A program made the translations under genes and the position numbers. DNA of 34,911 bases from Candidatus Pacearchaeota archaeon (GTDB lineage Archaea > Nanobdellota > Nanobdellia > Pacearchaeales > GW2011-AR1), in contig JAFCGC010000004.1 of assembly GCA_017608305.1 (NCBI GenBank), forward strand, positions 1-34,911, given 5' to 3'. The notes beneath the pieces are model-generated. The model was not told the origin of the DNA and ran no database searches. It worked only from the letters and a program-made list of their open reading frames with translations. Positions 1-34,911 of this stretch are shown one piece after another. Positions within the stretch are counted from its first letter, which is position 1; each line of letters starts with the position of its first letter.

Positions 1-786
1 AACTTTCTTCTTAACTTTTTTCTTTACAACTTTCTTTTTAGCTTTTTTCTTTATAGGTTTCTTCTTTTTCAAAACCTTTTTCTTTACAACTTTCTTCTTT
101 TTCTTTACAACTTTCTTCTTAACTTTTTTCTTAACTGGCTTATTTTTTGCTAACTCTTTTTTAGCCAATTTTCTTCTCTGAAGAAGTTTCTCTCTTCTAA
201 TCTCTTTCTTCCTTTTTTCTTCTTTTTTATGTTCCCTAATTCTCTTTTTTTCAATCTTATCTTTTTCTAATTCAATTTCTTTTTCAATAAGGTCTATATC
301 TTTTGCTATTTTAGTTAGATGTTTTTTTAATTCTCTTAAAATCTTAGAGTTGTCCTTAAGAGTAAAAATATTTCCACACTCATTACATGTAAAATTATAC
401 AACAAAGCATTTTCTTCATTAAATTCAATATTACATCTTTCACAGACATAAAATTGTTTTGATTCTCTACTTTTAATTTGAGCAGTTAATTGATTTCTTC
501 TCTTAACAAAAGCATTTCTTAAAAATTCTAAAGATTTAGGAATTTCAATTTTCCAAAAATAAGTATACCATCCTTTCTTTTTATCTTTCTTTCTAATAGA
601 TGAAACTAATCCCTCGTCAGCAATTTTATAGAGGATATTCCTCGTTTGATTAATAGTTAAATCTAATTTTTTTGCAATTATAAATTCATTTACATGTTTT
701 TTACTATCAAGTAAATCTGTTATTTCCTCGTTCTGTTTTCCAATAACAAGGACCACTGCTTCCTTAAGAAATTTCTTCAACATCAT
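1..786 (-). CDS. tfe: Transcription factor E (TFE, TFIIE-alpha homologue), C-terminus cut by window edge
   Basis: The open frame starts at ATG 786 (or the adjacent ATG 783) and runs off the left edge after 262 codons. Residues 1 to about 85 form a winged helix with the TFE-like segment GWYTYFWKIEIP. A zinc ribbon follows, with CERC at 115-118 and CNEC at 134-137, then a charged coiled coil (about 145-200). From about residue 200 the protein is almost pure lysine, valine and arginine, with KKKVVKKK-type repeats. Archaeal TFE helps TBP/TFB and RNA polymerase open promoters and is usually about 170-190 residues, so the basic tail is an extension. The tail could bind nucleic acid, which is inference. 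Part of its DNA is identical to the gene at 10475. A TATA-like box (minus strand, about 818-830) lies roughly 35 bases upstream, and the gene is divergent from the coiled-coil pair at 904. Confidence 0.85.
   Translation of the reverse strand, partial: MMLKKFLKEAVVLVIGKQNEEITDLLDSKKHVNEFIIAKKLDLTINQTRNILYKIADEGLVSSIRKKDKKKGWYTYFWKIEIPKSLEFLRNAFVKRRNQLTAQIKSRESKQFYVCERCNIEFNEENALLYNFTCNECGNIFTLKDNSKILRELKKHLTKIAKDIDLIEKEIELEKDKIEKKRIREHKKEEKRKKEIRREKLLQRRKLAKKELAKNKPVKKKVKKKVVKKKKKVVKKKVLKKKKPIKKKAKKKVVKKKVKKKV
76..129. repeat. 54-bp repeat, copy 1 (lysine-rich coding repeat)
   Basis: These 54 bases, inside the TFE tail, are identical to 10508-10561 inside the lysine-rich mini-protein. Both copies are read on the minus strand in the same frame and encode KKVVKKK-type sequence. 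Internally the unit consists of two shorter repeats of about 21 bases. Confidence 0.9.
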
Positions 787-873
787 TTTAACAAAAAACA
801 ACCAAATAAATAGGTTTCGGTTTAAGTATTATTTTCTATTCCAAAAAAACAAAGTTTTTAAACCTATATTGTA

Positions 874-884
874 TTTTATATATA
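874..884 (+). promoter_or_regulatory. TATA-like box for the coiled-coil gene pair
   Basis: An AT-only stretch with TTTATATATA ends about 20 bases before the ATG at 904. A second candidate, GTTTTTAAAC at 854-863, is further upstream. The spacing would give a leaderless or nearly leaderless transcript. Confidence 0.4.
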
Positions 885-903
885 TTGAAAAGACTATTAT
901 AAA

Positions 904-1440
904 ATGGGGTTATTTAGTAAAAAGAAAAAAGAGGGAAAAAAGCAAGGTGAACTTGGATTGCCTGAACTTCCAAAGCTGCCTGAATTTCCAAATTTAGAAG
1001 AAGGGTCAGAAGATTTAACAAAACCCCCAAAATTACCTCGATTTCCTCCTAATCCTCTTGGAGACAAATTTTCTAGAGATACTATTAAAGAAGCAGTCTC
1101 TGGGGAAAAAGAAGGTGAAGAGGTTTTTGATGCAGATGATTTCGATGAAGAACGAATGATGCAAAAACCTCTAAGAAAACCTATGACAAGAGAACTTGGC
1201 ATAGAAAGAAGAGGAGGAAAAGCCGAACCTGTTTTTATTAGATTAGATAAATTTGAAGAAGCATTAAAAACATTTGATAAAGCAAAAAAACAAGTTACAG
1301 AAATAGAAAAAATGATTAAGAATATAAAAAGAATAAAAGAAGAAGAAGGAAAAGAATTAGAATCTTGGGAAACTGAAATACAAAAAGTGAAAAATCAAAT
1401 TGCAAAAGTAGACCAAGATGTGTTTTCTACAATAGAATGA
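904..1440 (+). CDS. Coiled-coil protein with proline-rich N-terminus, unknown function
   Basis: This 178-residue protein is not recognised. It starts MGLFSKKKK, a short basic head, followed by a repeated proline pattern (LPELPKLPEFPNL, then PKLPRFPPNP) at about 20-50. An acidic stretch (about 68-83) and an arginine-rich patch (84-105) follow. Residues 110-178 are predicted coiled coil, starting near FIRLDKFEEALKTFD. There is no signal peptide or membrane segment. The stop codon overlaps the ATG of the next gene (ATGA at 1437-1440), so the two are very likely cotranscribed and translationally coupled. Two short, overlapping, coiled-coil proteins suggest a heteromeric pair. A structural or cell-division-associated role is possible but nothing in the sequence proves it. 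Confidence 0.75.
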   Translation: MGLFSKKKKEGKKQGELGLPELPKLPEFPNLEEGSEDLTKPPKLPRFPPNPLGDKFSRDTIKEAVSGEKEGEEVFDADDFDEERMMQKPLRKPMTRELGIERRGGKAEPVFIRLDKFEEALKTFDKAKKQVTEIEKMIKNIKRIKEEEGKELESWETEIQKVKNQIAKVDQDVFSTIE

Positions 1441-1799
1441 AAAATAAAAATTTAATCCATATTAGACTTAACCACACAGACGCTATTATGGCAAAAAAAG
1501 ATATTCTTTCTTCACAATTAGGATTATTAAAAATTGTAAAGATGATAAAATCATATAAAATTCTTAGACTAGAAGAATTGCAAGCAAAAATGATGTTGCA
1601 TAGAAGATTGGCAGAATTAAGTACCACTATGAGAAAATTTAAATCCACACTCCCAAAAGTAGAAATGCCAGAAATGCTAAAAGAACACGAAGAAATAGCT
1701 GAATTAGAAGAAAAAGAAACAGAAGATGTGGAATATGATAAAGAACTTGAGATTCAGCTCAAAGATATTCAAAACAAACTAAGTGAATTAGAAAAATAA
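1437..1799 (+). CDS. Small coiled-coil protein, partner of upstream gene
   Basis: This 120-residue, highly charged protein is predicted to be almost entirely alpha-helical. It has a heptad-like region at about 30-70 (LRLEELQAKMMLHRRLAELS) and another at about 80-120, joined by a short PKVEMPEM segment. No membrane segment or known domain is seen. Its start overlaps the stop of the preceding gene by four bases, which supports the start at 1437; an internal Met at residue 18 (MAKKDIL) is an alternative. The only functional hint is the coupling to another coiled-coil gene. Confidence 0.7.
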   Translation: MKNKNLIHIRLNHTDAIMAKKDILSSQLGLLKIVKMIKSYKILRLEELQAKMMLHRRLAELSTTMRKFKSTLPKVEMPEMLKEHEEIAELEEKETEDVEYDKELEIQLKDIQNKLSELEK

Positions 1800-1817
1800 A
1801 ATTTCTAAACCCAATAA

Positions 1818-1828
1818 TTTTTAAAATC
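1818..1828 (+). promoter_or_regulatory. TATA-like box for alaS
   Basis: TTTTTAAAATC lies about 20-28 bases before the ATG at 1847, with no Shine-Dalgarno sequence between. This predicts a leaderless alaS transcript separate from the coiled-coil pair. Confidence 0.5.
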
Positions 1829-1846
1829 TTTTAACTACAGATAATC

Positions 1847-3541
1847 ATGAATCGTAAACAATTAATAAAAAAATATATTGAATTTTTTAAGTCAAAAAAT
1901 CATAAAGAGATTCCTAATGCTCCTTTGATTCCTGAAAATGATCCTACAGTATTGTTTACAACAGCAGGAATGCACCCTATTGTACCCTATCTTTTAGGAC
2001 AACCTCATGCACAAGGAAAAAGATTAGTCAATATTCAAAAATGCATAAGAACAAATGATATTGAAGAAGTAGGAGACAAAACCCACCATACTTTTTTTGA
2101 AATGCTTGGTAATTGGAGTTTAGGAGACTATTGGAAAAAAGAATCCATAGGATATAGTTTTGAATTTCTCACCAAAATTCTTAAAATTCCTAGATCGAAA
2201 ATTTCTATAACTTGTTTTAAAGGAGATAAAGATGCTAAAAAAGACACAGAATCAGCAGAAATTTGGAAATCCCTTAGAATAAAAAACATCAAATTCTTAG
2301 GGAAAAAAGATAATTGGTGGGGACCTGCAGGAAAAACAGGACCTTGTGGACCAGATACAGAAATATTTGTAAATAAATTTGAAATATGGAATAATGTATT
2401 TATGCAGTATAACAAAGATCCAAAAGGAAGATACAACCCATCAAAACAAAAGAACATTGACACGGGGATGGGTGTTGAAAGGACAGTTGCTATTCTAAAT
2501 AACCTAAATGATGATTATTTAACAGAAACCTTTAAGCCAATCATCGCCCAAATAGAAAAATTATCAAAAAAACCATATGAAAAAAACAAACAAGATACAA
2601 TTGCTATGAGAATAATAGCAGATCATGTAAAAGCTTCAATATTTATTCTTGCAGATGAAATTGAACCAAGTAACCTAGAACAAGGCTATGTATTAAGAAG
2701 ATTAATCAGAAGAGCAGTTAGATACCTGAAAAAATTAGATATTAAAGAATCAATAACTAAAATTGCAGAACCTGTGTTTGATATTTACAATGATTATCAA
2801 GAACTAAAAAATAAAAAACAAATTTTAGAAAAACTTGAAAAAGAAGAACAAAAATTTAAATTAACTCTGGAAAAAGGATTAAATAAATTTAAAAAATTTA
2901 CAAAAAATAAAAAAATCTTGTCTGGAAAACAAACATTTCTACTTTACCAAAGTTATGGTTTTCCATTTGAAATGACTTTAGATCTTGCTAAAGAAAACAA
3001 AATAAAAATAAGTAAATCTGAATTTGAAAAAGAATTAAAAAAACATCAGAAATTGTCTAAAACAGCTACTCAAGGTAGATTTAAATCAGGCTTAGCAGAT
3101 GATTCAAATAAAACAACTAAACTCCACACAGTAACTCATTTATTAATAACAGCTTTGAGAAAAGTATTGAAAGATAAAAAGATAATGCAAAAAGGATCAA
3201 ACATCACTCCAGAAAGAACAAGATTGGATTTTAATTTTCCAAGAAAATTAACTGAAAAAGAAGTCAAAGAAACTGAAAATCTTGTTAATGTTCAAATTAA
3301 AAAATGTTGTGAAGTAAAAAGACTAGAAATGTCTCCTTCAGAAGCAAAAAAAACAGGGGCAGTAGGTGTTTTTGATAAAAAATATGGAAACAAAGTTTCT
3401 GTCTATTGTATTGGAAATTTCTCAAAAGAAATCTGTGCAGGACCTCATGTATCAAACACAAAAGAACTCGGGAAATTCAAAATCATAAAAGAAACTTCTT
3501 CATCATCAGGAGTTAGAAGAATCAAAGCTATTTTAAAATAA
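1847..3541 (+). CDS. alaS: Alanyl-tRNA synthetase, short form without C-Ala domain
   Basis: This class II enzyme charges tRNA-Ala. The catalytic core is clear, with the motif 2 region around KCIRTNDIEEVGD and THHTFFEMLGNWSLGDYW, and the motif 3 region at GMGVERTVAIL. An anticodon-independent tRNA-binding region and an editing domain follow. The editing metal-site residues are present: H427 and H431 (HTVTH) and C530 and H534 (CAGPH). The protein stops at residue 564, whereas typical AlaRS has about 850-900 residues, so the DHHA1/C-Ala part is absent. No fragment encoding it is seen in the window. The N-terminal wording (FTTAGMHPIVPYLLG) resembles the short bacterial forms I associate with candidate-phyla-radiation bacteria rather than the usual archaeal type; that is from memory and needs a tree. 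The gene is convergent with the broken kinase-like gene. Confidence 0.95.
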   Translation: MNRKQLIKKYIEFFKSKNHKEIPNAPLIPENDPTVLFTTAGMHPIVPYLLGQPHAQGKRLVNIQKCIRTNDIEEVGDKTHHTFFEMLGNWSLGDYWKKESIGYSFEFLTKILKIPRSKISITCFKGDKDAKKDTESAEIWKSLRIKNIKFLGKKDNWWGPAGKTGPCGPDTEIFVNKFEIWNNVFMQYNKDPKGRYNPSKQKNIDTGMGVERTVAILNNLNDDYLTETFKPIIAQIEKLSKKPYEKNKQDTIAMRIIADHVKASIFILADEIEPSNLEQGYVLRRLIRRAVRYLKKLDIKESITKIAEPVFDIYNDYQELKNKKQILEKLEKEEQKFKLTLEKGLNKFKKFTKNKKILSGKQTFLLYQSYGFPFEMTLDLAKENKIKISKSEFEKELKKHQKLSKTATQGRFKSGLADDSNKTTKLHTVTHLLITALRKVLKDKKIMQKGSNITPERTRLDFNFPRKLTEKEVKETENLVNVQIKKCCEVKRLEMSPSEAKKTGAVGVFDKKYGNKVSVYCIGNFSKEICAGPHVSNTKELGKFKIIKETSSSSGVRRIKAILK

Positions 3542-3611
3542 ATTATTTTTTTAATTTTTTCAAAATGAATATTATAAATCTTGCATAAAGAAACATTATT
3601 AAGTATTTCTA

Positions 3612-4409
3612 TTAATATCTTTTTCCTCTTTCAAATCCCCCTGCTTGTTGTTCGACATGTGCTGCGAGATCTGTTATCATAACTTTCATAGTATCTCCCC
3701 TAAAATTCAATTTTAGGTTTTGTAAATCAATTCCAAAATGAACTAAATTATAATCTGGAAAAGTTTCCCATAAATGATGAAAAAATCTATTCAATTTTCT
3801 AGGAGAGATTGCTTTTCCTCTAATTTCATTTTTAGAATCAGAAAAATGATTTCCAGGAATAAAATCCTGAAAAGAAGCTACAACATAATCTTGTTCCCAA
3901 ACATGTCTTATTCTATGCCCCATAGTGTAATGTCCAAAATAATCAATAATTGTTTCTCTTAAATTTTTGCCAATTCCTTCAAAAACACCTTTTATTAGAA
4001 CAACTTCATAACTTAGATTAAATTATTTTCCATTTTCACCATATTTTGTAAATTTTTCAGGAGGATTTTTTTCTAAGATTTCTTTAGTTTCAGCAGTTAA
4101 TATTTGATATTTTTGTAAAGTTTCAAAAGAAACTTTTTTTCCTCCAAAAAAAGATCCAGAATCACAATATACTTTCAAAGCTTTATCTCCTACTTTATAT
4201 ATATCAGAATCAAATCCTTGACAAATATGAAAAATATTAGACTCTTGCAGAATTTTTTCCATGCTTCTCTCCCCCCACCTAAATTTCTTACACTCCCAAG
4301 GAGAGCCTAACTCAACTTCTTCTCTAGAAAGATTAAGATCAATTACTCTTTTCCCCTCTTCAATTTTTTCAACTAAACCTAATTTCATAAAAAAATAGTG
4401 AAAACTCAA
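3612..4409 (-). pseudogene. Kinase-like-fold protein interrupted by one in-frame TAA
   Basis: Two reading frames, 4409-4023 (128 codons) and the frame continuing to 3612, are in the same phase and separated only by TAA at 4025-4023. The 33 codons after the TAA before the next ATG (3923) are open and protein-like (FNLSYEVVLIKGVFEGIGKN). The joined product would be about 265 residues. The first half has a possible nucleotide-binding lysine in KVGDKALKVY. The second half has HFGIDLQNLK followed by VMITDL, resembling the catalytic loop and metal-binding DFG-like motif of aminoglycoside-phosphotransferase/protein-kinase folds. This suggests a small kinase-like protein split by a nonsense change. 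The family assignment is tentative. It begins 19 bases after the leuS stop on the same strand and is probably cotranscribed. Translation may start at 4409 or at the internal ATG 4388 (MKLGLVEK). Confidence 0.6.
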
Positions 4410-4428
4410 TTTATAAAGATTTATATTC

Positions 4429-6867
4429 TCATTCTAGATAAATCCCAGGGTGATTAGGCTTTGCTTTTTTAGCACTATTTTTAGGATCATATTTTAATTT
4501 ATCATTAACCGCATAAACCATAACATCTAAACCTGTTCTTTTTTGAATTAAATCTAAATTGTCAGAATAAATTTTTATTTCATTAGGAATTGTATAAACA
4601 TAAACTTTTTTTCTTTTTCCAACAATTCTAACAATATTTATAATATCACTAACAATTTTATCAACTAATTCTTCTTGTTTCTCAAATTCTTTATTAATTT
4701 TTTTAGAATCAAATTTAGGCCATTTTTCTAAACTAATAAATTTTTTGTTTCCAAGTTTATGCCAAAGTTCTTCAGAAATATGTGGACAAAAAACACTAAA
4801 CAACTTCAAAAACTTTTCAATGACCTCTTTACTTGTTTTTTCAGGCAAAGAATTAAATAAATTCCTTAATGAAATAATCGCTAAATTATATTTAAAATTT
4901 TGAATATATTCTGTAACCTCTTTAATTGTTTTATTTAACTTAGACTCTGTCCTAGCATCTATTTTTCCAAACTCTAAATTATTGAAATAACCAACAATCT
5001 TATTTACAAACTTACAACTTCCTTGAATTCCTTTTTCATCCCAATTAAAACTACTATTTGGACTAGCAACACTTAACAAATATAATCTCAAAGTATCTGC
5101 ACCATATTTTTTAATTGTGCCTAAAGGTTCAATAACATTACCCCTAGATTTTGACATCCTAAATCCATCTGAACCATAAACAATTCCTTGGGTAAAATAC
5201 TTCTTTGCAGGCTCATCAAAATTAATTATCCCCAAGTCTTTCAAAAACTTAGTATAAAATCTAATATAAATTAAATGCATTGTTATGTGTTCTGGCCCAC
5301 CAATATATTGATCAACAGGACACCAATAATTTGTTTTTTTAGAATCAAATATTTTCTTCTTATTTTTAGGATCACAATATCTTAAATAATACCAACTAGA
5401 ATTTGTAAAAGTATCCATTGTATCTGTTTCTCGTCGAGCTTTTGCATTACATTTTGGACATTTTACACTTACCCAAGATTTAGCTGTTTTTAATGGATTA
5501 TCTTTGCCAAATTTAACTTTTTCAGGAAGTTTAATAGGTAAGTTTTTTTCAGGCACAGCAACAATCCCACACTTATCACAATAAATAATTGGTATTGGAG
5601 CCCCCCAATATCTTTGTCTACTTATTAACCAATCTTTTAATTTAAACTGAATTTGTTTTTTACCTAATTTTTTCTTAGATAAATATTCTGTAATTTTTTG
5701 CTTAGCTTTTTCTGAATCCCCTCCAGTAAACTTGCTAGAATTCACAAGAACTCCTTCACCTTCAAAAGCACCAGTCTTATCTCCAAGTCTTTCTCCCCTT
5801 ATTACTTCTTTAATCTTTAAATTATATTTTTTAGCAAATTCATAATCTCTTTGATCATGTGCAGGAACAGCCATAACCATCCCACTCCCATAATCAGCTA
5901 AAACAAAATTTCCAACCCAAATAGGAATCCGCTCATCATTAACAGGATTAAGCGCATAGGCGCCAGTAAAAACTCCTTGTTTGTCAAGATCAGCAGCATC
6001 TTTTTCACTTACTGACTTTATTTTTTTTAAAAACTTCTCAACATCTTTTTTTTGTTTTTCAGTGACCAATCCAAAAAGCTTAGGGTGTTGAGCACTAATT
6101 ACCATAAAAGTCACACCATGAATTGTATCGGGGCGGGTTGTGAAAACAGGCCAAACTTCATTATTAACTTTAAATTTAATTTCTGTCCCATGACTTTTTC
6201 CAATCCAGTTTTTCTGCATAATTTTTGCCCTTTCTGGCCAATCCAGTTTTTCAAGGCCTTTTAATAATTCTTCAGCATAATTTGTTGTTCTTAAAAACCA
6301 CTGATCTAATTGTTTAATTTCTACTTGACTATCTTCATGCCTCCAACATTTTCCATTTACAACCTGTTCATTAGCTAAAACAGTCTTACATTTTTTACAC
6401 CAATTCACAGCAGATTTTTTCTTATATGCAATACCTTTTTCCAACATTTTAAGAAAAATCCATTGATCCCATTTATAATATTCAGGATCTCCTGTCTTAA
6501 ACATTCTAGACCAATCATAACTCCACCCCATTGCTTTTTGTTGTTTCATAAAATTCTTTATTGCTTTTTCAGTATAAGTTTTTGGATGAACTTTACTCTT
6601 TATTGCTGCATTTTCAGCAGGAAGGCCTAAACTATCATAACCAATTGGGTAAATAACATTAAATCCTTGCATTCTCTTAAATCGAGCAAAAACATCTCCT
6701 AAACTAAAAACAAAGGCATGACCCATATGCAATCCTTCCCCACTAGGATATGGAAACATGTCCAAAACATAAAACTTCTTTCCTCTTCCTTCCTTAGCAT
6801 GAAATATTTTGGCAGTTTCCCATTTGTTCTGCCATTTTAATTCAAGTTTAGCAAAGTTATGTTTCAT
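4429..6867 (-). CDS. leuS: Leucyl-tRNA synthetase, bacterial type
   Basis: This class I enzyme attaches leucine to tRNA-Leu. It has 812 residues. The HIGH-type signature HMGH is at 47-50 and the KMSKS-type loop reads RMSKSRGN near 567-574. The CP1 editing insertion contains TTRPDTIHGVTFM, the usual threonine-rich editing segment, and cysteine pairs (CKKC, CDKC and CPKC) suggest zinc sites. The order and length match bacterial/organellar LeuRS rather than the roughly 950-residue archaeal form, so horizontal acquisition is likely. The start is supported by position: the minus-strand TATA-like AATATAAATC lies about 25-30 bases upstream. The kinase-like gene follows in the same direction. Confidence 0.95.
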   Translation of the reverse strand: MKHNFAKLELKWQNKWETAKIFHAKEGRGKKFYVLDMFPYPSGEGLHMGHAFVFSLGDVFARFKRMQGFNVIYPIGYDSLGLPAENAAIKSKVHPKTYTEKAIKNFMKQQKAMGWSYDWSRMFKTGDPEYYKWDQWIFLKMLEKGIAYKKKSAVNWCKKCKTVLANEQVVNGKCWRHEDSQVEIKQLDQWFLRTTNYAEELLKGLEKLDWPERAKIMQKNWIGKSHGTEIKFKVNNEVWPVFTTRPDTIHGVTFMVISAQHPKLFGLVTEKQKKDVEKFLKKIKSVSEKDAADLDKQGVFTGAYALNPVNDERIPIWVGNFVLADYGSGMVMAVPAHDQRDYEFAKKYNLKIKEVIRGERLGDKTGAFEGEGVLVNSSKFTGGDSEKAKQKITEYLSKKKLGKKQIQFKLKDWLISRQRYWGAPIPIIYCDKCGIVAVPEKNLPIKLPEKVKFGKDNPLKTAKSWVSVKCPKCNAKARRETDTMDTFTNSSWYYLRYCDPKNKKKIFDSKKTNYWCPVDQYIGGPEHITMHLIYIRFYTKFLKDLGIINFDEPAKKYFTQGIVYGSDGFRMSKSRGNVIEPLGTIKKYGADTLRLYLLSVASPNSSFNWDEKGIQGSCKFVNKIVGYFNNLEFGKIDARTESKLNKTIKEVTEYIQNFKYNLAIISLRNLFNSLPEKTSKEVIEKFLKLFSVFCPHISEELWHKLGNKKFISLEKWPKFDSKKINKEFEKQEELVDKIVSDIINIVRIVGKRKKVYVYTIPNEIKIYSDNLDLIQKRTGLDVMVYAVNDKLKYDPKNSAKKAKPNHPGIYLE

Positions 6868-6955
6868 ATAATTAAGATAAAAACTAGATTTATATTATTT
6901 GCTAAAAGAGATCATCATTATTCATAGAAGGTTAAATTATTAATTATTAACAAAA

Positions 6956-7043
6956 GGGATTGGGTAGTCGGGGGCGAGAGTTTTGACTTTGCTAATTTAT
7001 TATCAATCTAAAAGTCAGGGCTCGAGGATGGTGGAGGGACAAG
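6956..7043 (+). ncRNA. Candidate small structured RNA upstream of endA
   Basis: This stretch is far richer in G than its surroundings and has no protein frame. Bases 6978-6990 pair with 7011-7023 to give an uninterrupted 13-bp stem with a 20-base loop. Three of the pairs are T-G, which are stable only if the plus strand is transcribed. At the stem base, 6976-6977 (GA) faces 7024-7025 (GA), a possible tandem sheared G-A step as in kink-turns. An ACA triplet sits at 7039-7041, so an H/ACA-like guide is conceivable but the geometry was not matched. A TATA-like TAAATTATT near 6933 could drive it. The endA TATA box lies just downstream, so it is not simply the endA leader. The class is unknown. 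Confidence 0.35.
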
Positions 7044-7051
7044 TTTAAATA
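7044..7051 (+). promoter_or_regulatory. TATA box of endA
   Basis: TTTAAATA preceded by AAG lies 22-29 bases before the ATG at 7073. No Shine-Dalgarno sequence is present, so a leaderless mRNA is expected. Confidence 0.6.
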
Positions 7052-7072
7052 CATTTTTTCCTTAATCAAATC

Positions 7073-7591
7073 ATGCAAAAAATAATAGCACATATTGTAG
7101 GAGAAATAATCTCAAGTAATGAAGAAGCAGCTCATGCCCTATACAAAAAAAGTAGATTTGGAGAATTAATAGGAGAAAAAATACAATACTCTTTATCAGA
7201 GACTTTATTTTTATCTGAAAAAGGAAAACTAGAAATATTATCAAGAAATAAAAAAATTCCTAAAAAGGAAATATTATCCAAATTAAAAAGCTTTGACAAA
7301 AGAATTCAAATAAAATATCCTGTGTTCAAAGATTTACGTGAAAGAGGATATATCGTAAAAACAGCTCTAAAATTTGGAGCGGATTTTAGAGTCTATGATA
7401 AAGGAAAAAAACCAGGAAAAACACACGCTAAATGGATTGTATTTGTAGATCATGAATCAAAAAAACTCACCTGGCATGAATTCTCAGCAAAAAATAGAGT
7501 AGCCCACTCCACACGAAAAAAACTCCTCCTCGCAATAGTCGATGAAGAAGGTGATGTCAGCTATTATGAGGTTGGATGGGTTAGGCCCTAA
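7073..7591 (+). CDS. endA: tRNA-splicing endonuclease EndA
   Basis: EndA cuts introns out of archaeal tRNA precursors at bulge-helix-bulge sites. The 172-residue length fits the small homotetrameric alpha4 class. The catalytic triad is visible in the C-terminal domain: Y108 in FRVYDKG, H118 in PGKTHAKW, and a lysine in STRKKLLLAIVD (149 or 150). The last residues, YYEVGWVRP, match the usual C-terminal beta-strand. The N-terminal half is the family's non-catalytic domain. The gene stands alone with its own TATA box. No intron-containing tRNA was recognised in this window. Confidence 0.93.
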   Translation: MQKIIAHIVGEIISSNEEAAHALYKKSRFGELIGEKIQYSLSETLFLSEKGKLEILSRNKKIPKKEILSKLKSFDKRIQIKYPVFKDLRERGYIVKTALKFGADFRVYDKGKKPGKTHAKWIVFVDHESKKLTWHEFSAKNRVAHSTRKKLLLAIVDEEGDVSYYEVGWVRP

Positions 7592-7640
7592 AAATACATT
7601 AACTCCAATAGGCCCACAAAGCGATCCTAGACCACAAAAA

Positions 7641-7650
7641 TATTTATAAT
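7641..7650 (+). promoter_or_regulatory. TATA box of winged-helix gene
   Basis: TATTTATAAT lies 22-31 bases before the ATG at 7672, consistent with a leaderless transcript. Confidence 0.55.
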
Positions 7651-7671
7651 CCTTATTCTTTTATTGCTTTA

Positions 7672-8580
7672 ATGATTCAAAACACTTCAAAACTCAAAGA
7701 CAAAATAATTTCTTTTATAAAATTCAAAGGGCCTTGTCTTCCAGTACACATAGCAAAAGAAACAGGAATAAGCATGTTATTTGCCGGGGCTTTTTTATCC
7801 GAACTATTATCAGAAAAAACATTAAAAATTAGCAACACAAAAGTGGGTAATTCTCCCACATATTTTATACCTGGCCAAGAAAATCAATTAGAAAAATTTT
7901 CTAATCACCTCAAAGATAAAGAAAAAGATGCTTTCTTACTTCTCAAAGAAAAAAAGTTCTTAAAAGATAAAGATCAAGAACCTGCAATAAGAGTTGCATT
8001 AAGATCAATAAAAGATTTTGCTATTCCCTTAGAAAAAGATCAATGTCTATATTGGCGTTATTTTACAATTCCAGAAACAGAATTCAAAATACAAGAAAAA
8101 GTTGAAAGACAAGAAAAACCTGAAGAAAAAATTCCTGAACCTCCTGAAAAAATTGCCATCACAAGACCAATTGAAATTGCAAAAACTCCTGCCCTAAACA
8201 TATTTGACAAAACAGAAGAAAAGCCTAAAACAAAAAAAACTATTAAAAAAATTGTTAAAAGAAAACCAGTACAAAAAACAAATGAAAAGTTTTTCAACAA
8301 AGTAAAAGAATTTTTATCTGAAAAATCGATTGAGATCTCAGGGATTGAAGGATTTAGCAAAAATGAATTATTCTTAAAAATAAAAGATTCAGACAATGAA
8401 AAACTTCTTGTTGCATATAATAAAAAAAGAATAACAGAAACAGATATAATCAAAGCCTATAAAAAAGCATCAGAAATAAATCTTCCCTACACAATTTTAA
8501 GTTTAGGAGAACCAGCTAAGAAAATCCAGAACTTCATTGATGCCATAAAAAATCTCGAAGAAATAGATAAGATCAAATAA
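7672..8580 (+). CDS. Winged-helix N-terminal protein with conserved-looking C-terminal alpha/beta domain
   Basis: This 302-residue protein has three parts. Residues about 5-65 look like a winged helix (LPVHIAKETGISMLFAGAFL, then a likely wing near TKVGNSPTYFIPG). Residues about 135-205 are a low-complexity linker rich in Pro, Glu and Lys, with a strongly basic end (KKTIKKIVKRKPVQK). Residues about 208-302 form a compact alpha/beta domain with LFLKIKDSDNEKLLVAYNKK and a possible terminal helix. The alternation of acidic and lysine residues on strands there faintly recalls PD-(D/E)XK nucleases, but I cannot identify a catalytic set. A cytoplasmic DNA- or RNA-binding role is the most that can be inferred. 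It sits between endA and the eS17 gene, among information-processing genes. Confidence 0.7.
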   Translation: MIQNTSKLKDKIISFIKFKGPCLPVHIAKETGISMLFAGAFLSELLSEKTLKISNTKVGNSPTYFIPGQENQLEKFSNHLKDKEKDAFLLLKEKKFLKDKDQEPAIRVALRSIKDFAIPLEKDQCLYWRYFTIPETEFKIQEKVERQEKPEEKIPEPPEKIAITRPIEIAKTPALNIFDKTEEKPKTKKTIKKIVKRKPVQKTNEKFFNKVKEFLSEKSIEISGIEGFSKNELFLKIKDSDNEKLLVAYNKKRITETDIIKAYKKASEINLPYTILSLGEPAKKIQNFIDAIKNLEEIDKIK

Positions 8581-8640
8581 AAACCCTTAAAGGCCTCACA
8601 ATAATACTGAAGCTCAACCTAAAATTTCTTTTACCAAAGA

Positions 8641-8650
8641 ACTTTTAAAC
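8641..8650 (+). promoter_or_regulatory. TATA box of eS17 gene
   Basis: ACTTTTAAAC lies 22-31 bases before the ATG at 8672. Confidence 0.55.
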
Positions 8651-8671
8651 CCTCAACTCTGTTTCTTAACC

Positions 8672-8875
8672 ATGGGAAAAATAAAAACAAAATTAATCAA
8701 AAGATCTTCACATGAGTTTGTGAAAAGAGGGATTGAACCTAACGAAGACTTTGAAAAAAATAAAAAAACTCTAGGAAAAACAATGCCTAGTAAAAAGATC
8801 AGAAATCAAATAGCAGGATATTTATCGAGATTAAAAAAACAAGAGAAAAAATCTGTTCTCCCACTAGCAGAATAA
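8672..8875 (+). CDS. rps17e: Ribosomal protein eS17 (S17e)
   Basis: This 67-residue, basic protein is a small-subunit ribosomal component found in archaea and eukaryotes but not bacteria. The N-terminus MGKIKTKLIKRSSHEFV and the segment SKKIRNQIAGYLSRLKK are the family's recognisable parts. The length matches archaeal S17e. Its TAA (8873-8875) directly abuts the convergent stop of the small membrane protein at 8876, leaving no intergenic space. Confidence 0.92.
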   Translation: MGKIKTKLIKRSSHEFVKRGIEPNEDFEKNKKTLGKTMPSKKIRNQIAGYLSRLKKQEKKSVLPLAE

Positions 8876-9070
8876 TTATTTTTTCTTCTTTAATAATTTC
8901 TTTATTTCTTCTAGATTCTTATTAATTTGTTCTACTTGTTTATTTTTCTTCTTATTAAGAAACATATTAATTATATTGAAAATAACATAAAATATAATTG
9001 CCCATCCAAGAGCCTTAAAAAGAGTTAGTAATCCAGATGGAATTGCATATATTAAATCTTCACCTGCCAT
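8876..9070 (-). CDS. Small single-span membrane protein with basic coiled-coil tail
   Basis: This 64-residue protein is not recognised. Residues about 8-38 are hydrophobic (ALGWAIIFYVIFNIINMFL) and form one or possibly two short membrane helices. The remainder is a lysine-rich amphipathic helix (QVEQINKNLEEIKKLLKKKK), presumably cytoplasmic. The gene is convergent with, and directly abuts, the eS17 gene. Its start lies about 50 bases from the divergent tRNA(CAU) gene, with AT-rich promoter sequence between. Confidence 0.65.
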   Translation of the reverse strand: MAGEDLIYAIPSGLLTLFKALGWAIIFYVIFNIINMFLNKKKNKQVEQINKNLEEIKKLLKKKK

Positions 9071-9090
9071 ATGTAATTTAATAAAGAAGA

Positions 9091-9101
9091 GTTTTTAAAT
9101 A
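9091..9101 (+). promoter_or_regulatory. TATA box of tRNA(CAU)
   Basis: GTTTTTAAATA lies 20-30 bases before the first base of the tRNA at 9121. This is the usual archaeal spacing for a tRNA with no 5' leader. Confidence 0.6.
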
Positions 9102-9120
9102 CTTTTTTTCTTTTAATTCC

Positions 9121-9192
9121 GGCTGCATAGTTCAGTGGTGGAACGCCTGTCTCATGAGCAGGAGGTCCTGGGTTCAACTCCCAGTGCAGCCA
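9121..9192 (+). tRNA. tRNA with anticodon CAU (Met elongator likely; Ile2 possible)
   Basis: A full cloverleaf can be drawn. The acceptor stem is GGCTGCA with TGCAGCC and discriminator A at 9192, the D stem is GTTC/GAAC, and the anticodon stem is CCTGT/GCAGG around loop CTCATGA (anticodon CAT at 9153-9155). The variable loop is AGGTC and the T stem is CTGGG/CCCAG with TTCAACT. CCA is not encoded. The anticodon stem lacks the three consecutive G-C pairs of initiator tRNA, so it is elongator Met or the Ile2 tRNA that needs anticodon modification. Its 3' half is overlapped antisense by the homing endonuclease gene. Confidence 0.93.
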
Positions 9193-9961
9193 TTTTATTT
9201 TTAAGTGCAAGATTAATAGAATCTCTAATTAATTTATGTTTTAAAACTCCTAGTCCTTTTATTGAAAAAGAATACTCTTTTTCATATTCCAAAAAATGAA
9301 AAAACTTCCTCTCTTGTTTAGGGTTGATAAATCCTATGATTTCTTTAAAAAGTAACAGGTTTTTCATTCCATTAAATTGAAATCTATATCTATCTTGAAA
9401 GGTTTTCCATTTAGGATTAGGTTTTGATTTTGATTTATAATAAGCCCCATTCATACCTCTAGAAATTAAATAATCATAAATTTGTTTCAAAAAAGATTTA
9501 TGTATAACTGAAGCCTCTATTCTGGGATAATATTTATTAGGATTTTTAGTTAAAACCAAACTACCATCAGTAGCAAAAAATCCTTGAACAATGTACTTAA
9601 TTAAATGTCTATGATAAAAATAATTTGGAATACCTAATTTCTGCCCTTTTTTTCCAACAGGAAACCCAACCTCTTTTAGTCTATGAAATAAAATCTTGTC
9701 GCAAAAATTAAGCTCAATCTTTCCTTGATCTACCCTCTCTCTAATTGGGGTATGTTTAGAACCTTTCCTGAAAAAATCAATTAAAGGAACAATAATAGAA
9801 TTGTAAAAAGGTTTATCATCATAGTAGTTTCCAGAAATTGAAACAAAATAACAAGAATATCCCCTCTTATTTATATGTTTACTAAGACACCCCTCCCCTA
9901 CCATTATTCCAAACAACAAAGCCAACTTCTGTGCCTCATTAAAAGAGTCTAGATTAAACAT
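9152..9961 (-). CDS. LAGLIDADG homing endonuclease ending inside tRNA(CAU), antisense
   Basis: The 269-residue protein has two LAGLIDADG-type helices: LALLFGIMVGEGCLS at about 13-27 and IVQGFFATDGSLVL at about 124-137. This is the single-chain, two-motif form that makes a site-specific double-strand cut. Acidic residues end both motifs (GEG, TDG), so both active-site positions look intact. The last 13 codons (MAALGVEPRTSCS) and the TGA stop are read from the reverse complement of the tRNA 3' half, with the stop falling in the anticodon loop. The tRNA is intact and has no intron, so this is a free-standing endonuclease inserted next to, and using, a tRNA gene. A TATA-like minus-strand AT tract lies about 25-35 bases upstream. 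Confidence 0.88.
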   Translation of the reverse strand: MFNLDSFNEAQKLALLFGIMVGEGCLSKHINKRGYSCYFVSISGNYYDDKPFYNSIIVPLIDFFRKGSKHTPIRERVDQGKIELNFCDKILFHRLKEVGFPVGKKGQKLGIPNYFYHRHLIKYIVQGFFATDGSLVLTKNPNKYYPRIEASVIHKSFLKQIYDYLISRGMNGAYYKSKSKPNPKWKTFQDRYRFQFNGMKNLLLFKEIIGFINPKQERKFFHFLEYEKEYSFSIKGLGVLKHKLIRDSINLALKNKMAALGVEPRTSCS

Positions 9962-10022
9962 AATAAAATATAGATAAAAAAATATATAATATTTAGTAAC
10001 CTCTTAAAAGTTAAAAGATTAT

Positions 10023-10385
10023 TCATTCCTTCTTTTCAACAGAAATATTATACCCATCATTGTTTTTTCTTGGTAAGATATGAAAGTGAACATGATTAAC
10101 AACTTGTCCAGCACAAGAAAAATTATTATTAACCACATTAAAACCATCTACCTTAAACCTTTTGATTAGTTCTAAAGAAGTTTTTTTAATACAATCTAAT
10201 AACTCAGACCCGAGAGTATTTGGAAGATCTAAAACATTTTCAAAATGTTTTTTTGAAATAACCAAAGCATGACCTTTTATCTGAGGAGCAGCATCAAAAA
10301 TAGAAAAAAAGTTATCATTTTCATAGATTCTATCAGAAGGGATTTTTTTCTTTGCTATCTTACAAAAAATACACTCTTTCAACAT
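10023..10385 (-). CDS. HIT-family nucleotide hydrolase (Hint-like)
   Basis: This 120-residue protein has the histidine-triad signature HVHFHILP (H98, H100, H102), whose histidines attack nucleotide phosphates. A CIFC pair at 5-8, plus later histidines, is the zinc site often present in Hint-type proteins. The N-terminal pattern (IFCKIAKKKIPSDRIYEND) and GHALVISKKHF are typical. Substrates in this family include AMP-lysine-type phosphoramidates and diadenosine polyphosphates; the exact one cannot be told. It is a monocistronic-looking gene between the homing endonuclease and the lysine-rich protein. Confidence 0.9.
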   Translation of the reverse strand: MLKECIFCKIAKKKIPSDRIYENDNFFSIFDAAPQIKGHALVISKKHFENVLDLPNTLGSELLDCIKKTSLELIKRFKVDGFNVVNNNFSCAGQVVNHVHFHILPRKNNDGYNISVEKKE

Positions 10386-10474
10386 AAGTAAACTAATAAA
10401 GAAAGAGTTTAAAAATTTTATCTAAAGAACTAGAAGTATAACTAAGAAAAATAAAAATAAAAATAAAACTATTA

Positions 10475-10666
10475 TTATCTTCTCTTTTTTTTCTTTACAA
10501 CTTTCTTCTTTTTCTTTACAACTTTCTTCTTTTTCTTTACAACTTTCTTCTTAACTTTTTTATTAACAGCAGCCTTTTTCTTCAATTTTTCAAGTTGTTT
10601 TATCTCCTTTTTAAGGCTCTTTATCTTAGCTGCAAATTGTTTTGGTGTCTTAGGTTTTTTTGCCAT
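10475..10666 (-). CDS. Lysine-rich mini-protein
   Basis: This 63-residue protein is about half lysine. Residues 1-35 could form an amphipathic helix (FAAKIKSLKKEIKQLEKLKK). Residues about 35-63 are KKVVKKKKK-type repeats. It has no membrane segment and no fold I recognise. The extreme basic charge suggests nucleic-acid binding, as in histone-H1-like tails, but that is inference. Its 3' half contains 54 bases identical to the TFE tail. A stretch resembling a weak Shine-Dalgarno (minus strand AGAGGTG) lies 8-14 bases before the ATG. Confidence 0.6.
   Translation of the reverse strand: MAKKPKTPKQFAAKIKSLKKEIKQLEKLKKKAAVNKKVKKKVVKKKKKVVKKKKKVVKKKKRR
10508..10561. repeat. 54-bp repeat, copy 2 (lysine-rich coding repeat)
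   Basis: This copy is identical to 76-129 and offset from it by 10,432 bases. The copies are in the same orientation and reading frame in two unrelated genes. Confidence 0.9.
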
Positions 10667-10746
10667 ATTTCACCTCTCTTTTTAATTAACAATATAAAGA
10701 AATCTTTGTTTAAAAACTTTTCTTGTAAAAATTTTTATCAAAAAAG

Positions 10747-12213
10747 TTAAACGACCAATCTTCCTATCCGCTCAAATTCAATTTTACCGTCGATTAAATC
10801 CTTCAATTTCTCTTTAAGTTGAGAAATTTTTATCCTAATTTGTTTTTTAGTATCTCTATCTCTAATAGTAACATCATTTTTCCTTAAACTTTCTTCATCA
10901 ATAGTTACACAATAAGGAGTTCCTATTTCATCATTTCTTGCATATCTTCTTCCAATGCTTCCTGACCGATCATAAACCACATTTAAATCTTGTTTTAAAT
11001 CTTTAACAATTTGATCGGCGAATTTTTCAAATTTTTTTTTCTTTACAATAGGAAAAATCGCTGCCTTAATCGGGGCTAATCTAGGATTTAGTTTTAATAC
11101 AACATTGTTTCTATTTCCACTATAAAAAAAATTATCAAACATAAAAACAAGAAAAGCTCTTTCAACTCCCAAACTAGGTTCAGACACAACATAAGGCATA
11201 ATTTTCTTATTTGTTTCTTGATCTACAATTTTTAGATCTTTTTTTGAAAATTTCTCGTGTTGAGTTAAATCAAAATTTCCTCTATCTGCAATTCCCTCTA
11301 GTTCTTTCCATCCAAAAGGAAATTTATATTCAAGATCCCAACAATCAGTTGAATAATGGGCTAACTCATTTGGATTGTGTTGTCTTATCCTAAAATTATT
11401 TGGATTTGCTCCCAAATTCTTAAACCAAAGAAATTCTTGAGCCAACCAATATGCATGCCAAGGATTCTTTATTATTCTTTTTTTCAAGGCATCTTTAAAA
11501 TTCATCTTAATAGGTTCTTTATTTTTTTCTTGATCGCTAGAAGAATAAACCAAAATTTTTTCATTAGGAATCTTATATGGTAAATCTTGTTTAGGTTTAA
11601 TAAAATACTCAATTTCCATTTGTTCAAACTCTCTAGACCTAAATAGAAAATCCCTGGGAGCAATCTCATTTCTGAAAGTCTTTCCAACTTGTGCAATTCC
11701 AAAAGGAAGTTTCATTCTTGCACTCTCTTGAACAGATTTAAAATTAGTAAAAATCAACTGAGCTGTCTCAGGTCTTAAATAAGATTCTTCTCCCCCAACT
11801 CGTATCTTAAACATCAATTCAAACTCTTTTGCATTTTTCTCATCATATTCTCCCCCACAATCACACTTAACTTTACCGATTTCACTTTTATCAATCTTAT
11901 TTGGCTTTTTACATTTCTTGCATACAACAAAAATATCACTAAAACTATCTAAATGGCCTGAAGCCTTCCATACTTTAGGGTGAGTTATTATACTTCCATC
12001 AATTCCAACAATATCTTCTCTTTGAACCACATGAAATTTCCACCACTGTTTTTTAATATTATTTTTTAATTCAACTCCTAAATGGCCAAAATCCCAAAAT
12101 CCTGCAAAACCTCCATAAAGATCTCCAGATTGATACACAAATCCCCTTCTTTTGCAAAAAATAGCCAAATCCTCAATTGAAATTTTTTTAGGCTCTAGTT
12201 TATCAATTTTCAT
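10747..12213 (-). CDS. glyS: Glycyl-tRNA synthetase, alpha2 (archaeal/eukaryotic) type
   Basis: This class II enzyme charges tRNA-Gly and is read as 488 residues from ATG 12213. Near the N-terminus is FVYQSGDLYGGFAGFWDFG. A CxxC...CxC insertion (CKKCKK, then KCDCGG) suggests a zinc knuckle. Further motifs are YLRPETAQLIF, motif 2 in FRNEIAPRDFLFRSREFEQ, and motif 3 in SEPSLGVERAF. The C-terminus carries the anticodon-binding domain. No Shine-Dalgarno precedes ATG 12213. Instead, an in-phase frame extends 63 codons upstream to ATG 12402, which has a strong Shine-Dalgarno, but it contains one TAA. The native start is therefore uncertain: 12213 by reinitiation or an internal promoter, or 12402 if the TAA is a sequencing error. 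Confidence 0.93.
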   Translation of the reverse strand: MKIDKLEPKKISIEDLAIFCKRRGFVYQSGDLYGGFAGFWDFGHLGVELKNNIKKQWWKFHVVQREDIVGIDGSIITHPKVWKASGHLDSFSDIFVVCKKCKKPNKIDKSEIGKVKCDCGGEYDEKNAKEFELMFKIRVGGEESYLRPETAQLIFTNFKSVQESARMKLPFGIAQVGKTFRNEIAPRDFLFRSREFEQMEIEYFIKPKQDLPYKIPNEKILVYSSSDQEKNKEPIKMNFKDALKKRIIKNPWHAYWLAQEFLWFKNLGANPNNFRIRQHNPNELAHYSTDCWDLEYKFPFGWKELEGIADRGNFDLTQHEKFSKKDLKIVDQETNKKIMPYVVSEPSLGVERAFLVFMFDNFFYSGNRNNVVLKLNPRLAPIKAAIFPIVKKKKFEKFADQIVKDLKQDLNVVYDRSGSIGRRYARNDEIGTPYCVTIDEESLRKNDVTIRDRDTKKQIRIKISQLKEKLKDLIDGKIEFERIGRLVV

Positions 12214-12402
12214 TTTATCTTTTTTATTTATTTTCCCTCTGTCTAACTCTTTAATTATTTCCTTTGCCCTTTTTTCAGCCTGTGCTTTGTTTTTTCCTAA
12301 TTAACCTAAACAAACAGACTTAACCTTATCTCCAACTCTTTTAGATTTTCTCAAATAATAATACTCTTTTCCATAAACTTTTTGTTTCGCAATATAAACC
12401 AT
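12214..12402 (-). pseudogene. In-frame N-terminal extension of GlyRS (or separate 33-codon ORF) interrupted by TAA
   Basis: From ATG 12402 the frame reads MVYIAKQKVYGKEYYYLRKS and continues to a TAA at 12303-12301. After the TAA it continues open (LGKNKAQAEKRAKEIIKELD) straight into GlyRS M1 in the same phase. The first part resembles a small domain I associate with archaeal and transposase N-termini whose consensus runs about here as LGYLGK. The TAA falls where that Tyr (TAT or TAC) would be, so one base change would restore a 551-residue protein. As it stands the translated product is a 33-residue peptide. The options are a nonsense mutation, a sequencing error, or a deliberate short upstream ORF controlling glyS. 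Confidence 0.55.
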
Positions 12403-12540
12403 TGAAAACCTCCTGCGGGTTTGGTTTGTCATCTTGACTAACCAGCTAGAGTAGGATATCTACTCTTGTCTTCGATCCAGCATCCTAGAGTTTCTTTTAA
12501 TGCCTTCTAGGGAAACTCGATGAAAACAACTCACTACAAT
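12403..12540 (-). ncRNA. Structured 5' leader of glyS transcript (candidate cis-regulatory RNA)
   Basis: On the minus strand a roughly 135-base untranslated leader separates the predicted transcript start from ATG 12402. It can form GAGTTTC/GAAACTC (12512-12518 with 12488-12494). Its loop bases 12507-12511 can also pair with 12484-12488, giving an H-type pseudoknot. A 7-bp hairpin with a 5-base loop follows at 12448-12466, then a hairpin at 12423-12443 with one mismatch, then the Shine-Dalgarno. Most genes here look leaderless, so a long folded leader before an aminoacyl-tRNA synthetase suggests translational or termination control. No known riboswitch class was recognised. Confidence 0.5.
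12408..12413 (-). promoter_or_regulatory. Strong Shine-Dalgarno site for ATG 12402
   Basis: GGAGGT lies five bases before ATG 12402 on the minus strand. It is one of only two strong Shine-Dalgarno sites seen in the window and fixes 12402 as a real initiation site. Part of it can pair with AAACC (12422-12418) in a small hairpin. Confidence 0.8.
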
Positions 12541-12560
12541 ATATTTACTAACTACAAAAC

Positions 12561-12570
12561 TATATAAATC
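12561..12570 (-). promoter_or_regulatory. TATA box for glyS leader transcript
   Basis: GATTTATATA on the minus strand predicts a transcript start near 12537-12541. It faces away from the surface-protein promoter, and the 29-bp repeats begin seven bases upstream of it. Confidence 0.5.
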
Positions 12571-12576
12571 TTTTGA

Positions 12577-12663
12577 TATACACTACATTTTTTAACAATA
12601 AAGGCTATACACTACATTTTTTAACAATAAAGGCTATACACTACATTTTTTAACAATAAAGGC
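12577..12663. repeat. Three perfect 29-bp tandem repeats in a divergent promoter region
   Basis: Units are 12577-12605, 12606-12634 and 12635-12663, with a 7-base start of a fourth at 12664. Each unit begins TATACACTACA and ends AATAAAGGC. There are no spacers and no clear dyad. The array lies between the minus-strand glyS TATA box and the plus-strand surface-protein TATA box. Confidence 0.95.
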
Positions 12664-12664
12664 T

Positions 12665-12717
12665 ATACACACATAGTAAGTAAGCTTTATAAGGAATAAT
12701 ACACACATAGTAAGTAA
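12665..12717. repeat. Two 19-bp direct repeats flanking the promoter of the 12717 gene
   Basis: ATACACACATAGTAAGTAA occurs at 12665-12683 and again at 12699-12717, where its last base is the A of the start codon. The TATA box lies between the copies. A related AATAAGTAATT precedes the start codon of the paralogue at 27921. Confidence 0.9.
12685..12692 (+). promoter_or_regulatory. TATA box of HTH-tailed surface protein 1
   Basis: CTTTATAA lies 25-32 bases before the ATG at 12717, between the two 19-bp repeats. The spacing implies a leaderless mRNA. Confidence 0.5.
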
Positions 12718-15700
12718 TGGGAAGGGGTCATGTAGCAAAAGCTACAATAGTAGAACTGCAAAATAAAATAGCTCTTGCTAAAAAACAAAAAAAACAATTA
12801 ATTCTATATATTCATAAACTCAAGAAAAAATACTCTCAACAACAAATTTCTTATTCAAAATACATAGAAATTTTGTATAAAAGAGTAAATGGAAAAAATA
12901 TCAAACAATGGATTGATTATTATGATGATTACATAAAAGAATGTGAAAAATTAATCCAAAAACAAAAATCCCAATTAATAAAAAATAAAACTCAAAATTG
13001 GGTGTTAATATTTGGTTTATTATTTATTCTACTAACAGCTGCTTATTATATTGACTCTAGATACACAGGATTTGCCATAGGAGATAATCTAACTGAAACT
13101 CTAATCAATGAAACTAATTTTACAATTCCGGAACAAAATATTACAGAAACATCAGAAATCAATATTACTGAAAATATCACTGAATCTGAAGAGCTTGAAA
13201 TTTCTGAAGATATTCAAACCGAAGAAAAAGAGGTTCCTGAAGACCTTGAAGAAGTGATCCCTTCTCAAGAACTTCCAGGTGATCAACCTGATCAAGAACA
13301 GGAACCTCTTGAAGAAAAAGATCTCACAATTGAAACAATTCAATATACAGCCATTCTAGGCCAGCCAGTTAAATGGAAAAAACACATTGAATTAAACAAA
13401 CCAGAAAAAATCAAAATTGAATTGCCTCAACAAGCTGAAAACATAACAATAAACAAAAAAATAAAAGAACTACAAAAAAAAGAAATTCCAGATCAAGAAA
13501 TAATTGAAATAACTCTAGATGAAAATGAGACACAACTTGAAATTGAATATGAAACTCCTGCACCTTATGCAATAGAAGAAGACACAGCTACAGGGAAAAA
13601 AGTAAAAATTATTGGGCCAACATCAATTCATTATGAAAATGTTTTAATTTATACAGAATTAAATGAAAATCTTAATATAAAAAATCCTTCTAAAGTAAAA
13701 ATATTTTGGGAAGAACAAAATCAATATATTCCAATTCAAAATATTGAAGATCTAAATTCAAATGGGATTTATGATTATATTGAATTTATTGCACCTCATC
13801 TAAGTAATCAAACTTTTAGAATTATTTTAATAACAAAAGCAGAATATTTAGATTCAAATCGAACATTTCTAAACAATATCTATGATGAGGTTAAAGAACT
13901 AGACAATATTTGGAGTGAGGAAATCCCTTCTTCTCATTATGTGAGGGCAACCTTTGAAGAAAATTTAACTTCTGAAAATGATATAACTGTTTATCCAAGA
14001 ATTATTTCAGGGAATCCCATAATTGAAGTTTATGAATTTAATGACACAGAACTTATTGCAGAATTTGAAAACCTAAACAACAACCAATACAATAAAGTTT
14101 TTTTAACAAATTTAATTTCAGAATCCCAAGATGTTTTTGACTTAAGAGTTGTTGGAGGAAGTATTGAATTTGATCATATTATTGATCCCTTAACAGAATT
14201 ATTCTATGATGGTGGAGAAATAGCAGATGGGTGGGTGGCTGGAGATACTACTTGTCCAAGTAACCCTTGGGATACATGTTCTCAAGGCTCTGATAGTGGG
14301 GGGACACTTTATGGAGCAACAACACTACATTATGATGGGGCTCAAAGCATTCGATTTGAAGAAAGCGCGAATGCATATTTAACTAAAACAATTGATACAA
14401 GAGGATATGAAGAAGTTAATTTATCATTTTGTTGGGCACAAGATAATCTTGATGCTAGTGAAACAGGAACAATTTCAGTAGATGGGGTTGTCCTTGATAC
14501 TATTTCACGTGCAGATCCAAGCACTGATAATGCATGGGAATGTATGGAATGGGCTTTAATTGCAAATGAAGACCTTGTTCCTAGTGCTACTACTATATTT
14601 AGATTTGATATGGGAAATAATGGTGCATTTGAAGGCAACGAAGAAGTTTTTATAGATTTATTCAATGTAACAGGACATAATGCTCCAGATTTAATAAAAC
14701 CAGACCTAACAATAACTTTTCCAAACAACAACACAAACTGGAGTGATAATTTACTTGATGTAAATTTCACTGCAAATGATGAGACAGAATTATTCAATTG
14801 TTGGTACTCAAATGATACTTATTCAGTTAATACAACAATTGATTGTGGGGGAAATATAACAACTCTTACTTGGACAGAAGGTCAACATAATGTAACTGTT
14901 TGGGCCAACGATACTGCAGGAAATATAAATCAAACTTCAATTAAATTCACAATTGACTTGACAAATCCTTCACTAACAATACTTTCTCCTTTAAATAACA
15001 CCCACCATACAAATTCTAATCATGACATAAACTATACTGTTGGAGATATAAATCTAGAAACATGCTGGTGGTCAAATGACTCTTACACAAAAAACAACAC
15101 CATAACTTGTGGAGAAAATATCACAACAGTTGTGTGGATAGATGGTCAACATAATTTTACAATATGGACAAATGATTCTGCAGGAAATCAAAACCAAACC
15201 TCAATTAATTTTACAATAACAGGAGACTCCTCCCCAGAAATTGTTGCAGTATATAATGCAACAATGACAGATGTTTCTTCTGGATTAAACTCAGGACCAT
15301 TTAAAACAAGTGTTTTAATTAATTTTTCAGTCACAGATATAGATGGTGTTGAAGATATTAATATCAGTACAGCATTAATAAACTTTACAAAAACAGATGA
15401 AGATATTAGGCAAAACACAAGCTGTGCTGTTATAGATTGGACTGGAACCAATGCTAATTTTACATGTAATATTACAATGTGGTGGTGGGATTCATCAGGA
15501 ACATGGGCAATAGGTGCATATATTGAAGATAATAGCAGTAATGCGCATTCAAACATTTCAGCAGATTTTCAAGTAGGACAAACAATTGGATTTGAATTAA
15601 GTCCTGGAAATTTAACTTGGTCAACTCTTAGCCCTGGATCTTATAATCAAACTGCAAGTAATAATCCTTTATTATTAAACAACACAGGAAATAAAGACAT

Positions 15701-16436
15701 TAATCTAAATGAAATAGGAATAAATGCAACAGATCTTTTAGGAGAAGAAGACAGTAATTATGGGTTGTGGGCAGCAAATTTCTCTGTTAATTGGAGTACA
15801 GGAGGAAGCCCTCCAGCAGAATGTGGAGGTACAAATCTAACTCATGGAAGATATGCAAATATAACAGGAGCAAATTTAACTGCGGGAAACTACACACAAA
15901 ATGATCAAATAACAGGTCAAGAAGAATTATATTTCTGTATAAAATACATAGGAAGTGAACTTACAAGTCAACCTTATTCTACAAAAACTTATGGGAGTTG
16001 GACAATAAGAATTTTATTAGTTGCAATTATTCCAAAAAAGAGAAAAAAGGAAAGAAAGGAAAAAATTATTGGAGAGTTGAGCATCCCCCTAACAATTTTT
16101 TCAAACAAATTAGGAGCATTAGAAACAATCACAAAATATCTAAAAGAAAATTTAAAATTAAACTATAATGAAATTGCAGAAATATTAAATAGAAATCAAA
16201 AAACAATTTGGACTTCTTACAAAAAAGCACTAGAAAAACAAAAATCAATTATAAAAATTGAAAAAACAACAATTTTTATTCCAACAAAAATACTTAAAAA
16301 TAGAAACCTAACTATTTTAGAATCAATAATAGTATATCTAAAAGAAAAAGGATTAAAATATTCTGAAATTTCTAAATTACTAAATAGGGACCAAAGAAAT
16401 ATCTGGACAATCTACTCGAGAACGATCAAAAAATAA
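12717..16436 (+). CDS. Giant surface protein with tandem C-terminal helix-turn-helix domains (copy 1)
   Basis: This 1239-residue protein has a basic, helical, cytoplasm-like domain at residues 1-93 (WIDYYDDYIKECEKL), then a membrane helix at about 94-113 and TGFAIG at 117-122. A Glu-rich linker runs to about 200. Next comes a region shared with the 2306-residue paralogue (GQPVKWKKHIEL through IIDP, about 203-490), a jelly-roll-like domain (about 496-658), two Ig-like repeats ending in TNDSAGNQNQTS-type strands, and a domain (about 838-1100) nearly duplicated in the next gene. A 12-16-residue hydrophobic stretch (WTIRILLVAIIP), then KKRKK, precedes two HTH-like repeats, YNEIAEILNRNQKTIW and YSEISKLLNRDQRNIW. 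Sequons are dense, indicating export and glycosylation. It may be a membrane-anchored sensor that contacts DNA; the second membrane crossing is short and unproven. Confidence 0.85.
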   Translation: MGRGHVAKATIVELQNKIALAKKQKKQLILYIHKLKKKYSQQQISYSKYIEILYKRVNGKNIKQWIDYYDDYIKECEKLIQKQKSQLIKNKTQNWVLIFGLLFILLTAAYYIDSRYTGFAIGDNLTETLINETNFTIPEQNITETSEINITENITESEELEISEDIQTEEKEVPEDLEEVIPSQELPGDQPDQEQEPLEEKDLTIETIQYTAILGQPVKWKKHIELNKPEKIKIELPQQAENITINKKIKELQKKEIPDQEIIEITLDENETQLEIEYETPAPYAIEEDTATGKKVKIIGPTSIHYENVLIYTELNENLNIKNPSKVKIFWEEQNQYIPIQNIEDLNSNGIYDYIEFIAPHLSNQTFRIILITKAEYLDSNRTFLNNIYDEVKELDNIWSEEIPSSHYVRATFEENLTSENDITVYPRIISGNPIIEVYEFNDTELIAEFENLNNNQYNKVFLTNLISESQDVFDLRVVGGSIEFDHIIDPLTELFYDGGEIADGWVAGDTTCPSNPWDTCSQGSDSGGTLYGATTLHYDGAQSIRFEESANAYLTKTIDTRGYEEVNLSFCWAQDNLDASETGTISVDGVVLDTISRADPSTDNAWECMEWALIANEDLVPSATTIFRFDMGNNGAFEGNEEVFIDLFNVTGHNAPDLIKPDLTITFPNNNTNWSDNLLDVNFTANDETELFNCWYSNDTYSVNTTIDCGGNITTLTWTEGQHNVTVWANDTAGNINQTSIKFTIDLTNPSLTILSPLNNTHHTNSNHDINYTVGDINLETCWWSNDSYTKNNTITCGENITTVVWIDGQHNFTIWTNDSAGNQNQTSINFTITGDSSPEIVAVYNATMTDVSSGLNSGPFKTSVLINFSVTDIDGVEDINISTALINFTKTDEDIRQNTSCAVIDWTGTNANFTCNITMWWWDSSGTWAIGAYIEDNSSNAHSNISADFQVGQTIGFELSPGNLTWSTLSPGSYNQTASNNPLLLNNTGNKDINLNEIGINATDLLGEEDSNYGLWAANFSVNWSTGGSPPAECGGTNLTHGRYANITGANLTAGNYTQNDQITGQEELYFCIKYIGSELTSQPYSTKTYGSWTIRILLVAIIPKKRKKERKEKIIGELSIPLTIFSNKLGALETITKYLKENLKLNYNEIAEILNRNQKTIWTSYKKALEKQKSIIKIEKTTIFIPTKILKNRNLTILESIIVYLKEKGLKYSEISKLLNRDQRNIWTIYSRTIKK

Positions 16437-16441
16437 AGAAA

Positions 16442-16451
16442 TCTTTAAATA
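16442..16451 (+). promoter_or_regulatory. TATA box of 310-residue surface protein
   Basis: TCTTTAAATA lies 27-36 bases before the ATG at 16478. The surrounding AAGAAATCTTTAAATA (16436-16451) is identical to 24056-24071 before the gene at 24093. Confidence 0.6.
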
Positions 16452-16477
16452 CACAAAAAACATAAAAACAGCATAGA

Positions 16478-17410
16478 ATGGGGAAAAAAGAGGGAATAAT
16501 TTTCACATTTATTTTATTAGTTTTAATAGTAGTAATTCTAGCAACAGGTTCTTTTAATGAAATTAAAAAAACAATAACAGGACAAGCAGTTGATCAACTA
16601 GACATAAATATCACTATAGGAACCCCGACAATAATAGCTGTCTATAATGCAACAATGACAGATGTTTCAGGGGGATTAAGTTCAGGACCATTAAAAACAA
16701 GTGTTTTAATTAATTTTTCAGTTAACAGCCCTACAGGAGTCGCAAATATTAATTCAAGCACAGCAAGCATAAATTTTACTCAATCAGGTGAAGACACCAG
16801 AGAAAACACAAGTTGTAAAGTGACAGAGTGGGCTGGAACCAATGCTAATTTTACATGTAATGTTACAATGTGGTATTGGGACGCAACAGGAACTTGGACA
16901 ATAGGTGCATATATTGAAGACAACAGCAGTAATGCAAATTCAAACATTTCAGCAGATTTCCAAATAGGGGAAACAACAGGATTTGAATTAAGTCCAGGAA
17001 ATTTAACTTGGTCTTCATTAAGCCCTGGAGCTTATAACCAAACCGCAAGTAATAATCCTTTATTATTAAACAACACAGGAAATAAAGCAATAGGGGCAGG
17101 GGCAGGAAACATAACAGTAAATGCAACAAACCTAAGAGGTGAAACAACAGCAACTCAAGCATTATGGGCAGAAAATTTTTCTGTTGCATGGAATACAGAA
17201 GGAAGCCCTCCAGCAGAATGTATAACTAATTTATCTGCAGGTAATTTTGCAAATGTGACAACTGCCAACCTAACAAAAGGAAATTATTCAACAAATGACG
17301 GAGATACAGGTCAAGAAGAATTATATTTCTGTATAAGATATGTAGGAAGTGAATTATCATCCCAAGCATACTCTACAGCAAATGAATCAACCTGGACAAT
17401 ACAAATATAA
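16478..17410 (+). CDS. Membrane-anchored surface protein, paralogue of the C-terminal ectodomain of the preceding gene
   Basis: This 310-residue protein has an N-terminal membrane segment (IIFTFILLVLIVVILATG, about 6-24) followed by ITGQAV. From about residue 50 to the end it matches residues about 840-1100 of the 1239-residue protein, often base for base (for example GTNANFTCN, YIEDNSSNA, NNPLLLNNTGNK). It ends at TWTIQI, exactly where the larger protein continues into its hydrophobic segment and HTH tail. It is therefore an ectodomain-only version. It is rich in N-glycosylation sequons and has two or more conserved cysteines. The next gene starts one base after its stop, indicating an operon. 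Confidence 0.85.
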   Translation: MGKKEGIIFTFILLVLIVVILATGSFNEIKKTITGQAVDQLDINITIGTPTIIAVYNATMTDVSGGLSSGPLKTSVLINFSVNSPTGVANINSSTASINFTQSGEDTRENTSCKVTEWAGTNANFTCNVTMWYWDATGTWTIGAYIEDNSSNANSNISADFQIGETTGFELSPGNLTWSSLSPGAYNQTASNNPLLLNNTGNKAIGAGAGNITVNATNLRGETTATQALWAENFSVAWNTEGSPPAECITNLSAGNFANVTTANLTKGNYSTNDGDTGQEELYFCIRYVGSELSSQAYSTANESTWTIQI

Positions 17411-17411
17411 A

Positions 17412-17975
17412 ATGAAAAATACTAAAACTTACATGAGAAAAATAACTTTATTAATTCTAACTCTATTTTTAATTAGCAGTGTCTCTGCATTTGCAGTTTC
17501 TTCTAAATATTATCAAGGATATCCCATGACAATAATGCCTGGAGAGACCAAAACTACAAAAATAATTTTACAAAATTTAGCAAGTGAAGAAGATGTTACA
17601 GTAAAAGCAGAAATTGTGACAGGAGCAGAAATTGTGAGTTTAATTGGAGATAGTGACACTTTTTTGATCCCAAAAAAAGATAAAACAGAAGTAGAATTAC
17701 AAATAACTGCCCCAACATCTGCAAAAATAAAAGATCTCTACACTGTGGATATAAGATTTACAACAGTAAGAGAATCAGAATCAGGAGAATTTGGATTTGG
17801 AAGCAGCATTGGACATAATTTTGAAGTATTTGTAGGGGATGGATCTTTACTAGAGGAAAAAGAAACAAAAATCTCTCCTCTTGCATATGTTCTTCTTGCA
17901 CTAATAGCCATACTAATCATAATAATCTTTTTATTCCTGAAAAAAAGAAAAAAACCCAAATCTAAAAATCTTTAA
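17412..17975 (+). CDS. Type I membrane protein with one beta-sandwich ectodomain
   Basis: Starting at ATG 17412, directly after the previous stop, the protein has 187 residues. An alternative ATG at 17433 gives a cleaner signal peptide (MRKITLLILTLFLISSVSAFA). An earlier in-frame ATG at 17349 lies inside the previous gene and is unlikely. The ectodomain (about 30-145) resembles Ig-like/COG1361-style beta-sandwiches with YPMTIMPGETKTTKIILQNL. A C-terminal membrane helix (ISPLAYVLLALIAILIIIIF) is followed by a basic tail, KKRKKPKSK. This layout, signal peptide, beta domain, helix and basic tail, is typical of small archaeal surface proteins that accompany larger ones. The partner is unknown. 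Confidence 0.8.
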   Translation: MKNTKTYMRKITLLILTLFLISSVSAFAVSSKYYQGYPMTIMPGETKTTKIILQNLASEEDVTVKAEIVTGAEIVSLIGDSDTFLIPKKDKTEVELQITAPTSAKIKDLYTVDIRFTTVRESESGEFGFGSSIGHNFEVFVGDGSLLEEKETKISPLAYVLLALIAILIIIIFLFLKKRKKPKSKNL

Positions 17976-17979
17976 AAAC
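17966..17979 (+). promoter_or_regulatory. TATA box of 414-residue surface protein
   Basis: AAATCTTTAAAAAC lies about 21-34 bases before the ATG at 18000 and overlaps the end of the preceding gene. It shares the ATCTTTAAA core with the promoters at 16442 and 24062. Confidence 0.5.
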
Positions 17980-17999
17980 TATTTCTCACTATGTAAACT

Positions 18000-19244
18000 A
18001 TGGGTAAAAGAGGTTTAATTGTTTTTTCAACACTTACAATATTTTTATTAAACACAATTATTGGTGCAACAATAACAGGAGAAGTAATTACAGGACAAGC
18101 AGTTAATCAAGTAGGCATGAATATAACCATAACAAATGGGCCTCCTGCACTCACAATTATCTCACCTACAAATTCAACATATACAACAAACACATCTTTC
18201 TTGTTAAACTACTCAACAACAGGAATCAATGTATGGTATAATATAAATAATTCAGCAAACACCACAATAACAGGGCCTTTATTTCTAAATATATCAGAAG
18301 GGAGCCATACTCTTTTTTTATTTGCTAATAATTCATATGGTGAAACTTCAGAGCAAATAAATTTTACAATTGATCTCAGTGAAGAAGTGCAAGAATCTCC
18401 TTCAACAGGTGGAGGGGGGGGAAGTGGTATTACAGCAGAAGCAATAAAAAAATTTGAAATAAATACAGATCAAATCAATGTGAAATTAAAGCAAGGAGAA
18501 ATAAAAACTCAAACCATAAAAATAAAAAATAAAGAAAATCAAAAATTAAATTTTAAAATAACCAAATCACAAGAAATAACAGAACAAATCTTAATAGAAG
18601 ATCATTCTTTTGAATTAGGTCCAGGACAAGAAAAAACAATTGAAATAATATTTCTTGCAAAAGAAAGCATAATTCCAGACCTATACTTAGGAAAAATACT
18701 CATACAATCTGGAAACTCAATAAAAGAAATTTTAATAGGTTTAGAAATTATATCTAAACAAGAACTATTTGATGTAGAAATTGATTTATCTGAAAAATAC
18801 AAAATAATTACTTGTGGTGAAGAACTTATATTTAAAACAAGAATATATAATCTTGGTGAAACAAAAAGAGTGGATGCTTATATAGAATATTTCATAAAAG
18901 ATAAAGATGGAAAAATAATACTGTATGAAGAAGAAACAAATGCAATTGAAACTCATTTAGACACAGTTAAAGAATTTAATTTTCCCAAAGATATTCTTCC
19001 TGGAGATTATGTAATCTATGTAAAAGTAAAATATGGTGAAGAAATTGCAAGTGCAACACAATGGTTTTCAATTGAAGAAGAATGTTTCTATAAAAAATAT
19101 TCAAAAGAAATAACATATGGATCGATTGGATTTTCAATAATTCTTCTTATAATAACAATAATTCTTCTTTTTATTGTACTAAAAAACAAAAAGAGATCTA
19201 CAAGAAAAAGAAAAACATTACATCAAAAAATATTTTCTCGGTAA
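18000..19244 (+). CDS. Membrane-anchored surface protein with Ig-like domains and C-terminal helix
   Basis: This 414-residue protein begins with a hydrophobic segment (LIVFSTLTIFLLNTIIGA), then ITGEVITGQAV. An Ig-like domain (about 45-128) starts ALTIISPTNSTY and is rich in sequons. A glycine-rich hinge (GGGGGSG) at about 137-143 is followed by a longer beta region (about 150-365) with CARDB-like strands and the cysteine pair ITCGEELIF and EEECFYKK. The C-terminal membrane helix (IGFSIILLIITIILLFIVL) ends in a strongly basic tail. The plan matches the 1036-residue protein encoded convergently next door, including the glycine hinge before the last beta region. It is probably an adhesin or envelope structural protein, but the ligand is unknown. 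Confidence 0.8.
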   Translation: MGKRGLIVFSTLTIFLLNTIIGATITGEVITGQAVNQVGMNITITNGPPALTIISPTNSTYTTNTSFLLNYSTTGINVWYNINNSANTTITGPLFLNISEGSHTLFLFANNSYGETSEQINFTIDLSEEVQESPSTGGGGGSGITAEAIKKFEINTDQINVKLKQGEIKTQTIKIKNKENQKLNFKITKSQEITEQILIEDHSFELGPGQEKTIEIIFLAKESIIPDLYLGKILIQSGNSIKEILIGLEIISKQELFDVEIDLSEKYKIITCGEELIFKTRIYNLGETKRVDAYIEYFIKDKDGKIILYEEETNAIETHLDTVKEFNFPKDILPGDYVIYVKVKYGEEIASATQWFSIEEECFYKKYSKEITYGSIGFSIILLIITIILLFIVLKNKKRSTRKRKTLHQKIFSR

Positions 19245-19251
19245 CTTTTCC

Positions 19252-22200
19252 CTAAAACCTATATCTCTTTCTTAAAAATGAAAATTTTCTTCTTTTTTTT
19301 CTGGGCCTCTTAATTTTTTTTCTATGCCCAAAAATCCTTTTAACAATAAAAATAGCAAAAACAATAAATAGGATCAAAATAGCAACACTTACAATATTAT
19401 CTGTTGTTCCTTCTCCTCCTAAAATAGCAAATCCACTTGTAGGAGCACCTAAAATAATACTTTCCTCAACAAAACCAGAATAAGTTTCAGAATTTAAATT
19501 AATCAACAAACTCAACTCTCCAGCCAAAGATTCATCAATAGGAATTATAATTTCAAATTCTGATTTAGAATTAGGACCAACAAAAACCCCTTCACTTAAT
19601 TCGGCAGCCTTTTCATTATTTAAATCATAAAGTAAAAATTGTAATTCCACATCTTGTTCTATTCCAGAAAGTTCCTCCAAAGAATAAATAACCTTTACAT
19701 TAGAATCATCAATTCTATCAACATTCAATAATTCAAAACCTAGTCTTTTTTCTATAATTTCTACACTAAAACTAGAAGACTCATTTTTCTCTTTACACTC
19801 TAAAGATGTTGTTAAAGAATAAGTTCCAGTTTCAAAATTTTCAGGGATTTTTAAATCAAAAGTAAAATCAAACTCTTCACCAGCAGCAAGATTTTTTTTC
19901 TCTCCAGAATAAATTACCCAAGAAGAAAACTGCCCATCTCCTCTTAGCTTACAATCATTTAGAAATTTTGTTCCAGTATTTTTTACATTCAAATTTATTT
20001 TTTTGGAATCTCCTGGATTAACAATTAAACTAGGAAGAGCTCCAAGCTCTACTTTAACAATACTTGAGGTAATAATAGATCCCCCTCCACCCCCTCCTGA
20101 TGAGCCTCCACTAGACGAAGAAGAGCTAGAAGTATCAACTGAAAAACTAGAGTTATCAGAAGTAAAAGATCCCAAAGAATTATTTAAATATAAATATAAA
20201 ATATAATCTCCATCAGCAGCAACATCAAAACTTGAATCAGAACAATTAATTAAACTTGTATTAGAAATGACTTCTCCCCCAATAGAAGTTCTAACTTCAT
20301 ACCAGCAAGTTAAACTATTTCCAGTAACAGTATAAGTTATTGGAATAGACTCACGAGAAGTTTTTGTGCCTGTTGGCTCTGAAACAGAAACACTAACCCC
20401 TATTAAATCAACATTAAAACTAACACTACTATTTGATGGATTTCCCAAACTATCAATTGAAAATAAATTCAAAACATAATTTCCTTCTCCAGAAACATCA
20501 AAACTTGTATTTGCACAACCAGCTAAACTAATATTAACTCCCCCATTAATATTATACCAGCAAGAATCAATTCCAGATCCATCACTTACTGAAAAATTTA
20601 ATTCTAAACTTTCATTAGAAAAATACACTGCTTCAATTGGAGAATCTATTAAAATAGAGGGACCAAGAACATCTGGAGCAGAAGTAACCTCAACAAAAAA
20701 AGTTTCATAACTAGAAGTATAATTTTGAGAATCTAAATAAATACAAGTAATATTTTCAACTTGAACATCATTAAATGATGTTAAATTTCCTAAAGGAGAA
20801 GTTCCAGAATTAATCAAAATATTATTTTTATAAAGTTGAATTTGAGCTTCTAAATCCCCGGTAACCATAGAACAATTTAAACTTATTGTGTCCCCTTGAT
20901 AAATTGAAATATTTTCTGAACTACCATTCAAATTTAAATTAACTTCTGAGTTAATTTGATTAATAATAAGATTATCACTTATAGTTCCAGAAGTATAATT
21001 TTGACCTCCTGTTGTATTGTAAACATAATAATAAGTTCCTACTCCCAAACTCTGAGTATTTGGGTTTGCAATAGTTTGATTGTTCCTATAAAAATTATAA
21101 ACAACATCTGCATCACCATTATTTGTTTCAGATGCTGTAGAACTTGTTTGAGTTCCATAATCTTCATTATTAGAAGGTGTAATAACAACTTGCATATTTG
21201 AAGAAGGATCTTTTTTTGTTACATTAACCAAGATTATTGTTGAATTTAAATTACCTATACTATCATTAATAATTATATTTAAATAATATCCTCCAACCCC
21301 TAAAGGATTAATATTTTCAAGCAAACCATCACAACTAATTGTAAATTTAGAATCATTAACAGAAAAACAACCAAATTGTAAAGAATCACTAGCATTAATA
21401 TCATAATTTAAAGAATCGCCGTAAGATAATTCTTGATCTATTGGAGTATTATCTTCAAAATAAGGTGCTACAGAATCAATTGTAAAACTCACTAAAGAAG
21501 AATTTAAATTATTATTTGAATCATTTGCCCAAACCTTTACATTATGAAGTCCCTCTGTCCAAGTAATATCTGTTATGTTCTGTCCACAAATTATTGAATT
21601 ATTAAGAGACATAGAATCATTTGAATACCAACAAGCTTGAGCATCACTTCCAACCATATAATTTACATCTAAAAACACATCATTACTAATTGAACCATTT
21701 CCAGGAGAAATAATTAAAAGGTTTGGAGCCTCATCATCCATAACATCTCCATCAATATTAACATCATCAACTCTACAAAACTCACTCACAGCTCCTGCAA
21801 CACATTCAAATTTTATTGCGAAATTAACATTATCATCTGCAGAAGCAGGTAAAAGATATTGCTTATAAACATAAGATCCATCATTTGCAGAATTTATTTC
21901 CTCAAGAGTATACCATATAGATCCATCATACCATTTTGATCTAAACCAATCAACAGTATCTAATCCAAGAAGTTTTCTTTTATAACTAAAATTTATATTT
22001 TCATAACCAGAAGTACTAATAATTCTTTCCATAGAACTTAATTCTCCTGCTTCTTGAGGATTTGATTGAGAATGATAAGTTCCTGAACTAGGATCTGTTG
22101 TAACTACTTGCCAATCAGCTGCTACTCCAGTATGGGTCAAAGTCCAATCGTTTAGATTTCCTGTTTCAAAATCTTCTCCAACCCCTCCAATAATAACAAA

Positions 22201-22362
22201 ACCAGTGATACTGCCTCCCAAAAAATACAAACCAAGAAAGCTTGCACCAAGTAAAACCAAAATAACAAAATAAGTCATAAAATGTTCACTTACATTACGT
22301 CTTATATTATTCGGAATATTTTTTAAAGGTCTGCCTAAAAAACCCACCTCTTGTTTCCTCAT
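19252..22362 (-). CDS. Large membrane-anchored surface protein, multi-domain
   Basis: This 1036-residue protein has a short cytoplasmic N-terminus with basic residues, a membrane segment at about 29-50 and GSITGFVIIGG. Next comes a jelly-roll domain (about 60-210; YENINFSYKRKLLGLDTVDW) homologous to the C-terminus of the neighbouring 518-residue protein. Several Ig-like repeats follow (about 213-760), then a Ser/Gly hinge (SSSSSSGGSSGGGGGGS). A beta domain follows (VELGALPSLIVNPGDSKKI), then a C-terminal helix (VSVAILILFIVFAIFIV) and an Arg/Lys-rich tail. Sequons are frequent. Both termini are anchored, which is unusual for a simple adhesin. It is convergent with the 414-residue gene, with seven bases between stops, and uses a TAG stop. 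Confidence 0.82.
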   Translation of the reverse strand: MRKQEVGFLGRPLKNIPNNIRRNVSEHFMTYFVILVLLGASFLGLYFLGGSITGFVIIGGVGEDFETGNLNDWTLTHTGVAADWQVVTTDPSSGTYHSQSNPQEAGELSSMERIISTSGYENINFSYKRKLLGLDTVDWFRSKWYDGSIWYTLEEINSANDGSYVYKQYLLPASADDNVNFAIKFECVAGAVSEFCRVDDVNIDGDVMDDEAPNLLIISPGNGSISNDVFLDVNYMVGSDAQACWYSNDSMSLNNSIICGQNITDITWTEGLHNVKVWANDSNNNLNSSLVSFTIDSVAPYFEDNTPIDQELSYGDSLNYDINASDSLQFGCFSVNDSKFTISCDGLLENINPLGVGGYYLNIIINDSIGNLNSTIILVNVTKKDPSSNMQVVITPSNNEDYGTQTSSTASETNNGDADVVYNFYRNNQTIANPNTQSLGVGTYYYVYNTTGGQNYTSGTISDNLIINQINSEVNLNLNGSSENISIYQGDTISLNCSMVTGDLEAQIQLYKNNILINSGTSPLGNLTSFNDVQVENITCIYLDSQNYTSSYETFFVEVTSAPDVLGPSILIDSPIEAVYFSNESLELNFSVSDGSGIDSCWYNINGGVNISLAGCANTSFDVSGEGNYVLNLFSIDSLGNPSNSSVSFNVDLIGVSVSVSEPTGTKTSRESIPITYTVTGNSLTCWYEVRTSIGGEVISNTSLINCSDSSFDVAADGDYILYLYLNNSLGSFTSDNSSFSVDTSSSSSSSGGSSGGGGGGSIITSSIVKVELGALPSLIVNPGDSKKINLNVKNTGTKFLNDCKLRGDGQFSSWVIYSGEKKNLAAGEEFDFTFDLKIPENFETGTYSLTTSLECKEKNESSSFSVEIIEKRLGFELLNVDRIDDSNVKVIYSLEELSGIEQDVELQFLLYDLNNEKAAELSEGVFVGPNSKSEFEIIIPIDESLAGELSLLINLNSETYSGFVEESIILGAPTSGFAILGGEGTTDNIVSVAILILFIVFAIFIVKRIFGHRKKIKRPRKKRRKFSFLRKRYRF

Positions 22363-22432
22363 AAATTAAGTAATTAATTAGAATTTATAAATTTATATAA
22401 AAGAAAACAAAATAAAAGAAAAAAAATAAAAA

Positions 22433-23971
22433 TTATTGAGCTATGATTTTAACATTATCAACATAACACTTCTCTGAAACAGCTCCACACTCACACTTAA
22501 ATCTTATTTTTGTTGCAGTATTTGGGATATCAAAACTCTTAAACTTAAATGACGAATCACTTGCTCTTCCTGTTCCTAAATGCTCAACACTATGCCAAAC
22601 CCCATTAAAATACTGAACTTCAAAATCATCTGCAGTATCTAACCCAACAAGTTTTCTATAGTATTCAAGTGTAACCAAATCAAATCCAGAAGCATCAATT
22701 GTTATTTCCATAAAACTGTCATCTCCTGCTCCAGTTTTCTTTGCTCTTACAGATCTAGTTCCCTCATAACTTATATCTGTTGAGACTATCCAAGCAGTTC
22801 CTGTTCCATAAAGACTCCATTCACTTAAACTTCCATCTTCAAACCCATAAAATAAAATCTCTACTGGTCCAACATAATCTGTTTCATCATCGTCATTTGC
22901 GTCTGCACACCCTGTATCAGCTGGAAAATCAATTAAACTATCTCCATCATTATCTAACCCATCACTACACTGTGGAGGATAATCAATACAACTAAAGGTA
23001 TCAAATCCAGAACAATCGCCTAAACAAGCTAAACTACCCTCATCAAAACCTAAAGTCTGACAGCTTTCTCCATCTAAATCACTTAAATCACAAACCTCAC
23101 CCACTTCTTTAACGCCATTTCCACAAACAGGTGGATTTGTATATGCTGGAACATAAAAACTAGTTCCAGAAACCTCATTCAATAAATTAGCTAAAAGCTT
23201 ATAGTTTTCAATTCTATCTTCTGTACTTAATCCAGAAATCCCATTATTTTCAAATGCTTCTAAATGAACACTATTCAATAACATATTATTGTATTTTATA
23301 ATTGCAGGCATGTCATTTCCATATTCTGTATAAGTTGCTACAAATTCTCCTGGAGAATTTAAATCAGTATATTCATAACCTCTAGTAGGTCCTCCATAAT
23401 ATACTGCATTAAAACCATTATCTAAACCAGTAATAGCATATCCTGGATTTTCATCATAATCAGCAATCTCTCTGATTGAACCTTCAACAGTAGGATACAA
23501 TTCTAAAAGATCTGGATGATTATAGAACTCATCTTGCCACCAATAATCATTTGCAGTATAGTAAAATCCAGCACAAATACCCAAATAACCTTTACCAGAA
23601 TTAATATACTCAGTCAATGCAGCTTTACCTTCACTTCCAAGTCTGTTTTGTTGATAATAAGCATTTCCTCCTGGCTGGATATACATCTTTAAATTTTCAA
23701 AACTTCCAAGATCACACTCACCAGTTACATGATTATCTCCTAACTCAACATAATTTATTGATGGATCTTGTTGTTCCCACCAATTAAGAAAACTTATTAT
23801 CCAATCTTTGCTCAAATCTCCAACACCCCCAAAACCAGTTTCTCCGTAAAATACAACATTAGTATCTGAATTTATTGGGCACGGATCTTTCCATTTTGGT
23901 CTCGCAGAAACAAAAACCAAAAGTAAAACAACTATTAAAATCCCAAAAACTAAAAAATATTTTCTATTCAT
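22433..23971 (-). CDS. Exported BPL_N/glutamine-amidotransferase-like protein with Cys-rich and jelly-roll domains
   Basis: From ATG 23971 (MNRKYFLV) the protein has 512 residues. That start is chosen because GGAGGT lies six bases upstream; the upstream in-frame ATG at 23989 would put the ribosome site inside the gene. A signal anchor occupies about 5-23. Residues about 38-270 match the biotin-protein-ligase N-terminal (BPL_N) amidotransferase-like fold: IQPGGNAYYQ, the nucleophile elbow GYLGICAGFY (C133), and HLE (H236, E238), giving a plausible Cys-His-Glu triad. A Cys-rich module CGNGVKEVGEVCD (about 283-330) and an Asp-rich CSDGLDNDGDSLID repeat (about 335-360, probably calcium-binding) follow. 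The C-terminal jelly-roll resembles the one in the upstream 1036-residue protein's N-terminal half. The substrate is unknown; outside the cell it cannot be a normal biotin ligase. Confidence 0.8.
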   Translation of the reverse strand: MNRKYFLVFGILIVVLLLVFVSARPKWKDPCPINSDTNVVFYGETGFGGVGDLSKDWIISFLNWWEQQDPSINYVELGDNHVTGECDLGSFENLKMYIQPGGNAYYQQNRLGSEGKAALTEYINSGKGYLGICAGFYYTANDYWWQDEFYNHPDLLELYPTVEGSIREIADYDENPGYAITGLDNGFNAVYYGGPTRGYEYTDLNSPGEFVATYTEYGNDMPAIIKYNNMLLNSVHLEAFENNGISGLSTEDRIENYKLLANLLNEVSGTSFYVPAYTNPPVCGNGVKEVGEVCDLSDLDGESCQTLGFDEGSLACLGDCSGFDTFSCIDYPPQCSDGLDNDGDSLIDFPADTGCADANDDDETDYVGPVEILFYGFEDGSLSEWSLYGTGTAWIVSTDISYEGTRSVRAKKTGAGDDSFMEITIDASGFDLVTLEYYRKLVGLDTADDFEVQYFNGVWHSVEHLGTGRASDSSFKFKSFDIPNTATKIRFKCECGAVSEKCYVDNVKIIAQ

Positions 23972-23977
23972 TTTTAT

Positions 23978-23983
23978 ACCTCC
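23978..23983 (-). promoter_or_regulatory. Shine-Dalgarno deciding the start of the BPL_N-like gene
   Basis: GGAGGT on the minus strand lies six bases before ATG 23971. It selects this ATG over the in-frame ATG at 23989. Confidence 0.8.
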
Positions 23984-24022
23984 TTTCAATTATATACTTT
24001 CTAATAAAAACAGCTAATTTAT

Positions 24023-24032
24023 TATTTAAACT
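24023..24032 (-). promoter_or_regulatory. TATA box of the BPL_N-like gene
   Basis: AGTTTAAATA on the minus strand lies about 52-61 bases before ATG 23971. This predicts a short leader of about 25-30 bases carrying the Shine-Dalgarno. Confidence 0.5.
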
Positions 24033-24061
24033 TTATTGCAGCCAAAAACACATATAAGAAA

Positions 24062-24071
24062 TCTTTAAATA
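24062..24071 (+). promoter_or_regulatory. TATA box of 258-residue surface protein
   Basis: TCTTTAAATA lies 22-31 bases before the ATG at 24093. The 16 bases 24056-24071 are identical to those before the 16478 gene. Confidence 0.6.
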
Positions 24072-24092
24072 TATACAAAAACTAAAATAAAC

Positions 24093-24869
24093 ATGAAAAA
24101 AGTACTGGTATTATTGTTCTGCATGGTCTTCTTATTATCATTTATATCAGCTCAAAATTATAAACTAGAAATTTCACCAACAAAAGATATTTTTGAAGCA
24201 GGAGAAAAAATAGTTTTTAAGATTTCTTTATTAGATTCAAACAACAACCCTATTAAAGATCAAATTTCGGTTGCAATTCAAGACTCTTTAGAAAGGGTTG
24301 ATCTAGAAAATACCTACTCTTCCAATGAAATTATTGAAATAGATCTTGGTCCAACAGCAAGTTATGGAAGAGGAACAATAACAGCAATGTATAAAAACAC
24401 CACAGCAACAGGTTTTTTTGAAATCAACATAAATGAAAAAGCCAAGTTTGAACTAAACAAAGAGAATTTAATAATAACAAACATTGGAAATACTCAATAT
24501 TCAAAACCAGTTCATATTTTAATTGGAAATACAAAAGGAACAAAATATCCTAAATTAAGTCTTGGAGAAAGTATTAAATTTAAATTAGTCGCACCTGAAG
24601 GAGTGTATAATATTAAAGTCAATGATGATATTACTACAGAAACCTGGGGAGAGATCAAATTAACAGGAACAGGAAAGGTTATTGGGGCAATAGATCAAAC
24701 TTCAAGTGAAAGAACCCCATTAACAGGGGGAATAAGGCCTGATGAAGACTCAGATGAAGGTTTATTGAGTTATATGAAAGACAGTAAATTCACTTATGTA
24801 TTTATCTTTGTTATTTTTGGTGCAATGATTCTTTTAGCGATTGAAAGACGATTTAAAAAGAAAATTTAA
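24093..24869 (+). CDS. Type I membrane protein with macroglobulin-like beta domain
   Basis: This 258-residue protein has a clear signal peptide (MKKVLVLLFCMVFLLSFISA). Its first ectodomain (about 22-115) looks like a macroglobulin/bacterial-Ig-type beta-sandwich (DIFEAGEKIVFKISLLDSNN). A second small beta domain (about 118-190) follows, then a disordered, acidic linker with TPLTGGIRPDEDSDEG, a membrane helix (YVFIFVIFGAMILLAIE) and RRFKKK. It is divergent from the BPL_N-like gene and convergent with the toxin gene. A role in the envelope is inferred from topology only. Confidence 0.78.
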   Translation: MKKVLVLLFCMVFLLSFISAQNYKLEISPTKDIFEAGEKIVFKISLLDSNNNPIKDQISVAIQDSLERVDLENTYSSNEIIEIDLGPTASYGRGTITAMYKNTTATGFFEININEKAKFELNKENLIITNIGNTQYSKPVHILIGNTKGTKYPKLSLGESIKFKLVAPEGVYNIKVNDDITTETWGEIKLTGTGKVIGAIDQTSSERTPLTGGIRPDEDSDEGLLSYMKDSKFTYVFIFVIFGAMILLAIERRFKKKI

Positions 24870-24874
24870 GATGA

Positions 24875-25210
24875 TTATTCTTTTAAAATTTTCATAAGAA
24901 TATTTAAAATTTGTTTTAATTTAATTTTCTTAATTTTTCCTATTTTTTTGATAATAAGATCTTTGTCAATTTTTAAAATATTTTCAACTTTGATACAACA
25001 TTCGGTTATAAGCTTCCCCTCCTCTAAATCTAGATTTTTTAAGCTAATTGTATAAATATCTTTAGAAATATTTGAAGTTGCTCCCACAACCAGAACATCT
25101 TCAGAGGGGGTGTTAAACATTTTATTACTTATAATAATCACAGGCCTAACTTTTCTACCAGACTGATCAGAAAAAGGAAAAGGAACTAGAACAAGATCTC
25201 GTTGTTCCAT
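24875..25210 (-). CDS. mazF: MazF/PemK-family toxin
   Basis: Starting at ATG 25210 the protein has 111 residues (MEQRDLVLVPFPFSDQ). The longer frame to ATG 25228 overlaps the antitoxin further and is less likely. The family core is evident: QRDLVLVPFPFSD near the N-terminus, then GRKVRPVIIISNK and EDVLVVGATSNI. MazF-type toxins are usually mRNA-cutting ribonucleases held inactive by a partner. The last base of the antitoxin TAA is the first base of this ATG, so translation is coupled. The C-terminal lysine/isoleucine-rich helix is slightly longer than in short MazF proteins. Confidence 0.85.
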   Translation of the reverse strand: MEQRDLVLVPFPFSDQSGRKVRPVIIISNKMFNTPSEDVLVVGATSNISKDIYTISLKNLDLEEGKLITECCIKVENILKIDKDLIIKKIGKIKKIKLKQILNILMKILKE

Positions 25211-25437
25211 TATAAGTACTCGCTCCAAATTTGATCATCTTTTTTAGTGTTCCATATTTTATGCATAGATTCTTGAGCTAAAATAAGCCAACCCATTTTT
25301 TCTTTTTTATCGGTTCCAAGTTTCTCCATAATTAAATTTCTAATAAACTCTGATTTAGAAGGAAAATTTCTCCTAGCAATAAACTCATTTAATTCTTTAG
25401 CTTCTTCTTCAGGAAGTTTGATTGTTATTGTTTTCAT
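25210..25437 (-). CDS. Ribbon-helix-helix antitoxin
   Basis: This 75-residue protein has an N-terminal ribbon-helix-helix fold: beta strand MKTITIKLP, helix EEEAKELNEFIARRN, then SKSEFIRNLIMEKL. RHH dimers bind palindromic DNA through the strand. The C-terminal 30 residues (LILAQESMHKIWNTKKDD) would wrap the MazF toxin. The gene directly precedes mazF with a one-base TAATG overlap. A near-perfect 20-bp palindrome lies immediately before its start, consistent with autoregulation. Confidence 0.88.
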   Translation of the reverse strand: MKTITIKLPEEEAKELNEFIARRNFPSKSEFIRNLIMEKLGTDKKEKMGWLILAQESMHKIWNTKKDDQIWSEYL

Positions 25438-25468
25438 AGTAACCCCTAGGGATTACTCATTTATATAA
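25438..25468 (-). promoter_or_regulatory. Palindromic operator and TATA box of the toxin-antitoxin operon
   Basis: AGTAACCCCTAGGGATTACT at 25438-25457 is a 20-bp inverted repeat with nine of ten pairs matching, ending exactly at the antitoxin ATG (25437). A TATA-like TATATAAA (minus strand, about 25460-25467) abuts it. A bound antitoxin would cover the transcription start. Confidence 0.7.
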
Positions 25469-25477
25469 TTTTCTTTT

Positions 25478-25891
25478 TTAATCTAATTTTTCTCTAATTA
25501 AATCTCTAACTTTTTTATAAAACTCATCAGAAAATTTACGTGTTCTATTATAAGGAGCATGATTTTTCCCCCAATTTTCATCGACAAATTTCTCTCCCAA
25601 AAATTCTCTTTGTTCTTTATATCTAGGAATAACATGTATGTGCAGGTGAGAATCCGCATTCCCTGCAGAAGCATAATTAAACAAATCTGGTTTAAATAAA
25701 TCTCTTAAAACATCTCTAATTTGTTTTCCAATTAAAAAAAGCTCCTCCACTTCTTCCTTATTCATATCAAAAAAATCAAGAGCATTTTCTCTCAAAGCCC
25801 AAATCCTGATTCTTCCTAAATATCCTTGGTTCTGAGGTAAAATTAGCTTCCAGTGTTTGTATTCCTTTATTACAAATTTTTCACGTTTCAT
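25478..25891 (-). CDS. HIT-family hydrolase, diadenosine-polyphosphate type
   Basis: This 137-residue protein has the triad SHLHIHVIPRY (H82, H84, H86). The N-terminal half (KHWKLILPQNQGYLGRIRIW) and the absence of a CxxC zinc pair set it apart from the Hint-like protein at 10023. It is closer to Ap4A-hydrolase-like HIT proteins seen in archaea. It would hydrolyse dinucleoside polyphosphates or nucleotidyl conjugates in the cytoplasm. It lies upstream of the toxin-antitoxin pair on the same strand, but the pair has its own promoter, so cotranscription is doubtful. Confidence 0.88.
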   Translation of the reverse strand: MKREKFVIKEYKHWKLILPQNQGYLGRIRIWALRENALDFFDMNKEEVEELFLIGKQIRDVLRDLFKPDLFNYASAGNADSHLHIHVIPRYKEQREFLGEKFVDENWGKNHAPYNRTRKFSDEFYKKVRDLIREKLD

Positions 25892-25927
25892 CTTAAAAAA
25901 TGCAAATTAACACAGTCATTTGCATAA

Positions 25928-26000
25928 AGCGGAGGGTGAGATTCGAACTCACGAAAAATCGGGCTGCAACCGATTGCAGTAACCACTGTGCCACCTCCGC
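25928..26000 (-). tRNA. tRNA-Cys (anticodon GCA)
   Basis: On the minus strand the acceptor stem is GCGGAGG/CCTCCGC with discriminator U (25928), the identity base of tRNA-Cys. The anticodon stem ATCGG/CCGAT encloses TTGCAGC with anticodon GCA. The T arm is GTGAG-TTCGAAT-CTCAC. CCA is not encoded and there is no intron. Confidence 0.95.
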
Positions 26001-26022
26001 ATGCAATTAAACCAAGATATTA

Positions 26023-26032
26023 ATATTTAAAA
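26023..26032. promoter_or_regulatory. Shared TATA element between tRNA-Cys and the EamA gene
   Basis: TATTTAAAAG on the plus strand, or CTTTTAAATA on the minus strand, lies 23-32 bases from the tRNA 5' end (26000) and 25-34 bases from the EamA ATG (26057). One symmetric TATA-like core could serve both divergent transcripts. Confidence 0.5.
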
Positions 26033-26056
26033 GTATTTATTTCTATATAATAAAAA

Positions 26057-26935
26057 ATGACAATACCTTGGTATGCTTTATCCTTAGTATCGGCAGTATT
26101 CTCAGCAAGTGCTGCAATAACTCAAAAAAAAGTCTTATTTAAAGAAACAGCTTTAAGTTTTTCAGTTATCGTCGCTATTTTTAATCTGATTCTTGCGATT
26201 CCTTTTTTTCTTTTGACAGATTTTTCAATCCTAACAAGTTCAGGGCTTATTGTTTTATTTTTAAAATCTATTCTTGCAGGGCTTGCATTTTTATGTGTGA
26301 TGGTTGGGATTAAAAATCTAGAAATAAGCAAAGCACTTCCTCTCCTTGTCTTAACCCCAGGACTAGTTGCTATTTTTGCATTTATATTTTTAAAAGAAGC
26401 ATTAACAATTTTAGAAATAACAGGAGTTGGATTATTAATAGTTGGAACATATATTTTAGCTTTAAAACCAAAACAAAAAATAAAACAACCAATTAAAGAA
26501 GCAGTAAAGGCAAAAGGCCATTATTATATAATTGCTGCCTTATTGTTATTCGCAATTTCATCTATCCTTGATAAAGCTATTTTAAAAAACTTTCAAGTTC
26601 CCCTAAACGCATTTATGGGATTTCAGCATTTATTTTTTGCAATAATCTTTATTTTAATTGCAATTTTTGCATCAAAAACAAAATCAGTAAAATCTGCATT
26701 TAAAAATTCCTGGAAATACATTCTAATCATCGCTATTTTCACAATAATTTATCGTTATACTCATCTCAGAGCAATTAGCATGGCTCCTGTTGCACTAGCA
26801 CTATCAATAAAAAGAATCTCGGTTTTCCTCGCAGTTGTTGCAGGAGGAACTCTGTTCAAAGAACAAAACTTACCAAGAAAAATAATTGCAACAATTATTT
26901 TGATTGTAGGAGCAATTTTAATTATTAATAATTAA
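26057..26935 (+). CDS. EamA-family (DMT superfamily) membrane transporter
   Basis: This 292-residue protein has about ten hydrophobic helices in two repeats of five, separated by a basic loop (KPKQKIKQPIKEAVKAKGH, about 137-155). Each repeat ends with the EamA signature of a Leu/Ile/Gly-rich helix (ITGVGLLIVGTYILAL and IATIILIVGAILII). These proteins export metabolites such as amino acids or nucleotide-related compounds; the substrate cannot be predicted. The start at 26057 fits the shared TATA element. Its stop overlaps the convergent hydrogenase-like gene by four bases. Confidence 0.85.
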   Translation: MTIPWYALSLVSAVFSASAAITQKKVLFKETALSFSVIVAIFNLILAIPFFLLTDFSILTSSGLIVLFLKSILAGLAFLCVMVGIKNLEISKALPLLVLTPGLVAIFAFIFLKEALTILEITGVGLLIVGTYILALKPKQKIKQPIKEAVKAKGHYYIIAALLLFAISSILDKAILKNFQVPLNAFMGFQHLFFAIIFILIAIFASKTKSVKSAFKNSWKYILIIAIFTIIYRYTHLRAISMAPVALALSIKRISVFLAVVAGGTLFKEQNLPRKIIATIILIVGAILIINN

Positions 26936-27789
26936 ACTTTTCTCAAAAAATTAATTCCTTTTGCCTTATCAATAACTCCTTTTTTAGCATCAGGGATATC
27001 TTCGTCTTTTGATTTTTCTAAATAATCTAAGACTTTTTTTCTACGAGCAGGAATACTCAATTTACAGCTTATACAAGGCCCCCCAATACATCCCCCCTTA
27101 CAAAATAAAATATCTAAAAATCTTTTTTTCTGATCTGGATTTTGTAAAAATTTCAAAATATTATTTAATCCATCCATAACTAAAATTTCATCTTGCTTAA
27201 TAACCCCCTTTAAGTGAGCTGTCTTTCCTAACCCGCCTGAAACAGGATAAATTTTTGTATAATCATTATAAAACTTATCAAAATGAGATTTAGTCTTAAA
27301 TTTAGGAACTTTAAATTTCACAAATAATTTATTTAATTGTTTATAATCAATTGTATAATCAATATATTTTGAATTAGCAACTTCTAATTTTTTATAATGA
27401 CAAGGAGAAATAAAAACCAATTTGTGATTAGGATAAATTTTTCTGCATATTTTTCCTGTTGCAGTAACAGGACTATCTATTTGAGCAAGGTTTTTTGCAT
27501 ATTTTGGTGCTTTTTGCTTTATTATTTCAACAATTCCCGGACAAGGGCTCGCAATCAATAATTTTTTAGATTTTTTAAGTTGTTTTTGATATTCTCGGTT
27601 AACCATTTTTGCTCCAAAAGTCAACTCAACTACTTTATCAAATCCCAGAGCCTTTAATCTGGAAATAATTGAAGGATATTCAAAATCAACAACAAAACTA
27701 GGAGCAAGCATTGCAACATATTTACCCTTTAAAGGAAAGTTCAAATTCTGCACACCCACTTTTTTTTCAATTCCATCAAACACATTCAT
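26932..27789 (-). CDS. Stand-alone compact [FeFe]-hydrogenase-like H-cluster protein
   Basis: This 285-residue protein is the iron-hydrogenase large-subunit C-terminal fold without any N-terminal ferredoxin clusters. The H-cluster motifs are present: ASPCPGIVE (C83) for motif 1, SPCHYKKLE (C130, K133, E136) for motif 2, and FCKGGCIGGPC (C230, C234) for motif 3. All four cluster cysteines are therefore conserved. Motif 1 has Pro in place of the first Cys of the classical TSCCP, which is the proton-transfer Cys of catalytic enzymes. This and SGGLGKTA recall the sensory/PAS-linked groups. Two further cysteines (C239, C242) might bind another metal. No maturation genes (hydE, hydF, hydG) are in the window. 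It may be a minimal DPANN hydrogenase or an H2/redox sensor; activity is unproven. Confidence 0.8.
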   Translation of the reverse strand: MNVFDGIEKKVGVQNLNFPLKGKYVAMLAPSFVVDFEYPSIISRLKALGFDKVVELTFGAKMVNREYQKQLKKSKKLLIASPCPGIVEIIKQKAPKYAKNLAQIDSPVTATGKICRKIYPNHKLVFISPCHYKKLEVANSKYIDYTIDYKQLNKLFVKFKVPKFKTKSHFDKFYNDYTKIYPVSGGLGKTAHLKGVIKQDEILVMDGLNNILKFLQNPDQKKRFLDILFCKGGCIGGPCISCKLSIPARRKKVLDYLEKSKDEDIPDAKKGVIDKAKGINFLRKV

Positions 27790-27882
27790 GATTTAACCAA
27801 AACCCTGTTTTTTATAAATTTTACTAAAAAACCCCATATAAATTTATACATCTATAATAAGTATTTTATGCATAAGTACAAA

Positions 27883-27894
27883 GATTTATAATAC
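27883..27894 (+). promoter_or_regulatory. TATA box of HTH-tailed surface protein 2
   Basis: GATTTATAATAC lies about 27-38 bases before the ATG at 27921. The stretch between contains ATAATAAGTAATT, which resembles the ATAGTAAGTAA before the 12717 start. Confidence 0.5.
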
Positions 27895-27920
27895 ATATTA
27901 TACATATATAATAAGTAATT

Positions 27921-30900
27921 ATGGGAAGGACTCGAATAGCAAAAGCAAGAATCGTAGAACTGCAAAGTAGAGTAGCATTTGCTCAGAGGAAAAAAACAGA
28001 ACTAATTCTTTATACCCATAAATTAAAAGAAAAATATCTCAAAAAACAAATTTCTTATTCAAGATATGTAGAAATTCTTTATAAAAAAGCAGATGGAAAA
28101 ACAATAAATCAGTGGATTGATTATTATGATGATTACATAAAGGATTGTGAAAAATTAATCAAAGAACAAAAAAAGAAATTAATTATCACCAAAGTTCCAA
28201 TAATTCTTTTATCTCTTGGTTTTATTATTGTTTTAATCACTTCTGTGTTTTATATACAGCCAATCATAGTTGGTTTTTTTGTTCAAGAACAAGAACATAC
28301 CCAAATAATAAATATGGATTTTAATGAATCAACAATCTATGATTGGGCTGTTGAAAATCCAGGTACTCTGGACTCAGTAAAAATTTCTGGTTCTGTTTTA
28401 AAACAAGGTAATGCTAAAGTTTATCTCGAGGATATTTTAATATTTGATAGTTCTAAATTAAAAAAAGAAAAAAATAAACCAAATTCTCTTTTAACAGGCC
28501 AAGCAATTTCAGAACCAGACAATAATGAAATTTCTTGGTGGAAAAAAATTCTAGGTTTTTTTACATTAGCAGGAAGAGCTGTTGAAGATTCAGGAGACTC
28601 TGGAAGTTCAGACAGTTCAGATAACTCAGACTCAAGTGATTCAGGAAGCGATAGTGGTGGAGATTCAGGATCGAGTGACTCTGGAAGTTCAGATAGCTCA
28701 AGCGAAAGTTCAGATTCAGAAGATACAATTACAGGGGGTTCTACTGCAGAAGATTCGAGTCCTTCCCCAGAAGAATCCTCTACTACTTCTGAAGAAGAAT
28801 CAACCGAAGAAGCACAAAGTGAAGAACCTGAAGAGGAAGAAACAGAGGAGGAACCAGAAACAAATATTACAGAAGAAGAACCCCCAACTAAAGAGCCTGA
28901 ACAAAATATTACAGAAGAACCAGATACAAATGAAACAACTCAAGAACCAAGTGAAGAAGAGCCAGAGGAAGAACCCACAGAAGATTTTATTATAAATTTC
29001 AAAGATATTTGTGAAGAAACATGTGATCTAAGTTATATCCTTCTAAATAAATCAACTTATACTCTAAGAATAGAAATTTCAAACTCAGAATTAAATTTAG
29101 ATGAAATAAAATACACCATATTAGAAAAAATTCCTGAAAACATAACAGAAGAAATTCCTCCTGAAAATATTACCGAAAAACCTATTCTTCCAAACATAAC
29201 AATTATTCCAAAAATAAATATTTCAGAAAACTTCACAATTGCAACAGTTCAATACTCAGCAGTTCTAGGTCAACCTGTTAAATGGAAAAAACACCTTGAA
29301 TTAGACAAACCAGAAAAAATCAAAATTGAATTGCCCAAAGAAGCTACAAAAATAACAGTAAACAAATTAGTAACATTATATTCAGAAGATACAATTACAG
29401 GGGGTTCTACTGCAGAAGATTCGAGTCCTTCCCAAGAAGAATCCCCTACTACTTCTGAAGAAATAAAAGAAATAGAAAAACAAATTTCTGAAAAAGAACA
29501 AGATGAAAAAATTCAAGAACTAGAAGAACAAATAAAAGAATTAAATGAAAAAGTGGAAAAACTTGAAGAAAAAGAGGACATAACCTCAACTTCTTTGATA
29601 ACTGGCCAAACTATTTCAGAACCAGAAAAAGAAAAGAGTTTCTTTTTGACAAAATGGATTAAAAATATTTTCTCTACGATAACAGGAAGAGCAATAACAA
29701 CACAAGAAATTTTGGAAAAAGGCATAATTGAAGTAACAATAGATGAAAATGCAACTAATTTTGAGATCAAATATGAAACACCTGCACCGTATGCAATTGA
29801 ACAAGAAACTTCTAGTGGAAAAATAGTAAAGATTATTGGACCAACATCAATTCATTATGAAAATGTTTTAGCATTTACAGAATTGAATGAAAATCTCAAG
29901 GTAACCAACCCCTCTAAAATAAAAATTTATTGGGAAGAACAAAACACTTATCTTCCAGTTCAAAGCGTTCAAGATAGAAATAACAATAATATTTATGATT
30001 ATATTGAATGGGTTGCACCTCAATTAAGTAATCAAACATTTCATATAATTGTAATAACAAAAGCAGAGCATTTAAATGAAAACAAAATCTTCATAGAAGA
30101 AATTTATGAACAAGTAAAAGAATTAGATAATATCTGGAGTCCAACTATTCCAGATTCACATTATGTTAGAGTAGTTTTTGAAACAAATTTAAGTTCTGAA
30201 AATGATATAACAATTTACCCAAGAATTATTAATGGAACTCCAAAAATAGAGATTTATGAATTAGATGGGACAGATATTATTGCAGAATTTTCTTCTTTAA
30301 ATTCAGATCAATATAATAAAATTTATCTTACAAACCTAATTTCAGAATCACAAAATACATTTGATTTAAAAATCCTCGACGGAGCAGTTGAATTTGACCA
30401 TATTATTGATCCTTCTGCTTGTTCAGGGGGGTGGTGTGAATTTGATAATACACTTAATTTAGCTGATATTTACATATGTGAAAATGGAAGATCAGGATCA
30501 TGTGCAACAACTACAGATATGGGCATACAAATAAAATGGGATATTAGTGATCTTTGCGATTTAAATCCAGATAGTATTGACTCTGCAAACTTACAATTAA
30601 ACATTACATCTAAAGCAGGTTCTCCAGATAATGATGCAACTATTTTTTATATTGAAGACCAAACATGGACAGAAGCATCAGGAGAACTTGTTGTTGCAGG
30701 ACAATCAGCAATAAACCAAACAGCTGGAACTTTCTCAAGCATAACCTCTGGAAAATTAACAAATGTTTCAGTATTAACTCAATTAAAACAAGCATGTGGC
30801 CAGGGAGATAATGTAACCATAAGAATTTATGATCCAGATTATGAGGTTACAGCTATTAATGCTGTAGGGGATGGGGCATTTAATAATTTTGGACATACTG

Positions 30901-33900
30901 AACTTGGGTCTGATAATTATTATGCTTTTGGAGCAAGGGAAAATACAGACTCAACAGCATACCCTAAACTTCTTATTGAATATACTGGGGGGGCTGCTCA
31001 AAATAATGTCCCAACACAAACAACACCAATTATCATTCCATCTGCAGTAAGGGTAGTCGATAATATGACTTGTGTAAATCAAAGCACAGCAGATTTAGAT
31101 GGAGAAACAGTTACAAATATATATAATTGGTTAGTAGACGGAAGTTCAATTGCAATTTTAAACATGCCTTTTAATTCAGAAATTACAGCTACAACTGAAA
31201 ATTTAATTAGAGATTATAGTAATTGGAAAAATAATGCAACACTTGCGTCAGGGTCTGCCACCCCAACATGGACCTCAAACGGAAAATTAGGGGGAGGGTA
31301 TATTTTTGATGGAAAGGACGATTATATGGATATCTCTACAATAAATAATCTCGCAAACACAGAAAGTATTACAATTATGGCATGGATAAAACCAAATGGA
31401 TTCAGCAAATATGATTGGATTTTCACAGCAGGAAGAACAGGAGATAATCCAATTGTGACCATGACTATAAATGAAACAGGATTATTGCAAGGACATATTG
31501 AAGCAGACTCAACAGACCAAATAACAACTACAGAAGATGGATTAACAATGAGTTCTGGAAATTGGTATCATGTGGCAATTGTTTATGATAGAATAAATAA
31601 TCAATCAATTAGATATATTAATGGAACTCAAACAGGAACAATTGATGATATCTCTAGCACAATGGGAACACTTAGTGTGGAAGGAACCTCATATATTGCA
31701 GCTGCAAGCAACTTACAAGCAAATGAACATTTTAATGGGACCATTGATGAGGTAAAAGTTTACAATAGAACTATTTCTGCAATTCAAATAAAAAAAATCT
31801 ATAACGAAGGTTTTAATAATTACACAAATTCCACAATTTTATCAAATGAATTAACTGCAGGTGAAAATTGGACTTGCCAAGTAATTCCTAATGATGGAAA
31901 AGATGATGGACTTATTTCTCAAAATTCAACAATAATTTTAAGTTCTTCAGGATGTATTCCAATTGAAAGTGGAATAACTCTTTCAGCAGATACATCACAC
32001 TGTTATGAATTCACTCAAGATGACACCACCCTAGATTGTGCAGGTCATACAATAACAGGAACAAAAAACAATACTCTTTATTATATAAATGCAAACAACA
32101 CAAAGGGAATTACAATAAAAGATTGTCTTTTACAAAATGCATCTCATGGAATCAAATTCAAAGATGTAAATAATTCAAAAATTATAAACACAACCTTATA
32201 TAATTTTAATGACACAAGCGGATTAGAAGTATATGGGATTGGGATTAATTTTACAAATTCCTATAATAATTTAATTCAAGTAAATTTAACAAATATTTAT
32301 ACAGGCCAAACAACAAGTGAAGATTGTTTTGATAATAGTCATTTATATGGAATTTATCTTTTTAATTCAAATAACATAACAATTGAAAATTCTACTTTTA
32401 ATAATATAAATGGAACTTATAGAGGAGACACAAGTGATTCTGCGGGATGTCAATCAGGAATACTTTCTCATGGAACTGCAATTTATGCAGAAAATTCAAA
32501 TAATTTAACAATTTATAATTCAAATTTAAGTTCAGGAAAATTTGGAATAACTATTTCAAATGGAATTGACCTCAATATTTCTTCAAATAAAATTAATAAC
32601 ATTACAAGCAGGTTTGCACATATTTCCTCAAATTCAAAAAATATTTTTATAATAAATAACCAAATTAACCAATCCTCTAGAGCAATAATAATTTTAAATT
32701 CAAATAATTCTTTAATTAAAAATAATTTTATTAGTCAAGCAAATACCAGAAATATTTATTTTTCTTCTTCACAAGATTATATTATACAAGACAATAAAGT
32801 AAAACATGGTCTTGCAGATTTAGACGCATCAAGCCTCATACAAACAACAGGAGGAAACAATGGAACAATAAAAAACAATGTTTTTGAACATTTTAATTTA
32901 TCTTCAAATACTGCTTTTTATATTGCAAATGGATTAAATTTAGGAGATACAAACACTATTTTAAAAAACAATACTTTTTTCAATATAACTTTTCCATATG
33001 ATAATGGGGGGGTAGTTTATGTGAATAATCAAATTAATTCCTCAAATAATAATTTTACAAATATTACAAAAGCTTATTATTTTAATGGATTAGCTTCAAG
33101 CAACTCAACAATAATTAATGACACAATAACTTTTTCAAATAATAGTATTTATCTAGAAGCAAGTGCAAATAACATTTCATTTGTTAATGTAAACTTTAAT
33201 AAAAGTAATTGTGAATTTGAAGCATTAACTTCTTTTTTTAATTATTATTATTTAAAAGTAAATGTGACAAACAACACCCTACAAAGTATCAGCGGTGCAA
33301 GTGTAAATATAAGTGATGCATTGGGAGTCAGAAGTGTAAGCGATACAACTGATGCTGATGGACTAACTTCTCAATACACCTTTTTAGAATATAATGAAAC
33401 TAGTAACGGCAAAACATATTTTACAAACTACAATGTTAGTGGAAACGAATCTAATTATGCAACAAATTCTACACTAGTCAATCTCACGAGTTCAAAATTT
33501 GTTCATTTAATTTTACCCTCTAACACCGCACCAGAAGTAATCTATATGTCTCCAATAGCAGCCACAAATCCTGTTGAAGCAGGATACAAAATAATTAAAT
33601 TTAATGTAACAATCAATGATACTGATGGAGTAAATAATTTAAATGATTCAAGTGTTACGGCTAATTTCTCAAAAACAGATGAAGCCCTAAGAGAAAACAT
33701 TAGTTGTGTAGAAACACTAGGAGCAAATACTTCTTCTGCTCAAAATTATTCATGTACAATAGCTATGTGGTATTTTGATGGTAGTGGAAATTGGAATGTA
33801 ACTGTTTATGGAGAAGACACGAGTGGAGGATCAGGAATAAACACCTCAACAAGTTTCCAATATAATCAACTAAAAGCTTTAATTATTTCCCCCTCTGGAA

Positions 33901-34841
33901 TTGGATTTAATGTTGAAAGAGGGCAAACAAATCAAACAGCAAACACAGGAATTAGTATAAATAATACTGGAAATTATAATGCAACCGGAAATATTGGAAT
34001 AGAAGCAATTGATCTTTATGGAAAAGGAAATGCAGATGGATATGTAATTTCATGTGGAAATTTTACTGCAGATACAGATAGCGGAGAAACATCTTGTGCA
34101 GGAGTTGTATTGCAAAATGCAACAAATGTAACAATAACATCAAGTGTATTAGAAAGAGGAAATTTATCAGACGCAAAAGCACAAGAAACAATTTATTATT
34201 GTATGAAAACAGTTCCCTCCATAATTGTTTCAGGAGTTTATGATACTTCAACAGCAGGAAGTTGGACCATCACCTTATTACTAGTAGCATTGATCCCTGC
34301 AAGAAGAAAGAAAAATATAAAGAACAATAAATCAATCAAAGCACTAGATCTATTAACACAAGAACTAAGAGAAGAATATTCAAAAGACAAAGAAGCAATA
34401 ATAAAAGCACTAATTAAAGAAATCAAAAAGAAACACAGAATCAGCAATAAAGAAATTTATGAATTATTAGAGGTAAGAAAGGATATAGAAATACCTCTAA
34501 ATATTTTCACAAAGGAGTTAGGAGCACTAGAATCAATTACAAAATATATGAAAGAGAATTTAAGTATGGCTTATTATGAAATTGCTGAATTACTCAACAG
34601 AGATCAAAGAACAATCTGGACAGCTTATAACAAAGCAAATAAAAAACAAAACAAAGGATATAAAACAAAAAACAAAAAAATGAAATTACCAATACAAATA
34701 TTTGATAATAAAAAACTAACAATACTAGAAACAGTCATTGCATATTTAAGACAAGAAAATCTTTCATATAGTGAAATTGCTAAATTAATTAACAGAGATC
34801 AAAGAAATATTTGGAAAACTTATTCAAAAATAAAAAAATAA
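27921..34841 (+). CDS. Giant surface protein with tandem C-terminal helix-turn-helix domains (copy 2)
   Basis: This 2306-residue protein repeats the plan of the 12717 gene. A conserved N-terminal domain (1-90; WIDYYDDYIKDCEKL) is followed by a membrane helix (about 92-115), LLTGQAISEP, a Ser/Asp-rich tract (about 221-266) and a Glu-rich tract (to about 357). The shared GQPVKWKKHLEL-to-IIDP region (about 445-830) is broken by an insertion of about 110 residues. Then come a DNRLRE-like domain (about 834-1024; KLLIEYTGG), a LamG-like domain (about 1080-1290; YIFDGKDDYMDIS), a right-handed beta-helix of NosD type (about 1345-1775), a carboxypeptidase-regulatory-like fold (about 1777-1865) and an Ig-like C-terminal ectodomain. 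WTITLLLVALIPARRKK precedes the tail, which has YYEIAELLNRDQRTIW and YSEIAKLINRDQRNIW HTH units. It is probably a glycosylated, membrane-tethered sensor or adhesin. Confidence 0.85.
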   Translation: MGRTRIAKARIVELQSRVAFAQRKKTELILYTHKLKEKYLKKQISYSRYVEILYKKADGKTINQWIDYYDDYIKDCEKLIKEQKKKLIITKVPIILLSLGFIIVLITSVFYIQPIIVGFFVQEQEHTQIINMDFNESTIYDWAVENPGTLDSVKISGSVLKQGNAKVYLEDILIFDSSKLKKEKNKPNSLLTGQAISEPDNNEISWWKKILGFFTLAGRAVEDSGDSGSSDSSDNSDSSDSGSDSGGDSGSSDSGSSDSSSESSDSEDTITGGSTAEDSSPSPEESSTTSEEESTEEAQSEEPEEEETEEEPETNITEEEPPTKEPEQNITEEPDTNETTQEPSEEEPEEEPTEDFIINFKDICEETCDLSYILLNKSTYTLRIEISNSELNLDEIKYTILEKIPENITEEIPPENITEKPILPNITIIPKINISENFTIATVQYSAVLGQPVKWKKHLELDKPEKIKIELPKEATKITVNKLVTLYSEDTITGGSTAEDSSPSQEESPTTSEEIKEIEKQISEKEQDEKIQELEEQIKELNEKVEKLEEKEDITSTSLITGQTISEPEKEKSFFLTKWIKNIFSTITGRAITTQEILEKGIIEVTIDENATNFEIKYETPAPYAIEQETSSGKIVKIIGPTSIHYENVLAFTELNENLKVTNPSKIKIYWEEQNTYLPVQSVQDRNNNNIYDYIEWVAPQLSNQTFHIIVITKAEHLNENKIFIEEIYEQVKELDNIWSPTIPDSHYVRVVFETNLSSENDITIYPRIINGTPKIEIYELDGTDIIAEFSSLNSDQYNKIYLTNLISESQNTFDLKILDGAVEFDHIIDPSACSGGWCEFDNTLNLADIYICENGRSGSCATTTDMGIQIKWDISDLCDLNPDSIDSANLQLNITSKAGSPDNDATIFYIEDQTWTEASGELVVAGQSAINQTAGTFSSITSGKLTNVSVLTQLKQACGQGDNVTIRIYDPDYEVTAINAVGDGAFNNFGHTELGSDNYYAFGARENTDSTAYPKLLIEYTGGAAQNNVPTQTTPIIIPSAVRVVDNMTCVNQSTADLDGETVTNIYNWLVDGSSIAILNMPFNSEITATTENLIRDYSNWKNNATLASGSATPTWTSNGKLGGGYIFDGKDDYMDISTINNLANTESITIMAWIKPNGFSKYDWIFTAGRTGDNPIVTMTINETGLLQGHIEADSTDQITTTEDGLTMSSGNWYHVAIVYDRINNQSIRYINGTQTGTIDDISSTMGTLSVEGTSYIAAASNLQANEHFNGTIDEVKVYNRTISAIQIKKIYNEGFNNYTNSTILSNELTAGENWTCQVIPNDGKDDGLISQNSTIILSSSGCIPIESGITLSADTSHCYEFTQDDTTLDCAGHTITGTKNNTLYYINANNTKGITIKDCLLQNASHGIKFKDVNNSKIINTTLYNFNDTSGLEVYGIGINFTNSYNNLIQVNLTNIYTGQTTSEDCFDNSHLYGIYLFNSNNITIENSTFNNINGTYRGDTSDSAGCQSGILSHGTAIYAENSNNLTIYNSNLSSGKFGITISNGIDLNISSNKINNITSRFAHISSNSKNIFIINNQINQSSRAIIILNSNNSLIKNNFISQANTRNIYFSSSQDYIIQDNKVKHGLADLDASSLIQTTGGNNGTIKNNVFEHFNLSSNTAFYIANGLNLGDTNTILKNNTFFNITFPYDNGGVVYVNNQINSSNNNFTNITKAYYFNGLASSNSTIINDTITFSNNSIYLEASANNISFVNVNFNKSNCEFEALTSFFNYYYLKVNVTNNTLQSISGASVNISDALGVRSVSDTTDADGLTSQYTFLEYNETSNGKTYFTNYNVSGNESNYATNSTLVNLTSSKFVHLILPSNTAPEVIYMSPIAATNPVEAGYKIIKFNVTINDTDGVNNLNDSSVTANFSKTDEALRENISCVETLGANTSSAQNYSCTIAMWYFDGSGNWNVTVYGEDTSGGSGINTSTSFQYNQLKALIISPSGIGFNVERGQTNQTANTGISINNTGNYNATGNIGIEAIDLYGKGNADGYVISCGNFTADTDSGETSCAGVVLQNATNVTITSSVLERGNLSDAKAQETIYYCMKTVPSIIVSGVYDTSTAGSWTITLLLVALIPARRKKNIKNNKSIKALDLLTQELREEYSKDKEAIIKALIKEIKKKHRISNKEIYELLEVRKDIEIPLNIFTKELGALESITKYMKENLSMAYYEIAELLNRDQRTIWTAYNKANKKQNKGYKTKNKKMKLPIQIFDNKKLTILETVIAYLRQENLSYSEIAKLINRDQRNIWKTYSKIKK
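28715..28796. repeat. 82-bp intragenic repeat, copy 1
   Basis: This matches 29381-29462 with two mismatches, 666 bases (222 codons) apart and in frame. It encodes SEDTITGGSTAEDSSPS and flanking Glu/Thr residues. Confidence 0.9.
29381..29462. repeat. 82-bp intragenic repeat, copy 2
   Basis: This second copy sits at the start of the roughly 110-residue insertion that the 12717 paralogue lacks. The insertion also carries a second LITGQTISEP, so a linker segment seems to have been copied into the conserved domain. Confidence 0.9.
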
Positions 34842-34911
34842 ATGATCTATCAAAGAAATATTTGGAAAACTTATTCAAAAATAAAAAAATAAATGATCTA
34901 TCAAAGAAATA
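34799..34911. repeat. 51-bp tandem repeat at the window end
   Basis: The last codons of the giant gene and its stop recur every 51 bases (TCAAAGAAATA at 34799, 34850 and 34901), two full units plus 11 bases, running into the edge. Each unit reads MIYQRNIWKTYSKIKK and a stop, a copy of the last HTH helix. This could be a genuine 3'-end duplication or an assembly loop at a contig end. Confidence 0.85.

Follow-up and report, generated by a model that had tools for sequence, protein, structure and literature searches.

A DPANN surface protein with a C-terminal tandem helix-turn-helix tail, a candidate regulator of its own operon

The window analyzed in this study is the whole stretch of 34,911 nucleotides at positions 1 to 34,911 (forward strand) of contig JAFCGC010000004.1 from a Candidatus Pacearchaeota archaeon (GenBank assembly GCA_017608305.1). 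It contains two genes for large surface proteins that share an N-terminal domain (N-domain) and a C-terminal tandem helix-turn-helix (HTH) tail. The features of the two loci, with their evidence in brackets, are as follows:

12665–12683, + strand: putative distal operator copy, ATACACACATAGTAAGTAA (repeat search; motif match with ≤1 mismatch)
12686–12691, + strand: TATA box (TTTATA), first base 31 bp upstream of the ATG (sequence; the −31 spacing is also found in several relatives)
12699–12717, + strand: putative proximal operator copy, abutting the start codon (repeat search; motif match)
12717–16436, + strand: surface protein with C-terminal tandem HTH, 1239 aa (open reading frame and translation)
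12717–12995, + strand: predicted N-terminal cytosolic basic helical domain (..QWIDYYDDYI..), residues 1–93 (N-domain HMM)
12996–13055, + strand: predicted N-terminal membrane helix, residues 94–113 (KD 1.99)
13056–15998, + strand: sequon-rich ectodomain with Ig-like domains (Big_13) (Pfam and sequon count)
15999–16034, + strand: hydrophobic linker WTIRILLVAIIP, residues 1095–1106, then KKRKKERKEK (comparison of fused proteins)
16083–16274, + strand: predicted HTH unit 1 and connection, residues 1123–1186 (AlphaFold; weak PF04545 match)
16275–16433, + strand: predicted HTH unit 2, residues 1187–1239 (PF08281; AlphaFold)
16478–17410, + strand: next gene, a 310-aa tailless N-anchored paralog ending in WTIQI-stop (same +1 position and ending in relatives)
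17349–19244, + strand: two further cassette genes of 208 and 414 aa (similar two-TM genes and order in many relatives)
27846–27864, + strand: putative distal operator of the second tailed gene, ATACATCTATAATAAGTAT (motif match)
27900–27918, + strand: putative proximal operator of the second tailed gene, ATACATATATAATAAGTAA (motif match)
27921–34841, + strand: second tailed surface protein, 2306 aa, with N-domain and tandem HTH as in the first (LamG, beta-helix)

The reading frame at 12717–16436 and the motifs quoted from it in an initial annotation, made from the sequence alone, were found to be exact, and the N-terminal membrane helix that it had described is predicted at residues 94–113. The N-domain carries a net charge of +15 across residues 1–94. 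The ectodomain (residues 114–1094, 981 aa) is sequon-rich, as had been claimed, with 51 sequons compared to 18.5 in shuffles and a shuffle maximum of 35 (n = 1000), and is probably located outside the cell and glycosylated; the tail contains only one sequon. A TG[FQ]A-like motif (e.g., RYTGFAIG, ITGQAV) is found just after the N-terminal membrane helix in many DPANN surface proteins, including those with the tail fused, those of the split form described below and those without a tail, and may be a processing or anchoring signal.

Downstream of most fused genes is a tailless paralog that stops exactly at the W-x-I point of the fusion junction, without hydrophobic or basic residues. The cassette after the fused gene is conserved in L018–L035 at positions equivalent to 16478–19244 of the window, and its members are the ~310-aa tailless paralog, a ~180-aa protein with N- and C-terminal TM segments (SSPYW..PG) and a larger two-TM protein. 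The second tailed gene is adjoined by a gene on the minus strand (26932–27789) for an iron-only hydrogenase large subunit C-terminal domain (Pfam, 3e-37).

When scanned alone, the tail matched PF08281 (Sigma70_r4_2) in two stretches with an E-value of 2.9e-8 and 33.7 bits, above the gathering score of 25.7, while the full 1239-aa chain reached 25.6 bits, just under that score. The same profile was matched by 51 of the 54 members of the tail family (E ≤ 0.01). The AlphaFold model of the tail, built with 54 relatives, consists of two repeats of a strand followed by three helices (pLDDT 97–98), so that the HTH fold proposed in the initial annotation is predicted in both repeats; the tandem comprises 117 residues in the window protein. 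The individual units superpose on sigma region 4 structures at 0.6–0.9 Å. A Foldseek search with the complete tandem returned nothing at E ≤ 0.001 and good matches for single units only, and a sequence search of the PDB with the tail profile returned no match. The likeness to Sigma-70 region 4 thus resides in the fold of each unit and in the sequence profile, whereas the tail differs in being a tandem, in having an extra strand and a short helix ahead of each unit and in occurring outside a sigma factor context. Archaea do not have sigma factors, and the identification of the tail protein as a Sigma-70 factor was rejected because no sigma region 2 was detected in the Pfam or NCBIfam scans. The model shows the tail to be a true tandem HTH; a DNA-binding role is very likely, given this fold and, independently, the conserved operator-like motif before the same genes. 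It should be noted that soluble proteins with four HTH units are found in L012 (346 aa) and L087 (336 aa), and that surface proteins of L007/L034, L020, and G431 have doubled (four-unit) tails.

The same tail ends the 2306-aa protein encoded at 27921–34841 (55% identity) and a third protein encoded elsewhere in the genome, on a different contig, the end of which truncates its gene on the 5′ side. It is also found at the end of about 30 proteins in other DPANN archaea. The search of named genomes identified 78 module loci, all with DPANN archaeal labels except for two MAGs labeled bacterial, which are probably misnamed or misbinned, and the module is present in 158 of 371 genomes searched from the phylum. 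In the fused form, proteins as long as 3456 aa carry the module at their C-terminus (tailed surface proteins range from roughly 1,000 to 3,450 aa), while in the split form, which characterizes most other lineages, the module is a separate soluble protein, mostly of 150–210 aa, without a signal peptide. The fusion is no artifact, because it is conserved across many genomes: chance or artifact as its source was rejected on account of its recurrence in about 30 genes and many assemblies, and misassembly or read-through of two genes was rejected on account of the reverse order of the split pair, in which the regulator gene comes before the surface gene.

Among 38 standalone HTH genes of the split loci, 32 overlap the following gene, which is encoded on the same strand, compared to 120 of 508 control ORFs. 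This following gene encodes a protein with a TM segment in the N-terminal region and the TG motif in 24 cases, and the HMM of the N-domain from the fused proteins matched 15 genes downstream of standalone HTH genes, with a best E-value of 7e-29. Given that fused and split loci share this N-domain, several split and fused systems are therefore one system. The split proteins of L043 and L076 stop at the W-x-[IV] strand and are tailless. Fused tails cluster in a tree that requires 3 changes compared to the 25.6 expected under shuffled labels, although this tree was built from few columns and has numerous open forks. A separate fusion occurred in G127: its surface gene carries a C-terminal HTH of its own, yet the beginning of that gene is still overlapped by a standalone HTH gene. 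As the computed gene overlap, the shared N-domain and G127 demonstrate, the fusion arose from an ancestral regulator/surface gene pair.

In L053 (9477–9899) and L065 (9935–10384), the standalone HTH gene is downstream of the gene for a TM protein, with a 4-nt overlap, an order opposite to that of most split loci; the partner in L053 is a 3159-aa surface protein. An open frame of 8071 aa that extends up to the contig start in G433:C84 (L188) has an HTH tail at its end, and two motif copies in opposite orientation are located just after it. A putative N-terminal fusion in G106 (L125) was dropped, as its open frame enters masked N bases and is uninformative.

A conserved 17-bp motif, TACAYNNATARTAAGTA, is found at both fused and split genes, usually as two copies around the TATA box. 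Upstream of 12717, the two 19-bp copies of ATACACACATAGTAAGTAA are identical and flank the TATA box on either side, with the proximal copy at −17 to −1 of the ATG; the same placement is found in several relatives, and the site abuts the ATG in many of the inspected motif loci. The second tailed gene at 27921 is laid out likewise, with ATACATCTATAATAAGTAT and ATACATATATAATAAGTAA as its two copies. With ≤1 mismatch, TACAYNNATARTAAGTA occurs at four sites in the 720-kb genome, a pair upstream of each of the two tailed genes whose start is known, and none of 100 window shuffles reached the observed motif count. Among 138 family genomes, 43 exact motif sites were found compared to 2 for the reversed pattern; the motif is present in 26 of these genomes, the module in 28 and both in 18 (Fisher p = 6e-10). 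Except for L157 and L159, all of the inspected motif loci directly precede an N-domain gene or a clear N-anchored relative. In four of the motif-only genomes (G437, G445, G291, and G009), the gene runs off the contig or is broken before a tail could be read, and in three further motif-only genomes it runs off within a short locus. When a matrix made from fused promoters was applied to standalone HTH promoters, 21 of 38 scored higher than 99% of the 228 control promoters (p = 1e-17) and 17 of 38 were below the motif threshold; the top-scoring control promoter actually belongs to the broken N-terminus of a fused gene (L024). By these computations, the motif is near-exclusively linked to genes of this system. 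No standalone copy of the module was found in the genome of the window (G000, 84% complete), where the tails are the sole family members found and are therefore the only members there to bind the sites.

Two tailed relatives from another branch, L062 and L086, have AACACATATTAAGT repeats instead, in which the right half TAAGT is kept and the left half differs. The first HTH diverges between this branch and the others, and the second HTH is well conserved, which hints, in a manner that is suggestive only, that each HTH unit may read one half-site. Immediately upstream of the operator in the window (12577–12670), a 29-bp unit, TATACACTACATTTTTTAACAATAAAGGC, is repeated three times in perfect tandem, and TATACACTACA is also found upstream of a related gene in L021.

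The hydrophobic stretch ahead of the tail, which the initial annotation had suggested might cross the membrane, proved to be a constant feature of the fused form: the junction of Y-S-T-x-x-x-G-[SA]-W-x-I, a hydrophobic stretch and a K/R cluster is conserved, and the hydrophobic stretch followed by the basic cluster is kept in all 28 fused proteins measured, with a median of 7 K/R among the following 10 residues. In the window protein, however, WTIRILLVAIIP does not qualify as a standard transmembrane helix: it is 12 residues long, with an Arg and a Pro among them, its best 19-residue KD value is 0.81, and it is marginal as a membrane span when judged on the KD and Hessa scales. AlphaFold places TIRI as the final ectodomain strand and the remainder in disorder, with no membrane helix. 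The stretch from the W to the basic cluster varies from 10 to 32 residues, with a median of 12; six fused proteins (L031, L086, L062, L054, L045, and L026) have segments of 17–32 residues, and those of L062 and L086, with stretches of at least 19 residues, resemble a real span. The linker of the independent G127 fusion, “WSISIFFFRRRK,” is shorter than the 12 residues of the window protein. Leu segments of 10–12 residues insert as TM segments, and 10 residues are enough when flanked by Lys (PMC8657811).

The tails of the fused proteins have 29 sequons compared to 30.6 expected, while their ectodomains have 1694 compared to 756 expected, and the amino-acid composition of the tails resembles that of the soluble standalone proteins. 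Because sequons are at chance in the tails and enriched in the ectodomains, and because all fused proteins measured have the basic cluster, the tail behaves as a cytosolic domain would. Together with the standalone-like composition and the long stretches in L062 and L086, this suggests that the tail faces the cytosol. A single chain carries both the HTH and the predicted TM segment at residues 94–113, the basic make-up of a transmembrane transcription regulator. The linker may serve as a stop-transfer span, belong to a tail that is stalled or coupled to export, or be where a protease releases the tail. The one-piece outside-to-DNA protein that had originally been envisaged is supported in part: its tandem HTH and its fusion stand, and the operator-like motif adds to the case for DNA binding, while a membrane crossing at the linker and the transmission of an outside signal are possibilities.

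The best reading is that the window protein is a surface protein of adhesin or S-layer-like type, with a C-terminal tail that regulates the protein's own operon. We propose, with a probability of roughly two in three, that fusion of the regulator/surface gene pair produced a tail that faces the cytosol and controls its own surface-protein operon, probably by repression. In this proposal, the chain would start in the cytosol and pass through the membrane at residues 94–113, and the short hydrophobic segment would serve, with the basic cluster, as a stop-transfer or short second span that holds the two HTH units on the cytosolic side. There they would bind the 17-bp sites on either side of their own gene's TATA box; the bound tail would cover the region from the TATA box to the start codon, and transcription would most likely be lowered once the surface protein is sufficient. 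We infer DNA binding by the tail of the window protein from its fold and the conserved motif, and the sites in its own promoter are its probable targets because the motif is common to fused and standalone genes and is linked to almost nothing else.

Repression rather than activation is favored because the proximal site (−17 to −1, with the TATA box at −31) would overlap the position of RNA polymerase and the start of a probably leaderless transcript. Archaeal repressors act at this position (PMC5512572). Against repression, the distal site just upstream of the core promoter is also compatible with activation, and EarA, an activator, binds TACATA upstream of the BRE (PMC10665913). The promoter of its own gene is the best-supported target, so that the protein is better described as a surface protein that regulates itself than as a general receptor linking the outside to DNA. 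That the structural surface protein is its own repressor and reports export or surface density through an HTH that is kept in, or withdrawn from, the cytosol is a tentative and somewhat doubtful extension.

Other readings give the linker or the sites a different role. The tail might monitor export or processing, with the HTH acting only while it is cytosolic before export or once a protease frees it at the linker, so that transcription would report secretion. This would suit a linker that is too short for a comfortable span yet invariably hydrophobic and followed by basic residues, and a freed tail would function, since the standalone relatives are soluble; however, no conserved protease or sorting motif was seen, and the six fused proteins with longer segments, with L062 and L086 looking like a real span, make this reading unlikely, if worth keeping in view. 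The distal sites upstream of the core promoter and the identity of the EarA site TACATA with the left half of the motif speak for a tail that binds its promoter from the membrane and either activates it or draws the gene to the membrane so that synthesis and export are coupled. Such transertion is proposed for VtrA/VtrB (PMC9977878). Given that a proximal site between the TATA box and the ATG is hard to square with simple activation and that the TATA boxes appear strong, we consider this improbable.

We regard it as very improbable that internal initiation within the reading frame yields the tail as a separate, ordinary soluble regulator: the ancestor was a separate protein and the window gene has one in-frame TTG just ahead of the HTH, but the linker has no in-frame ATG in 21 of 28 fused genes and no ATG, GTG, or TTG in 7 of 28. 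An extracellular tail with another use, such as capturing DNA outside the cell, is scarcely credible, since the motif is tied to promoters, tail sequons are at chance and the soluble standalone homologs have no signal peptide, even though the linker may fail to span the membrane and HTH folds bind DNA.

Transmembrane transcription regulators of the ToxR, CadC, and TcpP type generally have an N-terminal HTH followed by a single span and a small sensor. They resemble the system of the window in combining an HTH with at least one membrane segment in a single chain and in regulating from the membrane (surveyed in PMC10269533), whereas here a C-terminal HTH pair is carried by a huge, structural-looking surface protein, the likely target of which is its own gene. 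Membrane-bound one-component regulators are known from bacteria and archaea (PMC10269533; ArnR, PMC6396743). ArnR and ArnR1 of Sulfolobus are archaeal examples that regulate surface structures, with a pair of inverted-repeat promoter boxes as a further likeness (PMC6396743). In contrast to the window protein, however, they are small, with an N-terminal HTH and two C-terminal TMs, and they activate archaellum genes without being a surface structure themselves; assignment of the window protein to the ArnR type was rejected, as its HTH is C-terminal rather than N-terminal. EarA of Methanococcus and Pyrococcus is also an archaeal regulator of surface structures (PMC5512572, PMC10665913), and its site TACATA is identical to the left half of the motif; it differs in being a separate regulator and an activator with sites upstream of the BRE only. 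The present system thus differs from known membrane regulators in size, the C-terminal tandem HTH, the surface-structural chain, the proposed self-target and the documented split ancestor. No prior description of this DPANN fusion was found in the open-access literature searched, outside of which most subscription papers lie.

DPANN archaea are tiny and mostly uncultured, and many are thought to live attached to other cells. To our knowledge, almost nothing is known about gene regulation in these organisms, and we know of no regulatory layout in which a cell-surface component gauges itself. In the present system, a single protein family can be assigned one operator and one target operon throughout a phylum, and regulation of the surface layer is therefore directly testable in vitro. 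The fused and the ancestral split states both still exist in nature, with G127 as an intermediate that has both. If the proposal is true, a huge structural surface protein would physically be its own regulator.
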